DNA of 59,019 bases from Candidatus Hydrogenedentota bacterium. GTDB taxonomy: Bacteria; Hydrogenedentota; Hydrogenedentia; Hydrogenedentales; CAITNO01. The stretch is taken from positions 1 to 59,019 of the forward strand of contig JAAYBR010000110.1 in the NCBI GenBank assembly GCA_012730045.1, given 5' to 3'. A model generated the notes under the pieces. The model saw nothing but the letters and a program-made list of their open reading frames with translations. It was not told the DNA's origin and did not search any database. Position 1 is the stretch's first letter. Each line of letters starts with the position of its first letter. Below are positions 1-59,019 of the stretch, in pieces. The translations under genes were made by a program, and so were the position numbers.

Positions 1-144
1 CCCGGGGATGATCCATGCCGCACCCCTCACGGCAGCTCTTTCCCGGGAACCAAAGCGGCGTCGTTGCCGCCGCACTCCAAAAGGAGACGCCGCGCGCCCC
101 TCTCGTCTCGCCACGGCTTCAGCTCCCTCCATCGCCCAAACCAC

Positions 145-257
145 GCGCCCCCTGGGATCGCCAAGCTCCAGCTTGGCCTCTTGGGTTCTTCCGCGCGGGC
201 CTGGTCGCCCCGTGTTTCCCCGAAAGCCAAGCTGGAGCTTGGCGATCCCAGGGGCGC
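145..257. repeat. 29-bp perfect inverted repeat in leading non-coding region
   Basis: The first 480 bases hold no gene I can support. They contain a perfect 29-bp inverted repeat, with arms at 149-177 and 226-254 separated by 48 bp. Each arm carries an inner palindrome (CCAAGCTCCAGCTTGG type). A closely similar 29-mer lies at 56645-56673, so this is a dispersed family. Positions 1-90 also hold short palindromes related to those at 4121-4150. Confidence 0.8.
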
Positions 258-480
258 GGCCGCTCCAGCAAACCCGGTACTTTCTTAGCAGGAGCGCAGC
301 GACTGCGGCGATCTCATTCCCGCCACGGCTCCGGCCCGCGCCCGTGTTCTCCGGCGATCCGGCGGGTGGGACGCGCGGCCGGGAATGGTGTACCATAGGG
401 CGGTCCTGCGGCGGGACGGGCCGCGTAACAGAAGTCCGGGACGGCCGCCGTGCCGTCCCCCGGCGAATGGTAAGGCAATC

Positions 481-2259
481 GTGTTCATTTTCATCCGACG
501 ACCGGTGCTGCGCGCGCTGTGCGCGCTTTTCCTGATGCTCCTTCCCGCGGCGCTGGCGGCGGGGCAGGACCCCAACCCGCCGACCCTGCGCTCGACGCAG
601 GGGGCGTGGCCCATCCGGCGGCAGTGGACGCCCGCCGAGACGCGGCACTACGCGAAGTGGTGGGAGCACCTCTACCTCATGAAGACCACGGGGGACCCGG
701 AGCAGCGCCAGGCCAAGCTGGAGCGCCTGCTGACGGACCCGGCGATGAACCTGCTGCAGGACCCGGCGTTCCTGGGCGAGGGCGGCAACCCGCAGCTTCC
801 GGGCGACGTGATGCGGGCGATGCACCACTTCATGGACTGCGGCAAGTTCACGGCGTTCATGCCGGCCTACTACGCCTACCGCCGCGCCCTACCGTGGATG
901 ACCGCGGTGGTGACCTCCGGCGAGGGCGACATCCGCACCTCGCCGTTCAACATCCCCATTAACAGCGTGAACAGCTTCGCGTACCCGTCCGCGGGGGCCT
1001 TCTTCCGCGAGGCGGTGGGCTGCTTTATCTCGGGCAACTACCGCGTGCCGCTGGACGGCAAGAACGCCCACCTGACGGACACGGTGCCCGTGGCGGTGAC
1101 GCGCGAGTTTCTGCTGCCGGGCTGCGTGAACTATGTGGACGGCCACTGCCTCATGCTGGCGCAGGTCTCGGAGTACGGCGAGCTGCGCTTCCTGAACTGC
1201 AGCACGACAGACTCGCGCGATATCTTCTCGTACAACGGCATGAACGTGGTGACGGGGATCACGCCGCGGAACAGCGGCGCGACGGAGTGGGAGGGCTGCT
1301 TCCAGGGGCTGCGCGTGCTGCGCTACCCCCTGGCCGTGACCGACGCCTCCGGGCGCGTCACCTCGGTGCGCCGCCGCACGGACGAGGAGATGCGGGAGTT
1401 CGGCTTCTCCACGGAGCAGTATGAGATCGTCGGCGAGATCACGCGCACCCACACCATCGCCATGGGCAAACTCAAGGCGCAGAGTTTCCACGACTTCGTG
1501 CGCCTGCGCATGAAGTCCGTGGACCGCATCGCGCCCATGCCGTTCATGGAGTCCTATGTGGACGAGGTGCTGGAGGCCTACGCGGCCCGCGTGCCCTTCG
1601 TGCAGGACGCCTGGGCCGACGTGCGCGCCCACGGCCCCATCACCTATCCCGAGGAGCTGCACAAGGAGAACATCTTCCAGGCCCTGGGCCGCTGGGAGAC
1701 CTGGAGCTCGCCGTCGTCCGACGTGGACCGCCGCAACAAGTACTTCTACCTCGCCGACTGGATGGAGTACGCCATCCGCCTCTACGGCATTGACCCGGGC
1801 TTCGTGGACCTCACGGGGCTGGAGAAATATGCGGTGCGGACCCAGTCCGATCTGGCGAAGGCCATGATCGCCGAGAAGAACCGCCTCTTCGCCGAGCATT
1901 CGCTGGAGTACACGACGTCCAAGGGGGACAAGGTGCGCCTGACACTGCTCGACCTCGAGACACGGCTCTACGACCTGTCCTTCGACCCGAACCACCCGCC
2001 CGAGCTGCGCTGGGGCGCGCCGATGGGGAGCGAGGAGCGGGCGAACGCCCCGGAGCGCCCCACGCCGGTGCCCAAGGGCGGCAGCGTGGCCATGGAGGAC
2101 GCCTACCGCTGGCAGTATTTCTACCGCACCCTGTGCGAGCGGGAGACCGGAATGAGCTGCCTGCGCGGCATGTTTGTGAAGGGATTCCCCGTCCGCGACA
2201 AACTCGACCAACAGGTGGGCAAGTGGGTGGACGACGCGCCGCCCGCGGCCGCCCCCTGA
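481..2259 (+). CDS. Secreted protein of unknown function, tandem paralogue 1
   Basis: A 592-residue protein if it starts at the GTG at 481, which places a hydrophobic signal peptide (ending near LAAG) at the N-terminus. An ATG at 385 would add an Arg/Pro-rich leader and is less likely. It is collinear with the next gene along its whole length, sharing a DPNPPTL segment after the signal, a GAWPIRRQWT block and an FDPNHPPELRWGAP block near the C-terminus. Around residues 205-250 it has an LPGC...DGH segment followed by an Asp-rich strand. That could be the His half of an NlpC/P60- or transglutaminase-like cysteine-peptidase fold, but this is weak inference. I do not recognise the family. The likely location is periplasmic or extracellular. 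Confidence 0.8.
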   Translation: MFIFIRRPVLRALCALFLMLLPAALAAGQDPNPPTLRSTQGAWPIRRQWTPAETRHYAKWWEHLYLMKTTGDPEQRQAKLERLLTDPAMNLLQDPAFLGEGGNPQLPGDVMRAMHHFMDCGKFTAFMPAYYAYRRALPWMTAVVTSGEGDIRTSPFNIPINSVNSFAYPSAGAFFREAVGCFISGNYRVPLDGKNAHLTDTVPVAVTREFLLPGCVNYVDGHCLMLAQVSEYGELRFLNCSTTDSRDIFSYNGMNVVTGITPRNSGATEWEGCFQGLRVLRYPLAVTDASGRVTSVRRRTDEEMREFGFSTEQYEIVGEITRTHTIAMGKLKAQSFHDFVRLRMKSVDRIAPMPFMESYVDEVLEAYAARVPFVQDAWADVRAHGPITYPEELHKENIFQALGRWETWSSPSSDVDRRNKYFYLADWMEYAIRLYGIDPGFVDLTGLEKYAVRTQSDLAKAMIAEKNRLFAEHSLEYTTSKGDKVRLTLLDLETRLYDLSFDPNHPPELRWGAPMGSEERANAPERPTPVPKGGSVAMEDAYRWQYFYRTLCERETGMSCLRGMFVKGFPVRDKLDQQVGKWVDDAPPAAAP

Positions 2260-2281
2260 ACCCGCCGAGGACCTTAAGCCG

Positions 2282-4096
2282 ATGACGAGACCGCTGTTCC
2301 CGCGGGCCCTGGCCCGCGCTGTCTGGATGTTGCTGGCGCTGTGCCCGGCGGCCCTCGCCGCCGACCCGAACCCGCCGACCCTCGACTCCACGCGCGGCGC
2401 GTGGCCCATCCGCCGCCAGTGGACGCGGGAGGAGGTGCGCCACCACGCGGAATGGATCACGCGCATCTACGAGGCCAAAACCACGGGCACCCGAGAGCAG
2501 CGGCTCGCCCGCATTGAGCGCGTGCTCACCGACCCGGAGATGAACCTCCTGCTCGACCCGGAATTCGCCGGCGACGGCTGCAACCCCCAGATGGAGGTCC
2601 CCGCCCTCCGCGCCATGCACGGCGTCCTCGACTGCGCCAAGCTCACCGTGGCCCTGGGCACCTACTACGCCTGCCGCCGCGCGCTCCCCTGGATGGCCAG
2701 CGGCGTCCGCTCCGGCGACGGCACCGACGTCCGCACCGCCGCCTACACCGTGCCCGGCGGCGTCACGAGCTGCCTCGACTACGACACGCCCGAAGCCTTC
2801 CTGCGCGACACCCTCACGGGCACCTGCACCGGCAACTTCCGCGTGGAGCCGGGCCGCGAGCGTTCCGAACTGTCCGACACCGTCCCCGTCGCCATCACCC
2901 GCGAGCACCTGCTGCCCGGATGCCTCTACTACCTCGACGGCCACGTGCTGGTCGTCGCCAAGATCAACCCGCGCGGCGAGACGCTGTTCCTCGACGCCAC
3001 CACCTCGCCCACCCGCGACATCTACGCGTTCAACGGCCTCAACGCCGTCTCCGGCCTCACCACCGCCGGGGGCGGGGACTTCGCGGGCTGCTTCCGCGGG
3101 TTCCGCGCCCACCGCTGGCCCCTCGCCGTGACCGACGACACCGGCCGCGTCACCGGCGTCCGCCGCCGCACGGACGCGGAGATGGCCGAGTTCGGCTACT
3201 CCCTGGAGCAGTACGAGAAGCTGGACGAGCTGAAAAGCACCGGGAAGATCCTGGTGGACGGCGCCGCCGCCGGCAGCTTCCACCAGTTCCTCCGCCTGCG
3301 CCTGCGCACGGCGGACCGCTTCCGCCTGCAAGGCGACCTTCAGGCCTTCGCGGAGGGCACGGCCGCCCTGCTCCGGGAGCGCGAGCTGCGCGTCCAGGAG
3401 GCCCGCCGCGACGTCGCCGAAAACGGCCCCGTCGCCTTCCCCGAGGGCAGCGCCGCCGCGAACGTCTATACCGCTCCCGGCCGCTGGGGGCGCCTTGCCA
3501 CGGCCCTCGAGGACGCCGAGCTGCGCGGCCGCTACTTCGAGCTGGCCGAGCACCTCAACAACGCCGTGGCCTGGTTCGAGGCGCACCCGGGGGACTTCGA
3601 CCTCGACGGGTTCAACGCCGACGCCGTCTGGACCGCCGCCGACCTCGCCGACGCCCTCCTCCGCGCCAAGACGCAGGTGTTCAGCGAGGCGGCATTCGAG
3701 TACGCCAACTCCGCCGGACAGCCCGTCCGGCTGACGCTGCTGGATGTCGAGGCGCGGCTCTACGACCTCTCCTTCGACCCCAACCATCCGCCCGAGCTGC
3801 GCTGGGGCGCGCCCCCCGGCAGCGACGAGGCCCGCACCGCCGACGCAGGCCATCCCACGCCCCTGCCCCGCGGCGGCGCCGTGCCCGTGGACGAGGCCTA
3901 CCGGCGCGAGGCCTACTACCGCTCCCTCTACCGCTGGGAGCCCGAGGAAAGCCCCCTGCGCGACATGTTCACCGAGGGCTTCCCCCGCCGCGACCGCCTC
4001 GACGCCGACCTCGCCCAGAAATGGTTCGGCGTCCCCTCGCCGCCCCTCGTCCCCAGCGGCGGCCGCGCCGCCTGGCTGGCGAAAAACGGCGGGTGA
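2282..4096 (+). CDS. Secreted protein of unknown function, tandem paralogue 2
   Basis: A 604-residue protein starting at ATG 2282, 22 bp after its paralogue, so the two are probably co-transcribed. The N-terminus is a classical signal peptide (hydrophobic run ending ALAA before DPNPP). It keeps the same blocks as the upstream copy: GAWPIRRQWT, TGNFRV, DTVPVAIT, LPGC with YLDGH around residue 215, and FDPNHPPELRWGAP near residue 500. The conserved Cys, the His of DGH and a downstream TTSPTRDIY segment suggest a structured catalytic or binding core. I cannot name a function. The tandem arrangement implies a local duplication followed by strong divergence. Confidence 0.85.
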   Translation: MTRPLFPRALARAVWMLLALCPAALAADPNPPTLDSTRGAWPIRRQWTREEVRHHAEWITRIYEAKTTGTREQRLARIERVLTDPEMNLLLDPEFAGDGCNPQMEVPALRAMHGVLDCAKLTVALGTYYACRRALPWMASGVRSGDGTDVRTAAYTVPGGVTSCLDYDTPEAFLRDTLTGTCTGNFRVEPGRERSELSDTVPVAITREHLLPGCLYYLDGHVLVVAKINPRGETLFLDATTSPTRDIYAFNGLNAVSGLTTAGGGDFAGCFRGFRAHRWPLAVTDDTGRVTGVRRRTDAEMAEFGYSLEQYEKLDELKSTGKILVDGAAAGSFHQFLRLRLRTADRFRLQGDLQAFAEGTAALLRERELRVQEARRDVAENGPVAFPEGSAAANVYTAPGRWGRLATALEDAELRGRYFELAEHLNNAVAWFEAHPGDFDLDGFNADAVWTAADLADALLRAKTQVFSEAAFEYANSAGQPVRLTLLDVEARLYDLSFDPNHPPELRWGAPPGSDEARTADAGHPTPLPRGGAVPVDEAYRREAYYRSLYRWEPEESPLRDMFTEGFPRRDRLDADLAQKWFGVPSPPLVPSGGRAAWLAKNGG

Positions 4097-4127
4097 CGGC
4101 TCCGCGCAGCGCGCAGCGCCTTGGAGT

Positions 4128-4152
4128 GCGGCAGCTTGCTGCCGCCTTTCTT
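4128..4152 (+). terminator. Hairpin followed by T-rich tract after the tandem paralogues
   Basis: An 8-bp perfect GC stem (GCGGCAGC / GCTGCCGC, 2-base loop) is followed by CTTTCTT, 31 bp after the stop at 4096. It may equally be part of a dispersed palindromic repeat, because a related sequence occurs at 55-80. Confidence 0.4.
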
Positions 4153-4236
4153 CGCGCGGGCTTGCCCGCGCGGGGGCGCACGACAAATGACCGTGGCCGC
4201 GCTTTTCCCCAAGGCCGTCGCGGTACGTCCCGCCGC

Positions 4237-4373
4237 AATTTCGGCTGCCCCGTTGGGGCATGATTGTTCTGCGCGGGCAACCCAGGGCAGGCCTGGCCCT
4301 TCGGGCGGCGGCCTGGCCTGGGCTATATGCGGCAACGCTTTCAGCGTTGAAGAGGCCGGACAAGGGGCAATGC
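4237..4373 (-). repeat. Dispersed intergenic repeat, copy A (~137 bp)
   Basis: This stretch matches 17733-17870 in the opposite orientation over nearly its full length, with a handful of substitutions. Shared landmarks are the GCCCCGTTGGGGC palindrome, the GGCCTGGCCCTTCGGGC segment and a GCAACGCTTTCAGCG-like end. It fills much of the 430-bp gap between 4096 and 4527 and has no convincing coding content. Confidence 0.8.
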
Positions 4374-4526
4374 ACGCACTCCATCCAGAAGCTGTCCGCG
4401 GAATTTAGTGCGATTCCCCTGTAGCGCCCCCGTGCCTTGCGGTGTTCGGGTTCGCGGATGGGGTAAGATGCGGGGATGCGGGCCGGTGGGGTCCGCGCGG
4501 GTTCCCAACCGCCGGAGTAAGGCTAT

Positions 4527-7220
4527 TTGGAAACGCAATCCCTGACGGCGCGGCGGCTGGCGGTGTTGTCGCTGGTGCTGCTGTTCTTCTTTGTGTCCGG
4601 CGCGTGCGGGCTGGTGTACCAGGTGGTCTGGACGCGCTGGCTGGTGCTGCTGGTGGGCGCGCGGGCGCACGCCGTGGCCATTGTGCTGTCCGTCTTCTTT
4701 CTGGGGCTGGGGCTGGGCAGCCGGTGGGGCGGGCGCTTTGCCGACCGCACGCCGCGGCCCCTGTGGTGGTACGGCGTGTTCGAGGCGCTCATCGGCGTGT
4801 GGGCCGTGGGGGTGGCGCTTGCGATGGGCCCGGCGGAGGGCCTGGCGGCGGCGGTGCTGCGGGCGGCGCAGTCGAGTCCGGCGGCGGGGGTGCTGGCGCG
4901 GGCGGTCATGGCGGCCGTGCTGCTGCTGCCGCCGGTGACGCTCATGGGGGCGACGCTGCCGCTGCTGGCGCGGCATGTCACGGGGGACCCCGCGCTGGGC
5001 GGGCGGCGCGTGGGGCTGCTTTACGCGCTGAACACCTTCGGCGCGGCGGCGGGGTGCTTTCTCGCGGGCTTCGTGCTCATCCAGCGCTTCGGCTACCTGC
5101 ACACGACCTGGCTGGCGGCGGCGGCGAACGCCGCGGTGGCCGTCGGGGCGGTGGGGGTGGCGCGCCTTTCCGGCGGGGGGACGGTGTCGGCCGTGCCCGC
5201 GGCGGACGACGCGCCCCCGGAGGGCCCCGAGACGGGCCGCCGGACGGCGCTGCTCCTGACGGCGGCCTTCGGCGTGACGGGCTTTTCCGCCCTGGCGATG
5301 GAGGTGATCTGGACGCGCCTGCTGGCGATGGTCTTCCTGGGCACCACCTACGCCTTCACCACCATGCTCACGGCCCTGCTCTGCGGCATCGCCCTGGGCG
5401 GGCTGGCGGGGGCGGCGCTGCTCTCGCGGCGGACGCGCTTCGCCGTGCCCCTGTCGGGGGGGCTGCTGCTGCTGCTCGGGCTGTCGTGGCTGTGCATGAT
5501 CCATGCCTTCGACACCCTTCCCGCGCGGGCGGTGGAGATGCAGGTGTCGGCGGGCAACCGCTGGGAGCTGGTCGTGCGCGGCATGTTCCTCCACGCCTTT
5601 ATGCTGCTCCTGCCGCCGGCGTTCCTGTCGGGGATGCTCTTCCCGGCGCTGGTGCGGGCGGTGTCGCGGAGCGCGGGGCGCTTCGGGCGCGACGTGGGCC
5701 GCCTCTACGCCGTGAACACCCTGGGCGGCGTGCTCGGCTCGCTGGCCGGGGGCTTCCTGCTCCTGCCGCTGCTGGGGGCGCAGCACGCCATGACCCTCAT
5801 GGCCCTCGCGCCGCTGCCGTTCGGGCTGGCGGTGCTGTGGGGGCGGGGCGGGCTTCTGCCGCGCACGGCGGCGGTGCTGCTGACGGCGTCGTCGGTCCAC
5901 GCGTTCTGGTCGCTGCCGGCGGACATCAACCGCCGCCTGAGCGCGTCGTACATGCCGAAGGACCACGAGACGGTTTTCTACCGCGAGGGCGTGGAGGGGA
6001 CCGTCGCCGTGTCGCAGCCTGCGGGCGCGGCGGACGGCGCGGACCGCGTGCTGTGGATCAACCGGGTGCAGGCGACGACGTCCATCGAGCGCGGCGTGAA
6101 GATGAACCGCCTCCAGGGCGCGCTGCCCCTGCTCTTCGACCGCGACCCGAAGCGGGTGCTCTTCATGTGCTTCGGGTCGGGCATCACCTGCGGCACCCTG
6201 GCGCTCTCGGACTTCGGGCGGATAGACGCCGTGGAGATCTGCCCCGAGGTCCTGGAGGCCGCCCCGCTCTTCGCGAAGGACAATCTCGGCGTGCTGGAAC
6301 GGCCGGACATCCGCTTCGTCGTGGACGATGCGCGGAACTTCCTCCTCACCACGCCGGAGACCTACGACGTCATCACCTTCGAGCCCATGCCCCTCGCGCT
6401 GGCCGGCGTGTCCAACTTCTACACGGAGGACTACTACCGGCGCTGCCTCGCGCGGCTGGCGCCCGGCGGCGTCGTGTCGCAGTGGGTGCCCCTGCACAGC
6501 CTCAACGCCGAGGTGGTCGCCTCGCTCGTGTTCACCTTCACCCGCGTGTTTCCCGAGTACTGCGCGTTCTTTGTGAACGCCGACCTCTTCCTCATGGGCT
6601 CCGACCGGCCCCTGCGGCTGGACCTCGACGCCGCCCGCCGCCGCCTCGCGCGGCCCGAGCTGGCCGCCGCCCTCGCCGCCGTGGACCTGGGCGACCCCGT
6701 GGAGCTGCTGGGGTCGTTCCTGATGGACAAGGCCGCCGTGGACCGCTTCGCGGCGGGCGGCCGCGTCATGCGCGACGACCTGCCCTGGGCGGAGTTCATC
6801 GCGCCGCGCCTCGTGTACGCGCGCGCCGTGCCCGAGAGCCTGGAGCGCCTGCGCGGCGCGGCCACGCCGCCCACATCCCTCATGGACCCCGCCGCCCTTT
6901 CGCCGGAGGACCGCGCGCGCCTGGAGCGCCGCCACCGGTCCCGCGTGCTCGACCTCGCCGCGCTCAAGGGGTACTACGGCGGCTTCGTCATGGACGGTGC
7001 CGCGCTGGAGGGGTTCATCGCCTCCCTGCGCGAGGACCCGGACAACCCCACGGCGAAGTACTACCTGCGCCAGATCCTCGGCGCGCAGGTCGGCACGTTT
7101 GTCGGCTGGCGCGAACCCGACAAGGCCCGCGCGGCGGTCGAAAAGGCCGCCCCCTGGCTCCCCGGCGACGCGCTGGTGGAGAAGCTCCGCGCCGACATCG
7201 CGGCGATGCCGGAGGAATAG
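4527..7220 (+). CDS. Fused transporter-like / spermidine synthase-like membrane protein
   Basis: An 897-residue protein. Residues 1-470 form about a dozen hydrophobic segments resembling the membrane part of the bacterial fused MFS/spermidine synthase family. Residues about 500-770 are a Rossmann aminopropyltransferase-like domain with a glycine loop (FGSGITCG, near 548), an acidic strand end (DAVEICPEV) and the VVDDARNFL and NFYTEDYY segments. A ~90-residue helical tail follows. The start is TTG at 4527 behind a GGAGTAAGG Shine-Dalgarno sequence. By family resemblance it is an inner-membrane protein; real polyamine synthesis has not been shown for such fusions. A 9-bp repeat array begins 8 bp after the stop. 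Confidence 0.85.
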   Translation: METQSLTARRLAVLSLVLLFFFVSGACGLVYQVVWTRWLVLLVGARAHAVAIVLSVFFLGLGLGSRWGGRFADRTPRPLWWYGVFEALIGVWAVGVALAMGPAEGLAAAVLRAAQSSPAAGVLARAVMAAVLLLPPVTLMGATLPLLARHVTGDPALGGRRVGLLYALNTFGAAAGCFLAGFVLIQRFGYLHTTWLAAAANAAVAVGAVGVARLSGGGTVSAVPAADDAPPEGPETGRRTALLLTAAFGVTGFSALAMEVIWTRLLAMVFLGTTYAFTTMLTALLCGIALGGLAGAALLSRRTRFAVPLSGGLLLLLGLSWLCMIHAFDTLPARAVEMQVSAGNRWELVVRGMFLHAFMLLLPPAFLSGMLFPALVRAVSRSAGRFGRDVGRLYAVNTLGGVLGSLAGGFLLLPLLGAQHAMTLMALAPLPFGLAVLWGRGGLLPRTAAVLLTASSVHAFWSLPADINRRLSASYMPKDHETVFYREGVEGTVAVSQPAGAADGADRVLWINRVQATTSIERGVKMNRLQGALPLLFDRDPKRVLFMCFGSGITCGTLALSDFGRIDAVEICPEVLEAAPLFAKDNLGVLERPDIRFVVDDARNFLLTTPETYDVITFEPMPLALAGVSNFYTEDYYRRCLARLAPGGVVSQWVPLHSLNAEVVASLVFTFTRVFPEYCAFFVNADLFLMGSDRPLRLDLDAARRRLARPELAAALAAVDLGDPVELLGSFLMDKAAVDRFAAGGRVMRDDLPWAEFIAPRLVYARAVPESLERLRGAATPPTSLMDPAALSPEDRARLERRHRSRVLDLAALKGYYGGFVMDGAALEGFIASLREDPDNPTAKYYLRQILGAQVGTFVGWREPDKARAAVEKAAPWLPGDALVEKLRADIAAMPEE

Positions 7221-7228
7221 GACGGGGA

Positions 7229-7396
7229 ATGGACGAAATGGACGAAATGGACACTATGGACGAAATGGACACTATAGACGGCATGGACACTATGGACGGC
7301 ATGGACTTTGTGGACAGCATGTCTTCTTGTCCATATCGTCCATAGTGTCCATATCGTCCATAGTGTCCATAGTGTCCATAGTGTCCATTTCGTCAT
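7229..7396. repeat. 9-bp repeat array 1, inverted-repeat form
   Basis: Ten left-arm units of ATGGAC plus a variable triplet (7229-7318) are followed by about seven and a half right-arm units of GTCCAT plus triplet (7328-7395). The arms are largely complementary, so a transcript could fold into a hairpin of more than 60 bp. The array fills the gap between the spermidine-synthase-like gene and the GT2 gene. Its right arm ends about 50 bp before a candidate -10 element. Confidence 0.9.
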
Positions 7397-7443
7397 TCAG
7401 TCCATGGGCGCGGACCCCGCACTTTCGCGGGTCGCCCCCTTCC

Positions 7444-7452
7444 TGATACGAT
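7444..7452 (+). promoter_or_regulatory. Extended -10 promoter for the GT2 gene
   Basis: TGATACGAT fits an extended -10 (TG-N-TACGAT), 31 bp before the GTG start at 7483. No good -35 hexamer is visible, as expected for extended -10 promoters. Confidence 0.4.
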
Positions 7453-7482
7453 GACCGCGGCGGGCGGGTCCCGCCGCACGAG

Positions 7483-8229
7483 GTGCCAGCCGTGGCCGAA
7501 GCCCCCCAGGCAGCCGAACCGCTTCCGCAGGTCGCCGTGGTGATCCCCTGCTACAACGCCGGGGCGCGCATCGCGCCGGTCGTCGCCGCCGCGCGCGGCC
7601 GCGCGGGCCGGGTCATCGTGGTGGACGACGGCGGCACGGACGGCGCCTGCGACGGCCTGGCCGGGGGCAACGCGGAGGTGCTGCGCCTGCCGGTGAACCG
7701 GGGCAAGGGCCACGCGCTGCTGGCGGGGATCCGCCGCGCGCTGGAGGACCCGGCCGCGCGGATCGTCTGCACCCTCGACGCCGACGGCCAGCACGACCCC
7801 GCCGAACTGCCGGGGCTCGCCGCGGCCTTCGACGCCGCCCACGCGGACCTGCTCATCGGCCGCCGCACCTTCGGCGGCGCGGTGGTGCCGTGGCGCAGCC
7901 GCTTCGGCAATGAGACGACGGCGCGGGTGGTGCGGCTGCTGCTGCGCCGCGACCTGCCGGACACGCAGTGCGGCTACCGCCTGCTGTCGCGCCGCTTCGC
8001 GGAGGCCGTGCTGGCGCATGTCTCCGGCGGCCGCTACGAGACGGAGATGGAGATGCTGGTCTTCGCCGTGCGCGCCGGGCACACCGTGGCCTACTCGCCC
8101 ATCCGGACGCTCTACGAGCCGGACAACTCCTCCTCGCACTTCCGCAAGGTGCGCGACTCGCTGCGCATTTACGCGCGCCTCGCGCGGGCGGTCCTGCGGC
8201 GGCCGCGCGCGCCGGAGCCGCCGAAATGA
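7483..8229 (+). CDS. Family 2 glycosyltransferase, DPM1-like
   Basis: A 248-residue GT-A glycosyltransferase. Visible motifs are the N-terminal VAVVIPCYN strand (near residue 20), VVDDGGTDG (near 48), the metal-binding TLDADGQHDP (near 100) and the CGYRLLSRRF plus YETEMEML segments of the acceptor side (165-190). It is typical of polyprenyl-phosphate sugar transferases without a membrane tail. The start is GTG at 7483 with a CACGAGG upstream. It probably transfers a sugar onto a lipid carrier or glycan at the inner membrane; the sugar is unknown. The next small gene overlaps its stop codon. Confidence 0.85.
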   Translation: MPAVAEAPQAAEPLPQVAVVIPCYNAGARIAPVVAAARGRAGRVIVVDDGGTDGACDGLAGGNAEVLRLPVNRGKGHALLAGIRRALEDPAARIVCTLDADGQHDPAELPGLAAAFDAAHADLLIGRRTFGGAVVPWRSRFGNETTARVVRLLLRRDLPDTQCGYRLLSRRFAEAVLAHVSGGRYETEMEMLVFAVRAGHTVAYSPIRTLYEPDNSSSHFRKVRDSLRIYARLARAVLRRPRAPEPPK

Positions 8230-8375
8230 CCGCCCCGCCGGGAGACGCGCCGGAGCGTTTCGGCGCGCGGGACGCGCTGGTCCTCGCGGGGCTGCTGGGG
8301 ATTGCCCTGGGCACGCGCGCCGCCGGCATCCCCATTCCCGGGCCGCTGCTGGCCTATGTGGAACAGGTCCCCTGA
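8226..8375 (+). CDS. Small membrane peptide coupled to GT2
   Basis: A 49-codon frame begins at the ATG of an ATGA overlap with the GT2 stop, and a GGAG lies 9 bases upstream, which suggests translational coupling. It has an acidic N-terminus, then a single hydrophobic stretch (residues about 17-45, starting ALVLAGLLG). It could anchor or modulate the glycosyltransferase. No family is recognised and the short length leaves real doubt. Confidence 0.45.
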   Translation: MTAPPGDAPERFGARDALVLAGLLGIALGTRAAGIPIPGPLLAYVEQVP

Positions 8376-8393
8376 CGCGGGCCAGACGCCGGC

Positions 8394-8804
8394 CTACAGA
8401 AACGGCCGGATCGTTGTGAGCGTCACGGTGAAGGCCGCCTCATTCGACGCGGCCACCCTGTGGGAAAACGGTTTCTCCTCCAGCGCCTGGGTCACGACCG
8501 CGTTGGGGCTGGGGGTGAGCACGTTCAGGCGGAGGAATATCTGCTCGGGCATGGACTCGGCCACCACGATTTCAGGGGCCAGGAGCGTGTAGCCGCCCGT
8601 GGGGAACAGGAAGCTTCCCTCGACCAGCCATTCGGCGTCCTCCAGGGAGGCCTTGGTGATCGTGCCCTGGAGCCCGAGGGGCCCCTCGAAGGCGTAGCCG
8701 TAGCGCCCCGACAGGACGGTCAGGGTGATGTCCGTGTGCTCCCGGACGCATCCGGACGGCAACACCGCGCAAAGCGCGCAAACGGCAATGAGAAGTCTCT
8801 TCAT
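8394..8804 (-). CDS. Putative lipoprotein
   Basis: A 136-residue protein starting at the ATG at 8804 (MKRLLIAV), preceded by a GGGAGA ribosome-binding site. The signal peptide ends in a lipobox (LPSGC, Cys near residue 19), so it is predicted to be lipid-anchored. The rest is a beta-rich domain of about 115 residues with no recognised family. It converges on the upstream GT2/small-peptide pair, leaving only 18 bp between them. A one-armed 9-bp repeat array lies 73-108 bp upstream of its start. Confidence 0.75.
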   Translation of the reverse strand: MKRLLIAVCALCAVLPSGCVREHTDITLTVLSGRYGYAFEGPLGLQGTITKASLEDAEWLVEGSFLFPTGGYTLLAPEIVVAESMPEQIFLRLNVLTPSPNAVVTQALEEKPFSHRVAASNEAAFTVTLTTIRPFL

Positions 8805-8876
8805 GGCGCGTCTCCCTGTGTCTGTCATGAATACAAACACCGGAGGGGCGCGTTACCCTGCCGGGGCAGGGAAAAA

Positions 8877-8912
8877 GTGGACGGGATGGACGCTGTGGAC
8901 GGGGTGGACGGA
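8877..8912. repeat. 9-bp repeat array 2, single arm
   Basis: Four units of (G/A)TGGAC plus a triplet, without the complementary arm. On the minus strand this reads GTCCA(T/C)NNN pointing at the lipoprotein gene that starts at 8804. Confidence 0.75.
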
Positions 8913-8943
8913 AGCGGGGGGATGGAATCCGGCCACCGATTGC

Positions 8944-8972
8944 TTGACTTCTAACGGTCAGTTCCCTACAAT
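8944..8972 (+). promoter_or_regulatory. Sigma-70-type promoter of the pseudopilin gene
   Basis: TTGACT (8944-8949) and TACAAT (8967-8972) are separated by exactly 17 bp. The predicted start is near 8979, giving a leader of about 69 nt before the ATG at 9048. Confidence 0.75.
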
Positions 8973-9047
8973 ACCCGGCGGCGGGTACCCGCCGTGGGAT
9001 GACACAAGGGCAGACAGCGCCCCCTCCGGGCGCAAAGGAGCACTTTC

Positions 9048-9992
9048 ATGAAGAAACACACGGGATTCACCCTGATTGAGCTGCTGGTGGTCATCGCGAT
9101 CATCGGCATTCTGGCGGCGATCCTGCTGCCGGCGCTGGCGCGGGCCCGCGAGGCGGCGCGGCGGTCCTCCTGCCAGAACAACCTGAAGCAGATGGGCCTC
9201 TCCTTCAAGATGTATGCGGGCGAGGCGAAGGACCTGTTCCCGCCGATGAAGCGCAACCTGTCCGGCTGGACCCCGGCGAACCCGGTGGGCGACCCGTCGG
9301 TGACGTGCAACCTGCCGAACACGGTGACGACGGACGCGAACGGGGACGGGGTGAAGGACGACTTTGACATCTTCTTCGACGTGCAGAGCATGTACCCGGA
9401 ATACCTGTCGGACCTGAACGTGACGGTGTGCCCGTCGTCCGCCGTGATTGATCCGGGGGACCACCACTACAACGACGACCCGGCGAACCCGGTGGACCCG
9501 TGCGCGGTGACGGACCTGTCGTACATGTACTTCGGGTGGTCCATCCTGGACGAGGTGGTGACGGCGCCGGGGACGAACGCAAACGACATGAACCCGACGC
9601 CGAACCAGAACCTGACAACGATTCTGGTGTTGAAGCTGGTGGAGCGGGTGACCAATCCGGCGGCCTACGACAACGACATCACGTATGAGGACAGCTACGC
9701 GGGCGGCGCGGACCGCACGCTGTACCGTTTCCGCGAGGGGATCGAGCGCTTCCTGGTCACGGACATCAACAACCCCGGCGCTTCGAACAAGGCGCAGAGC
9801 GAGCTGCCGGTCCTGTGGGACCAGATCTCCTCGGACCCGGCCGGCAGCGGCTTCAACCACATCCCCGGCGGCTGCAACGTGCTGTACATGGACGGCCACG
9901 TGGAGTTCATCCGCTACCCGGGCGCGCACCCCGTGACGCGGAACTTCGCCAACATCGTGGCGCAGTTCACCTCGAGCGACCCCAACATCTGA
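9048..9992 (+). CDS. Type II/IV pseudopilin with H-Xn-DG domain
   Basis: A 314-residue protein with a prepilin N-terminus: short basic leader, then [19 protein letters not shown], with cleavage expected after Gly7 and methylation of Phe8. A helix with [17 protein letters not shown] follows, as in DUF1559-type pseudopilins of Planctomycetes and relatives. The C-terminus ends in a [14 protein letters not shown] block, the processing-associated H-Xn-DG motif, here with 10 rather than 9 residues between His and Asp. It has its own promoter and a terminator, so it is monocistronic. It probably acts in an envelope secretion or pseudopilus apparatus; PilT is encoded at 41.3 kb. Confidence 0.92.
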
Positions 9993-10011
9993 TCCCCCCC
10001 CCCGGGAAAAC

Positions 10012-10045
10012 GAACCGCCCGGCAGCCCGCCGGGCGGTTCTTTCT
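10012..10045. terminator. Rho-independent terminator, probably bidirectional
   Basis: A 12-bp perfect stem (arms 10012-10023 and 10029-10040, 5-base loop) is followed by TTTCT. It lies between the convergent pseudopilin and lipoprotein genes. The other strand has GAAC rather than a strong T tract, so termination there is weaker. Confidence 0.85.
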
Positions 10046-10076
10046 ATGGTTGCGCCGCTGGGCGGCGTTGTGGGCG

Positions 10077-11027
10077 CTAGTTCGCCGGCACGGCCCCCGC
10101 CGCGCGGGGCGCGGGCACGGCCTTGGCCGCCACCGCGCCGCGGTAGGCCGCGATGCGCTGGTTCCAGGTGGTGTCCGCCACGCGCAGGGCGGTCTCGGGC
10201 GCGCGCGCCGTGGAGGCGGGCGCCGTGTCATAGCGGGCCGACGTCTCGCCGGGCATGGTCCGGTAGCTGATGCCCGCGTCCGCGGCGGTCTTGGCGCCCG
10301 GCGTCTTGCGGATGGCGCCGCGCGTTTCGGCGCGGCGTCCCGTCGCCGCCTTTTCGATGAGCGTGTTCGGGTCCGTGCCGTACTCGTAGAGGTAGACGGG
10401 GCCGTAGACGCCGGTGCCCCGGTCCACCTCCTCCAGGTACACGTCATAGCCCTCGCGGTAGTACATCATGCCGTCCAGCCAGTCGAAGGGCAGGCCGTCC
10501 ACATAGTCCACCGCGCCCATCACCAGGCCCTCGGAGAAGCCGTCGTTGTACCCGTCCGACCAGCCCCCGTCCACATACTCGGGGTGCTCGTCCGCGGCGA
10601 GGATGTCCGGCCAGTTGTCGGCGTAGCCGATGTCGTAGCCCTCGCTGAACCCCACGGTGAACGCGTAGTCGTACTCCACGAAATACCCGTCGTTGTAGGC
10701 GTACCACACGCCGTCCCAGTAGCCCGCGTCGGATTCGGGGGTCTCGACCACCGGAATCTCCGAGCCGCTGTAGTAGATCGGGCCCGCGTCCCGCGTGTAG
10801 TAGCCGTCGTCAAAGCCCAGCCAGTACTCCTCGTCCACCAGGAAGCCCTCGTCAAAGCCCGCGTCGTAGGCGCTCTGGTCCCACTTCGGCGTCTCCGGCG
10901 TCTCCGGCGTGCCGGGGGTGTCCGGGGGATCCCCGTTTTCCGGGGGGCAGCCCGCAAGCAGCGCCGCCATCACCAGGCCCGCCGCAGTCATCGCGGTGCG
11001 GGCGGTTCGGTTCCAATAGCTGTTCAT
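10077..11027 (-). CDS. Lipoprotein with Gly-x3-Gly aromatic repeats
   Basis: A 316-residue protein whose signal peptide ends in a lipobox (LLAGC, Cys near residue 27). A Pro/Thr-rich linker follows. Residues about 50-195 contain many G-[FY]-x-[DE]-G-[FY] elements such as GFDEGF, GFDDGY, GFSEGY and GYNDGF, similar in spirit to GX3 repeats. The C-terminal 100 residues are Ala/Arg-rich and probably disordered. The start is ATG at 11027 with an AAAGGAG site. It lies 61 bp downstream of the FecR-like gene on the same strand, so co-transcription is likely. Function unknown; a surface structural role would be a guess. Confidence 0.8.
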   Translation of the reverse strand: MNSYWNRTARTAMTAAGLVMAALLAGCPPENGDPPDTPGTPETPETPKWDQSAYDAGFDEGFLVDEEYWLGFDDGYYTRDAGPIYYSGSEIPVVETPESDAGYWDGVWYAYNDGYFVEYDYAFTVGFSEGYDIGYADNWPDILAADEHPEYVDGGWSDGYNDGFSEGLVMGAVDYVDGLPFDWLDGMMYYREGYDVYLEEVDRGTGVYGPVYLYEYGTDPNTLIEKAATGRRAETRGAIRKTPGAKTAADAGISYRTMPGETSARYDTAPASTARAPETALRVADTTWNQRIAAYRGAVAAKAVPAPRAAGAVPAN

Positions 11028-11088
11028 GATCCTGTCTCCTTTGAAGTCAGGTTTCGGTTTTCAAGTGTGGGGGAGGGGGGGGCGGGCC

Positions 11089-13731
11089 TCAGCGGCCGCG
11101 GCCCCCGCCCCGGGGCATGCCCACGCCGCGTCCCGCGGACATGGGGGCCCGTCCCGACGAGACCGACGGTGACGGCGACACGCCGCGCAGGGAGGAGGAG
11201 CCGCCCGACGGCGCGGACCGGAACGAACTGCTCGGCGGCGCCGAGATTCCCCGCGAGGAGGAGGACGGCGGCCGGGACGGAACCGGCGACAGCCGCGGCG
11301 CCGAGGACACTCCCCGGGAGGAGGACGGCGGGGCGGACGGCGCCGGGGAGTACTTCGGGGCGGACGACATGCCCCGCGAGGAGGAGGACGGCGGCCGGGA
11401 GGGAATGGGCGTCAGCCGCGGGGCCGAAGTCATTCCCCGCGAAGGGGAGGAGGACCGGGGAACGGACGGCGACAGGCGCGGCGCCGCCTGCCTCGGCGCG
11501 GTCACGCCGGAGGATCGGGGGGCCTTGGTCGTGCCGCCCGAATACGGGGTCAGGGAGCGCTGCGACGGGGAGGCCAGGGGCTTCGCACTGCGTCCCGTCG
11601 TGGACGGCGTCCCGGTGCGGCTGTCAGGAACCAGTCCCGACCGCACGCCCGTGGACAGGCTGCCCGAGGTGCGGGGCTCCGTCTTGCGGGGCACCGCCGG
11701 GGTCGTCGGCTCCATGTCCTGCAGGGCCATGCGCCGCGTTGCGGGCTTGGCTTCCGAGGACCGGGGGGACGCCGGGGCCGGTGTCCGCATTTCACGCGGG
11801 GCCGCCGGGGCCGGTGTCCGCGTCCCGCGCGGGGACGCGGCGGGGGTGCGTGTCGTTCCCGTCGGGCGGGGCTTGACGGTCGTTTCGGGCTTGGCGGCCG
11901 CGTCGGGCCGGCCCGCCGGGACCGACCTGCCTGCCGGGGCGGGTTTGGCGGTGCTGCGCGGGGCCGGGGCGGCGCGGTCGGCGCGGTCGGGGGCGGTGGA
12001 GGGCCGTCCCGCCTCGGCGGGCTTGGTCCGCACGCCGGGGGCGTCTGTCCGGCCGCGCCGGGTGTTCACCGCCTCCGTCGCGGGCTTGTCCGGGGTCCTG
12101 GTGCGCGCGTCGCCGTCTGTCCGGCCGCGTGCCGCCTCGTCCCTGCCCGCCGTCCCCGGCTTCGCGGCGCGCGTGTTCACGGCGCCCGAATCACCCGTCT
12201 GGGGCGGCATTCTGAAGGACTGGCGCGCCTCGGTGCTGGCCAGGCGCACGGACCGGACCGATCCGCCCGCGTTTGCCGCGGGGGCCTTGGACCGCTCGTT
12301 GCGGACTCCCACGGCGGGCTTGGTGGCGAACTGGTCGCGGCGCAGTCCGGCTTCCAGGGTGCGCGCCCGGTCGTTCAGGCCGGCGCCCTTGCCGCTTTCC
12401 GCGGGCACGCCGCGGATGGAGCGCTGGGGCGCGTAGTCACGGACCCGGAGCGTGCCGGTGTCCTCGGGGCGGTGCTGGGGCCGCGCGACGGGGCGCGGGC
12501 CGCCGCCGCCGCCGTGGCCGTCCCCGTAGTTGTTGACGGTGATGTTCCAGATGTTGACCTCGCGGGCCGGGATGCCGGCGAAGCGGTTCGCGAAGACGGG
12601 GCTCACGCCGTACACGGGGGCGTACCCGGCGTTGAGGTAGGTGCCGGTCATGTAGCTGGTCGAGGCGAGGCAGAAGGTGAACCCGCCGACGCCGAAGGTG
12701 GCCGCGCCCGCCACCATCACGGGACGCCCGTAGAAGTCCATGGGGGCCCACATGAAGGTGTCGCGGACATAGACCGTGCTGGCCCAGGCCGGGGCCCACA
12801 CGGGGTCATAGTTCCACAGCCAGCCGTAGCCCGCGTTGAAGCTCCACCGCCCGTAGTGCGAGGTGACATAGGCGAAGGGGTACGGCTCGACCCACACATG
12901 CCCGTACACCGGCATGTGGTTCCAGTAGCCGGTCCGGTACGGCACATAGTCCACCACCACCGTGGGCCGCCAGTAGGGCCGCCGGTCCACATACACCCAC
13001 TCGCCGTAGGAGCCCAGGTCCGCCGCGCCGATCACCGCCCCCGTCACGGGCACCGCCGTCGGGATGGTCTTCATGCCCCCCTCCAGCAGGCTCACCCGCT
13101 CCGTGTTCCACTGGTCAAAGGCGTCGCCGAGCGCGCGGTCGAACAGCATCGGGTCCGACGGCAGCATGCCCGGGTCCACCCACACACGCTGGCCGTCGGC
13201 CGCCGTGGTGTCCCCGCCCGACGGGGTGGTGACACGGACAAAGCCCGAGCGCACCGTCACCACCGACGCGCCGGCCTCGTCAATGTCCACCCGCACCAGC
13301 GAATCCGGGGAGATGTCCACCGCGCACGCGGGCGTGGTGAACTGGAGGGTGCCCCGGCTCCGGCCCAGACGCTGGACATAGAACGAGCCGACCCAGCCCC
13401 GGATGTTGGCCGACGGCGGCAGCGCCACAATGTCCGCCTTGCTTCCGTCCGCCAGTCGCAGGAAATTAAGGTCGGCCAGCTCCAGCTCGGTGGAGCCTTC
13501 GCGGTCCACCCACAGGGTGTCTCCCGGCGTCACCAGCGTGTTTACCGTGCCCTGGGTCCACTCATCGGCCCCGGAGGCCTTCAAGAGGATGCCCCCGGAG
13601 TCAAAACTGACCCGGGCGTGCATCTGGTATTCCTGGGCGGTCCCGGTGCCGGATGCCGTCCAAACAGCCAGGAAAGCCGCCATTGCGGCCGCGATGCCCG
13701 CGCCGCCCCGTTTGGTGAAGTGTCTGTTCAT
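11089..13731 (-). CDS. FecR-domain / DUF6600-like secreted protein with long disordered tail
   Basis: An 880-residue protein from the ATG at 13731, which has GGAGG 9 bases upstream and starts a signal peptide (ending GTAQ). Further in-frame codons upstream lie inside a repeat array and are not used here. Residues about 32-165 resemble a FecR domain (RVSFDSGG, LTPGDTLWVDREG-like strands). Residues about 240-345 are Trp/Tyr/Pro-rich (YRTGYWNHMPVYGHVWVEP), as in DUF6600 proteins. From about residue 410 to the end the chain is Ser/Pro/Arg/Thr/Ala low complexity with RGMSSAP-like repeats and is surely disordered. The role is probably in the cell envelope; the ligand is unknown. Confidence 0.8.
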   Translation of the reverse strand: MNRHFTKRGGAGIAAAMAAFLAVWTASGTGTAQEYQMHARVSFDSGGILLKASGADEWTQGTVNTLVTPGDTLWVDREGSTELELADLNFLRLADGSKADIVALPPSANIRGWVGSFYVQRLGRSRGTLQFTTPACAVDISPDSLVRVDIDEAGASVVTVRSGFVRVTTPSGGDTTAADGQRVWVDPGMLPSDPMLFDRALGDAFDQWNTERVSLLEGGMKTIPTAVPVTGAVIGAADLGSYGEWVYVDRRPYWRPTVVVDYVPYRTGYWNHMPVYGHVWVEPYPFAYVTSHYGRWSFNAGYGWLWNYDPVWAPAWASTVYVRDTFMWAPMDFYGRPVMVAGAATFGVGGFTFCLASTSYMTGTYLNAGYAPVYGVSPVFANRFAGIPAREVNIWNITVNNYGDGHGGGGGPRPVARPQHRPEDTGTLRVRDYAPQRSIRGVPAESGKGAGLNDRARTLEAGLRRDQFATKPAVGVRNERSKAPAANAGGSVRSVRLASTEARQSFRMPPQTGDSGAVNTRAAKPGTAGRDEAARGRTDGDARTRTPDKPATEAVNTRRGRTDAPGVRTKPAEAGRPSTAPDRADRAAPAPRSTAKPAPAGRSVPAGRPDAAAKPETTVKPRPTGTTRTPAASPRGTRTPAPAAPREMRTPAPASPRSSEAKPATRRMALQDMEPTTPAVPRKTEPRTSGSLSTGVRSGLVPDSRTGTPSTTGRSAKPLASPSQRSLTPYSGGTTKAPRSSGVTAPRQAAPRLSPSVPRSSSPSRGMTSAPRLTPIPSRPPSSSSRGMSSAPKYSPAPSAPPSSSRGVSSAPRLSPVPSRPPSSSSRGISAPPSSSFRSAPSGGSSSLRGVSPSPSVSSGRAPMSAGRGVGMPRGGGRGR

Positions 13732-13830
13732 GGTCTGTACCTCCAAGGAATCCCTTTCTGGGAATCCGTTCAAATAGACGGCAGATGGGGCCCGGTTATT
13801 CATTTCCCCGGGAAAGAGGGGGGGGGCGAT

Positions 13831-13992
13831 ATGGACGATATGGACGGGATGGACGATATGGACAGAAAGAAAGCCCTGCCCATGTTGTCCATATCGTCCA
13901 TCCCGTCCATATCGTCCATCTTGTCCATCCCGTCCATATCGTCCATCCCGTCCATATCGTCCATCTTGTCCATCTTGTCCATCCCGTCCACC
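13831..13992. repeat. 9-bp repeat array 3, inverted-repeat form
   Basis: Four left units (ATGGAC plus triplet, 13831-13866) face twelve right units (GTCCAT plus triplet, 13885-13992) across an 18-bp spacer. It sits between divergent genes, each arm reading GTCCAT towards the gene on its side. The right arm ends 38 bp before a perfect TATAAT. Confidence 0.9.
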
Positions 13993-14006
13993 GTTTCGCC
14001 CGGGGC

Positions 14007-14035
14007 AAGACGTTTTCTCCCGGTTCCGGTATAAT
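14007..14035 (+). promoter_or_regulatory. Promoter of the surface-protein gene
   Basis: A perfect TATAAT at 14030-14035 with a poor -35 (AAGACG at 14007-14012, 17-bp spacing). It lies 65 bp before the ATG at 14100, directly after repeat array 3. Confidence 0.5.
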
Positions 14036-14099
14036 AACGCAAGGTTCGTGGCGGCATGCGGAAGGGCCGCGGGCTTTTCCACGGACCGGAGGGCGCGAC

Positions 14100-15056
14100 A
14101 TGAGACGTTTGCTTGCCTTTTCGGCGGCATTGCTGGCGGTTTCGGGCGGGGCGGCCTGGGCGCAGCAGGCGACGGTCACCCTCAGCCGCACCGTGTCCTC
14201 GGAGAAGTTTCAGCCGGGGGGGCTGGTGGAGGTGACCCTGACCATCGGCTACACCGGCACCACGGAGCTGACGGCGCTCGGGGGGTGGGAGACGGTCCCG
14301 CCCGGCTGGAGCGCCTCGAATTTCACGGGGCCAAACCGGCCGGAGGTCATGGAGGTGAACGCCTCCTCGGGCCGCCTGGAATACGCCTACATCGCCCTGC
14401 CGGGCACCTATCCGCTGGTGCTGAAATACACCCTGCGCGCCGCCCTGGGCGACACGCAGGACCGCGCCCTCTCGGGCCGGGCGCTTTACCGGGTGGGTTC
14501 GGGCAACCAGCAGGAATCCGCCGAGGCGGCCACGGCGCTCTTCTACAACGCGCCGCAGGACGACACCCTGACCCTGGCGCGGCAGGCGGGGCCCACCTAC
14601 ACGGCCGGCGCGCCGCTGCCCGTGACGGTGACGCTGGACCACACGGGAACGGGCATCCTCTCCGACTTCGTCGTGCGCGAGGCGCTGCCCGCCGGCTGGC
14701 AGGTGGTCGCCCCCTCGGGCGAGGGCGCTCCAAACACCTTCACGCTGGACGCGAAAACCAACGTGGTGCGGTTCGGCTTCTCCGCGATTCCGGCCTTCCC
14801 CGCGACCTTCACCTACCAGGTCATCCCCCTGGTCAACGTGACGGGGGCCCAGAAGATCACCGGCGTCCTCCGGTGCAAGGTGAACGGCCAGGACCGGGAG
14901 TCCCCCGAGGTGTCCACGGACCTCACGCTGCCGTCCTCCGAGGGCGCGGGCTGCTCCGCCGCCTCCTGCGCGAAGGGCGGCGGGCTCTCCGTGGCCGATC
15001 TGCTGGTCTGGCTCCTTACGGCGGCGCTGATGGCTTCTCTTTCCCTGAGGCCCTGA
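14100..15056 (+). CDS. Secreted protein with DUF11-like beta repeats and C-terminal sorting-like tail
   Basis: A 318-residue protein with a signal peptide (residues 1-21, ending AWA). Two Ig-like beta domains follow. Each carries phrases typical of conserved-repeat/DUF11 proteins (GGLVEVTLTIGYTG, ALPAGWQVV, FTYQVIPLV). The last 35 residues run Gly-Cys-Ser...Cys, a GGG stretch, a single hydrophobic helix and a terminal Arg-Pro. That layout resembles the Cys-containing C-terminal sorting tags of the MYXO/JDVT-CTERM kind; this is inference. It is probably exported and anchored at the cell surface. The start lies 44 codons before any conserved segment is lost, at the ATG that opens the signal. 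Confidence 0.75.
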   Translation: MRRLLAFSAALLAVSGGAAWAQQATVTLSRTVSSEKFQPGGLVEVTLTIGYTGTTELTALGGWETVPPGWSASNFTGPNRPEVMEVNASSGRLEYAYIALPGTYPLVLKYTLRAALGDTQDRALSGRALYRVGSGNQQESAEAATALFYNAPQDDTLTLARQAGPTYTAGAPLPVTVTLDHTGTGILSDFVVREALPAGWQVVAPSGEGAPNTFTLDAKTNVVRFGFSAIPAFPATFTYQVIPLVNVTGAQKITGVLRCKVNGQDRESPEVSTDLTLPSSEGAGCSAASCAKGGGLSVADLLVWLLTAALMASLSLRP

Positions 15057-15076
15057 CCGCGCCGGAGGCTTCTTCC

Positions 15077-16231
15077 TTGCACGCTGACAACGCCCGGCCC
15101 GCCGACCTGTCCGTGCCCGGGGAGGTGCTGGACGCGGCGCGCGCCCTGCGCCTGCCGCCGCCGGGGGCGCGTGTGCTCGTGGCCATGAGCGGCGGGGTGG
15201 ACAGCGCGGCGGCGGCGGTCCTCCTGCGCGCGCTGGGCTATGACTGCGTCGGGGTCACCCTGCGGCTCGTGCCGGAGCCGGAGGGCAGGCCGGTCTTCGA
15301 GCCCTGCTGCGGACTGGAGGCGGCGGCGGACGCGCGCCGCGTCTGCGACCGCCTCGGCATCCCCCACGAGGTGTTCCGCGCCGTCGAGCGCTTCGACCGC
15401 GACATCATTTCCCACTTCACCGCCGTCTACCGCGCGGGCCGCACGCCCAACCCCTGCCTGCGCTGCAACCGCATGATCAAGTTCGGCGCCCTTTACGCCC
15501 GCGCCGGCGCCCTGGGCTGCTCCCACGTCGCCATGGGCCACTACGTCCGCCTCGAAACCCTCGACGCCCGCCTCTGCCTGCGCCGCGCCGCCCATGCGGC
15601 CAAGGATCAGTCCTACGTCCTCGCTCCGCTCACCCAGCCCCAGCTCCGCCGCGCCTGCTTCCCCCTGGGCAGCCTCGACAAGGCGGCGGCCCGCGCCCTC
15701 GCCGGACAGGTGGACGCCCGCAGCGGCGGCAAGCGCGAGAGCCAGGAGCTGTGCTTTGTCCCCGACAACGACCACGCGGGCTTCATCGAGCGACGCACCG
15801 CGCCCGCCATGCCGGGGCCCGTCGTGGACCGCGCGGGCCGCCGCCTCGGCACGCACCACGGACTGCTCCGCCACACGGTTGGACAGCGGAGGGGGCTTGG
15901 CATCGGCGCGGCGCGCCCGCTCTATGTGCTCGAACTCCGCCCCGAGACCAACACGCTCGTTGTGGGGCCGGAGGAGGAGACCTTCTGCGCCGCCTTCGAG
16001 ACCGGCCCCCTGCACTGGGGCGGCGCGCCGCCGTCGGACGCGCCCTTCGATGCCCTCGTTCAACTCCGGTCGCGCCACCGGCCCGGCCCCGGGCGGATCA
16101 CGCCGACCCGGCTGGGCGCGCGGGTGGACCTGGCGGACCCCCAGCGCGCCGTCACCCCCGGACAGTGGGCGGTCTTATACGACGCGGAGGACCGGGTGCT
16201 TGCCTCGGCGGAAATCCGCCGGGTTTTGTGA
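15077..16231 (+). CDS. mnmA: tRNA-specific 2-thiouridylase MnmA
   Basis: A 384-residue enzyme that thiolates U34 of tRNA-Lys, -Glu and -Gln in an ATP-dependent reaction. The PP-loop SGGVDS is near residue 38. The nucleophile Cys lies in NPCLRCNRMIKFG (about 127) and the persulfide Cys in ESQELCFVP (about 226). The FIERR, VGQRRGLG and C-terminal beta-barrel segments are also present, and the length is normal. The start is TTG at 15077, 8 bases after a GGAGG at 15064-15068; no in-frame ATG precedes the PP-loop. It lies 20 bp downstream of the surface-protein gene and may share its transcript, although the two functions are unrelated. Confidence 0.93.
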   Translation: MHADNARPADLSVPGEVLDAARALRLPPPGARVLVAMSGGVDSAAAAVLLRALGYDCVGVTLRLVPEPEGRPVFEPCCGLEAAADARRVCDRLGIPHEVFRAVERFDRDIISHFTAVYRAGRTPNPCLRCNRMIKFGALYARAGALGCSHVAMGHYVRLETLDARLCLRRAAHAAKDQSYVLAPLTQPQLRRACFPLGSLDKAAARALAGQVDARSGGKRESQELCFVPDNDHAGFIERRTAPAMPGPVVDRAGRRLGTHHGLLRHTVGQRRGLGIGAARPLYVLELRPETNTLVVGPEEETFCAAFETGPLHWGGAPPSDAPFDALVQLRSRHRPGPGRITPTRLGARVDLADPQRAVTPGQWAVLYDAEDRVLASAEIRRVL

Positions 16232-16237
16232 TATGAT
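16229..16237 (+). promoter_or_regulatory. Extended -10 promoter before the kinase gene
   Basis: TGATATGAT is a TG-N-TATGAT element that overlaps the mnmA stop codon, 102 bp before the kinase ATG. A clear -35 is absent. Confidence 0.35.
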
Positions 16238-16338
16238 TCTGCAAGATGCGGGTGACGTGAGGGGAAGGGCGACGGCGGGCCGTTATTGGGAAAAATCCCC
16301 AATAGGCCCGCGTTGCGCTCAACTCCCGGGGATAGCGG

Positions 16339-17247
16339 ATGACGGAAGAACAGGCCGCACAGAAGATCACGGTGGGAAGTGTTGTCGCGGGGCGTTATGA
16401 AATCCGCAGCCTCATCGGCAAGGGCGGCATGGGCGAGGTGTTTCTTGCCCACGACCTCCAGACGGACCGCGATGTCGCCCTGAAGACGCTCCACGCCAAG
16501 TACAGCCAGAGCCGCCACGCCATCGCGCGCTTCGGGCGCGAGGTGCGCCTCGCCCGCCAGCTCAACCACCCGGGCATCGTGAAGATTTTCGACGCGCAGA
16601 AGTGGGAGAACACCCTCTTCTACACCATGGAGTACATCGAGGGGAAGAGCCTGCGCGCGTGGCTTCAGCAGCGGCGGGCGCTGGACCTCGGCTCCACGGT
16701 GCGCGTGCTGTGCCTCGTGGCGGAGGCGCTTGAGCACGCCCACCGCGTCACCATCCACCGCGACCTGTCGCCCGAGAACATCATGGTCCTGCGCGACGGC
16801 ACCGTCCGCCTGCTCGACTTCGGCCTCGCCAAGATTGACGACCAGTATGTCGGCCTCACGGTGGTCGGCACCAACTTGGGCAAGTTGCGCTACATGGCCC
16901 CCGAGCAGGAGCGCGACGCCGCCGCCGTGGACCACCGCGCCGACCTCTTCTCCATGGGCGTCATGTTCTTCGAGCTGCTCACGGGGCGCTCCCCCCTCCC
17001 GGGCCAGCGGATCACCCAGGTCATCCCGGACCTCCCCGCCAGCGCCGACACCTTTGTCGCCAAGGCCATCGCCCGCGACCCCGATGAGCGCTACGCCGAC
17101 GCCCGCGAGTTCCGCGAGGCCCTCCTCGCCGTCTACCGGGACGCCCAGGCCGCCGGCCCGATTCCCGCCGCCGGCCCGCCGCCGGAGAAAAAGAAGGGCA
17201 CCCTCGCCCGTCTCCTCCGGAAACTCCGCTTCTGGAAGAAGGGCTGA
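16339..17247 (+). CDS. Eukaryotic-type serine/threonine protein kinase
   Basis: A 302-residue cytoplasmic kinase consisting almost only of the catalytic domain. The Gly-rich loop GKGGMGEVF is near residue 28, the ATP-binding Lys is in VALKTL (about 48), the catalytic loop is HRDLSPEN (about 141), and DFG (about 160) and MAPEQ (about 190) follow. The usual Lys of HRDLKPEN is replaced by Ser, a change also seen in other bacterial kinases and compatible with activity. There is no PASTA or transmembrane segment. The tail is strongly basic (LLRKLRFWKKG), which might bind membrane. A small membrane-protein gene follows after 55 bp. Confidence 0.93.
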   Translation: MTEEQAAQKITVGSVVAGRYEIRSLIGKGGMGEVFLAHDLQTDRDVALKTLHAKYSQSRHAIARFGREVRLARQLNHPGIVKIFDAQKWENTLFYTMEYIEGKSLRAWLQQRRALDLGSTVRVLCLVAEALEHAHRVTIHRDLSPENIMVLRDGTVRLLDFGLAKIDDQYVGLTVVGTNLGKLRYMAPEQERDAAAVDHRADLFSMGVMFFELLTGRSPLPGQRITQVIPDLPASADTFVAKAIARDPDERYADAREFREALLAVYRDAQAAGPIPAAGPPPEKKKGTLARLLRKLRFWKKG

Positions 17248-17302
17248 CCGGGCGCGTCCGGGGGACGAAGCGGAAAAGACTTCAAAAAAGGAAACGGGAG
17301 AA

Positions 17303-17644
17303 ATGGTGGAACAGATTTGGCTGCAGAGGACGGTGGTTGCGGTGCTCTTTGTGGCGCTTGTTGTGCTGATGGTGCTCGCAAAACGTACCCAACGGAAGAA
17401 CTGGGGGCCCCTTCCCGGGTTGGCCGACCATATTCGAGAGGGGCGGCGGTTCCATGTCTATCTGGCCCAGGGGGAGGTTCTTCGGAACGTCCGCTTCGTG
17501 GACTGTGTCTTTGACACCCCTGCCGCTCCGCTGAGCTTGTTCCTGGACCCCGCACAGCATGGATGGATCGTGGCGGAGAGGGAGGATGGCGGCCGCGTGC
17601 GCATCCGCCCGTCGGCGGTCGCCTCGTTTGAGGACGCCGGGTAG
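17303..17644 (+). CDS. Small single-span membrane protein downstream of the kinase
   Basis: A 113-residue protein starting at ATG 17303 after a GGGAG site. One transmembrane helix spans about residues 8-27 (VVAVLFVALVVLMVLA). A ~80-residue beta-rich soluble domain follows (VYLAQGEVLRNVRFVDCVF...). It is likely co-transcribed with the kinase and could be a partner or substrate; the evidence is only proximity. Codon use is less GC-biased than in its neighbours. No family recognised. Confidence 0.7.
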   Translation: MVEQIWLQRTVVAVLFVALVVLMVLAKRTQRKNWGPLPGLADHIREGRRFHVYLAQGEVLRNVRFVDCVFDTPAAPLSLFLDPAQHGWIVAEREDGGRVRIRPSAVASFEDAG

Positions 17645-17732
17645 CCGGGGAGAGACGTTGGGGAGTCTTTGTTCCTGGGCTTGCCAGGGCAATCGCACTT
17701 GGAGTCTTGGGCACTTTCTGGTTGGAGACCGT

Positions 17733-17870
17733 TCATTGCCCTTTGTCTAACCTCTTTACCGCCGAAAGCGTTGCCGAATACAGCCCAGGCCAGGCCGCCG
17801 CCCGAAGGGCCAGGCCTGCCCTGGGCTGCCCGGACAGAGAGAATCATGCCCCAACGGGGCAGCCGAAATT
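17733..17870 (+). repeat. Dispersed intergenic repeat, copy B (~138 bp)
   Basis: This is the inverted counterpart of 4237-4373. It occupies the 370-bp gap between the convergent small-membrane-protein and ftsA genes. It is followed at about 17887-17915 by a half copy of the inverted-repeat family found at 48875-48960 (AAGGCCGCCGGGACGGCGGC core). No gene is visible in this gap. Confidence 0.8.
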
Positions 17871-18014
17871 CATGTGCCGGGAAGAAGAGAAGGCCGCCGG
17901 GACGGCGGCGCCACGAAACAGCAGTCCGCCGACCCACTCCGCACCGTCGGCGGCCAGTCGGCCTGGTCACTGGGCATTCTTCACAATCTCGGCCACCACT
18001 CATCGTAGACGGCC

Positions 18015-19316
18015 CTAGAAAAAGAGCTCGCGGATTTTTTCCCAGTAGTAGCGGATGCGCCCGGCGAGGGGGGATCCGCCGCGGGGGATGACACGGCCGG
18101 AGCGGAGGGCGTCGTAGTATTCGAGGCCGTGGCGGACGATGCCGGTGATGGGGGCGTTTGCCGGGGTGTTGTAGTAGGTGGGCATGCCCTCGAGTCCCTC
18201 GGGCGCGCCGATGCGGACGGGGAGCCTGCACACGGTCTCGAGGAGCTGGGCGAAGGTGCGGATTTCAGCGCCGCCGCCGGTGAGGACGATGCCGCGGGCG
18301 AGCATCTGGTTCATGCGGTGGCGGTTGAGGAAGCGGGCGACCTCCTCGGCGAGCTCCTGGGCGCGGGCGAAGATGATCTCGTCCACGAGCTTGCGGGAGA
18401 CCACGTCGGGCGCGCCGTTGACGGGGCTCTTCAGCTTGATCCGGGGGGCGTCGGCGGCGGACGACGACGACGGCGCGGCGGGGGCGTCGGGGCTGCCCTC
18501 CTGCTGCATCTGGTCGAGGAGGAGCCTGCTGACGCCGTACTCCTGGAGGATTTCGCCGGCCTCGTCGAAGCGCACCTTGAGGCCCGCGCTGAGGTCGTTG
18601 ACGATGAGGACGGTGCCCTGGGGGATGTAGGCGGTGCCGAGGATGCTCATGTCGTGGTAGGCGGCGATGCCGATGCCGGAGTTTCCGATGTCCACGACGG
18701 CGGCGCCGAGCTGGGTGTCCTCGCTGCTGAGGCATCCGAGGGCCGCCGCGATGGGCTGGTAGACGAAGTCCTCGAGGATGCGGCCCTGCGAGTCAATGCA
18801 GGCGCGCAGGTTGTCCGCCGTCACCGAGGGGATGTTGGCGACGTGGATTTTCGCCTTGAGCACGGAGCCGCGCATGCCCAGCGGCTCGATGACGCGGGTG
18901 CCGTCCACCTGCCACTCCTGGGAGGAGGTGGAGGTGATGGCGTAGCACCCGGGGTGCAGGGCGTTCTGCGCGGCGTTGCCGCGGGCGCTTTCGAGGTGCT
19001 CCAGCTCGACGACCCCCTTGGTCAGGGGCACGCAGCCCTCCTGCACGACGGAGCGCACGGCCTCGGAGGTGATGCCGCAGAAGAGGGCCTGGGCCTGGGC
19101 GCCGGACTTCTTCCGCGCGTCCTCGAGGGCGGCGCGCAGGGCGCGCTGCGCGTCGTGCTGGTTCTGGATCTGGCCGTGGCGCACGCACCCGCGCGACGGG
19201 CTGGCCCCGTCGCCCCGGTAGCGCAGGGAGCCGTCGGGCGTCCGCTCCGCGATGAGCACGCGCACCTGCCTCGCCCCGAAATCCACCGCCGCGACCAGTT
19301 CACCTTTTCTGCCCAA
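18015..19316 (-). CDS. ftsA: Cell division protein FtsA (actin-like ATPase)
   Basis: A 433-residue actin-fold protein. Phosphate-binding segments are VAAVDFGARQVRVLIAE at the N-terminus, AAVVDIGNSGIGIAAY in the middle and IVLTGGGAEI near residue 345. The 1C-like region (VEPLGM, IHVANIPSVTADNL) and the KLVDEIIFARAQEL helix fit FtsA. The C-terminus ends in an amphipathic, aromatic helix (RIRYYWEKIRELFF), the membrane-targeting sequence that tethers FtsA and FtsZ to the membrane. The start is TTG at 19316 behind AAAGGAGG. It sits 27 bp after the coiled-coil gene and so belongs to its operon. No ftsZ or ftsQ lies nearby, which is unusual. Confidence 0.85.
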   Translation of the reverse strand: MGRKGELVAAVDFGARQVRVLIAERTPDGSLRYRGDGASPSRGCVRHGQIQNQHDAQRALRAALEDARKKSGAQAQALFCGITSEAVRSVVQEGCVPLTKGVVELEHLESARGNAAQNALHPGCYAITSTSSQEWQVDGTRVIEPLGMRGSVLKAKIHVANIPSVTADNLRACIDSQGRILEDFVYQPIAAALGCLSSEDTQLGAAVVDIGNSGIGIAAYHDMSILGTAYIPQGTVLIVNDLSAGLKVRFDEAGEILQEYGVSRLLLDQMQQEGSPDAPAAPSSSSAADAPRIKLKSPVNGAPDVVSRKLVDEIIFARAQELAEEVARFLNRHRMNQMLARGIVLTGGGAEIRTFAQLLETVCRLPVRIGAPEGLEGMPTYYNTPANAPITGIVRHGLEYYDALRSGRVIPRGGSPLAGRIRYYWEKIRELFF

Positions 19317-19343
19317 GGGTTGCCCCTCCTTTCGCGCGCCGCG

Positions 19344-21152
19344 CTAGAACAGCAGGCCGTCCGGCTGGCCGGCCTCCGCCGGCGCGCCGCCCCCGTCCAG
19401 GGGCCGGGTGATTTCCCCGATGGCGCGCCGCCGCTCCTCAAGTTCCGTTTCCAGGGCCAGGATGTCGCCGAGAATCCCGCGCCGCCCCTCCTCCAGGTCC
19501 GCCACGCGCCCGCGGGCCTTCTCCAGCAGCTCGCGGGCCGCCTCCTCCTCCTCCATGAGCGCCTCGATCTCCGAGCTGACCAGGCTTTCCGCGGCGATGG
19601 TGTCCGTGCGCGCGATTTCCTGGTCCCGCAGGCGCTGCGCCGCGGCGGCGCGCTCCTCCTGCAGCGCGGCGATCCGCGCGTCCAGGTCCTCCAGCCCCGC
19701 GCGCGTCTCCGCGATGTCGCCGTCGAGCGCGCCCAGACGGGTCCGCGCGTCCCGCGCGTCCGCCTCGCGCGCGGCGATCTGCTCGTCCGCGCCGCGCACG
19801 CGCTCCTCCGCCTCGCGCACCCGGCGCGCCGCGTCCTCCGTCGCGTCGCCGTTCAGGCCGAGCCGGCTGCGCGCGCCGTCGAGGGCCGCGGACACATGGT
19901 CCGCCTCCTGCCGCGCCAGGGCCGCCGCCAGATGCAGCGCCAGCACCTTCGCCCCCGCGATGTCGCCCGCCAGGATGGCCGACTGCATCGCCCGGTTGAC
20001 GTCCTCCACCGTCCGCGGGGCCGGGGGCGCCGGTTCGGGGGCCGGCTCCTCGGCGGGGGCTTCCCCCGTCACCGCGCTTGATGCCTCTTCCTCCTCTTCC
20101 CCGGCGGCGGGCTCGTCAGAATGGTCTGATGCGGGCGTCTCTTCGGACGCCTCCGCGTCGCCGGGCGCATGGTCCGTGTCTTCCTCCGTCGCGGCGGGCT
20201 CGGTGTCCGTCTCTTCCCGCGCGGGCTCTTCCCCGGTGACATCGCCGCGCACGTCTATCTCGCCCAGGTCCTCTTCCACGGGGGCCTCGTCGTCGGTCTC
20301 CTGCGGCGCGTCCTCCCCGGGGAAGTCCCCCTCCGGGGCGGCGTCCGCGTCATTCTCCCAGGGGGAGGCCGGCGCGTCGGTGTCGTTGGCGTCGTCTTCC
20401 TCCGGGGCGGGGGCGGCTTCTTCGGGCGTGCCGCCAAAGGGGGTTTCGGGAAGGTTCCTGGCGGGGGCTTCCGGCTCAACGACGGGTGCGGGGGCCGGTG
20501 CCGGTGCGGGCGCGACGGGCGGCGCAGGTGGCGCAGGCGGCACGGCCGCCGTCTCCCTGACGGGCTCCTCCTCGGCGGCCTCGTCCTCCACGAGGGCGAT
20601 GCCGTCGCGGCGCATGGCCTCCAGCGCGCCCTGGTAGTGTTTCTGCCAGGCCATGCGCACCGTCGGCGTCTCGTTGTCAATGATGATGTCGCCGATCATC
20701 ATGGAGAGGGCGTCGTCGCACGCGCGCAGGAAGGGGAGGCACTGCGCGGTGCGCCGCGCGCGCTCATAGCTGCACAGCACGCGCGCCGTGTCCGTGACCG
20801 CCTCGCGCAGGGTGTCCCACCCGCTCTCGGCGGCGATGTTGAGAATCTTCAGCAGCTCCTGAAGGCACTCGCCGGGCCACTGCGCGTGCTCCGGCGCGCC
20901 GGTGGCGTGCTGGATGTGGCGCTTGAACCGGCCCAGGGAAATCAGCACCGCCTGCGACGGGTCGTTGGGCGTTCCCGGCTGCGGCGTGAACGGATCTTCC
21001 GGCATGACCTGCTCCTCCATTTCCGGCACGGGCGCGTCGCCGGCACACGCCGCGCCGTCTTCCACCGGGGGTTCCGGCGCGGTGGCGGAGTTCTCCCCGA
21101 AAAGCTTCCGTCCGAACGCCGCCCATGTCTTGTTTTGTTTACCGAAGCGCAC
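19344..21152 (-). CDS. Acidic coiled-coil protein upstream of ftsA
   Basis: A 602-residue protein starting at GTG 21152, with GGAGG 9 bases upstream and a promoter just before that. Residues about 60-185 form a compact Cys/Trp-containing helical domain (QAVLISLGRFKRHIQ...LRACDDALSMMIGD). Residues about 190-390 are Glu/Pro/Ala-rich and disordered. Residues about 400-590 are a long coiled coil with Arg/Glu/Leu heptads. It is the first gene of a two-gene operon with ftsA, so a role in septum placement or divisome scaffolding is plausible but inferred. No known family is recognised. Confidence 0.75.
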   Translation of the reverse strand: MRFGKQNKTWAAFGRKLFGENSATAPEPPVEDGAACAGDAPVPEMEEQVMPEDPFTPQPGTPNDPSQAVLISLGRFKRHIQHATGAPEHAQWPGECLQELLKILNIAAESGWDTLREAVTDTARVLCSYERARRTAQCLPFLRACDDALSMMIGDIIIDNETPTVRMAWQKHYQGALEAMRRDGIALVEDEAAEEEPVRETAAVPPAPPAPPVAPAPAPAPAPVVEPEAPARNLPETPFGGTPEEAAPAPEEDDANDTDAPASPWENDADAAPEGDFPGEDAPQETDDEAPVEEDLGEIDVRGDVTGEEPAREETDTEPAATEEDTDHAPGDAEASEETPASDHSDEPAAGEEEEEASSAVTGEAPAEEPAPEPAPPAPRTVEDVNRAMQSAILAGDIAGAKVLALHLAAALARQEADHVSAALDGARSRLGLNGDATEDAARRVREAEERVRGADEQIAAREADARDARTRLGALDGDIAETRAGLEDLDARIAALQEERAAAAQRLRDQEIARTDTIAAESLVSSEIEALMEEEEAARELLEKARGRVADLEEGRRGILGDILALETELEERRRAIGEITRPLDGGGAPAEAGQPDGLLF

Positions 21153-21175
21153 CGAGCGATACCTCCGTGTGGAGG

Positions 21176-21204
21176 ATTTTAGCACAAGCGGACCGGGGAC
21201 ACAA
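21176..21204 (-). promoter_or_regulatory. Promoter of the coiled-coil/ftsA operon
   Basis: On the minus strand, TTGTGT and TAAAAT are 17 bp apart, and the -10 is also extended (TG-C-TAAAAT). The predicted start is near 21169, leaving a 17-nt leader that contains the GGAGG of the GTG start. The -35 lies inside the palindrome at 21200-21215. Confidence 0.65.
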
Positions 21205-21215
21205 TATATATTGTG
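21200..21215. promoter_or_regulatory. 16-bp perfect palindrome, likely operator
   Basis: CACAATATATATTGTG is a perfect AT-rich palindrome in GC-rich DNA. It overlaps the -35 of the ftsA-operon promoter and sits between two divergent operons. A partial copy (CACAATATA) lies at 21243-21251, with centres about four helical turns apart. It looks like a repressor-binding pair; the regulator is unknown. Confidence 0.6.
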
Positions 21216-21387
21216 GTTTTTTCCGCCCCGCCGCCAAAAACACACAATATAGCGGCGCGCTGGGGAGAAGCAGGCATCGGGGCGCCTCAACGCGCGGGAA
21301 GACGCGGGAATTCCGCCGCGCTGTGTGCTATTCTAGGCGCAACATTCAATCGGCAGCCTCCGGGCGTAACAAGAGGACAAGAGGGTC

Positions 21388-24243
21388 ATGACACAATATG
21401 CATTGGCGGGAATGGTGGCAACCTTGGTGCTGGGCGCGGGCGTCTGCGCGGCGGAGCCGCCGCGGGCGGAGCATCCGCGTCCGGACATGATGCGCGGCGC
21501 GTGGGTGACCCTGAACGGGGAGTGGGAGTTCGCGGAGACGGACGACAACAAGGCGGAATACCTCGGGGACGCCGCCTACCCGGACAAGATCACCGTGCCC
21601 TTCTGCCGCGAGAGCGCCCTGTCGGGGCTCGGCCGCACGGGCTTCATCCGCAACGTGTGGTACCGCCGGGCCTTCGAGGTTCCCGCGGGCGACGGGTGGA
21701 CGGGAAAGCGGGTCCGCCTGCATTTCGGCGCGTGCGACTGGCGCACGCGGGTGTGGGTTAACGGCGTCCTCCAGGGAACGCACACCGGCGGCAGCGCCCC
21801 CTTCTGGTTTGACGTGACCGCCGCGCTGAAGCCCGGCGCGAACACGGTCATCGTCCACGCCTTCGACGACGTGCGCTCGGGCGTGCAGTCGTCGGGCAAG
21901 CAGTCGCAGAAACTGGAAAGCCACGCCTGCGTGTACACGCGCACCACCGGCATCTGGCAGCCCGTCTGGCTCGAGGCCGTCGGAAGCGCCTTCATCGAGA
22001 AGCTGCGCGTGACGCCGGATGCGTCCAACGGCCGCGTGACCGTGTGGGCGCGCGTGGACGGCGCGGCCCAGGGCATGACCCTGAAGGCGTCCGCCGCTTT
22101 CGGCGGCCAGGACATGGGCGCCGCCGAGGCCGCCGTCGAGGGCGGCCAGGCCGCGCTGGTGCTGGACCTGAAGGAGGCGCACCTGTGGGCCGTGGGCGAC
22201 CCCAGCCTGTACGACCTGAACCTGTCCGTCCTTCAGGGCGAAAAGACGCTGGACGCGATGGACAGCTATTTCGGCCTGCGCTCCGTGACCATCGAGGGCC
22301 GCGCCATCCTGATCAACGGCAAGCCGGTCTTCCAGCGCACGGTGCTGGACCAGGGCTTCTACCCCGACGGCATCTGGACCGCGCCGGCGGACGCGGCGCT
22401 CAAGGCCGACATCGAGATGAGCCAGGCCGCCGGGTTCAACGGCGCGCGGCTCCACCAGAAGGTGTTCGAGCCCCGCTTCCTCTACTGGGCCGACAGGCTG
22501 GGCTACCTCGTGTGGGGCGAGTTCCCCAACTGGGGCCTGAACTACAAGAAGCCCGAGGTCAACGCCCCGGTGATCAACGAGTGGCGCGAGCTCCTCGAGC
22601 GCGACATGAACCACCCGGCCATCATCGGGTGGTGCCCCTTCAACGAGACCTCCGAAGACGCCGAGTTCCTCCAGAACACCGTGGTGGACCTGACCCGCGC
22701 GGTGGACCCCACCCGTCCGGTCATTGACTCCAGCGGCTGGCACCACGGGCACCCGAGCCCCATCGTCATGGACGCCCACGACTACAACCAGGACCCCGCG
22801 TCGTTCAAGGCGCGCTGGGACGCCGAGTGCGGCCCGGACGCCTATCCCGCGCCGCGCAAGGACGTGCCGGGAACCCCGATCCCCTTCTTCGTCAGCGAGT
22901 ACGGCGGGATCGGCTGGAACGTGGCCGAGGGCGCGTGGGGCTACGGGAACAACCCGAAAACCCTGGACGAGTTCTACACGCGGCACGAGGGGCTGACCAA
23001 AGCCCTGCTGGACAACCCGTACATGTTCGGCTTCTGCTACACCCAGCTCACGGACATCGAGCAGGAGCAGAACGGCATCTACACCTACGACCGCAAACCC
23101 AAGTTTGACCTGGCCCGCATCAAGGCGGCGAACAGCGCCCCGGCGGCCTACGAGCAGAACCCGCCGATCGGAAAGGGAACCGGCATGAGCATCAGCAAAC
23201 AGTCCTACGGCACCCTGCCGGACGGGCAGGCGGCGGACATCTACACCCTGTCCAACGGAAACGGCATGAAGATGTGCGTGACCAACTACGGCGGCATCAT
23301 CACCGAGCTGTGGGTGCCGGACAAGAACGGCGCCGCCGCCGACGTGGCCCTGGGCTACGACAAACTGGAGGGCTACCTCAAGGCGACGCCGTACTTCGGC
23401 GCGGTCGTGGGCCGCTACGGCAACCGCATCGCCAAGGGCAAGTTCACCCTGGACGGCAAGGAGTATTCCCTGGCGGTGAACGACGGCCCCAACGCGCTCC
23501 ACGGCGGGCTTAAGGGCTTCGACAAGGTGCTGTGGGCGGCGGAGACCGCGCGCCGCGCCGACGCGGTCGGCCTGCGGCTGAAGCGCACCAGCCCCGACGG
23601 CGAGGAGGGCTATCCCGGCAACCTCACGGTCACCGTGACCCACTGGCTCACGGCGGCCAACGAGCTGGAGATCGAGTACGCCGCCGAGACGGACGCGCCC
23701 ACGGTGCTCAACCCCACCTGGCACGGCTACTTCAACCTGCGCGGACACAACAACGGCGACATCCTCGGCCACGAGATCATGCTCAACGCCAGCCGCTTCA
23801 CGCCCGTGGACAAGACCCTCATCCCGACGGGGGTGCTCCAGCCCGTCGCGGGAACGCCCTTCGACTTCACGAAGCCCTTCGCCATCGGCGCGCGCGTGAA
23901 CGACGACCACGAGCAGCTCAAGTTCGGGGGGGGCTACGACCACAACTTCGTCCTCGACCGGACGGCGGACGGGCTGTCGCTGGCGGCGCGCGTGCGCGAG
24001 CCGGAATCGGGCCGCGTCGTGGAGGTCTGGACCACCGAGCCGGGCGTCCAGTTCTACTGCGGCAACTTCCTCGACGGCACCAACGTCGGCAAGGGCGGCC
24101 ACGTCTACCAATACCGCACGGGGTTCTGCTTGGAGACCCAGCACTTCCCCAACTCGCCCAACCAGCCGGATTTCCCCTCCGTGGTCCTGCGCCCCGGGGA
24201 GACCTACACCCAGCACACGGTCTACCGTTTCATGACGGACTGA
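21388..24243 (+). CDS. Secreted GH2 glycoside hydrolase fused to aldose 1-epimerase
   Basis: A 951-residue two-enzyme protein with a signal peptide (residues 1-22). Residues about 40-590 are a GH2 enzyme of the beta-galactosidase/beta-glucuronidase type: sugar-binding jelly roll (GEWEFAE, FRNVWYRRAF-like), Ig domain, then a TIM barrel with acid/base Glu in PFNETSED (about 420) and nucleophile Glu in SEYGG (about 503). Residues about 600-951 are a GalM mutarotase with NALHGG, the catalytic His of WHGYFNL and the Glu of CLETQHFP. The reading frame is continuous, so the fusion is real. It probably releases a beta-linked sugar and equilibrates its anomers outside the cytoplasm. First gene of a three-gene glycan operon. 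Confidence 0.93.
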   Translation: MTQYALAGMVATLVLGAGVCAAEPPRAEHPRPDMMRGAWVTLNGEWEFAETDDNKAEYLGDAAYPDKITVPFCRESALSGLGRTGFIRNVWYRRAFEVPAGDGWTGKRVRLHFGACDWRTRVWVNGVLQGTHTGGSAPFWFDVTAALKPGANTVIVHAFDDVRSGVQSSGKQSQKLESHACVYTRTTGIWQPVWLEAVGSAFIEKLRVTPDASNGRVTVWARVDGAAQGMTLKASAAFGGQDMGAAEAAVEGGQAALVLDLKEAHLWAVGDPSLYDLNLSVLQGEKTLDAMDSYFGLRSVTIEGRAILINGKPVFQRTVLDQGFYPDGIWTAPADAALKADIEMSQAAGFNGARLHQKVFEPRFLYWADRLGYLVWGEFPNWGLNYKKPEVNAPVINEWRELLERDMNHPAIIGWCPFNETSEDAEFLQNTVVDLTRAVDPTRPVIDSSGWHHGHPSPIVMDAHDYNQDPASFKARWDAECGPDAYPAPRKDVPGTPIPFFVSEYGGIGWNVAEGAWGYGNNPKTLDEFYTRHEGLTKALLDNPYMFGFCYTQLTDIEQEQNGIYTYDRKPKFDLARIKAANSAPAAYEQNPPIGKGTGMSISKQSYGTLPDGQAADIYTLSNGNGMKMCVTNYGGIITELWVPDKNGAAADVALGYDKLEGYLKATPYFGAVVGRYGNRIAKGKFTLDGKEYSLAVNDGPNALHGGLKGFDKVLWAAETARRADAVGLRLKRTSPDGEEGYPGNLTVTVTHWLTAANELEIEYAAETDAPTVLNPTWHGYFNLRGHNNGDILGHEIMLNASRFTPVDKTLIPTGVLQPVAGTPFDFTKPFAIGARVNDDHEQLKFGGGYDHNFVLDRTADGLSLAARVREPESGRVVEVWTTEPGVQFYCGNFLDGTNVGKGGHVYQYRTGFCLETQHFPNSPNQPDFPSVVLRPGETYTQHTVYRFMTD

Positions 24244-24267
24244 CCGGAACCGGAAAAGGAGACGGCC

Positions 24268-25596
24268 ATGAACACGCTCCTCTGCGCGGCCCTCGCGGGC
24301 CTGAGCCTCGCACAGCCGGCCTACAAGGCGGACTGGGAGTCGCTGGACAAGCGCCCCAACCCGCAGTGGTTCGAGGACGCCAAGTTCGGCATCTTCATCC
24401 ACTGGGGCGTCTACTCCGTGCCCGCGTGGGGGCCGAAGGAGCGCTATTCCGAGTGGTACTGGCACGACATGCAGGACAAGGACGGCGAGACCTGGAAGTT
24501 CCACGAGGCCACCTACGGCGCGGACTTCACCTACCAGGACTTCGCGCCCATGTTCAGGGCGGAGATGTACAACCCGAAAGACTGGGCCTCCGTGTTCAAA
24601 CGCTCCGGCGCGAAGTACGTCGTGCTCACGTCAAAGCACCATGAGGGCTTCTGCCTCTGGCCCGACCCGAACAACTGGAACTGGAACGCCGTGGACATCG
24701 GGCCGCACCGCGACCTGGCGGGCGACCTCGTGGAGGCGGTGCGGGCCGAGGGCCTGCGCATGGGCTTCTACTACTCCTTCTACGAGTGGTTCAACCCGCT
24801 CTACAAGAGCGACGTGAACCGCTACGTGGACCAGTACATGCTCCCGCAGCTCAAGGACCTCGTCGAGCGCTACAAACCCGACCTCGTCTGGCCCGACGGC
24901 GAGTGGGAGCACCCCAGCTCCGTCTGGCGCAGCGAGGAGTTCCTCGCCTGGCTCTTCAACGAATCGTCCGCCCCCAGGGACGTGGCGGTCAATGACCGCT
25001 GGGGCAAGGAGTGCCGCGAGAACCACGGCGGCTTCGGCACGCCCGAGTACCAGCACCGCTCCAACGGCCGCCTGTCCAGCGCCGGCCTCTTCGAGGAGTG
25101 CCAGGGCATGGGCATGTCCTTCGGCTACAACCGCAACGAGTCCGCGGAGAACTACCGCAGCACGGAGAAGCTGCTCGAGCTGCTCGTCAACACCGTGAGC
25201 CGCGGCGGCAACCTGCTGCTGGACATCGGCCCCACGGCGGACGGCCGCATCCCCGAGATCATGGAGCAGCGCCTGCTTGAGATGGGCGAGTGGCTCGCCG
25301 TCAACGGCGAGGCAATCTACGGCGCCGACCGCTGGGAGAAGGCCCCCGAACTGGAGAAGGTGCGCTTCACGCAGAAGGACGGCGCGGTCTACGCCATCTG
25401 CCTCGGCTGGCCCGGCGAGAAGCTGGCCTTCCCGAACGTCACCGGGGCGAAGGCCGCCGAGGCGTCCATGCTCGGCCTGGACGGCCCGCTGGCCGCCGCG
25501 GTGGACGCCGACACGGTTTCTGTTACCATACCCGCGCTCACGCCGGACAAGCTCCCCTGCCGGCATGTGTGGGTGGTCAAACTCACGCTGAAATAG
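24268..25596 (+). CDS. Alpha-L-fucosidase (GH29), secreted
   Basis: A 442-residue retaining glycosidase that removes alpha-linked L-fucose. It has a short signal peptide, then the GH29 hallmarks: WFEDAKFGIFIHWGVYSVP, YVVLTSKHHEGFCLW, the nucleophile Asp in LVWPDGEWE (about residue 212), and LLVNTVSRGGNLLLDIGPTADGRIP. The C-terminal beta-sandwich is short. The start is ATG 24268 behind AAAAGGAGA, 24 bp after the GH2-GalM gene. With its neighbours this suggests breakdown of fucosylated host or algal glycans. Confidence 0.95.
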   Translation: MNTLLCAALAGLSLAQPAYKADWESLDKRPNPQWFEDAKFGIFIHWGVYSVPAWGPKERYSEWYWHDMQDKDGETWKFHEATYGADFTYQDFAPMFRAEMYNPKDWASVFKRSGAKYVVLTSKHHEGFCLWPDPNNWNWNAVDIGPHRDLAGDLVEAVRAEGLRMGFYYSFYEWFNPLYKSDVNRYVDQYMLPQLKDLVERYKPDLVWPDGEWEHPSSVWRSEEFLAWLFNESSAPRDVAVNDRWGKECRENHGGFGTPEYQHRSNGRLSSAGLFEECQGMGMSFGYNRNESAENYRSTEKLLELLVNTVSRGGNLLLDIGPTADGRIPEIMEQRLLEMGEWLAVNGEAIYGADRWEKAPELEKVRFTQKDGAVYAICLGWPGEKLAFPNVTGAKAAEASMLGLDGPLAAAVDADTVSVTIPALTPDKLPCRHVWVVKLTLK

Positions 25597-25647
25597 AAAC
25601 CCCCGGGACGGCGCGGTCCGCCCCCGAACCGAAGAAGGAAGTGCGCG

Positions 25648-26604
25648 ATGCGAGACATGCTGTTTGCGGCGGCGGTTGTCCTGATGGCGGCGGGAATGGC
25701 CCCCGCGCAGGACGCCCAGACCTACGCCGAGAAGCTCGGCTTCCCCAAGGGCGCCAAGGTCGTGATCTTCCACGTGGACGACGCGGGCATGCACCACGAC
25801 GCGAACGTGGGCGCCATTGAGGCCATGGAGAAAGGCGTGGCCACCTCGGCCAGCATCATGTTCCCCTGCCCCTGGGCCGCCGCGGCCGCCGCCTACGCCA
25901 AGGAGCATCCGGAGTCCGACTTCGGCCTCCACTGCACCCTCACTGCGGAATGGAAGAGCTACCGCTGGGGCCCCGTGGCGGGCAAGGCCGCCGTCCCCGG
26001 CCTCGTGGACGAGGAGGGCTGCCTCTGGCACGAGGTGGAGCAGGTGACGGCCAAGGCGACGCCCGACGAGGTCGAGAAGGAGCTGCGCGCGCAGCTGGAC
26101 CGCAGCCTCACCATGGGCTGGCGGCCCACCCACCTCGACACCCACATGGGCACCGTCTTCGCCACCATGCCCTTCATGGAGCGCTACGTGAAAATCGGCG
26201 CCGAGTACGGCATCCCCGTCATGGCCCCCGGCGGCCACGGCCAGTACGTCGCCGCCGAGGACGAGAAGATCGGGCCCCTGCTCCCCGGGCTCGGACAGAT
26301 GGTCTGGTCCCTCGGCCTGCCCGTCCTCGACGACGTCCACACCGGCTACGGATGCAAGGACCCCGCCGACAAGAAGGCCCAGGTCATCGCCTTCCTCCGC
26401 GAGATGAAGCCCGGCCTCACCCAGTTCATCGTCCACGCCACCCGCCCCTCCGAAAACTTCAAGGAGGTTACCGGCTCCGGGCCCATGCGCCTCGCCGAGC
26501 TGGAGGCCCTCACCTCCCCCGAGGTCAGGCAGGTCGTCGAGGAGGAGAAGGTCATCCTCACCACCTGGCGCGAGCTCAAACAGCGCCGCGACGCCGCCAA
26601 GTAG
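25648..26604 (+). CDS. YdjC/ChbG-family carbohydrate deacetylase
   Basis: A 318-residue secreted enzyme (signal peptide ending APAQ). The divalent-metal site of the YdjC/ChbG family is visible as HVDDAGMHHDAN (about residues 34-45), the GLHCTLT His (about 94) and HLDTHMGTVF (about 160). Family members remove N-acetyl groups from chito- or other amino-sugar oligosaccharides. Last gene of the glycan operon, 51 bp after the fucosidase and 17 bp before the terminator stem. Deacetylation would fit processing of GlcNAc-containing fucosylated glycans; the actual substrate is not determined. Confidence 0.9.
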   Translation: MRDMLFAAAVVLMAAGMAPAQDAQTYAEKLGFPKGAKVVIFHVDDAGMHHDANVGAIEAMEKGVATSASIMFPCPWAAAAAAYAKEHPESDFGLHCTLTAEWKSYRWGPVAGKAAVPGLVDEEGCLWHEVEQVTAKATPDEVEKELRAQLDRSLTMGWRPTHLDTHMGTVFATMPFMERYVKIGAEYGIPVMAPGGHGQYVAAEDEKIGPLLPGLGQMVWSLGLPVLDDVHTGYGCKDPADKKAQVIAFLREMKPGLTQFIVHATRPSENFKEVTGSGPMRLAELEALTSPEVRQVVEEEKVILTTWRELKQRRDAAK

Positions 26605-26620
26605 GCAGACAGCCTTTTCG

Positions 26621-26658
26621 GCGCGGGGACGCATTCCAGCGTCCCCGCGCTTTCTTTT
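26621..26658 (+). terminator. Rho-independent terminator of the glycan operon
   Basis: A 12-bp perfect GC stem (26621-26632 / 26639-26650) with a 6-base loop is followed by TTTCTTTT. Confidence 0.92.
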
Positions 26659-26742
26659 GGAGCACTTCAAGGGGGGGAAAGCCGCATCTACAGAATCCCG
26701 CCTCTCAACCCCAAGATGCCCTATCCTTGGGCTCGCTTCCTC

Positions 26743-26778
26743 CTGTCCACCCCGTCCACTCTGTCCACATCGTCCACC
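26743..26778. repeat. 9-bp repeat array 4, single arm
   Basis: Four GTCCAC units plus a variable triplet without a complementary arm. The array ends 37 bp before a TACAAT hexamer (26815-26820) that may serve the HTH-REC gene at 26886. Confidence 0.75.
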
Positions 26779-26885
26779 GAGCCCCCCGCCTACCCCTTTC
26801 TCCGGCCCCGGTGGTACAATGCGCCCAGCCCCGAATACCCCGCGTTTCAGGGTTATCCGGAATACCTTGCGGAGGACGTTTTACC

Positions 26886-27491
26886 ATGAAAAACCGCGTG
26901 TTCACCACCGGCGAGGCCGCCGGCATCTGCGGCGTGTCCGCCGACACCGTGTCCCGGTGGTTCGACCTCGGCCAGATTGACGGCTACCGGCTGGGTCCCG
27001 GCGGCGACCGCCGCATCCCCTACCAGAGCCTGCGCAAGTTCATGCTGAGCCACGGCATCCCCCTGGACCGGCTGGAGGAGAGCGAGCGCCGGGTGCTCGT
27101 GCTGGACGACGACCCGTTCTATCTGGACACCATCCCGTCGGTCCTCGGGCGCGACGAGGTCTACGCCGTGCTGACCGCCTCCACGGGCTTCGATGCCGGG
27201 GTGATCGTCGTGGAGCACACCCCGCAGCTCGTCATCCTCGACGTCAACCTGTCGGACACGGACGGGCGGATGGTCGCCGAGCGGGTCAAGAACCGCGCGG
27301 AGACGCGCAACACCCGGATCCTGGGCATGTCGGCACTGCTGGACGAGGCGGGCGCGCGCGCCCTGGAGGACCACGGTTTCGACGGCTTCCTGAAAAAGCC
27401 CTTCACCGACGAGGAGCTCCTCGCCCGGGTCGGCGAGCTGTTCGAGCTGCCCAACGCCAAACTGAACCGCCCAAAACTCCCGCGCTACTGA
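26886..27491 (+). CDS. HTH (excisionase/MerR-type)-REC response regulator
   Basis: A 201-residue regulator with reversed order. Residues 1-55 form a MerR/excisionase-type helix-turn-helix (TTGEAAGICGVSADTVSRWF, then GDRRIPYQSLRKFM). Residues about 68-190 are a receiver domain with the acidic pocket VLDDD, the phosphoacceptor Asp in LVILDVNL (about 118), the switch residue in GMSALLD and the Lys of FLKKPF (about 178). No kinase is adjacent. It probably binds DNA under phosphorylation control, in an arrangement seen in Planctomycete and deltaproteobacterial genomes. It is isolated, with its own candidate -10. Confidence 0.87.
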   Translation: MKNRVFTTGEAAGICGVSADTVSRWFDLGQIDGYRLGPGGDRRIPYQSLRKFMLSHGIPLDRLEESERRVLVLDDDPFYLDTIPSVLGRDEVYAVLTASTGFDAGVIVVEHTPQLVILDVNLSDTDGRMVAERVKNRAETRNTRILGMSALLDEAGARALEDHGFDGFLKKPFTDEELLARVGELFELPNAKLNRPKLPRY

Positions 27492-27562
27492 GAAGTTTTC
27501 ATAACGCAAAGCCGCGGAGAGGCAAAGACGCCGGGTGAGACGGTCCTGCCGGGAAAGAAGAG

Positions 27563-27792
27563 GGCGCGGCAAGCGGCGCCCCTACATGCCCGCGCCTTGG
27601 GTATGCGCACGTAGGGGCGCCGCTTGCGGTACCCCTACATGGCCGCGCCTTGGGTATGCGCACGCAGGGGCGCCGCTTGCGGTACCCCTACATGGCCGCG
27701 CCTTGGGTATGCGCACGTAGGGGCGCTGCTTGCGGTACCCCTACATGCCCTCGCCTTGGGTATGCGCACGTAGGGGCGCCGCTTGCCGCGCC
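27563..27792. repeat. 53-bp tandem repeat flanked by 23-bp perfect inverted repeats
   Basis: Four units of 53 bp (anchor positions 27583, 27636, 27689, 27742) each carry a CCCCTAC...GTAGGGG palindrome. The whole block is bounded by perfect 23-bp inverted arms (27563-27585, 27770-27792). The same arms recur at 35111-35273. It fills most of the 474-bp gap after the HTH-REC gene. No coding sense is apparent. Confidence 0.9.
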
Positions 27793-27873
27793 CTGGAGCG
27801 GACACAAAGGCTGCGGATTGTCCGGCGATCCGGGTTCATTCGCCTCGTGCCGGATCTGGCTCCGGATTTCTCC

Positions 27874-27903
27874 TTGACACCCGCCCCCCCGGGGGCCCAG
27901 AAT
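27874..27903 (+). promoter_or_regulatory. Sigma-70-type promoter of the Gfo/Idh/MocA-DUF1080 operon
   Basis: A perfect TTGACA (27874-27879) lies 18 bp before CAGAAT (27898-27903), 63 bp upstream of the ATG at 27966. Confidence 0.55.
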
Positions 27904-27965
27904 GCGGAGGGTGGCGGCGGCGGGCGTGTTCATCCACAAACTTCGGCCTTTGGGAGACCCTTGCC

Positions 27966-29264
27966 ATGACGAAGAAACTCACGCGTCGCGGATTCCTTTC
28001 CGCCTCGGCGGCCGCGGTGGCCGCGCCCATGATTGTGCCCGCGTCGGCCCTGGGCCGCGACGGGACCGTCGCGCCTTCGGAGCGGATCACCGTGGGGTGC
28101 ATCGGCATCCACGGCCGGGGCTTCAGCGACCTGCAGTGGCTCATCGGCAACAAGGACACGCAGGTGCTGGCCATCTGCGACCTGTGGAAGCAGCAGCGCG
28201 AGAAGGTGAAGGCCTTCGTGGACGAGACCTACGGCAACACGGACTGCGCCATGTACCGCGACCTGCGCGAGTTCCTGCCGTCGCGTCCGGACATTGACGC
28301 CGTGCTCATCGCCACGGGGGACCACTGGCACGCGCAGGCGTCGGTGCGGGCGATGCGCGAGGGCAAGGACGTGTACACCGAGAAGCCCTCGACCATGACG
28401 ATCGCCGAGGGGCAGGCGGTGGTGGAGGCGGCCAAGCGCTACGGCCGGGTGTACCAGACGGGCACCCAGCGCCTGAGCGAGGCGAACCACGTCTTCTGCA
28501 TCGAGATGGCGCGCACGGGACGCCTGGGCAAGGTCCACACGGCCTACGCGCACATCGCGCCCTGGGACATGGCCAAGATGCCGCGCGAATGGAAACCCGC
28601 GCAGCCGCTGCCGCCGGTGGACGAGGTGGACTGGGACATCTGGCTCGGCCCGTGCCCCTGGCGGCCCTTCAACCTGTCGTATGTCAGCGGCGGCTGGCGC
28701 GGCGACTACGACTTCCACACGAGCTGCATCGGCGAATGGGGCGCCCACACCTTCGCGCAGGCGCAGGCGGGCCTGGAGGCGGGCGACACGTCGCCGGTCC
28801 ACTACCAGTACGTGGAAAACGACTCGGGCGACGGCATGGTCTGCACCTTCGCCAACGGGCAGAAGATGGTGCTGGCGCGGGGCGACAAATACTGGCACGG
28901 CTCCTGCGGCGAGCGCTTCGACGGCGAGCGCGGCTGGGTGGCCGCGGCGGACGGCTACACCGCCCCCGAGGCGTCGTCGCCGGAGCTGCTGGCGGAGTAC
29001 GACAAGGTGGTCGGCGAGTACGTCGCCCGCACGGGCCGCTCCCTCGACCACATGCGCAACTTCCTCGACTGCGTCAAGTCGCGCGAGCTGACGGTGGCCA
29101 ACCCCTCCGTCATGCACCGCTCCATGAGCACGGTCCACGCCGCCAACATCTGCATGTGGCTGGAGCGCGACATGGAATTCGACCCCAAGGCCGAGGCCTT
29201 CCTCAACGATGACGAGGCGAACCGCCTGCGCGCCCGCGCCCAGCGCGATTCCTGGACCATCTAA
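27966..29264 (+). CDS. Gfo/Idh/MocA-family oxidoreductase with Tat signal
   Basis: A 432-residue NAD(P)-dependent sugar dehydrogenase-type protein. The twin-arginine signal (LTRRGFLSASAAA) exports it folded, probably with bound cofactor. The Rossmann loop is VGCIGIHGRGFSD (about residue 42). The active-site Lys lies in YTEKPSTMT (about 140), and the catalytic region includes the GDYDFHTSCIGEWGAHT segment. The length and type match the periplasmic dehydrogenases abundant in Planctomycetes and Hydrogenedentes. It is co-transcribed with the HEAT/DUF1080 gene 29 bp downstream, which suggests oxidation of a sugar to a 3-keto form followed by cleavage. Confidence 0.92.
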   Translation: MTKKLTRRGFLSASAAAVAAPMIVPASALGRDGTVAPSERITVGCIGIHGRGFSDLQWLIGNKDTQVLAICDLWKQQREKVKAFVDETYGNTDCAMYRDLREFLPSRPDIDAVLIATGDHWHAQASVRAMREGKDVYTEKPSTMTIAEGQAVVEAAKRYGRVYQTGTQRLSEANHVFCIEMARTGRLGKVHTAYAHIAPWDMAKMPREWKPAQPLPPVDEVDWDIWLGPCPWRPFNLSYVSGGWRGDYDFHTSCIGEWGAHTFAQAQAGLEAGDTSPVHYQYVENDSGDGMVCTFANGQKMVLARGDKYWHGSCGERFDGERGWVAAADGYTAPEASSPELLAEYDKVVGEYVARTGRSLDHMRNFLDCVKSRELTVANPSVMHRSMSTVHAANICMWLERDMEFDPKAEAFLNDDEANRLRARAQRDSWTI

Positions 29265-29293
29265 CCCCAGCATCCCACCCGGAGGATTTTGTC

Positions 29294-31966
29294 ATGCGCA
29301 TGCGCGCCGCCGTTCTGATGTCTGTGCTGTTCGCCCTGTGTGCTGTCTCCCTGCCGGCCCGCGCGGCGGAACCCGAAGCCCCGCTGGTCTCCTGGGAGCA
29401 GACCGAGGCCCTCCGCCTGCTCTCGCTCTCCGGCGGCCCCGCCGACGTGCCCGCGGCCGCGGCGCTCCTCGGCGACGCCGCGCAGTCGCACCTCGCCCGC
29501 CTCGCCCTCGAGGCGATCCCGGGGCCCGAGGCCTCCCAGGCCCTCCGCGACGCCCTCGCCACCACCTCCGGCCCGCTGAAGGCCGGCGTCATCGGGTCCA
29601 TCGCCGTGCGCCGCGACCTGGAGGCCGTGCCCGCGCTCGCCGCGCTCCTCGGCGACGCCGACCCCGTGGTGGCCGGAGCCGCCGCCGCCGCCCTCGCGCG
29701 CCTCGCCCCGCCGGAGGCCGCCGACGCCCTGAAGCAGGCCCTCGCGCGGACCGACCTCTCCCCCGTCACCCGCGCCGCCTTCTGCGACGGCCTCCTCGGC
29801 TGCGCCGACGCGCTGGCCGCCGACGGCAAAAAGGACGCCGCCCTCGCCCTGTACGATTCGCTCCTCGACGCGGCCGACACGCCCCGCACCGCCCGCTGTG
29901 GCGCCCTGCGCGGCGGCGCCCTGGCGCGCGGCGGCGCGGACGCCCTGCCCCGGCTCACCGACGCGATGAAGGGGGAGGACCGCCATCTCTTCGAGGCGGC
30001 CCTGCGCGCGGCCCGCGAGCTCGGGGGCGGCGCGAAGGTGACCAAGGCCCTCGCCGCGCTCCTGCCGGAACTGCCCGCGGAGCGGAAGACCGCCTTCATC
30101 CAACTGCTCGGCGAGCGCGGCGACGGCGCGGGTCCGGCGCTGCTGGCCGAGGCCAGGACCGCCCCCGCGCCGGTGCAGGTGGCCGCCCTGCGCGCCCTCA
30201 CCCGCATTGGCCACAAGCCCGCCCTGGACCTCGCGAAAGACTGGCTGGGATCGCAGGACGCGGAACTGTCCGCGGCGGCCCAGGAGACGCTGAAGTATTT
30301 CCCCGGCAAGCGCGGCGACAAGATGCTCAAGGACATGCTGAGGGACGAGGACCCGGCCACCCGCACGCTGGCGGTGAAACTGGTCGGCGCGGGCGGGCTC
30401 GAGGAGCCCAACAAACCGCTCATGAAGGCGGCGGAGACGGACCAGGACGCGGCGGTGCGCGCGGCCGCGCTGGGGGCCCTGAGGAACATCGCCGGGACGA
30501 AGGAGATGCCCGCCCTGCTCAAGCGCCTGACCGGCGCGCCCACGCCCGAGGAGACGCAGGCCGCCGAGGGCGCCCTCGCCGCCCTGTGCGCCCGAAGCCT
30601 GAAAGTCACCGCCGACATCGTGGTCACAAAGGCCGTGTACGGCGCCCTGCCCGACGGCCCCTCCGCCGACGTGACGGAGACCGTGGCCCGGATCGTCGCG
30701 TCGGGCGCGCCCGCCGTGGACGCCTCCAACGCGCTCTTCGGCGACACCGCCCCCAACCTCGTGAAGAAACTTCAGGTGGAATGCACCGTGAACGGCTCCC
30801 CGGCGGTCCGCACGGCCGCCGAGGGCGAGCAGCTCACCCTCGCGGCGGCCACCGCGCCCGCGGAGATCGCCGACGCGTTCCGCGCCGCCTATGACACAGC
30901 CGACGGCGAGGCGAAGGCCGCGCTCCTGCGCCTGCTGGCGACCACCGGCAACGCCGCCGCGCTCGACACGCTGAAGGCGGCCGCCGCGCAGGACGGCCCC
31001 CTGAAGGACGCCGCGCTCCGCGGCGTCTGCGCGTGGCCCACGGCGGACGCCCTGCCCGCCGTCATGGAGCTGGCGATGGCGTCGCCCGACCCCGCGGTGA
31101 AGACCCAGGCGCGGCGCGACGCGGTGCGCATGCTCGGCCTCGGCCAGACCGAGACGGCGGAGCGCCTGCGGCTGTTCGGCGAGCTGCTCGCGGCGGCCGC
31201 CGACGCGGACGAGAAGAAGCTCGTGCTCAGCGGCCTCGCCCAGATCCCGCGCGCGGACGCGCTCGAGATGGTGCTGCGCCAGTTCCCCGACGAGGCGGTG
31301 AAGAGCGAGGCCGTCCAGGCCGCCGTCGCCATCGCCAAGAGCCTCGGCACGACGGGCCGCGAGGACGCCGCCATCCTGCCCGCCGCCGGGCTGGCCGGGT
31401 GGAAGGGCAACACGGAGTACTGGCGCTTTGAGGACGGCGCGGCCGTCGGCGGCAGCGGCGAGAAGATCCCCCGCAACGAGTTCCTCTGGGCGCCCGTGAC
31501 GGTCGGCGACTTCTACCTCGCCCTCGACGTGAAACTCGACCCGCCCTCCGCCAACGCCGGCATCCAGTTCCGCTCGAAGCCCGTGGACGAGGCCGGCCAG
31601 GCCCTCGGCTACCAGGCCGACGCGGGGCCCGAGGAGTGGGGCCGCCTCTACCACGAGCACGGCCGCGGCAAGCTCGACTGGACCGACCGCGCCGCCGCCG
31701 CCGTGAAGCACGGCGAGTGGAACCGCTACGAGATCCTCGCGGTCGGCCCGGCCATCTGGCTGGTCATCAACGGGAAGCTCGGCGCCGCCTGCCTCGACAT
31801 CAACAAAGAGGGCGAGCGCAGCGGTGGCATCGCGGTGCAGATCCACGGTGGCCCCCCCCAGACCGCCAGCTACCGCTTCGTCAAACTCGTCCACGACCCG
31901 GCCTTCAGCCTCCTCGAGGTGGACGCGAAACGCCTCTTCAGCGCCCTGGCCGTGCCGGAACTGTAG
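29294..31966 (+). CDS. Secreted HEAT-repeat protein with 3-keto-disaccharide hydrolase (DUF1080) domain
   Basis: An 890-residue protein with a signal peptide (ending ARAA, about residue 24). Residues about 30-660 form an Ala/Leu-rich array of HEAT-type repeats, a protein-binding solenoid. Residues about 690-885 are a concanavalin-like DUF1080 domain with GDFYLALDVKL, NAGIQFRSKP, the EEWGRLYHEHGRG segment and WNRYEILAVG. DUF1080 proteins hydrolyse 3-keto glycosides made by partner Gfo/Idh/MocA dehydrogenases, which fits the gene just upstream. A strong GGAGG precedes the ATG at 29294. The solenoid may dock the enzyme to a partner in the periplasm. Confidence 0.92.
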   Translation: MRMRAAVLMSVLFALCAVSLPARAAEPEAPLVSWEQTEALRLLSLSGGPADVPAAAALLGDAAQSHLARLALEAIPGPEASQALRDALATTSGPLKAGVIGSIAVRRDLEAVPALAALLGDADPVVAGAAAAALARLAPPEAADALKQALARTDLSPVTRAAFCDGLLGCADALAADGKKDAALALYDSLLDAADTPRTARCGALRGGALARGGADALPRLTDAMKGEDRHLFEAALRAARELGGGAKVTKALAALLPELPAERKTAFIQLLGERGDGAGPALLAEARTAPAPVQVAALRALTRIGHKPALDLAKDWLGSQDAELSAAAQETLKYFPGKRGDKMLKDMLRDEDPATRTLAVKLVGAGGLEEPNKPLMKAAETDQDAAVRAAALGALRNIAGTKEMPALLKRLTGAPTPEETQAAEGALAALCARSLKVTADIVVTKAVYGALPDGPSADVTETVARIVASGAPAVDASNALFGDTAPNLVKKLQVECTVNGSPAVRTAAEGEQLTLAAATAPAEIADAFRAAYDTADGEAKAALLRLLATTGNAAALDTLKAAAAQDGPLKDAALRGVCAWPTADALPAVMELAMASPDPAVKTQARRDAVRMLGLGQTETAERLRLFGELLAAAADADEKKLVLSGLAQIPRADALEMVLRQFPDEAVKSEAVQAAVAIAKSLGTTGREDAAILPAAGLAGWKGNTEYWRFEDGAAVGGSGEKIPRNEFLWAPVTVGDFYLALDVKLDPPSANAGIQFRSKPVDEAGQALGYQADAGPEEWGRLYHEHGRGKLDWTDRAAAAVKHGEWNRYEILAVGPAIWLVINGKLGAACLDINKEGERSGGIAVQIHGGPPQTASYRFVKLVHDPAFSLLEVDAKRLFSALAVPEL

Positions 31967-32050
31967 GGCGGCCCGGCCGGAAATAGGAAGCAGGGGAAGT
32001 ATGGGACGCGGGCGGTCTTGGTGATCGTTGGCAGCCCGGTGTGCCGTCCC

Positions 32051-32086
32051 CGGTCCATCCCGTCCATCCCGTCCATCTCGTCCACC
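32051..32086. repeat. 9-bp repeat array 5, single arm
   Basis: Four units of GTCCA(T/C) plus triplet, reading towards the URO-D gene. The array ends 12 bp before its candidate extended -10. Confidence 0.8.
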
Positions 32087-32098
32087 CTTCCGGAATCG

Positions 32099-32107
32099 TG
32101 CTACACT
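32099..32107 (+). promoter_or_regulatory. Extended -10 promoter of the URO-D/thioredoxin gene
   Basis: TGCTACACT matches TG-N-TACACT, 38 bp before the ATG at 32146. The -35 position falls inside repeat array 5. Confidence 0.4.
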
Positions 32108-32145
32108 TTCCCGCGCGCCCGCATTGGGCGCGCAGGAGCCCTGCC

Positions 32146-33516
32146 ATGACGGGAAAAGAGCTGGTGCTGGCCGCGTTCCGCCGGGAGACGACGCCCCGGG
32201 TGCCTTGGGTGCCCTTTGTGGGGGTTCACGGCGGGTTCCTCATCGGCATGCCCGCCCATGACTATCTGCGCTCCGCCGAGGCCATTGTGCGGGGCCAGCT
32301 TCTTGCGGCGGAACGGTACCGCCCGGACGGATTGCCGGTGGTCTTCGATCTCCAGGTGGAGGCGGAGGCCCTGGGCTGCCGTTTGGCCTGGGCGGAGGAT
32401 GTGCCGCCGTCGGTGGTGTCGCACCCGCTGGAGCATCTGGCGGACATCACCGCCCTGCCGGAACTGTCCTTTGACGCGGGGCGCTTCCCCGTCATCGCGG
32501 CGGCCACGAAGGGGCTGGTGGAGAAGGCGGGGGACGACCTCGCCCTCTACGGGCTGATCACCGGGCCCTTCACGCTCCTCTCGCACCTGCGCGGCGGCGA
32601 GCTGTTCCTCGACCTGCTCACGGACCCGGACGGCGTGCGCGCGGCCATGGACCGCTGCGCGGACATCGCGCTGCGCTGCGCGCGGTTCTACCTGGACCTC
32701 GGCGTCCCCGTCGTCGCCGTGGTGGACCCCATGACCAGCCAGGTCTCGACGGGGCACTTCACGGAGTTCATCGCCCCGGCGCTCGACCGGGTCTTCACGG
32801 GCGTGCGCGCCCGGGGGGGGTACTCCTCGCTCTTCGTGTGCGGCGACGCGACGCGGAACCTGGGCGCCATGTGCGCGACGGCGTGCGACAACGTCTCGAT
32901 TGACGAGAACATTTCGCTGGTGGCGCTGCGCGAGCACGCGGCGCACTACCGCAAGTCCTACGGCGGGAACATGCGCCTGACGACGGTGCTGCTCATGGGA
33001 ACGCCCGACGACGCGAAGCTCGACGCGATCCGCTGCCTCGACGAGGGCTACGGCCCGGGCTTCCTCCTCGCGCCGGGCTGCGACCTGCCCTACGCCACGC
33101 CGGAGGGCAACCTGCGCGTCGTCGCCGACATGGCCCGCGACCCCTACCTGCGCGACATCGCCCGCGTGGCGGCGCAGGCGAGCGCGGACGCCTTCGACGA
33201 CATCGTCCTGCCGGACTACGCCCAGGAGATTGGGATCACCGTGGACTGCGTCACCCTCGACTCCGCGGCCTGCGCCCCCTGCCAGTACATGCTCGACGCG
33301 GCGGTGCGCGCCGCCGAGCGCGCCCAGGCCCCCGTGCGCGTGAAGGAACACAAGATCAAAAACCGCGCCGGCGTCGGCATGATGTGCCGCCTCGGCCTCA
33401 AGAACATCCCGGCCCTCTGCCTCGACGGGCAGCCCCGGTTCATCTCCATCATCCCGGACATTGACACGCTCGTGGCGGCCATTGAGGACGCCTGGCGCGC
33501 GAAGAAGAAACGCTGA
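32146..33516 (+). CDS. URO-D-type methyltransferase fused to a thioredoxin-like domain
   Basis: A 456-residue cytoplasmic protein. Residues 1-345 are a uroporphyrinogen decarboxylase-fold domain of the corrinoid methyltransferase kind (MtaA/CmuC-like), starting TGKELVLAAFRRE and containing YGLITGPFTLLSHLRGGE and LAPGCDLPYATPEGNL, the C-terminal HxCG-like metal region. Residues about 360-456 look like a thioredoxin/glutaredoxin fold with a CAPC active site (about 375-378) and a cis-Pro in NIPALCLDG. Such a fusion suggests a methyl transfer tied to thiol redox chemistry, but the substrate is unknown. It is the first gene of a probable pair with the esterase gene 38 bp downstream. Confidence 0.8.
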   Translation: MTGKELVLAAFRRETTPRVPWVPFVGVHGGFLIGMPAHDYLRSAEAIVRGQLLAAERYRPDGLPVVFDLQVEAEALGCRLAWAEDVPPSVVSHPLEHLADITALPELSFDAGRFPVIAAATKGLVEKAGDDLALYGLITGPFTLLSHLRGGELFLDLLTDPDGVRAAMDRCADIALRCARFYLDLGVPVVAVVDPMTSQVSTGHFTEFIAPALDRVFTGVRARGGYSSLFVCGDATRNLGAMCATACDNVSIDENISLVALREHAAHYRKSYGGNMRLTTVLLMGTPDDAKLDAIRCLDEGYGPGFLLAPGCDLPYATPEGNLRVVADMARDPYLRDIARVAAQASADAFDDIVLPDYAQEIGITVDCVTLDSAACAPCQYMLDAAVRAAERAQAPVRVKEHKIKNRAGVGMMCRLGLKNIPALCLDGQPRFISIIPDIDTLVAAIEDAWRAKKKR

Positions 33517-33553
33517 CCCGGCCCGCGCCCCCGCGCGCCGAAAGGAGTCCCCC

Positions 33554-35062
33554 ATGACCGCTGTCGCACTGGTCCTTGCCGCCCTGCTGGTGCCCCTCGA
33601 CGACACCGCCGCCGTCCGCCTGACCGCCGGCCACCAGGTCCTCCAGCGCGACGCCGCCGGCGTGGCCGCCTGCGTGGTCGAGCTGCCCGCCGAGCTCTTC
33701 GCGGGCGAGACCGTGGAATACTCCGTCGCGCGCCCCGGCGCGGACTCCGTCCGGGACGCGATCCGCGTGGCCCAGGACCCCGAGCGCGGGCGCGCGGGGC
33801 TGCTGCTGAAAAACCTGCCCGCGGGCGGCCCCTATGACATCGAGGTCCTCGCCCGGGGCATGGACGGCAAGGAGACCTTCCGCGCCGCCTTCCAGGGCGT
33901 GCTCGTGGGCGACCTGTGGGTCCTCGCCGGGCAGTCCAACATGCAGGGCGCCGCGCCCGTGCCCGGCCCGCAGACGCCGCACCCGCTCGTCGCCATGCTC
34001 GGCATGGACAACGCGTGGCGTCCCGCCGCCGCGCCCACCCACCGCATCGTCGAGTCGGACGCGCCGGTGATGAAGGCGCTGCTGCTGAACCGCGGCGGCT
34101 ACAAGTCGGAGGAGGACATTCTCGCGGCGCGCAAGGCGAGCCGGGAGGGCACGCCCTGGGGCGGCGCGGGCTGCGACGTCTTCTTCGCCGAGTTCCTGGC
34201 CAACGAGGCCGGGGTGCCCGTGGGCCTCATCCCCTGCGCCTTCGGCGGCACCTCGCTCGACGAGTGGAGCCCCGCCCTGCTCGACAAGGGCGAAGAGAGC
34301 CTCTACGGGAACATGGCCGCCCAGGTGAAGCGCGCGGGCGGGAAGGTCCGCGGCATGCTCTGGTACCAGGGCGAGTCCGACAGCGCCCCGGGCGTGTGCG
34401 ACACCTATTTCGACCGCTTCAAGACCTTCGTCGAGTCCGTCCGCCGCGACACCGGCAACCCCGACCTCGCCGTGTTCACCGTGCAGATCGGCCGCGTCGT
34501 CGTGCTGGCGCCCGAGACGGCTTTGGGCTGGAACAAGGTCCGCGAGCAGCAGCGCCGCGCCGCCCGGGAGTTCCCCGGCGTCTACATGACGGCGGCCAAC
34601 GACCTCCAGATGAGCGACGGCATCCACATGGGGTGGGAGGGCCACCGCGTCCTCGGCGGGCGCCTGGGCCGCATGGTCCTGCCGCTTGTGCGCGACGGCG
34701 CGGCGGTCCGGCGCGGCCCCGACTTCGAGAAGGCGCAGTTCGCCAACGAGGCCCGCACGGAAATCTGGGTGGACTGCTCCAACGTCACCGGCGACCTTAA
34801 CGGCGGCGGCGGCATTATGCGCGGCTTCGCCGTGTCCGCCACGGCGGAAGAGCCCGGCCGCGACGTCTTCTTCGCCGTGCAGACCGTGCCCGGCGTCCCC
34901 GGACGCCTCCTCCTGCGCACCGGCGCGCCCCTGGCCCCGGAGACCCTTCTCAGCTACGGCATGGGCCTCAATCCGGCGGTCAACGTGGTGGACGCGGACA
35001 ACCTGCCCCTGCCCGCCTTCGGCCCCGCGGCCATAGAGCCCTTCGCGCCGCCCGCGGGCTGA
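33554..35062 (+). CDS. Sialate O-acetylesterase-like SGNH hydrolase
   Basis: A 502-residue esterase with a short hydrophobic N-terminus. The block I nucleophile is in LAGQSNMQG (Ser about residue 128). An oxyanion Gly segment is IPCAFGGTSLDEWSP, a block III-like WYQGESD lies near 278, and the C-terminal catalytic pair is DGIHMGWEGH (about 355). Family members de-O-acetylate sialic acids or plant and algal polysaccharides. A beta domain follows the catalytic domain. The ATG at 33554 has AAAGGAG upstream. It is probably periplasmic and helps strip acetyl groups from glycans handled by the other enzymes here. Confidence 0.87.
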   Translation: MTAVALVLAALLVPLDDTAAVRLTAGHQVLQRDAAGVAACVVELPAELFAGETVEYSVARPGADSVRDAIRVAQDPERGRAGLLLKNLPAGGPYDIEVLARGMDGKETFRAAFQGVLVGDLWVLAGQSNMQGAAPVPGPQTPHPLVAMLGMDNAWRPAAAPTHRIVESDAPVMKALLLNRGGYKSEEDILAARKASREGTPWGGAGCDVFFAEFLANEAGVPVGLIPCAFGGTSLDEWSPALLDKGEESLYGNMAAQVKRAGGKVRGMLWYQGESDSAPGVCDTYFDRFKTFVESVRRDTGNPDLAVFTVQIGRVVVLAPETALGWNKVREQQRRAAREFPGVYMTAANDLQMSDGIHMGWEGHRVLGGRLGRMVLPLVRDGAAVRRGPDFEKAQFANEARTEIWVDCSNVTGDLNGGGGIMRGFAVSATAEEPGRDVFFAVQTVPGVPGRLLLRTGAPLAPETLLSYGMGLNPAVNVVDADNLPLPAFGPAAIEPFAPPAG

Positions 35063-35110
35063 GGGATGAGGCGGCTCCCCGCTGGAGGGGGAGCGATGGC
35101 GCGGAAGTCG

Positions 35111-35273
35111 GGCGCGGCAAGCGGCGCCCCTACGGGCGGAACGCCCGGTCTCTTCGTGTATGCCCACGGCGCGCGCATGTAGGGGCGCCGCTTGCTGCGC
35201 CCTATGTGCGCATGCTCTGGGCACATGCGAAGACACCGGATATTCCGCCCGTAGGGGCGCCGCTTGCTGCGCC
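35111..35273. repeat. Second copy of the 23-bp inverted-arm element
   Basis: The left arm (35111-35133) is identical to that at 27563. Two right arms follow (35179-35201 and 35251-35273), differing by one base from the 27770 copy. Flanking sequence after the right arm (CCTGG, GCGGACAC, AAG) is also shared with the 27.8-kb copy, so this is a dispersed element rather than chance. It fills the gap between convergent genes. No gene seen. Confidence 0.85.
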
Positions 35274-35326
35274 CTGGCGCGGACACGAAGACCGTCCGGT
35301 TGCGTCCGCCGCGTCACGCGGCAGGA

Positions 35327-36280
35327 TCACCCGCCCGCCTCCTCCGGCGTCTCCGTTTCCGGCGCGGGCGCATCCTCCTCCCCGGTTTCCGGGGCGGCCT
35401 CCGGTGCGGGCGCATCCTTCTCTCCGGTCTCCGGCGCGGGCGGGGCCTCGGGGGCGAAGCCGCCAAGGGCCTCCTGGAACCCCGGCGTCTCGCGCAGGGC
35501 GGCGAGGTCGGGGTCGAGCAGGGCCTCGCGGCGCAAAGCGTCGGAGCGGCGCGTGGCCAGGGGGAGCCATTCGAGGGCCTTCTCGTTCATGCCGCCGAGG
35601 GCGTAGAGGCAGGCGAGGTTGTAGGCGGGCTTCGGGTTTTCCGGGTCGAGCTCGTGGGCGGCCAGATAATGTTCCTCCGCCTCGGCGAGCCGCCCGAGCT
35701 GCACCAGCAGGTTCGCGTAGTTGTTGTGCGCGGCGATGTCGTCCGGGTCCAGCTCCAGCGCGCGCAGGGCGTGCTCCTCCGCCTCGGGGTACTTTTCCTG
35801 AAGCCGCAGCACGACCGCCAGGCTGTTGTGCGGGCGCGCCCAGTCCGGCTCGAGCGCGATGGCCCGGCGCAGCTCCTCCGCCGCCTCCTCCAGCCGGTCC
35901 GCCGACCGCGCCACCAGGCTGCCCAGGGAGGCGTGGGGCCAGCTCCAGTCCGGCTCCGCCATGGCGGCCCGGCGGTAGAGCGCCTCCGCGGCCGACGGGC
36001 TCCCCTCGCGCTGAAGCTGCACCGCGGTCACATAGAGCGCCCCCGGGTCGTCCAGCCCGTGCTCCTCGGCGGCCGCCGCCGCGATGCGCACGGCGGACCG
36101 GGTGTCGTCGCGCCAGGCCGCCGGATCCTCCGCGAGGAGGTCCAGCGCGTAATCCACGCGGTCTCCGGGCGCCGCCGCCGGGGCCGGCGCGCCGCCCGGC
36201 CACTGGCGGCAGACAAGCACCCCCGCCGCGAGAAGCAGCGCCGCAAAAGCGATTTTCCACGCGACACGCACCGGTCGCAC
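35327..36280 (-). CDS. Membrane-anchored TPR protein
   Basis: A 317-residue protein with an N-terminal membrane anchor (residues 9-24, IAFAALLLAAGVLVC). Residues about 80-265 hold at least four tetratricopeptide repeats with A-x-[YL]-x3-A-x3-P-x2-A spacing (for example AEALYRRAAMAEPDW, AEEHYLAAHELDPEN). The C-terminal 50 residues are a repeated acidic Pro/Glu/Ala tail (PETGEKDAPAPEA, PETGEEDAPAPET). The TPRs bind protein partners, but none can be named. It faces array 6 and a divergent dehydrogenase gene. Confidence 0.85.
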   Translation of the reverse strand: MRPVRVAWKIAFAALLLAAGVLVCRQWPGGAPAPAAAPGDRVDYALDLLAEDPAAWRDDTRSAVRIAAAAAEEHGLDDPGALYVTAVQLQREGSPSAAEALYRRAAMAEPDWSWPHASLGSLVARSADRLEEAAEELRRAIALEPDWARPHNSLAVVLRLQEKYPEAEEHALRALELDPDDIAAHNNYANLLVQLGRLAEAEEHYLAAHELDPENPKPAYNLACLYALGGMNEKALEWLPLATRRSDALRREALLDPDLAALRETPGFQEALGGFAPEAPPAPETGEKDAPAPEAAPETGEEDAPAPETETPEEAGG

Positions 36281-36391
36281 TCCTGTGCCCGGAAAGCCGG
36301 GCGGGTCCCCCTGGACACGCCCGGTCTTCCCCCTGTCAGTGTACTATACCCGCGCGCGCCGCGTGCGTGTCAGGGGAAGGGGCGCGCAAAA

Positions 36392-36561
36392 ATGGACGAG
36401 ATGGACAGAATGGACGGTATGGACAGAATGGACGGTATGGACAGAATGGACGAAATGGACAGGGTGGACACGGTGGACCAAGGGGCCCGCCCCCCCCGCC
36501 GGTCCATCTCGTCCATCTCGTCCATATCGTCCATTCTGTCCATTCCGTCCATCGTGTCCAC
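36392..36561. repeat. 9-bp repeat array 6, inverted-repeat form
   Basis: Ten left units ((A/G)TGGAC plus triplet, 36392-36481) and seven right units (GTCCA plus, 36499-36561) flank a GC-rich 17-bp spacer. It lies in the 408-bp gap between divergent genes. A weak TGGATT-17-TATGCT promoter-like pair follows at 36583-36611. Confidence 0.9.
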
Positions 36562-36688
36562 TCCCGTTCTTCCCGCGCCGACTGGATTCTTTCTTTTCGC
36601 TGGGCTATGCTTTGGGGCGGCGTTCCGGCCTCCGCCGCACGGGTGCGGCGGAGGCGCGGACTCGCCGCAACTTAGGGAGACGACCGAC

Positions 36689-37978
36689 ATGTCCGGCAGC
36701 CACGACCCCTCCAGCCCCACCCGGCGGGCCTTCCTCCAGCGCACCACGACCACGGCGGCGGCGGCCGCGGGGGTGTTCTCGGTGCTTTCGCGCGCGGCGC
36801 GGGCCGACGCGGCGGCGCCGCTGAAACTCGGGCTGGTGGGCTGCGGGCGGCGCGGCACGGGCGCGGTGATGAACGCCCTGGACGCGGACCCCAATGTGAC
36901 GCTGGTGGCGATGGGCGACCTGTTCCCCGACCAGATGGCGAAGGCGCGGGAGAAGTTCGCGGCGCGGGCGGATCGCGTGAAGGTGACGGACGAGACCTGC
37001 TTCACGGGCTTCGACGCGGCGGACAAAGTGGCGGCGTGCGACGTGGACGTGGTGATGCTCTGCGAACCGCCCGGCTTCCGGCCCGCGCACTTCCAGGCCG
37101 CCGTGGAGGCGGGCCGCCATGTGTTCATGGAAAAGCCCGGGGCCGTGTGCCCCGCGGGCGTGCGCTCCGTGCTGGCGTCGGCGGCGCTGGCGGACCAGAA
37201 GGGCCTGTGCGTCGTGGCGGGCACCCAGCGCCGCCACCAGAAGCCCTACCAGGAGGTCATCAGGCGCCTCCAGGACGGGGCCGTCGGCGACATCGTGTCC
37301 GCGAGCTGCTACTGGATCGGCGACTACGGGTACTACCCGGCGGTGCTCCGGCAGGACGGCTGGTCGGACGTGGAGGCCCAGATCCGCAACTGGAACTACC
37401 ATGCGTGGCTCTCGGGCGACCACATCGTGGAGCAGCACCTGCACAACATTGACGTGATCCACTGGGTGCTCGGCCAGAACCCGGTCAAGTGCCTCGGCAT
37501 GGGCGGCCGCCAGCAGCGCACGGGCCCGGAGTTCGGCCACATCTACGACCATTTCTCCGTGGAGTTCGAGTATCCGGGCGGCGTGCTGGTGCAGAGCCTC
37601 TGCCGCCAGATGCAGGACACCGAGGGCCGGGTGAACGAGCACGTCGTCGGCACGAAGGGCGCCGCGGTGCCCGGCAACAGCATCCGCGGCGGCAGGAAGC
37701 CCTACACCTTCCGGGGCGACGCGTCGGACCCCTATGTGCAGGAGCACGCGGACCTCTACGCGGCCATCCGCTCGGGCAACCGGATCACCGAGGCGCACGC
37801 CCTGGCCCAGAGCACCCTGGCCGCCGTCATGGGCCGCATGTCCGCCTACACCGGCCAGACCGTGACCTGGGACTTCGCGCTCAACCAGAGCACGCTCGAT
37901 CTGACGCCCAAGAACCAGGCCTTCGGCGACCTGCCCCAGGCCCCGGTTGCCATGCCGGGGGTGACCCCGCTGGTGTGA
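36689..37978 (+). CDS. Gfo/Idh/MocA-family oxidoreductase with Tat signal (second)
   Basis: A 429-residue secreted dehydrogenase-type protein. The Tat motif TRRAFLQ is at residues 11-17. The Rossmann loop is LVGCGRRGTGAV (about 49-60). The catalytic Lys is in VFMEKPGAVCP (about 148), and the GDHIVEQHLHNIDVIHW segment provides the active-site His. It is paralogous to the 28-kb copy but belongs to a different subfamily, as the C-terminal domain differs strongly. ATG at 36689 with AGGGAGA upstream. It stands alone behind array 6 and probably oxidises a periplasmic sugar or cyclitol. Confidence 0.92.
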   Translation: MSGSHDPSSPTRRAFLQRTTTTAAAAAGVFSVLSRAARADAAAPLKLGLVGCGRRGTGAVMNALDADPNVTLVAMGDLFPDQMAKAREKFAARADRVKVTDETCFTGFDAADKVAACDVDVVMLCEPPGFRPAHFQAAVEAGRHVFMEKPGAVCPAGVRSVLASAALADQKGLCVVAGTQRRHQKPYQEVIRRLQDGAVGDIVSASCYWIGDYGYYPAVLRQDGWSDVEAQIRNWNYHAWLSGDHIVEQHLHNIDVIHWVLGQNPVKCLGMGGRQQRTGPEFGHIYDHFSVEFEYPGGVLVQSLCRQMQDTEGRVNEHVVGTKGAAVPGNSIRGGRKPYTFRGDASDPYVQEHADLYAAIRSGNRITEAHALAQSTLAAVMGRMSAYTGQTVTWDFALNQSTLDLTPKNQAFGDLPQAPVAMPGVTPLV

Positions 37979-37982
37979 GGGC

Positions 37983-38012
37983 GTGACACGCCCGGCCCCG
38001 ATGCGGTACCAT
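37983..38012 (+). promoter_or_regulatory. Promoter that would give a leaderless RbsA-like mRNA
   Basis: GTGACA (37983-37988) and TACCAT (38007-38012) are 18 bp apart. Only six bases separate the -10 from the ATG at 38019, so transcription would begin at the start codon. No Shine-Dalgarno sequence is visible there. Confidence 0.35.
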
Positions 38013-38018
38013 GCGCCC

Positions 38019-39509
38019 ATGGCCGAGCATGTGCTGGAAATGCGGAACGTGACCAAGCGGTTCCCCGGCGTGACCGCGCTGGACGGCGTGTGTCTGGCCG
38101 TGCGGCCCGGGGAAATCCATGCGCTGGTGGGGGAGAACGGCGCGGGCAAGTCCACGCTCATGAAGATCCTCGCCGGGGCCCAGCCCATGGACGGGGGAGA
38201 GATTCTCCTGGACGGCATGCCCGTCCATATCCGCACGCCCCACGACGCGCAGGCCCTCGGGATCAGCATGATCCACCAGGAGTTCAACCTGGTCCCCCGC
38301 CTGAGCGTGGCGGAGAACATGTTCCTCGGCCGCCTGCCGTCGCGCGGCACGCCGCGCCGCGTGGACTGGCGCCGGGCATACGCCGGGGCCGGCGACGTGC
38401 TTGCCCGCATCGGCGCGGAGATTGACCCGCGCCGCCCCGTGGGCGAGCTGAGCATCGCCCAGCGGCAGATGGTGGAGATCGCCAAGGCCCTCACGGTCAA
38501 CGCGCGCATCCTCGTCATGGACGAGCCGTCGGCCACGCTGACGGACCACGAGCTGCGCGCCCTCTTCCGCCTCATCCGCGAACTGCGGCGGCAGGACATC
38601 GCCGTCGTCTACATTTCCCACCGGCTGGAGGAGCTGTTCGAGATCGCCGACCGTGTCACCGTCATGCGCGACGGGGCCTGGGTCGGCACGCACGACGTCT
38701 GCGACCTCACCCGCGAGGACGTCATCCAGAAGATGGTGGGCCGCGAGCTGGCGAATGAATACCCCGTGAGCCCCCGGCCCCGCGGACCCGAGCGCCTGCG
38801 CGTCGAGGGGCTGTCCCGGCCCGGCGCCTTCGAGGACGTGTCGTTCACCCTGCACGCGGGCGAGATCCTCGGCCTCACCGGCCTCGTGGGCGCGGGGCGC
38901 ACCGAGGTCGCCCGGGCGGTCTTCGGCGCGGACCGCGCGGCGCGCGGCGCGGTGTTCCTCGACGGCGCCCCGGCGCGCATCCGGTCCCCGCGCGACGCCG
39001 TCCGCCTGGGCGTCGCCCTGCTCACAGAGGACCGCAAGGGGCAGGGCCTCGTGCTGAACATGTCCGTCCGCGAGAATGTGACCCTGTCCAACCTGGGCGC
39101 CCTGGGGCCGGGGCCCCTGCTGCTGCCGGGCCGCGAGCGCGAACCCGCCGCGCGGCTGTCCGAAGAGCTTCAGGTGAAAACCCCGTCCATCGAGCAGGCC
39201 GTGCGCTTCCTCAGCGGCGGAAACCAGCAGAAGGTCGTGCTGGCCAAGTGGCTCTTCACCGGCGCGCGCGTGCTCATTTTCGACGAGCCGACCCGCGGCA
39301 TAGACGTGGGGGCCAAGGCGGAGATCTACCGCCTCATTGACCGTCTCGCCGCCGGGGGCGCGGCCCTCCTGGTGATTTCCAGCGAGCTGCCCGAAATCCT
39401 CGGCATCTGCGACCGCATCCTCGTCATGCACGAGGGCCGCCTGCGCGGGGAACTCCCCCGCGAAGGCACCACCCAGGAGGACATCATGCGCCTGGCAACG
39501 GGGGGGTAG
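38019..39509 (+). CDS. Sugar ABC transporter ATP-binding protein, RbsA/MglA type
   Basis: A 496-residue double-ATPase. Domain 1 (residues 1-230) has Walker A GENGAGKST (about 40), signature LSIAQRQMVEIAKAL and Walker B ILVMDEPSATLT. Domain 2 (about 255-490) has a degenerate Walker A (GLVGAGRTE), an intact LSGGNQQKVVLAKWL and Walker B VLIFDEPTRGID, the pattern of ribose/galactose importers. The start was placed at the third in-frame ATG because it opens the conserved EHVLEMRNVTKRFPGV segment. No permease or binding-protein gene lies next to it, so it must pair with membrane subunits encoded elsewhere. Confidence 0.92.
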   Translation: MAEHVLEMRNVTKRFPGVTALDGVCLAVRPGEIHALVGENGAGKSTLMKILAGAQPMDGGEILLDGMPVHIRTPHDAQALGISMIHQEFNLVPRLSVAENMFLGRLPSRGTPRRVDWRRAYAGAGDVLARIGAEIDPRRPVGELSIAQRQMVEIAKALTVNARILVMDEPSATLTDHELRALFRLIRELRRQDIAVVYISHRLEELFEIADRVTVMRDGAWVGTHDVCDLTREDVIQKMVGRELANEYPVSPRPRGPERLRVEGLSRPGAFEDVSFTLHAGEILGLTGLVGAGRTEVARAVFGADRAARGAVFLDGAPARIRSPRDAVRLGVALLTEDRKGQGLVLNMSVRENVTLSNLGALGPGPLLLPGREREPAARLSEELQVKTPSIEQAVRFLSGGNQQKVVLAKWLFTGARVLIFDEPTRGIDVGAKAEIYRLIDRLAAGGAALLVISSELPEILGICDRILVMHEGRLRGELPREGTTQEDIMRLATGG

Positions 39510-39562
39510 GGGAGTCTGGAGTCTGGAGTCCAGAGTCTGGAGGAAGAGGGGAGAGGGGAACA

Positions 39563-39727
39563 TCGGACCGATCGGTCGGATCCGACGGATCAGTCGGAGG
39601 GAGGGCGTTGGTCCGGCCTGTCTGACCTGTCCGACCCGTCCGACCCGTCTGACCCGTCCGACCTATCCGACCTGTCCGACCCGTCCGACCCGTCCGACCC
39701 GTCCGGCCTGTCTGACCTGTCCGCCGC
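39563..39727. repeat. 9-bp repeat array 7, sequence variant overlapping a CDS
   Basis: Thirteen right units of GTCCGACCY type (39611-39727) face four left units of TCGGACCGA/TCGGTCGGA type (39563-39598). The period and inverted layout match the GTCCAT arrays, but the core is GTCCGAC. The right arm lies inside the GT9 coding sequence and encodes a DxS-type tripeptide tail; the left arm covers the stop codon. Confidence 0.85.
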
Positions 39728-40774
39728 CTTTGCCGGCCGTCTCTCCGGCTTCAGCAGCCCCAGTCCGGCCTCCCAGGCCTCCTGCGGGGTGATCCGGGCG
39801 AGGAGTTCGGGGCCGCGGGCGCGGTCTATGGGCTTGTCGGGGGGGGTGTCGCCGCCGTAGAGCACGGCGCAGGGGGGGCGCAGGGGGCTGTGCATGCGGG
39901 GGTCGGTGCCGCCGAAAAGGCCGACCACGGGGACGTTTACCGCCGAGGCGATGTGCATGGGGCCGGTGTCGCCGCCGATGAACAGGTCGCTGCGCAGCAG
40001 GAGCGCCGCCAGATGCTTCAGCGTGGGGGTTTCGGGCGCGATTTCGGGGTTGCGCCTGGCGAGGGACTGGACCTTCTCCACGACCCCGCGCTGCCCCGGC
40101 GCCCAGGTCAGCAGCACCTCGAAGCGCCCGTCGGCGAGCAGCAGGTCCGCCAGGGCGGCGAAATGCGTCAGGGGCCACTGCTTCTCGGCGCGGTCCACCG
40201 GCGCGTGCAGCACCACCAGGCGCTTGCCGCCGTGGAACTTGTCCGTGAGGTACTCGTCCACCTCGTCCTGGACGGCGTCGGGAATCTCGATTTCGACCTC
40301 GAGGTTGAGGCGCTTCGCGCCGAAGACCCTCACCAGCTCCAGGTTTTCCTCGATGCGGTTCATCCGCGCGGCGGGGAGCCGGACCCGCTGGCTGGCGAAG
40401 AGGGCGCTGCCCTCCTGGCTGCGGGGGCGGGCGAAGGCGACGCGCTTCCGGGCGAGCGAGGCGCCCATGATCAGGCCGCTTTTGGCGATGCCGTGGAAGT
40501 CGAAGACGACGTCATAGCGGTTGCGGCGGATTTCACGGCAGAACCGGAGAAAGGCGGTCGTGGCGGACCAGGCGTCGTCCGGACGGGGGAACACGATGAC
40601 CCGGTCCAGCGCGGGGTGCCCCTCCAGGATGCCCGCGCTCTTCGGCTCGACGGCCCAGTCAATCTGGGCGTGGGGGTGCAGGTCGCGCAGGGCATGCAGC
40701 GCCGGCAGCACGCGCACCACGTCGCCGATGGCGCTCAGGCGGATGATCAGGATGCGGGGCACGCCGTTGAGCAT
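39590..40774 (-). CDS. Family 9 glycosyltransferase (heptosyltransferase-like) with repeat-encoded tail
   Basis: A 394-residue GT-B enzyme of the lipopolysaccharide heptosyltransferase family. It opens with RILIIRLSAIGDVVRVLPAL and contains the nucleotide-sugar site DLFIGGDTGPMHIASA with VVGLFGGTDP (about 257-290). The start is set at the ATG at 40774; a GTG at 40804 is possible. The last ~43 residues are a low-complexity chain of Asp-Gly-Ser / Asp-Arg-Ser triplets encoded by 9-bp repeat array 7. This tail is absent from ordinary family members and likely arose by repeat invasion of the 3' end. The function is addition of a sugar to an outer-membrane glycolipid core. Confidence 0.9.
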   Translation of the reverse strand: MLNGVPRILIIRLSAIGDVVRVLPALHALRDLHPHAQIDWAVEPKSAGILEGHPALDRVIVFPRPDDAWSATTAFLRFCREIRRNRYDVVFDFHGIAKSGLIMGASLARKRVAFARPRSQEGSALFASQRVRLPAARMNRIEENLELVRVFGAKRLNLEVEIEIPDAVQDEVDEYLTDKFHGGKRLVVLHAPVDRAEKQWPLTHFAALADLLLADGRFEVLLTWAPGQRGVVEKVQSLARRNPEIAPETPTLKHLAALLLRSDLFIGGDTGPMHIASAVNVPVVGLFGGTDPRMHSPLRPPCAVLYGGDTPPDKPIDRARGPELLARITPQEAWEAGLGLLKPERRPAKAADRSDRPDGSDGSDGSDRSDRSDGSDGSDGSDRSDRPDQRPPSD

Positions 40775-40876
40775 GAACGGGTTCCGGACGGTTGGGGCGG
40801 GCACCCCCCGGAGGACGGCATGCCCGCCCGTGAGAGGATGCGGGACAGGCGCGGCGCCCGGCCCGGAAATTCAAAA

Positions 40877-40966
40877 TGGCGGAGAGAGAGGGATTCGAAC
40901 CCTCGGTACGCTTCCGCGCACACACGCTTTCCAAGCGTGCACCTTCAACCACTCGGTCATCTCTCC
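40877..40966 (-). tRNA. tRNA-Ser (anticodon GGA)
   Basis: Read on the minus strand: acceptor GGAGAGA pairs with TCTCTCC. The anticodon stem CACGC/GCGTG encloses the loop TTGGAAA with anticodon GGA. A long class II variable arm is present, and the T stem GAGGG/CCCTC carries TTCGAAT. Discriminator G and an encoded CCA follow. It reads UCC and UCU codons. Confidence 0.97.
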
Positions 40967-40978
40967 GGGGCGGCGCAG

Positions 40979-41008
40979 ATTATAGGGGTTTTGGCAGGGG
41001 GAATGCAA
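40979..41008 (-). promoter_or_regulatory. Promoter of tRNA-Ser
   Basis: On the minus strand a perfect TATAAT (40984-40979) lies 18 bp after TTGCAT (41008-41003). The predicted start falls just upstream of the tRNA 5' end at 40966. Confidence 0.65.
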
Positions 41009-41254
41009 AGACGGGGCGGCGGGCGCGGACGCCGCCGTTCCGGGGATTCCGGGTTTCCTTTGAATCGCCCGCCGGCCCCGTGATAGGATACCTTTCCCGC
41101 GTGTCGTCACCCTGCGGGAACCGGCGGCGGTTCCCGTCCCGGCGGGTGTTCGGGCTGAGCACCGCGCGCCGGGCCTCACTCACGGGGGCAAGAGCCGGCC
41201 TTCCCGGGCCGGGGCGTGCCTTCGGACGGGGCGCAGAAATACGGAAACGACCCT

Positions 41255-42748
41255 ATGTACATTGGCAGCCAGACAAGCAGCACCCTTGTGGACGTGTTCC
41301 GCATCGGCCTGCAGGAAGTCATCAAAGCCACGGGGTTGCCGGAGGAAGTCCGGTTCAACACGGACAACTGCACCCTGTTCATCCGGGGCACGGACCTCGC
41401 CAACCGGATAGACCAGCTGCGGATCCTCTTCAAGCCCAAGGCCGGCGTGACCCAGGAGGAGCTGGAGAAGGGGGTCGCCTCGACACGGATCAACTGCCGG
41501 GTCAAGCTGGAGGAGGGCACCGTCAAGCTGGGCGTGCCCGCCTTCGAGTGGCGCCAGCTCCAGCAGCTTCTCCCCATAGACGCGCTGGTCGAGCATTTCA
41601 TCGTCAAGTCCCTGCGCTCGGCCACCTGGAGCCTCGAAGTCGAGAAGTACATGGAGTCCGGCTTCAACATCAACGTGCTCATCGAGGAGATGAAGCGGCT
41701 GAAGGCGTCGGACCTCCACCTGCGCGCGGGCAACCGCCCCTTTGTGCGCGTGGACAACGACCTGCAGCCGCTCGAGAACTGCCCCGCCATCACGGCGGAG
41801 GACATGCGCAAGTTCGTCCTCCAGCTCGGCGGCCCCGACGAGATGCGGCTGCTGGAGACGGAGCGCGAGTCGAGCTTCCAGTACCACGCCGTCGGCGTCG
41901 GCTACCTGCGCTGTTCCGGCTACATCAAGCAGAAGGCCCTGGCGCTGGCCGTCCGCCTCATCCCCGAGGCGCCGCTCCCCTTTCCCGCGCTGAACATTCC
42001 CGACGTCGTGGCCTCGGTCTGCTTCAAGCACCGGGGCCTTTTTTTGGTCTGCGGCGTCACCGGCTCCGGCAAGTCCACCACCCTCGCCGCCATGATTGAC
42101 TTCATCAACGAGCGGCGCCGCAGCCACATCATCACGGTCGAGGACCCCATCGAGTACGTGTACACCGACAAGTCGAGCATCATCTCGCAGCGGCAGGTCG
42201 GGCGCGACACCCACTCCTTCGCCAACGCCCTGCGCGGCGCCCTCCGCGAGGACCCCGACGTGATTCTCGTCGGCGAAATGCGCGACATCGAGACCATCCG
42301 CGCCGGCCTCAGCGCGGCGGAGACCGGCCACCTCGTGTTCAGCACCCTGCACACGACCACGTCGGTGGACACGATCAACCGCATGATCAGCTACTTCCCC
42401 CAGAACGAGCGCGACCTCATCCGCCAGGAAATCGCCTACACCCTCCAGGGCGTGGTGTGCCAGCGCCTCCTCAAGCGCATCGGCGGCGGCCGCATCCCGG
42501 CGGTGGAGATCCTCCTCGGCGGGCGGCCCATCGTCCGCGACGCCATCCTCGACGGCGACCTGGACAAGCTCTACGGCATCATCGAGGTGGACAGCGACAT
42601 GCGCAGCTTCGACCAGTACGCCGTGGAGCTGTACCAGAAGGGGCTCGTGACCAAGGAGGAGGCCATCACCTCGTGCAGCAACGAGGAGGGCTTCCAGCGC
42701 ATCATCTCGGGCATCAAGGGCACCGAGGGCCGCCGCCTCCTCAAGTAG
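41255..42748 (+). CDS. pilT: PilT-type twitching motility ATPase
   Basis: A 497-residue cytoplasmic hexameric ATPase that retracts type IV pili. The first ~145 residues are an extra N-terminal domain not found in classical PilT (about 345 residues). The core begins near NINVLIEEMKRLKASDLHLRAG. It shows Walker A GVTGSGKSTT (about 268), the Asp box ITVEDPIEYVY, Walker B-type VILVGEMRD, and the His box AETGHLVFSTLHT. The PilT-type AIRNLIRE motif is not evident near the C-terminus, so a PilU-like or divergent role is possible. ATG at 41255 was preferred to the GTG at 41216. Its end overlaps the convergent EamA gene by 8 bp. Confidence 0.88.
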   Translation: MYIGSQTSSTLVDVFRIGLQEVIKATGLPEEVRFNTDNCTLFIRGTDLANRIDQLRILFKPKAGVTQEELEKGVASTRINCRVKLEEGTVKLGVPAFEWRQLQQLLPIDALVEHFIVKSLRSATWSLEVEKYMESGFNINVLIEEMKRLKASDLHLRAGNRPFVRVDNDLQPLENCPAITAEDMRKFVLQLGGPDEMRLLETERESSFQYHAVGVGYLRCSGYIKQKALALAVRLIPEAPLPFPALNIPDVVASVCFKHRGLFLVCGVTGSGKSTTLAAMIDFINERRRSHIITVEDPIEYVYTDKSSIISQRQVGRDTHSFANALRGALREDPDVILVGEMRDIETIRAGLSAAETGHLVFSTLHTTTSVDTINRMISYFPQNERDLIRQEIAYTLQGVVCQRLLKRIGGGRIPAVEILLGGRPIVRDAILDGDLDKLYGIIEVDSDMRSFDQYAVELYQKGLVTKEEAITSCSNEEGFQRIISGIKGTEGRRLLK

Positions 42749-43718
42749 GCCCCGGATCCTCCTCGTCCGGCGACCGCCGCGCCCGCACCACCAGCGCGCT
42801 CCCCCCGATCAGCAGCGCCGCCCCCGCCCACTGCACCGCGTTCATCGCCTCGTCCGGCCACAGCGCCAGCGCCACGGCGTACGTCGCCAGCGGGTTCAAA
42901 AGGTGCAGCGTCGTGCAGAAGGCCGCCCCCAGCCGCACCTGCGCGTAGTGGAACGCGCTGTGCGACAGGCTGATGCTCACCGCCCCCGACAAAAACGCCA
43001 CCGCCGCCACCCCCGGCCCCGCCGACACCACCTGGCCCGCGTCCCCCTTGCACAGCATCACCGGCAGGAAGCCGACCGTCGCCATGTTCGCCACGAGGGT
43101 GAACATCGGCACCGGGTGCAGGTCGCGGCACGCGTGGCGGCTCGCCACGATGTACACCGCCCAGCACACGTTCACCAGCATCAGCAGCCAGAAGGAGAGG
43201 TCCGGCGACGGCAGCGCCCCCGCCCCCGGCGCCTTCAGCAGCACCCCCCACACCCCGAACAGCGACAGCACCGCCCCCGCCAGAAAGCGCGGGTCGCGGA
43301 TCACCCCCCGCTCCTCGCGGAACGCCGCATAGCTCAGCAGCGCCACCATCGGCACCTGGAGCTTCACCACCAGCTGCGCCGACGTCGCCGTCGTCTGGTA
43401 GATCGCCACCGTCCACGCCGTCTGCATCAGCACCACCAGCAGGCTGATCCCCAGCAGCGCCCGCCACCGCCCCAGCGCCTGCCGCAGCTCGCGCGGGTAG
43501 AACACGGCGCACCAAGGCGTCAGCGCCGCCGCCGCGCTCGCATACCGCACAAAGGACTGCGTGTACGCGTCATAATGCGGCGAAAGATACCGGATGAACA
43601 CCGGCGCCAGCGCCCACCCCAACGCCGACACCCCCAGCGCCGCCCACGCCCACCCCAACCCCGGCGCAAAGGGGCTTTCCGTCGGGGAACCGGCGGCGGG
43701 TGCGGGCTTCGTCGTCAT
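42741..43718 (-). CDS. EamA/DMT-family transporter
   Basis: A 325-residue integral membrane protein with ten predicted helices in two EamA halves. Typical segments are the opening PVFIRYLSPHYDAYTQSFVRY, VVKLQVPMVALLSY at the end of the first repeat, and LNPLATYAVALALWPDEAMNAVQWAGAALLIGGSALV at the end of the second. It probably exports small metabolites or amino acids; the substrate cannot be told. The start is ATG 43718. It stands alone and converges on pilT with an 8-bp coding overlap. Confidence 0.9.
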   Translation of the reverse strand: MTTKPAPAAGSPTESPFAPGLGWAWAALGVSALGWALAPVFIRYLSPHYDAYTQSFVRYASAAAALTPWCAVFYPRELRQALGRWRALLGISLLVVLMQTAWTVAIYQTTATSAQLVVKLQVPMVALLSYAAFREERGVIRDPRFLAGAVLSLFGVWGVLLKAPGAGALPSPDLSFWLLMLVNVCWAVYIVASRHACRDLHPVPMFTLVANMATVGFLPVMLCKGDAGQVVSAGPGVAAVAFLSGAVSISLSHSAFHYAQVRLGAAFCTTLHLLNPLATYAVALALWPDEAMNAVQWAGAALLIGGSALVVRARRSPDEEDPGPT

Positions 43719-43788
43719 GCGGGGGAGGCTCCGTGCGGGGGAAGGATTAAGATTTCGAGTATACCACAGGCCCCGCAGGCGTCCGGGA

Positions 43789-44625
43789 TCAGAACCTCAG
43801 CGTCATCCCCGCCGCGCCGGGGGTGGCTTTTTCGCCGAAGGCCTCCTGCAAAACCTGGACGGCGGCCTCGCCGGTGCAGTGGCAGGGGACGATGGCGGCG
43901 GGGTTCAGGGTGCGGAGCGTTTCCAGGGTGCGGGCCATTCGCTGTTCTCCGGCGTTGACCAGGTGGAAGCCGCCGATGAGCGCGCGCAGGGGCCGGCCGC
44001 CGGTCCGGTTGCGCGTCAGCATGAGCGTGTTCATCAACCCGGCGTGGCAGCAGCCGGTGAGCACGACAACGCCCTCCGGCGTCTCCATCCACAGCGACAG
44101 GTCGTCCGGGAGCAAGTCCGGCTTCGTGCCCTCGGGATCCAAAAAGAACGGCCCGCCCGTGTCCTCATAGGGGTTCCCCCGGGGCACGGGTCCGGTGATC
44201 CAGACGCCGGGGGTCGCCAGCACCGGCGCCGTCACCCGGCGCAGTTGTCCGGCGGGCAGGGCCGTCAGCGCCTCCCGCGCCGCCGGGGGCATCCCGATCT
44301 CGCGGGGCTGGCCGTCGCGCAGGGACCACCGCGGCACGAACACCCCGGGATGGCACCACACGGCGGCGCGCGGCGCGCGGGCCAGCGCGAGCGGCACGCC
44401 GCCGGTGTGGTCGTAGTGGCCGTGGCTCAGCACCACGGCCTCCACCCCCGACAGATCCGCGCCGAGGGCGTCCGCGTTGGCCCCGAGGACGGCGCCGGTC
44501 TGCCCCGTGTCAAACAGGATGCGCCGCCCGCCCGCCTCGACGAGGACGGCGAAGCCGTGCTCGACGGCGAGGCCCTCCCGGGCCAGGTTGTCCACGAGTA
44601 GCGTGATGTTGACTTCTTTCAGCAT
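43789..44625 (-). CDS. MBL-fold metallo-hydrolase
   Basis: A 278-residue hydrolase. The metal site SHGHYDHTGG is near residue 66, with further His ligands in LTGCCHAGLMN (about 192), GGFHL (about 222) and VPCHCTGE (about 246). This layout is that of the group named after the methanopterin biosynthesis enzyme (RFAP synthase-like, COG1237). Such proteins are common in anaerobes. ATG at 44625 with AAGGAG upstream. It lies ~300 bp downstream of the ORP-like cluster on the same strand but beyond dispersed repeats, so shared transcription is uncertain. Confidence 0.88.
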   Translation of the reverse strand: MLKEVNITLLVDNLAREGLAVEHGFAVLVEAGGRRILFDTGQTGAVLGANADALGADLSGVEAVVLSHGHYDHTGGVPLALARAPRAAVWCHPGVFVPRWSLRDGQPREIGMPPAAREALTALPAGQLRRVTAPVLATPGVWITGPVPRGNPYEDTGGPFFLDPEGTKPDLLPDDLSLWMETPEGVVVLTGCCHAGLMNTLMLTRNRTGGRPLRALIGGFHLVNAGEQRMARTLETLRTLNPAAIVPCHCTGEAAVQVLQEAFGEKATPGAAGMTLRF

Positions 44626-44645
44626 TCACCCGGCTCCTTGCGGCG

Positions 44646-44705
44646 GGCCCATGAACACGGACCCGCACGGACAAACCACCGACGTACACGGACACCCCGG
44701 CGCGC
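44646..44705. repeat. CACGGA-type degenerate array
   Basis: Spaced CACGGAC elements (GAACACGGACCCGCACGGAC, then ACACGGACACC) resemble the arms at 56570-56607 and 56711-56749. It lies in the 295-bp gap between the MBL and NifX-like genes. No gene visible. Confidence 0.55.
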
Positions 44706-44722
44706 GAGCGCCCGACCCTGTC

Positions 44723-44814
44723 CGTCATTCCCGCGAAAGCGGGAACCCATCTTGTGTCAGCGGGTTATGCCGCGCGTCCAAGGCATGGACCCCCGCCTTC
44801 GCGGGGGTGACGGG
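44723..44814. repeat. REP-like palindromic element
   Basis: The left half has ATTCCCGCGAAAGCGGGAA, the right half CCCCGCCTTCGCGGGGG followed by TGACGG, in inverted order around a ~45-bp centre. This is the palindromic intergenic sequence found in many Proteobacteria and other phyla (dRS3/RAYT-associated style). Confidence 0.75.
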
Positions 44815-44920
44815 AGGGGCGGATATCCAAGGATACCCGGTTGCCGCCTTTTCGTTGCTTTCTTGATGGGCCCTGTTCAAAGGGGAAACCAAAACAGCCC
44901 ACAGGGCAGTCCGCAGATGC

Positions 44921-45259
44921 TCAATGGTCGCAGGCGTTCTGGCCCGTTTCCAGGGACTGGGCGAGGAAGGCCGCCACGAGGGTTTCCGGTTCCTCGGCGG
45001 GGGTGCCCGTCACGACCTCAATGCCCTGGGCGTCGAAGAGCATCAGGGCGCGCTGGCCCATGCCGCCAGCGAGGATGACATTCACCTTTTTCTCGCCCAG
45101 CCACCGGGGCAGCAGCCCGGGCTCGTGGGGCGGCGGGGTCACGTTTTCCCGCGAGAGGATCTTGCCCGTGTCCGGGTCCGCGTCAATGAGGGCGAACTGC
45201 TCGCAGTGGCCGAAATGCTGGGCCAGTCTTCCGTCCGCCAGGGGGATTGCGATGCGCAT
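44921..45259 (-). CDS. NifX/NifB-type cofactor-binding protein (orange-protein-like)
   Basis: A 112-residue protein of the dinitrogenase iron-molybdenum cofactor biosynthesis family (PF02579 type): MRIAIPLADGRLAQHFGHCEQFALID at the start, GMGQRALMLFDAQGIEVVTG in the core, and a Cys-His tail (NACDH). Its size matches the ~118-residue orange protein of Desulfovibrio, which holds a Mo-Cu-sulfide cluster. Its ATG overlaps the stop of the NifU-like gene (TGATG), so translation is coupled. It is the last gene of the cluster. Metal content is inferred. Confidence 0.87.
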   Translation of the reverse strand: MRIAIPLADGRLAQHFGHCEQFALIDADPDTGKILSRENVTPPPHEPGLLPRWLGEKKVNVILAGGMGQRALMLFDAQGIEVVTGTPAEEPETLVAAFLAQSLETGQNACDH

Positions 45260-45690
45260 CAGTCATTCTCCTTTTTCGTTGGGGGTTTAAGCGCGATGCC
45301 TCGGGACTTCGCCCAGGCAAGGTAATCTTCACAGGCCGCCCGCAGCGTGTTCGCCGAGAGCAGCGCGCAGTGGCGGGCGGCCTCCGGAAGGCCGCCCAGC
45401 GCCGCCAGGACATGCTCCTGCTGGATGCCCATGACAGTGTCGAGGGCGCGCCCCCGCGCGAGGCAGGTCGTCATGCTGCCCGCCGCCAGGGAGGAGCCGC
45501 AGCCCGTCGTGGTGAAGGACGCGTCCTCCACGAGGCCGTTCCACACGGCGACCCAGAACTCCATCGTGTCGCCGCAGGGCCCGGTGATCCGCGCGTTGCC
45601 GTTGTAGTCCTCCAGCGGCCCGTAGTTGCGCGGCGCGGCCGCGTGCTCCTGCGCCGTCGGCGAGAAGGCGCCGTGTCCCTCGGTTTCCAT
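45259..45690 (-). CDS. NifU/IscU-like Fe-S scaffold protein
   Basis: A 143-residue scaffold. After a short leader it has the IscU-type APRNYGPL segment, then three ligand Cys in GPCGDTM, TTGCGSSLAAGSM and RHCALLS, all in the canonical order. It is divergent from housekeeping IscU and carries no C-terminal NifU domain. Its place between a MinD-like ATPase and a NifX-like protein suggests it supplies Fe-S clusters to this complex. ATG at 45690, 5 bp after the ATPase stop. Confidence 0.88.
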   Translation of the reverse strand: METEGHGAFSPTAQEHAAAPRNYGPLEDYNGNARITGPCGDTMEFWVAVWNGLVEDASFTTTGCGSSLAAGSMTTCLARGRALDTVMGIQQEHVLAALGGLPEAARHCALLSANTLRAACEDYLAWAKSRGIALKPPTKKEND

Positions 45691-45695
45691 GTGTT

Positions 45696-46577
45696 TTATC
45701 CCTCCGTTAATGCCAGTTGCCGCCATAGCGCCCGGATGTCCTCCGCGCCGGGGGTGTCCGTCTCCACGGCGGACAGGCCCCGGAGCTGCGCCCGCGTGAC
45801 GCCCGCATCGTAGCGGATGCGGCCTGCGGGCTCGGCGCCCCTCTCCCGCGCGCGCCCCTCGATGCGGTCCGCCACCCCGGGGTTGATGTCCCACTTGTTC
45901 ACGCAGACCGACGCGGGGATCTTGAAATGGTCCGCCAGTGCCAGCACGCGCTCCAGGTCGTGCTCTCCGGATACGGTCGGCTCGGTGACCACGAGCACCC
46001 GCGACGCGCCGGTCACGGACGCGATGACGGGGCAGCCGATGCCCGGCGGGCCGTCCACAATCACCAGCTCCCGGCCCTGCTCCTCCGCGACGCGCGCCGC
46101 CTCGCGGCGGACCGTGGAGACGAGCTTGCCGGAGTTCTCCGCCGCCGTGCCGAGGCGCGCGTGGACCATCGGGCCGCACCGGGTGCCGGACACCATCCAG
46201 ACGCCGCAGTTGCGCTCGGGGAAATCAATCGCGCCGACGGGGCAAAACCGCACGCAGACGCCGCAGCCCTCGCAGGCCGCCGGGTCTATGGTGAACACGG
46301 CGTCCCCCGCGCCCCGGCCGTTCCTGCGCACGGCCCCGTAGCGGCAGTGGGCCAGGCAGCCCCCGCAGGCGACACAGTCGGCCTGGCGGATGACCGCCCC
46401 GTTGCCGCTGAAAAAGTCGTGCCGTTCGCGGACCTGCGGCGGGAGAATCAGGTGCAGGTCCGCCGCGTCCACGTCGCAGTCCGCCAGCACGGCGTTCCCC
46501 GCGAGAACGGCGAGCGACGCCGTCACGCTGGTCTTGCCCGTGCCGCCCTTGCCGCTGATAACCACCAGTTCCCTCAT
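45696..46577 (-). CDS. MinD-superfamily P-loop ATPase with inserted ferredoxin domain (1)
   Basis: A 293-residue cytoplasmic ATPase. The deviant Walker A is SGKGGTGKTS (about 8-17), followed by DCDVDAADLHL. Residues about 65-125 are an inserted 2[4Fe-4S] ferredoxin domain with CVACGGCLAHC and CEGCGVCVRFCP. The Walker B-like VDGPPGIGCPVIAS and the VTEPTVSGEHDLERVL switch follow. This is the Mrp/MinD type found in Desulfovibrio orange-protein complexes (DVU2103/2104 type), where it couples ATP use to metal-cluster handling. Its ATG overlaps the previous stop by four bases (ATGA). Confidence 0.93.
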   Translation of the reverse strand: MRELVVISGKGGTGKTSVTASLAVLAGNAVLADCDVDAADLHLILPPQVRERHDFFSGNGAVIRQADCVACGGCLAHCRYGAVRRNGRGAGDAVFTIDPAACEGCGVCVRFCPVGAIDFPERNCGVWMVSGTRCGPMVHARLGTAAENSGKLVSTVRREAARVAEEQGRELVIVDGPPGIGCPVIASVTGASRVLVVTEPTVSGEHDLERVLALADHFKIPASVCVNKWDINPGVADRIEGRARERGAEPAGRIRYDAGVTRAQLRGLSAVETDTPGAEDIRALWRQLALTEG

Positions 46578-47449
46578 GCGGCGCCCTCCGCGCGCGCGAG
46601 GGCGGTTTCGAGCAGGGCCGCAAAGAGGGGGCGGTACTCCGGCAGGGCGTCCACGATGAGTTCGCCGCGGGAGTAGGCCTCGGCGATCCGCCGGTCGTCG
46701 GGGATCTCCGCATATACGGGCACGTTCTCCCGCGCGCAGTAGTCGTGCACCCGGGTGTCGCCCGATCCCATGCGGTTGACCACGACACCGAAGGGGCGGT
46801 CCAGCGTGCGGACCGTGTCCACGGCGAGGGCCAGGTCGTTCAGGCCGAAGGGCGTGGGCTCCGTCACCAGCACCACGACGTCCGCGTCGCGGAGCGTCGC
46901 GATGACGGGGCACGAGGTGCCCGGCGGCGCGTCCAGGATCACCAGTCCGCCGCCCGCGGCGTGGCGCTTGACGGCGTGGATGAGCGGCGGGGCCATGGCG
47001 CGCCCCACGTCGAGGCGCCCCTGCACGAGGGTGATGTCCCCGGCGCGCAGGGTCTCCACCACGCCGATGCGGTGGTCCTTCTCGGTGATGGCGCCGCGGG
47101 GGCAGACCTTCATGCACCCGCCGCAGCCGTGGCACATGTCCTGAAAGACCAGGGGCGGCCCGCCAAAGCAGGCCAGGGCGTTGTAGGCGCAAAACCGCGC
47201 GCACTCGCCGCAGCCGTCGCACAGGGCGGGGTCCACCCGGGGCACCGGAATGCCCGCCGTCTCCTCCGCCAGCAGCTCCGCCTTGAGGAAGAGGTGGGCG
47301 TTTGGCTCCTCCACATCGCAGTCGAGCAGCCGAACCCCCGCGCCCGCGGTCCGCGCCAGGTTGAGCGACACCGTCGTTTTGCCGGTGCCGCCCTTTCCCG
47401 ACGCGACCGCGATGACGCGGGGTCTGTTCTGTTGCGGAAAGGCGCTCAC
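46574..47449 (-). CDS. MinD-superfamily P-loop ATPase with inserted ferredoxin domain (2)
   Basis: A 291-residue paralogue of the following gene. The Walker A is SGKGGTGKTT (about 19-28) and LLDCDVEEPNAHLF follows. The inserted ferredoxin segment has CDGCGECARFCAYNAL and CHGCGGCMKVCPRGAI. LDAPPGTSCPVIATL and TEPTPFGLNDLALAV complete the ATPase. Two adjacent copies are the rule in such clusters and probably form a heterodimer. The GTG start at 47449 overlaps the NifX-like stop by four bases (GTGA), so it is translationally coupled. Confidence 0.93.
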   Translation of the reverse strand: MSAFPQQNRPRVIAVASGKGGTGKTTVSLNLARTAGAGVRLLDCDVEEPNAHLFLKAELLAEETAGIPVPRVDPALCDGCGECARFCAYNALACFGGPPLVFQDMCHGCGGCMKVCPRGAITEKDHRIGVVETLRAGDITLVQGRLDVGRAMAPPLIHAVKRHAAGGGLVILDAPPGTSCPVIATLRDADVVVLVTEPTPFGLNDLALAVDTVRTLDRPFGVVVNRMGSGDTRVHDYCARENVPVYAEIPDDRRIAEAYSRGELIVDALPEYRPLFAALLETALARAEGAA

Positions 47450-47808
47450 ACCCAGTGCCCCTCGACGTCCGGCGCGTCGGCCTCGGCCAGCGCGCCCGCG
47501 ACGTACTGCTCCAGGGCCTCGCCCACCGTCGCGGCGGCGCAGGGGTAAATCTTCACCCCCGCCGCCGACAGCACGCGGAAGGCCTTGGGGCCGCAGTGGC
47601 CGGAGACCAGCGCGCCCGCCCCCAGCTTCGCCACGGCCTGCGCGGACTGGATGCCCGCGCCCTGCGCCGCGTTCAGGTTTTGCACGTTGTCGGCCACCTC
47701 GAAGGCGCCGCTGTCCAGGTCGTAGACCAGGAACTTCGGCGCGCGTCCGAAGCGCTGCTCCAGGGGCGCGGAGAGGTCGTCGCCGCTGGTGGTGAAGGCG
47801 ACCTTCAT
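47446..47808 (-). CDS. NifX/NifB-type cofactor-binding protein (second)
   Basis: A 120-residue protein of the same fold as the one ending at 44921: MKVAFTTSGDDLSAPLEQRFGRAPKFLVYD, then LVSGHCGPKAFRVLSAAGVKIY with a conserved GHCG. Family members bind Fe-Mo-type or other metal-sulfide clusters. It is enclosed by coupled genes (ATGA with DUF5320, GTGA with the ATPase), so the products are probably made in equal amounts. Confidence 0.9.
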   Translation of the reverse strand: MKVAFTTSGDDLSAPLEQRFGRAPKFLVYDLDSGAFEVADNVQNLNAAQGAGIQSAQAVAKLGAGALVSGHCGPKAFRVLSAAGVKIYPCAAATVGEALEQYVAGALAEADAPDVEGHWV

Positions 47809-48146
47809 TCCCCACCCTCCTTCCCCGCCAGCGCCTCCAGCCGCCGCAGCACCGTCTCCAGCCCGGCCTGGAGGGCGCTCACCTGTCCGCGCAGCAGCTG
47901 CGTCTCCGTTTCCGGGGCCGCCGCCGGCGCCGCGCCGAAGCGCTGCCATCCCGGGAGCCCCGTGGCGAGAAACATGTTGCGCCGGCCGCGTCTGCGGCCA
48001 CCGCCGCAGCCCGCGCCCCGGCCAAAGCCCCTGCCGCCGCCCGCCGGGTTCATGAACCCGGGGCGGTCGTTCCCCGCGCAGCGTCCGGCCGCGCGTCCGG
48101 TCTTGGGACCCATTCCGAGGGGGCCCGTCCTGTCGCCTCTTGGCAT
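47805..48146 (-). CDS. DUF5320-domain protein
   Basis: A 113-residue protein. Its N-terminal half is the DUF5320 signature PRGDRTGPLGMGPKTGRAAG followed by C...PGFMNP, then a Gly/Arg-rich stretch. The C-terminal ~35 residues are a short coiled coil (LLRGQVSALQAGLETVLRRLEAL). DUF5320 genes nearly always accompany NifX-like and MinD-like genes in anaerobes, but their role is unknown. GGAGG sits 9 bases before the ATG at 48146. Confidence 0.9.
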   Translation of the reverse strand: MPRGDRTGPLGMGPKTGRAAGRCAGNDRPGFMNPAGGGRGFGRGAGCGGGRRRGRRNMFLATGLPGWQRFGAAPAAAPETETQLLRGQVSALQAGLETVLRRLEALAGKEGGE

Positions 48147-48183
48147 TCTAAAAATCCTCCATGCGTTGTGTTTGGGTGTCTCT

Positions 48184-48690
48184 TCAGATCCTGGTCATGG
48201 CCGCGCCGCACTTCGGGCACTGCCGGGTGACGCAGGGAACACCGCGCTCATGCGGGAGCCGGTGGCCGCAGGCGGGGCACACACACTCCCCGCCCTGGCC
48301 GCATCCGCCGCCCATGCCGCCCTGGCCGCAGCCCCGCCCCTGCCTCCGTCCCCGCCCGCAGCATCCCGGCATGGCGAAGCGCTCCCCGTCAAGGGTGTTT
48401 CCCAGCCACGCCCGCACGACCGCACCGGTCTCCCCCGTGACGAAGGGCACCACCTCAATCCCCTGCGAGGCGATGAGCTGGTGCAGGGGCCGGGAAATGG
48501 CCCCGCAGACGAGGATGCCGACCCCCAGCTCCGTCAGACGCCCCGCGATCCGGTGCGGATCGTCCGGGGGCAGGGATTCCAGCGATTCGCCGGTAACGGT
48601 AGTCCCATCGCTCTCCACCAGCCGCAACTGGCGGGCCGTGTCAAACACGGGGGCGATGCGGTCTTCCCAGATGGCAAAGGCGGTTTTCAT
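48184..48690 (-). CDS. NifX-type protein with C-terminal zinc ribbon
   Basis: A 168-residue protein and the first gene of the cluster. Residues 1-110 are a NifX-like domain (MKTAFAIWEDRIAPVFDTAR, GILVCGAISRPLHQLIASQGIEVV). A Gly/Arg/Cys linker (CCGRGRRQGRGCGQGG) follows. The C-terminus is a zinc-ribbon- or rubredoxin-like knuckle pair, CPACGHRL and CPKCGAAM. A sigma-54 promoter lies immediately upstream, so close that its transcript would begin at or next to the ATG. The metal-binding tail is an unusual addition. Confidence 0.88.
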   Translation of the reverse strand: MKTAFAIWEDRIAPVFDTARQLRLVESDGTTVTGESLESLPPDDPHRIAGRLTELGVGILVCGAISRPLHQLIASQGIEVVPFVTGETGAVVRAWLGNTLDGERFAMPGCCGRGRRQGRGCGQGGMGGGCGQGGECVCPACGHRLPHERGVPCVTRQCPKCGAAMTRI

Positions 48691-48701
48691 GCCTTTATAG
48701 G

Positions 48702-48717
48702 GGCAAGAACCGGGCCA
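48702..48717 (-). promoter_or_regulatory. Sigma-54 (-24/-12) promoter of the ORP-like operon
   Basis: On the minus strand TGGCCCGGTTCTTGC matches the -24/-12 consensus (TGGCACG-N4-TTGC) at all but one position, with exact GG-N10-GC spacing. The expected start lies at about 48690-48693, i.e. at the ATG at 48690, implying a nearly leaderless mRNA. Confidence 0.65.
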
Positions 48718-48742
48718 TGAAATGCCAAAGGATGGCACATAA

Positions 48743-48771
48743 CACAAGCCGTGTCATAAGAATGGCTTGTG
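48743..48771. promoter_or_regulatory. Inverted repeat, likely activator-binding site
   Basis: CACAAGCC and GGCTTGTG form a perfect 8-bp inverted repeat with a 13-bp spacer, centred about 66 bp upstream of the predicted sigma-54 start. This is where the enhancer-binding protein encoded just upstream could act. Confidence 0.5.
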
Positions 48772-48874
48772 AGTATAAGGAATTTCCGTAAAGACGTGGC
48801 ATGGATGCGCTGGCGCGTCTATATAGGGCATTTTATAGGTGCGCTGACGCTACGACAGCGCCGTTCTGGCCAGA

Positions 48875-48960
48875 AGACAAGGCCGCCGGGACGGCGGCGC
48901 TACATAGCGGCGACCGTCGGGCCTCTCTTCCGTAGCGCAGCCGTCCCGGCTGCCTTGTCT
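48875..48960. repeat. 29-bp imperfect inverted repeat
   Basis: Arms 48875-48903 and 48932-48960 match at 27 of 29 positions. It lies between the activator gene and its target operon. A half copy occurs at about 17887-17915, so this is another dispersed family. It could also attenuate read-through from the activator gene. Confidence 0.85.
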
Positions 48961-48974
48961 TTCCGCTTTCCGGG

Positions 48975-50356
<1,382 letters not shown>

Positions 50357-50360
<4 letters not shown>

Positions 50361-51631
50361 AGGCGGAAGAACTCCATCGCGTTCTCGCGGAGGATGCGCG
50401 CGGCGATCCGCTTCGCCTCGTCCAGGGAAAACGCGCCCCCGTCCACCTTGTCCGCCAGCATGCGCGCGGCCACGCGCCGGGCGATGGCGCAGTGGCCGTA
50501 GGCGCCCTCGGCGTAGTTGCTGTCGCCGCCGACGGCGAAGATCTTGTTGGACGGGATGACGTCAAGCCACTCGTCGAGGATGCGCGCGGCGGACGCGGGG
50601 GACACCACCTGGATCCAGCACAGGTCGGCGTAGACGTTGGGAAAATACTTGGCGAGGGCGGCCGTCTCGCCCGCCCACGGCCAGCCCGCGTGGAACAGCG
50701 CGAAGCGCGCGTCCGGGAAGTCCATAATCAGGTCCGTCAGGAGCAGGGGGTGCGAGTTTTCCAGATGGTTGCCGTTGCCCTCCTGGAGGCCCGTGTGGAT
50801 CTGGACCGGCAGGCCGCGCTCCGCCGCCAGCGCGACGATGCGGCGCATGACGAAGTCCTGGAGGGGTTTCAGGTCGTCCTGCGACAGGTCGAGGGCTTGC
50901 GAGAGCCACACCCGGTCAAAGGCGCGGGCCGCCTCGGCCTTCGGGACCCGGTCAAAGCGCAGGCTGCGGCGGTAGGCCAGGAAAATCTTCACGGCCACAA
51001 TGCCCTCTTTAACAAAACCATCCAGCCGCGCCTCCAGCGCCGCCAGCAGCTGGTCCAGCGTCTGGATCGCGCGGCCCGTCTCCGCCTCCAGGGCGTTCAG
51101 CTCGGCCCGCGTGGACACCATGGCGAAGTGGTCCAGAATCGGCACAGCGCGGAACAGCTCGCGGTCCACCGCCACCGACTGCCCCGGCCACCGGATCACC
51201 AGCGCGCGGTCAATCCCCGCCTTCTCCCGCAGGACCGTGCGGTACCAGCCCGGCTTCCGCGCGGCGCGGATGCGGTCGCACAGGGCCCCGATGGTGTCGC
51301 GCCCGATCTCCGCCACGCCGAAGAGGTCGGTCATGTATTCGGCCATCGCGCGGCCGTAGCCCGTCGTGCGGACATGGGGCCACCACGGCGCGACGAGGTC
51401 CCAGCGCTCCACGTCCGACAACCCGTTCCCCGCCGTGCGCACCCGTTCCAGCGTCTCCCGGGGCATCCCCGCCGACACGAAATCCGACGAGACATAATGC
51501 TCCAGAAACCCGAAAAAGCCCAGCGTGTCCGCGCAGGCCACCACCTCGTCCGGGATGTGCTCATGCGTGTCCACCACCCGCAGGGCGGTGATGAAGGAGG
51601 AAAGCTCCTCAAAAGCGGCGGTCTGTGCCAT
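50357..51631 (-). CDS. Amidohydrolase-superfamily protein (uronate isomerase-like)
   Basis: A 424-residue TIM-barrel metal enzyme. Ligands are visible in VVDTHEHIPDE (about residue 20), the Lys-bearing VAVKIFLAY strand, LPVQIHTGLQEGNG (about 275), FALFHAGWPW (about 310) and VGGDSNY (about 365). The overall length and layout resemble the amidohydrolase-2/glucuronate isomerase group, so a C-C or sugar-isomerising role is possible. ATG at 51631. It precedes and overlaps the sigma-54 activator gene, an arrangement with no obvious functional reason. Divergent to the beta-lactamase-fold gene across array 8. Confidence 0.85.
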
Positions 51632-51691
51632 GAAAAAAACTCCTCCTGAGGGAAAGGGAGATTATACCCGCCCAAGCACGCCGCAGGGGAA

Positions 51692-51781
51692 ATGGACGAT
51701 ATGGACGATATGGACGATATGGACAGGCTGTCGGCGTCCGGCGGCTTCGTCCATCAAGTCCATCCCGTCCATACCGTCCAT
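51692..51781. repeat. 9-bp repeat array 8, inverted-repeat form
   Basis: Four ATGGAC units (51692-51727) and four GTCCAT units (51746-51781) flank an 18-bp centre between divergent genes. The right arm ends 7 bp before a candidate -35. Confidence 0.9.
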
Positions 51782-51787
51782 TCCCCC

Positions 51788-51816
51788 TTGCCCTCCCGCG
51801 CGCGGGCCTGTTATCG
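51788..51816 (+). promoter_or_regulatory. Candidate promoter of the serine hydrolase gene
   Basis: TTGCCC and TTATCG with 17-bp spacing, 31 bp before the ATG at 51847, abutting array 8. The -10 match is moderate. Confidence 0.35.
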
Positions 51817-51846
51817 TCTTCCCGTTACCCCACAGGAGTCCACGCC

Positions 51847-53085
51847 ATGCACCGCATCCTCCGCCCCAGCCGCCGGGAGTTTCTCAAGTGCGCCGCCGCC
51901 GCGGGACTGGCGGTGGCGGGCCGCGCCTGCGCGCAGGAAGCCCTGCCGCCGCGCGAGGCGCTGGCCACGGTCGCGCCGGAGGCCGTCGGGGTGGACCCCG
52001 CGCTGCTCCAGAAAGCGGTGGACTTCGTGGCGGAGGCCGTCGCCGCGAAGACCGTGCCCGGCGCGGCGCTGGTGGCGACGCGCGGGGGCCGGGTCTTCCT
52101 GGAGAAGTACTGGGGCGTCTGCTCGGGGGTGGACCGCGACGGCGTGCCCTATGACGGGAACACCCAGAACTTCGTCTACTCCTTCTCCAAGGCCGTCACG
52201 GCGACCGTTGTCGTCATGGCGCACCAGGACGGCCTGGTGGACTACGACGCCCCCGTGATGAAGTACATCCCCGAGTTCACCGGCGGCGGCAAGGAGGCCG
52301 TCACGGTGCGCCACGTCCTCACGCACTCGGCGGGCCTGACCGCCGCGTCCGTGGCGCCGGTGCTCAGCGGGGACGAGTGGAAGGCCGCCATGGCCGCCCT
52401 CTGCGCGATGGACACGGAATGGGAACCCGGCTCGCGCACGGGCTACCACGGCGTCAGCGGCATGCTGATCGCCGCCGACATCGTGCGCCGCGTGTCGGGC
52501 AACCGCCCGTGGAACGACCTCTGCCGCGAGCGCCTCTTCGACCCCCTGAACGCCGACCTCTCCTTCGCCCCGCCGCGCGCCGACGCGCCCCTGGCCGTCG
52601 TGCCGCCGCCCGCCTCCCGTCCCTGGACGGTGGACACGGCGCACATGCCCTTCCTCGGCCACCCCTCCGGCGGCGCGGTGGCCCGCCCCTCCGGCATGCT
52701 CAGGCTCCTCAACCTTCATCTCGCGGGCGGCGTGTGGAACGGCAAACAGCTCCTCCAGCCCGAAGCCCTCGCCGAGATGCACCGAGTGCAGTACCAGGAC
52801 AAGATAGACGCCGCCCTGCGCGACGGCAAGACGCCCAGCCACGAGTACTGGGGGCTCGGCTGGCTCCTGCGCGGCGCCACCACGGAGGGCTGGTTCGGCT
52901 TCGGCAACATCGCCTCCCCCCGCACCTTCGGCCATGCGGGCATAGACACCGTCATCGGCGTCGCCGACCCCGAACGCGACACCGCTCTCGTCTTCATCAC
53001 CACCGCCTCCCCCGGCGAATCCGCCAACACCATGCGCCTCCGCAACACCGTCACCAACCGGGTCATGGCCGCCGTCACCGCGTAA
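51847..53085 (+). CDS. Serine hydrolase of the class C beta-lactamase fold
   Basis: A 412-residue exported hydrolase. The N-terminus is Tat-like (SRREFLKCAAAAG). The SxxK motif is SFSK (about 112-115), the second Tyr motif is YHG (about 199) in place of the usual Y-x-N, and the third is HAG (about 363). These features match the esterase/penicillin-binding (PF00144) group rather than true beta-lactamases. It probably cleaves an ester or peptide in the periplasm. Stand-alone gene between array 8 and the sugar operon. Confidence 0.88.
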   Translation: MHRILRPSRREFLKCAAAAGLAVAGRACAQEALPPREALATVAPEAVGVDPALLQKAVDFVAEAVAAKTVPGAALVATRGGRVFLEKYWGVCSGVDRDGVPYDGNTQNFVYSFSKAVTATVVVMAHQDGLVDYDAPVMKYIPEFTGGGKEAVTVRHVLTHSAGLTAASVAPVLSGDEWKAAMAALCAMDTEWEPGSRTGYHGVSGMLIAADIVRRVSGNRPWNDLCRERLFDPLNADLSFAPPRADAPLAVVPPPASRPWTVDTAHMPFLGHPSGGAVARPSGMLRLLNLHLAGGVWNGKQLLQPEALAEMHRVQYQDKIDAALRDGKTPSHEYWGLGWLLRGATTEGWFGFGNIASPRTFGHAGIDTVIGVADPERDTALVFITTASPGESANTMRLRNTVTNRVMAAVTA

Positions 53086-53120
53086 AACCGGCCCGGTTCC
53101 AAAGCCGCCGGGGCCCCTTT

Positions 53121-53148
53121 TTGAACTGGGGGGTCCATTTGCTACTAT
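53121..53148 (+). promoter_or_regulatory. Sigma-70-type promoter of the three-gene sugar operon
   Basis: TTGAAC (53121-53126) and TACTAT (53143-53148) with 16-bp spacing; the start is predicted near 53155, 43 nt before the ATG at 53198. Confidence 0.6.
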
Positions 53149-53197
53149 AGGGGGCGGTCTTTTGGACAACAGGCACAACCCAGGAGAGGCTCTAGCC

Positions 53198-54097
53198 ATG
53201 AAGAAGATTTCGATTGGAACGTGGGCGTACACGATTGGGCCGTATGCGGACAATCCGGTGCCGTGGGACGAGGTGGTGACCAAGCTCGCCGCGCTGCGTT
53301 TTGACGGCCTGGAGCTGGGCGGCTTCGGCATCCACCCGCACCCGGACAACCTCCCGACCCGCGAGGGCCGCCGCGAGTGCGCGCAGAAGGTCCGCGACGC
53401 GGGCCTGGAGTTCTCGGGACTCGCGGCGAACCTCTGGGGCGAGCATCTGCTGGACACGGCGGACAACGCCGCCTATCTCGCCGAGTTCCGCAAGAACCTG
53501 GCCTTCTGCGCGGACATGGGCATCCCCGGCATCCGCGTGGACGCCGTGCAGCCGCCGACGATCTTTGACACGGTGGACTACGCCACCGCCCGCGACCGCG
53601 CCGTGCGCACCTGGCGCCAGTGCGCGAAGGACGCCGCCGACGAGGGCGTCTATGTCACCTGGGAGTTCGAGCCGGGCTTCGCCTTCAACAAGCCGTCGGA
53701 CATCATCGGCATCGTGGAGGAGGTCGGCCACCCGAACTTCGGGATCATGTACGACACCTGCCACGCCCACATGGTCGCCGCCGTCGGCGCGCGCCAGCCC
53801 GGCGAGAAGGAGACGCTGCCCGGCGGCGCCCTGGAACTCGCCCGGAAACTGCGCGGCAAGATCAACCACCTGCACCTGATCGACTCCGACGGCACCCTGC
53901 ACGACGAGGACACGAGCACGCACGCCCCCTTCGGCGGCGGCGTCCTCGACTACGACGTCCTCATCCCGGAACTGCTCCAGTCGGGCGTGCCGCACGACTG
54001 GTGGACCATTGACCTGTGCCACTGGCCCGACGCGTGGGCGGTGACCGCGCAGTGCAAGCGGGCCATTGACGAGCTCAACCGGAAATTCGCCTCCTGA
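53198..54097 (+). CDS. Sugar phosphate isomerase/epimerase (xylose isomerase-like TIM barrel)
   Basis: A 299-residue cytoplasmic enzyme of the IolE/AP endonuclease 2 superfamily: [16 protein letters not shown] at the N-terminus, [10 protein letters not shown], metal ligands in [11 protein letters not shown] (Glu), [11 protein letters not shown] (Asp, His), [11 protein letters not shown] (His) and the C-terminal WTIDLCHW. Members isomerise or dehydrate keto-sugars and inosose. First gene of a three-gene operon with a dehydrogenase and a cupin isomerase, so it most likely acts on the oxidised product of the next enzyme. AGGAG lies 10 bases upstream of the ATG. Confidence 0.9.
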
Positions 54098-54119
54098 GGG
54101 GGGCGGGGAGAACCGAACC

Positions 54120-55259
54120 ATGAAGAAACTGAACATCGGGCTCATCGGCTACGGATTCATGGGCCGCGCCCACTCGAACGCCTACCTGAAGGTGAACCGC
54201 TTCTACGACCTGGAGTACCAGCCGGTGCTCAAGGCCGTCTGCGCCCGCAGCGCGGACAAGGTGAGGGCCTTCGCCGACAACTGGGGCTGGGAAAGCGTCG
54301 AGACCGACTGGCGGAAACTGGTCGGGCGCGACGACATTGACGCCATTGACATCGGCAGCCCCAACAACACCCACCGCGACATCGTCCTGGCCGCCGCCAA
54401 GGCCGGCAAGATGATCCTCTGCGAGAAGCCCCTGGCCATGAGCGCCGCCGAGGGCCTCGAGATGACCGAGGCCGTCGAAAAGGCCGGCGTCCCCAACATG
54501 GTGTGGTTCAACTACCGCCGCGTCCCCGCCATCACCCTCGCCAAGCAGTTCATGGACGAGGGCCGGCTGGGCCGCGTCTTCCACTACCGCGCCAAGTACC
54601 TCCAGGACTGGACCATCAGCCCCGACCTTCCCCAGGGCGGCGCGTCCCTCTGGCGCCTCGACGCCGACGTGGCCGGCAGCGGCGTCACGGGCGACCTCCT
54701 CGCCCACAGCATTGACACCGCCATCTGGCTCATCGGCGGCGTGGACCGCGTCTGCGCCATGACCGAGACCTTCATCAAGGAGCGCCCCCTCCAGGACGAC
54801 CCCGGCACCGTCAAGTCCGTCACCATTGACGACGCCTGCGCCTTCCTCGCGCGCTTCAAGAACGGCGCCCTCGCCACCTTCGAGTCCACCCGCTACGCCC
54901 GCGGCCGCAAGAACCAGAACACCTTCGAGGTCAACGGCGAGCTCGGCTCCCTCTACTTCGACCTCGAGGACGCCCACCAGCTCCAGTACTTCGACCACCG
55001 CAACGACTCGCAGTCCCGCGGATGGCGCACCATCCTTGTCACGGACTCCGACCACCCCTACATGGGCCACTGGTGGGTCCCCGGATGCGTCATCGGCTAC
55101 GAGCACACCTTCATCAACGCCCTCGCCGACTTCCTCGGCGGGCTGGCGTCCGGCGTGCCCGTGCGCCCCAACTTCCGCGACGCCCTCGAGACGCAGTACG
55201 TCTGCGACGCCGTTCTCGACTCCGCGAAAACCGAAACCTGGAAAACCGTCGGCGCCTGA
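54120..55259 (+). CDS. Cytoplasmic Gfo/Idh/MocA-family oxidoreductase
   Basis: A 379-residue NAD(P)-dependent sugar or inositol dehydrogenase. It lacks a signal, unlike the two other copies here. The Rossmann loop is [17 protein letters not shown] (about residues 5-20). The active-site Lys is in LCEKPLAM (about 103), and the catalytic [16 protein letters not shown] segment carries Asp and His. The ATG at 54120 lies 22 bp after the isomerase stop with GGGGAG upstream. It probably oxidises a sugar for the neighbouring isomerases. Confidence 0.93.
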
Positions 55260-55281
55260 CGCCGCGAAAGGGAACCCCGAC

Positions 55282-56499
55282 ATGAGCACCAAGAACCTGG
55301 CGGAAATGGCACTGGAACAGGGGAGGGGCGTCGTCCGCCTCGCCCCCGCGTGGGTGCCCCGGTCCTTCTGCGTCCCCGGACGCCGCATCAAGCTGCACCC
55401 GGACGACTACTACGCCCTCGGCGGCGTGCGCGGCGGCATTGACGAGCGCTGGTTCTCGTCCACCACCCCCGCCGACAACGGCCCCCTCACCAGCCCCAAC
55501 GAGGGCCTCAGCTTCATCGTGTTCGGAGACGGCGGCGAGACGAAACAGGTCCTCCTGCGCGACGCCGTCGCGGACCTCAAGGGCGCTCTCATCGGCGGCC
55601 GCATCTGGGACGAGTACGGCCGCTGGCCCATGTACTCGAAGTTCTTCGACAACAAGGGCGCGCTCCCGCACCACATCCACCACGACGACGACCACGCCGC
55701 GAAGGTCGGCCAGCTCGGAAAGCCCGAGGCCTACTTCTTCCCCACCCAGCTCAACAACCACGGCGGCGACTTCCCCTACACCTTCTTCGGCATCCAGCCC
55801 GGCGTCTCGAAGGACCAGGTCCGCCAGGCCCTCAAGGACTTCATCAAGGGCGACAACAAGCTCACCAACCTCTCCCAGGCCTTCCGCCTCGAGCCCGGCA
55901 CCGGCTGGGACGTCCCCCCCGGCGTCCTCCACGCCCCCGGCAGCCTCTGCACCTACGAGCCCCAGAAGGCCTCCGACGTCTTCGCCATGTACCAGTCCCT
56001 CACGGGCGACCAGATCGTCTCCGAGGAGCTGCTCTGGAAGGACACCCCCGGCGAGCGCAAGGGCGACGTGGACTACCTCGTCGAGGTCATTGACTGGGAG
56101 ATGAACACCGACCCCAATTTCGCCGCCAAGCGCTTCATGCGCCCCGTGCCCGTGAAGCCGATGGAGGAGATGAAGGCCGCCGGGTACGTGGACCTGTGGA
56201 TCTGCTACAAGTCCGACGCCTTCAGCGCCAAGGAGCTCACCATCCTCCCCGGCGCCACGGTCACCGTCCGCGACGCCGCCGCCTACGGCTGCATCGTCCT
56301 CCAGGGACACGGCACCATGGGCGCCTGGGACATCGAGTCCCCCGCCCTCATCCGCTTCGGACAGCTCACCCACGACGAGTTCTTCGTCTCCGAGAGCGCC
56401 GCAAAGGAGGGCGTCGTCATCACCAACCCCAGCAAGACCGACCCCATCGTCATGCTCAAGCACTTCGGCCCCGGCAACCCCGACCTCGTGCTCCAGTAA
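55282..56499 (+). CDS. Class I mannose-6-phosphate isomerase-like cupin protein
   Basis: A 405-residue double-cupin protein. The metal site of class I phosphomannose isomerases is visible as PHHIHHDDD with GKPEAYFF (about residues 130-155), and VPPGVLHAPG carries the fourth ligand (about 214). The C-terminal cupin (LTILPGATVTVRDAAAYG, LQGHGTMG) is intact. It interconverts aldose and ketose phosphates or binds a related keto-sugar. Last gene of the operon, 22 bp after the dehydrogenase, followed by a terminator. Confidence 0.88.
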   Translation: MSTKNLAEMALEQGRGVVRLAPAWVPRSFCVPGRRIKLHPDDYYALGGVRGGIDERWFSSTTPADNGPLTSPNEGLSFIVFGDGGETKQVLLRDAVADLKGALIGGRIWDEYGRWPMYSKFFDNKGALPHHIHHDDDHAAKVGQLGKPEAYFFPTQLNNHGGDFPYTFFGIQPGVSKDQVRQALKDFIKGDNKLTNLSQAFRLEPGTGWDVPPGVLHAPGSLCTYEPQKASDVFAMYQSLTGDQIVSEELLWKDTPGERKGDVDYLVEVIDWEMNTDPNFAAKRFMRPVPVKPMEEMKAAGYVDLWICYKSDAFSAKELTILPGATVTVRDAAAYGCIVLQGHGTMGAWDIESPALIRFGQLTHDEFFVSESAAKEGVVITNPSKTDPIVMLKHFGPGNPDLVLQ

Positions 56500-56520
56500 G
56501 ACCCCCAGACAGCCCCCTGA

Positions 56521-56560
56521 AACGGCCCGCGCCCACAAGTGCGGGCCGTTTTCTGTTCTT
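56521..56560 (+). terminator. Rho-independent terminator of the sugar operon
   Basis: A 10-bp perfect stem (AACGGCCCGC / GCGGGCCGTT) with a 10-base loop is followed by TTCTGTTCTT, starting 21 bp after the stop at 56499. Confidence 0.9.
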
Positions 56561-56569
56561 GGGGGGAAA

Positions 56570-56749
56570 CACGGACAGACACGGACCCCCACGGACGGAC
56601 ACGGACAAGGAAGAACAGACCGCCACCCATGACGCCGGCCCGCGCCCCTGGGATCGCCAGGCTCCAGCCTGGCCCCGCGCGCCCAAGCGCGCGCCCGCAG
56701 GGTTTTTCCCGTCCATGTCCGTCCGTGCAAGTCCGTGTCCGTCCGTGCT
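56570..56749. repeat. CACGGA-repeat inverted element enclosing the 29-mer repeat
   Basis: The left arm (56570-56607) holds four CACGGAC elements and the right arm (56711-56749) their complement. Between them lies the 29-mer (56645-56673) that also forms the inverted repeat at 149-254. This composite element fills the 301-bp gap before the 3D-domain gene. No gene seen. Confidence 0.85.
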
Positions 56750-56764
56750 CCCGGCGGAAAACCA

Positions 56765-56793
56765 TTGACATTTTCCCCCACTCCCGGTAGACT
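56765..56793 (+). promoter_or_regulatory. Sigma-70-type promoter giving a leaderless 3D-lipoprotein mRNA
   Basis: TTGACA (56765-56770) and TAGACT (56788-56793) have ideal 17-bp spacing. Only seven bases separate the -10 from the ATG at 56801, so the first transcribed base should be the A of the start codon. No Shine-Dalgarno is present. Confidence 0.7.
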
Positions 56794-56800
56794 GTCCCCC

Positions 56801-57259
56801 ATGAAGCACAACATCTTGTGGTTGTCCGCCTCCTGCATCCTGCTGGCGGCCCTGCTCCTTCTCGGCGGCTGCGCCCGGGGCCCCCGGCCCTCCTCCCGCA
56901 GCAAAGCCTCCGTCCGCGAAATGTCCGTCACCGCCTACTGTTCCTGCAAGAAATGCTGCAACTGGAAGCGCAACTGGCTCTTCCGGCCCGTCGTTGCCTC
57001 CGGCCCCAGCAAGGGCCAGCCCAAAAAAGTCGGCATCACCGCCTCCGGCCGCAAGGCCAAAAAGGGCACCATCGCCGCCGACACCGGCCACTACCCCTTC
57101 GGCACCGTCATGTACATCCCCGGCTACGGCTACGGCCGCGTCGAGGACCGCGGCTCCGCCATGAAGGGCGCGAACAAGATAGACATCTACTTCCCCAGCC
57201 ACAAGAAGGCCCTCGAATGGGGCCGCCGCCGCGCCAACGTCAAGGTCTGGCTGCCGTAG
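56801..57259 (+). CDS. 3D-domain lipoprotein (cell-wall active)
   Basis: A 152-residue lipoprotein with lipobox LLGGC (Cys about residue 24). The mature part is a 3D (three-Asp) domain as in YabE/RpfB-type and MltA-related proteins: VTAYCSCKKCCNW, GITASGRKAKKGTIAAD (first Asp), FGTVMYIPGYGYGRVEDRGSAMKG (second) and KIDIYFPSHKKALEWG (third). The CxCxxCC segment is also usual in 3D proteins. It probably cleaves or binds peptidoglycan strands at the outer membrane. The transcript seems leaderless. Confidence 0.9.
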   Translation: MKHNILWLSASCILLAALLLLGGCARGPRPSSRSKASVREMSVTAYCSCKKCCNWKRNWLFRPVVASGPSKGQPKKVGITASGRKAKKGTIAADTGHYPFGTVMYIPGYGYGRVEDRGSAMKGANKIDIYFPSHKKALEWGRRRANVKVWLP

Positions 57260-57309
57260 GGGCGTCTTCCGCCCCGCTGCTGATGGAGTAAGTCCGCGAG
57301 AACGCCTGC

Positions 57310-57387
57310 ACCGTAGACGCGGCATCCTGCCGCGTTCTTGGGTCTTGCGTTTTCCCGAAGAACGCGGCAGGATGCCGCGTCTACGGT
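57310..57387. repeat. 30-bp perfect inverted repeat
   Basis: Arms 57310-57339 and 57358-57387 are perfectly complementary over 30 bp with an 18-bp loop. It lies in the gap before the terminase gene and could terminate transcription of the lipoprotein gene, though there is no T tract. The sequence makes an in-frame upstream extension of the terminase unlikely. Confidence 0.9.
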
Positions 57388-57434
57388 ACGGCCCCCGCCC
57401 CGTCGAACCCCCACCCCCCGAAAAGGCCCCCCCC

Positions 57435-58847
57435 ATGCCCGCACCCACCGCGCCCCCGCCGCCGCCGTCGCGGGCGGCGTTTGCCCGCGTGTTTCTCTCC
57501 GACCGCCACGGCACCCCGTGGATCGTGCGGCCCTACCAGCGCGCCTCGCTGGAGTCGGACGCGGCGCGCAAGGTCCACTGCGACGGCCGCGACGTGGGCA
57601 AGACCGCCGAGATCGAGATCACCGCGTGTTGGGCCGCCGTCCACCGCCCGGGCACGGAGATGATGATCGCCACGCAGTTTGAGAACCACCTGTCGCCCCT
57701 CATGCACCGCCTGCACCGGCGCTTCACGGGCACCCCGCTCTTCGCCGAACTGCTCGCCGAGTGCCGCCGGAGCCCGTCGTGGAGTTTCCGCTTTGAGAAC
57801 GGCTTCCAGCTCTGGGGCCGCATCGCCGGGCCGCGCGGCGTCAACTTCCAGGGCATGCACGTGGACTGGCAGATCGTGGACGAGGCGCAGGAGATGGCCG
57901 AGACCTCCTGGGCCGAGCTCTTCCAGTCCCTCAACGGCGGCGGCCGCCGCTGGGTCTACGGCGTGCCCAACGGCCTGCGCAACACCTTTTACCGCATGAC
58001 GGAGGACCCCTCCGTCGAGCGCCACCACTGGCCCAGCCTCCTCAACCCGGACTTCACCCCCGAGAAGGACGCCGAGCTCGTCCGGCTCTACGGCGGCCGC
58101 AGCTCCCCCGGCTACCTCCACCGCGTCCTCGGCCTCCACGGCGAGCCTTCCGCCGCCGTCTTCTCCCTGGAGGACTACCTCGCCTGCGTGGACCCGTCCC
58201 TCCGCGCGCCGGACCGCGTCCTGCGCGAGGACGAGCCCTTCGCGCCGCCGCCCCCGCCGGGGCCGGGGGCCTACTACCTCGGCGCGGACCTCGGCTACGC
58301 CCGCGACCCGTCGGAGTTCGTCATCTACCGCGACGCGTCCCCGCACCTCGTGGGCGTGTTCCGCCTGCGGCTCGAGGGGGTCAACTACGCCCGCCAGGAG
58401 TCCGTCCTCCTCGACCTCGACCGCCGCTGGCGCTTCGCCGGCCTCGGCATAGACGCCGGGAACAACGGCCGCGCCGTGGCCCACCGCCTCATGGCCCTCG
58501 GCGGCGACTGGTGCGCACGCGTCCACGCCTACGACTTCGGCGGCGTTCTCGACACCGCCACCCTCCCCGACGGCACCCCCGCCCGCCGCCACACCAAGGA
58601 GTTCATGACCGACCTCCTCCGGCGGCGCATGGCCGAGCGCACCCTCGTCTTCCCGCCCTGCCCCGACCGCGAGGCTGAGTACGCCTCCCACACCTACACC
58701 CTCGGCGCCCGCGGCCGCGTCCTCTTCGACAAGGGCGGCGACCACCTCATAGACGCCGACCGCTGCGCCGTCCTCCGCCACTGGTTCGCCACCGCCGAGG
58801 CCCCCGCGGTGCCTGCCGCGCCCCCGCCCCTCATCATGGGGTTCTAG
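57435..58847 (+). CDS. Phage terminase large subunit-like protein
   Basis: A 470-residue DNA-packaging motor protein. After a Pro-rich start, the ATPase domain has a divergent Walker A, CDGRDVGKTAEIE (about 55-67), and Walker B DWQIVDEAQEMAE (about 145). The nuclease domain begins at YYLGADLGYARDPSEF (about 280), with a later acidic segment GIDAGNNGRAV and LIDADRC near the end that supply metal-binding Asp residues. The frame is intact. No small terminase, portal or capsid gene lies upstream in this window, so it is either the left edge of a prophage that continues beyond 59019 or a solitary remnant. Confidence 0.85.
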   Translation: MPAPTAPPPPPSRAAFARVFLSDRHGTPWIVRPYQRASLESDAARKVHCDGRDVGKTAEIEITACWAAVHRPGTEMMIATQFENHLSPLMHRLHRRFTGTPLFAELLAECRRSPSWSFRFENGFQLWGRIAGPRGVNFQGMHVDWQIVDEAQEMAETSWAELFQSLNGGGRRWVYGVPNGLRNTFYRMTEDPSVERHHWPSLLNPDFTPEKDAELVRLYGGRSSPGYLHRVLGLHGEPSAAVFSLEDYLACVDPSLRAPDRVLREDEPFAPPPPPGPGAYYLGADLGYARDPSEFVIYRDASPHLVGVFRLRLEGVNYARQESVLLDLDRRWRFAGLGIDAGNNGRAVAHRLMALGGDWCARVHAYDFGGVLDTATLPDGTPARRHTKEFMTDLLRRRMAERTLVFPPCPDREAEYASHTYTLGARGRVLFDKGGDHLIDADRCAVLRHWFATAEAPAVPAAPPPLIMGF

Positions 58848-58901
58848 AGCATTGCACGGTTGAAATGCCGTATCGAAAGCAGGATGCCGGGAAGGGGTGT
58901 C

Positions 58902-58934
58902 GAGGTGACACGGGCTTCCAGCCCGTGTCACCTC
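58902..58934. repeat. 15-bp perfect hairpin after the terminase gene
   Basis: Arms GAGGTGACACGGGCT and its complement are separated by 3 bases. It lies 55 bp after the terminase stop without a following T tract. The remaining sequence to 59019 shows no gene. Confidence 0.8.
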
Positions 58935-59019
58935 AGTGTCCGCGCGCGCGGTCCGGGTCCCCCCTTCAGGGGGGGGTGGTTTGCGGGAGCGAACAGGGGG
59001 ATGTTCCGGAGCGGGGGCA

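Follow-up and report, generated by a model that had tools for sequence, protein, structure and literature searches.

The ORP-like gene set on the minus strand of the window (the whole stretch of DNA analysed, 59,019 nucleotides) very probably, judging from sequence comparison, owes its expression to sigma-54 and the activator encoded next to it, and the message of its first gene, nifX1, is predicted to be leaderless or nearly so. The explanation as a whole, which we consider likely, combines sigma-54 and an activator acting at degenerate tandem sites with a transcription start at about 48691 and a leaderless, or nearly leaderless, ORP-like message. A preliminary description of this DNA had proposed a sigma-54 promoter, an adjoining activator, an ORP-like cluster and a start abutting the ATG; all of these were recovered or, in the case of the start, upheld by comparison, and rpoN, the presence of which it had named as a check, was found. 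Its assignment of an inverted repeat as the activator site was not supported.

The cluster consists of the following genes:

48184-48690, minus strand: nifX1, first gene of the cluster, a Nitro_FeMo-Co (Di-Nase) domain protein (PF02579, E 3.6e-08)
47805-48146, minus strand: DUF5320 protein (PF17253, E 3.9e-24)
47446-47808, minus strand: nifX2, a Nitro_FeMo-Co domain protein (PF02579, E 4.2e-22)
46574-47449, minus strand: MinD/ParA-type ATPase with 4Fe-4S ferredoxin insert 1, Orp3/Orp4-like (CbiA, Fer4)
45696-46577, minus strand: MinD/ParA-type ATPase with 4Fe-4S ferredoxin insert 2, Orp3/Orp4-like (CbiA, Fer4)
45259-45690, minus strand: NifU_N (IscU-like scaffold) protein (PF01592, E 4e-24)
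44921-45259, minus strand: nifX3, a stand-alone Di-Nase domain (PF02579, E 2.5e-20)

All of these genes are open and intact, and all follow the activator on the minus strand. By its domain content (two MinD/ferredoxin ATPases, three PF02579 proteins, NifU_N and DUF5320) the cluster is ORP-like, as previously claimed; this name was chosen because full-length MrpORP and the divergent layout are both missing. No full-length MrpORP scored above the family cut-off in the genome, where the best matches are partial. The nifX3 protein resembles the C-terminal half of MrpORP, with the HFGHCE and terminal CDH motifs, and matches NF041136 (E 2.6e-37) at model positions 265-364 only. Relatives of the ATPase at 45696-46577, 54-73% identical, occur in many phyla, and nifX1 orthologs begin at the same residue as nifX1 of the window. 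Beyond the cluster, the interval between nifX3 and the next gene, which encodes a metallo-beta-lactamase-fold protein, carries GC-rich inverted repeats (44660-44900; e.g., CCCGCGAAGGCGGGGG and CCCGCTTTCGCGGG), and a heptosyltransferase-like ORF at 39590-40804 has a low-complexity SDGSDGSDRSD tail (39590-39800).

The promoter element and the start predicted from it lie directly before nifX1:

48717-48703, minus strand: sigma-54 -24/-12 element TGGCCCGGTTCTTGC (direct sequence reading and ortholog conservation)
48690-48692, minus strand: predicted transcription start, conventional +1 at 48691 (-24/-12 geometry and bimodal distances)

The element, of the form GG-N10-GC, had been described as nearly perfect, and it departs from TGGCACG-N4-TTGC at a single position, an A to C change in the -24 box (TGGCCC vs TGGCAC). 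The genome contains rpoN (PF04552, E 6.9e-58) in a 542-aa frame. The genome-wide frequency of the string was dropped as evidence, since TGGCMCG-N4-TTGC gave 6 matches and the reversed control pattern was commoner, with 11; the string alone is not above chance. The significance of TGGCCCGGTTCTTGC derives from its conservation at the same place in orthologs and from its rank, the fourth among promoter-region matches in 860 kb of the genome. Elements of the -24/-12 type occur at 70 loci, window included, in several phyla, with the activator adjoining nifX1; the window site scores 14.4 with the -24/-12 matrix and most orthologs score 15-20. By homology, TGGCCCGGTTCTTGC is a real, conserved -24/-12 element. 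No sigma-70-like promoter was found in 48600-49000.

Counting from the -12 C at 48703 places the conventional +1 at 48691, and since the ATG is located at 48690, the predicted leader is about 1 nt long (0-2 nt). The assumed geometry is supported by the Desulfovibrio vulgaris orp operons, whose start sites are 13 nt (orp1) and 11 nt (orp2) away from the sigma-54 sequence (PMC3897727). Translation of nifX1 starts with AUG, there is no Shine-Dalgarno sequence in the predicted leader, and a weak AAAGG is present 1 nt before the ATG.

The leader survey covered 70 loci from several phyla, window included, with a -24/-12 score of at least 10; they are not independent and include near-copies (e.g., L017/L018, L020/L023 and L270-L272). 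The start was shifted by one codon to an in-frame ATG before counting in L052, L073, L245, L276 and L279, and L012 was excluded, its best match not being a -24/-12 site. The spacing between the -12 C and the start codon has a bimodal distribution: 11-16 nt in 22 of the 70 loci, including the window with 12 nt, 17-21 nt in none, and 22 nt or more in 48. A cultured relative, Pontiella sulfatireligans (L078), falls in the short class with 13 nt. The threshold between the short and long classes was set after the distribution had been viewed, a choice that is uncritical because the interval of 17-21 nt is empty. No accepted site lies closer than 11 nt, a weak match at 7 nt (L228, score 6.9) having fallen under the cut, and a floor at 11 nt is the expectation if +1 sits 11-12 nt past the -12 C. 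A Shine-Dalgarno-like tetramer was present in the predicted leader of 36 of the 48 long-class loci and none of the 22 short-class loci; the latter result is partly by construction, since a leader of 0-5 nt has no room for it, but the missing intermediate lengths are not explained in this way. The second half of the sample, analysed with the matrix fixed beforehand, yielded the same two classes, with short cases at 12-15 nt. On the activator tree, the two leader classes require seven changes by parsimony, at least four of them forced by starred branches, and one well-supported clade of 11 loci is wholly short-class. The lower limit of 11 nt, together with the empty interval, may point to selection for either of two initiation modes, with none between them.

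Two peculiarities were observed among the surveyed loci. In the long-leader loci L005, L006, L008 and L009, representing few lineages, a mini-ORF upstream of nifX1 opens with an ATG that follows the -12 C by 12-18 nt and ends in the ATGA or GTGA that overlaps the start of nifX1; this mini-ORF might be leaderless and coupled to nifX1. In L012, the tandem sites and a -24/-12 element are kept beside the activator, and extra sequence precedes nifX1; its intergenic region is 460 nt long versus 218 nt in near-copies, pointing to an insertion or an assembly join.

For comparison with the rest of the genome, 40 stretches of 20 kb were used, and in about 860 kb of the genome genes were called by a simple codon-usage script trained on verified genes. 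Of the genes preceded by a gap, 41% have a Shine-Dalgarno tetramer at the usual place, as have 58% of the remaining genes, against 11-13% in a control stretch; these percentages are approximate because of the simple gene calls. In these 860 kb, the TANNNT motif at -13/-12, the expected mark of leaderless sigma-70 genes, was only faintly enriched. For the other four top-scoring sigma-54-like sites of the sample, themselves matrix matches only, the gap to the start codon is 58-83 nt.

Upstream of the promoter, two further features were identified:

48975-50360, minus strand: enhancer-binding protein, the predicted cluster activator (PF00158, E 1.9e-68; PAS_4; HTH_8)
48874-48961, no strand assigned: near-palindromic dispersed 88-bp repeat, a possible terminator of the activator transcript (copies, folding and terminator scan)

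The activator gene is complete, lies directly upstream of the promoter on the same strand, and encodes a PAS domain, a sigma-54 AAA+ domain with the GAFTGA motif (RGAFTGA) and a Fis-type HTH, in agreement with its earlier description as a cognate-looking activator. Its orthologs, mostly 55-78% identical, adjoin nifX1 in other Hydrogenedentota and in many phyla; this linkage was also found in records of candidate division WOR-3, Marinimicrobia, Pelobacter, Geobacter, Smithella, Aminicenantes, Planctomycetia, Pontiella and others, and in some relatives the two genes are divergent (L017, L018, L020, L023, L082). The named rows nearest to the window's activator on the activator tree come from other phyla, which suggests horizontal transfer of the cassette, although this quick tree has many weak forks and the indication is only suggestive. 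The GTG start of the activator gene and the stop of an amidohydrolase gene (50357-51631) share 4 nt, at 50357-50360; because of this overlap, the activator is probably co-expressed with this unrelated enzyme in the window's genome. Directly after the activator stop codon, between the activator gene and the candidate activator sites, lies the 88-bp repeat, which has dozens of dispersed copies in the genome, a very strong predicted hairpin (-64.9 kcal/mol) and terminator-like matches. It occupies the position held by the first activator site in some relatives, and its hairpin possibly terminates the activator transcript.

Most same-strand orthologous promoters carry two tandem palindromes of the form GTNGCA-N4-TGCNAC, about 32 bp apart (mostly 30-34 bp). 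Relatives with the recognition helix MHKSTLFRK have the variant GTCGCA-N4-TGCGAC, and many of the relatives closest to the window have GTAGCA-N4-TGCTAC, a pairing of helix and site types that was judged by eye. A tandem palindrome was not recognisable in some orthologs, including the short-leader loci L017, L018, L020, L021, L023, L062 and L082. A matrix trained on the orthologs, window excluded, was used for an unbiased scan of the window's intergenic region, and two candidates were obtained:

48853-48838, minus strand: candidate upstream activator site 1, GTAGCGTCAGCGCACC (ortholog matrix, score 10.1)
48819-48804, minus strand: candidate upstream activator site 2, GACGCGCCAGCGCATC (ortholog matrix, weak score of 3.2)

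The two sites are 34 bp apart, identical at 12 of 16 positions, and located at the orthologous distance from the promoter. Their pair score is below that of nearly all same-strand orthologs; it was matched by 0.18% of Markov-simulated sequences (p 0.0018), no real window segment out of 1942 reached it, and p falls to 0.0004 when positions are restricted as in the orthologs. The predicted activator site is this degenerate tandem pair at 48853-48804, a significant match.

The inverted repeat that the preliminary description had taken for the activator site is situated closer to the promoter:

48771-48764, minus strand: inverted repeat left arm CACAAGCC, without support as an activator site (sequence reading, matrix and ortholog comparison)
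48750-48743, minus strand: inverted repeat right arm GGCTTGTG (sequence reading, genome search and ortholog comparison)

The repeat itself is real: CACAAGCC-N13-GGCTTGTG is a perfect 8-bp dyad with a 13-nt spacer, read directly at the place described. Its centre precedes the predicted start by about 66 bp, and its half-site centres, 21 bp apart, would share one helix face, as would suit an activator binding at 48771-48743 and driving the -24/-12 promoter from there. This reading is nevertheless quite improbable, since no comparable repeat occurs in any of the 40 orthologous promoters examined, the region scores -11.7 with the ortholog activator-site matrix, and such a repeat is only weakly unusual by chance, arising in about 5% of Markov-simulated 183-nt regions and present in 110 of 622 (18%) real upstream regions of the genome. 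The exact repeat, which the preliminary description had suggested looking for upstream of other -24/-12 sites, occurs only once in the genome. Most likely, the inverted repeat is not the activator site. It was also considered as a terminator and rejected: its 8-bp stem (-11.7 kcal/mol) lacks a T-run and is absent from the terminator scan.

Other explanations concern the promoter and the start codon. Transcription of nifX1 could begin further upstream, at another promoter or by read-through from the activator gene, giving an ordinary leader and leaving the -24/-12 match inactive or minor; the imperfect -24 box, the lack of genome-wide enrichment of the string and the weak AAAGG would fit. We consider this unlikely given the positional conservation of the element at the 70 loci, the failure to find a sigma-70-like promoter in the interval scanned, and the strong terminator-like hairpin between the activator gene and nifX1, while AAAGG is too near the ATG for a normal Shine-Dalgarno role. 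A normal leader would also result if translation started at one of the in-frame GTG or TTG codons downstream (48648, 48627), but the orthologs align from the ATG onward (M-K/R-x-A) and a later start would therefore delete the first strand of the domain, making a misannotated start highly implausible. Finally, the dispersed repeat directly after the activator gene could have displaced or damaged the activator sites, with poor or constitutive expression in this strain, and the low pair score of the window is in line with such decay. This too seems improbable: the sites have kept their distance from the promoter, the pair remains significant, and every cluster gene is open and intact.

The preferred explanation, sigma-54 with an activator at the tandem pair, builds on features read from the sequence, namely the promoter element, rpoN, the activator domains and linkage, the tandem sites of orthologs together with the window pair, and the bimodal spacing. 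According to it, sigma-54 RNA polymerase would bind the -24/-12 element at 48717-48703, and the activator (48975-50360) would respond to a signal, probably via its PAS domain, bind the degenerate tandem pair (48853-48838 and 48819-48804), loop over from it and open the promoter. Transcription would begin at about 48691, with the nifX1 AUG at the 5' end or no more than about 2 nt from it, and the messenger of the ORP-like cluster would be translated as a leaderless or nearly leaderless one, without a Shine-Dalgarno sequence. The signal, binding to the tandem sites, the start position and leaderless translation are the steps that we infer, and the inverted repeat has no demonstrated role.

Activators keep sigma-54 transcription under tight control, and a message translated without a leader does without the usual ribosome-binding signal. 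One could tentatively propose, with the chances somewhat short of even, that sigma-54 promoters of ORP-type operons have repeatedly evolved a +1 at the start codon and form a conserved, activator-controlled leaderless class in Hydrogenedentota, Planctomycetota, Kiritimatiellota and other phyla, one or more of the genomes relying on Shine-Dalgarno sequences elsewhere. If this conserved combination is true, the transcription start and the translation start would be tied within one or two nucleotides, and the short-class promoters would offer a set for testing leaderless initiation by small spacing changes. The tandem GTNGCA-N4-TGCNAC palindromes, about 32 bp apart, provide a candidate activator-site motif for a widespread, little-studied anaerobic metal-cluster system.

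To our knowledge, no case links leaderless translation to sigma-54. Leaderless mRNAs are documented in Leptospira, Campylobacter, Bradyrhizobium, Sinorhizobium and others (PMC5243855, PMC3847290, PMC4842269, PMC3616915), and the nifX1 message, its 5' end being predicted only, would share with them an AUG at or within a few nucleotides of the 5' end and the lack of a Shine-Dalgarno sequence. However, the leaderless promoter motifs of Campylobacter and Bradyrhizobium are of the -10 type (PMC3847290, PMC4842269), whereas the window has a -24/-12 element and an activator. No paper on sigma-54-dependent leaderless messages was found in the open-licence literature, where supplementary tables of transcription start sites may contain cases.

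The closest known system is that of the D. vulgaris Hildenborough orp operons, activated by sigma-54, DVU2106 and IHF (PMC3897727, PMC4641369); the DVU2106 sequence itself was absent among the loci found. Both systems have ORP-type genes, two MinD/ferredoxin ATPases (Orp3 and Orp4) and single-domain Di-Nase (orange) proteins, as well as a sigma-54 promoter, a single-component activator within the cluster and upstream palindromic sites, which in the window are a candidate, degenerate pair. The D. vulgaris genes form two divergent operons, in contrast to the window, where a single operon follows the activator on its strand, and the D. vulgaris activator has the motif GAFTDA where that of the window has GAFTGA. 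MrpORP (Orp9) is a fusion of Mrp and Di-Nase domains (PMC6345978), of which nifX3 matches the Di-Nase half, the P-loop Mrp half being missing. The window differs from D. vulgaris in lacking full-length MrpORP and in the immediate contact between start codon and predicted start site. That sigma-54 controls ORP-type genes was already established in D. vulgaris; a leaderless sigma-54 arrangement appears to be a variant not yet described.
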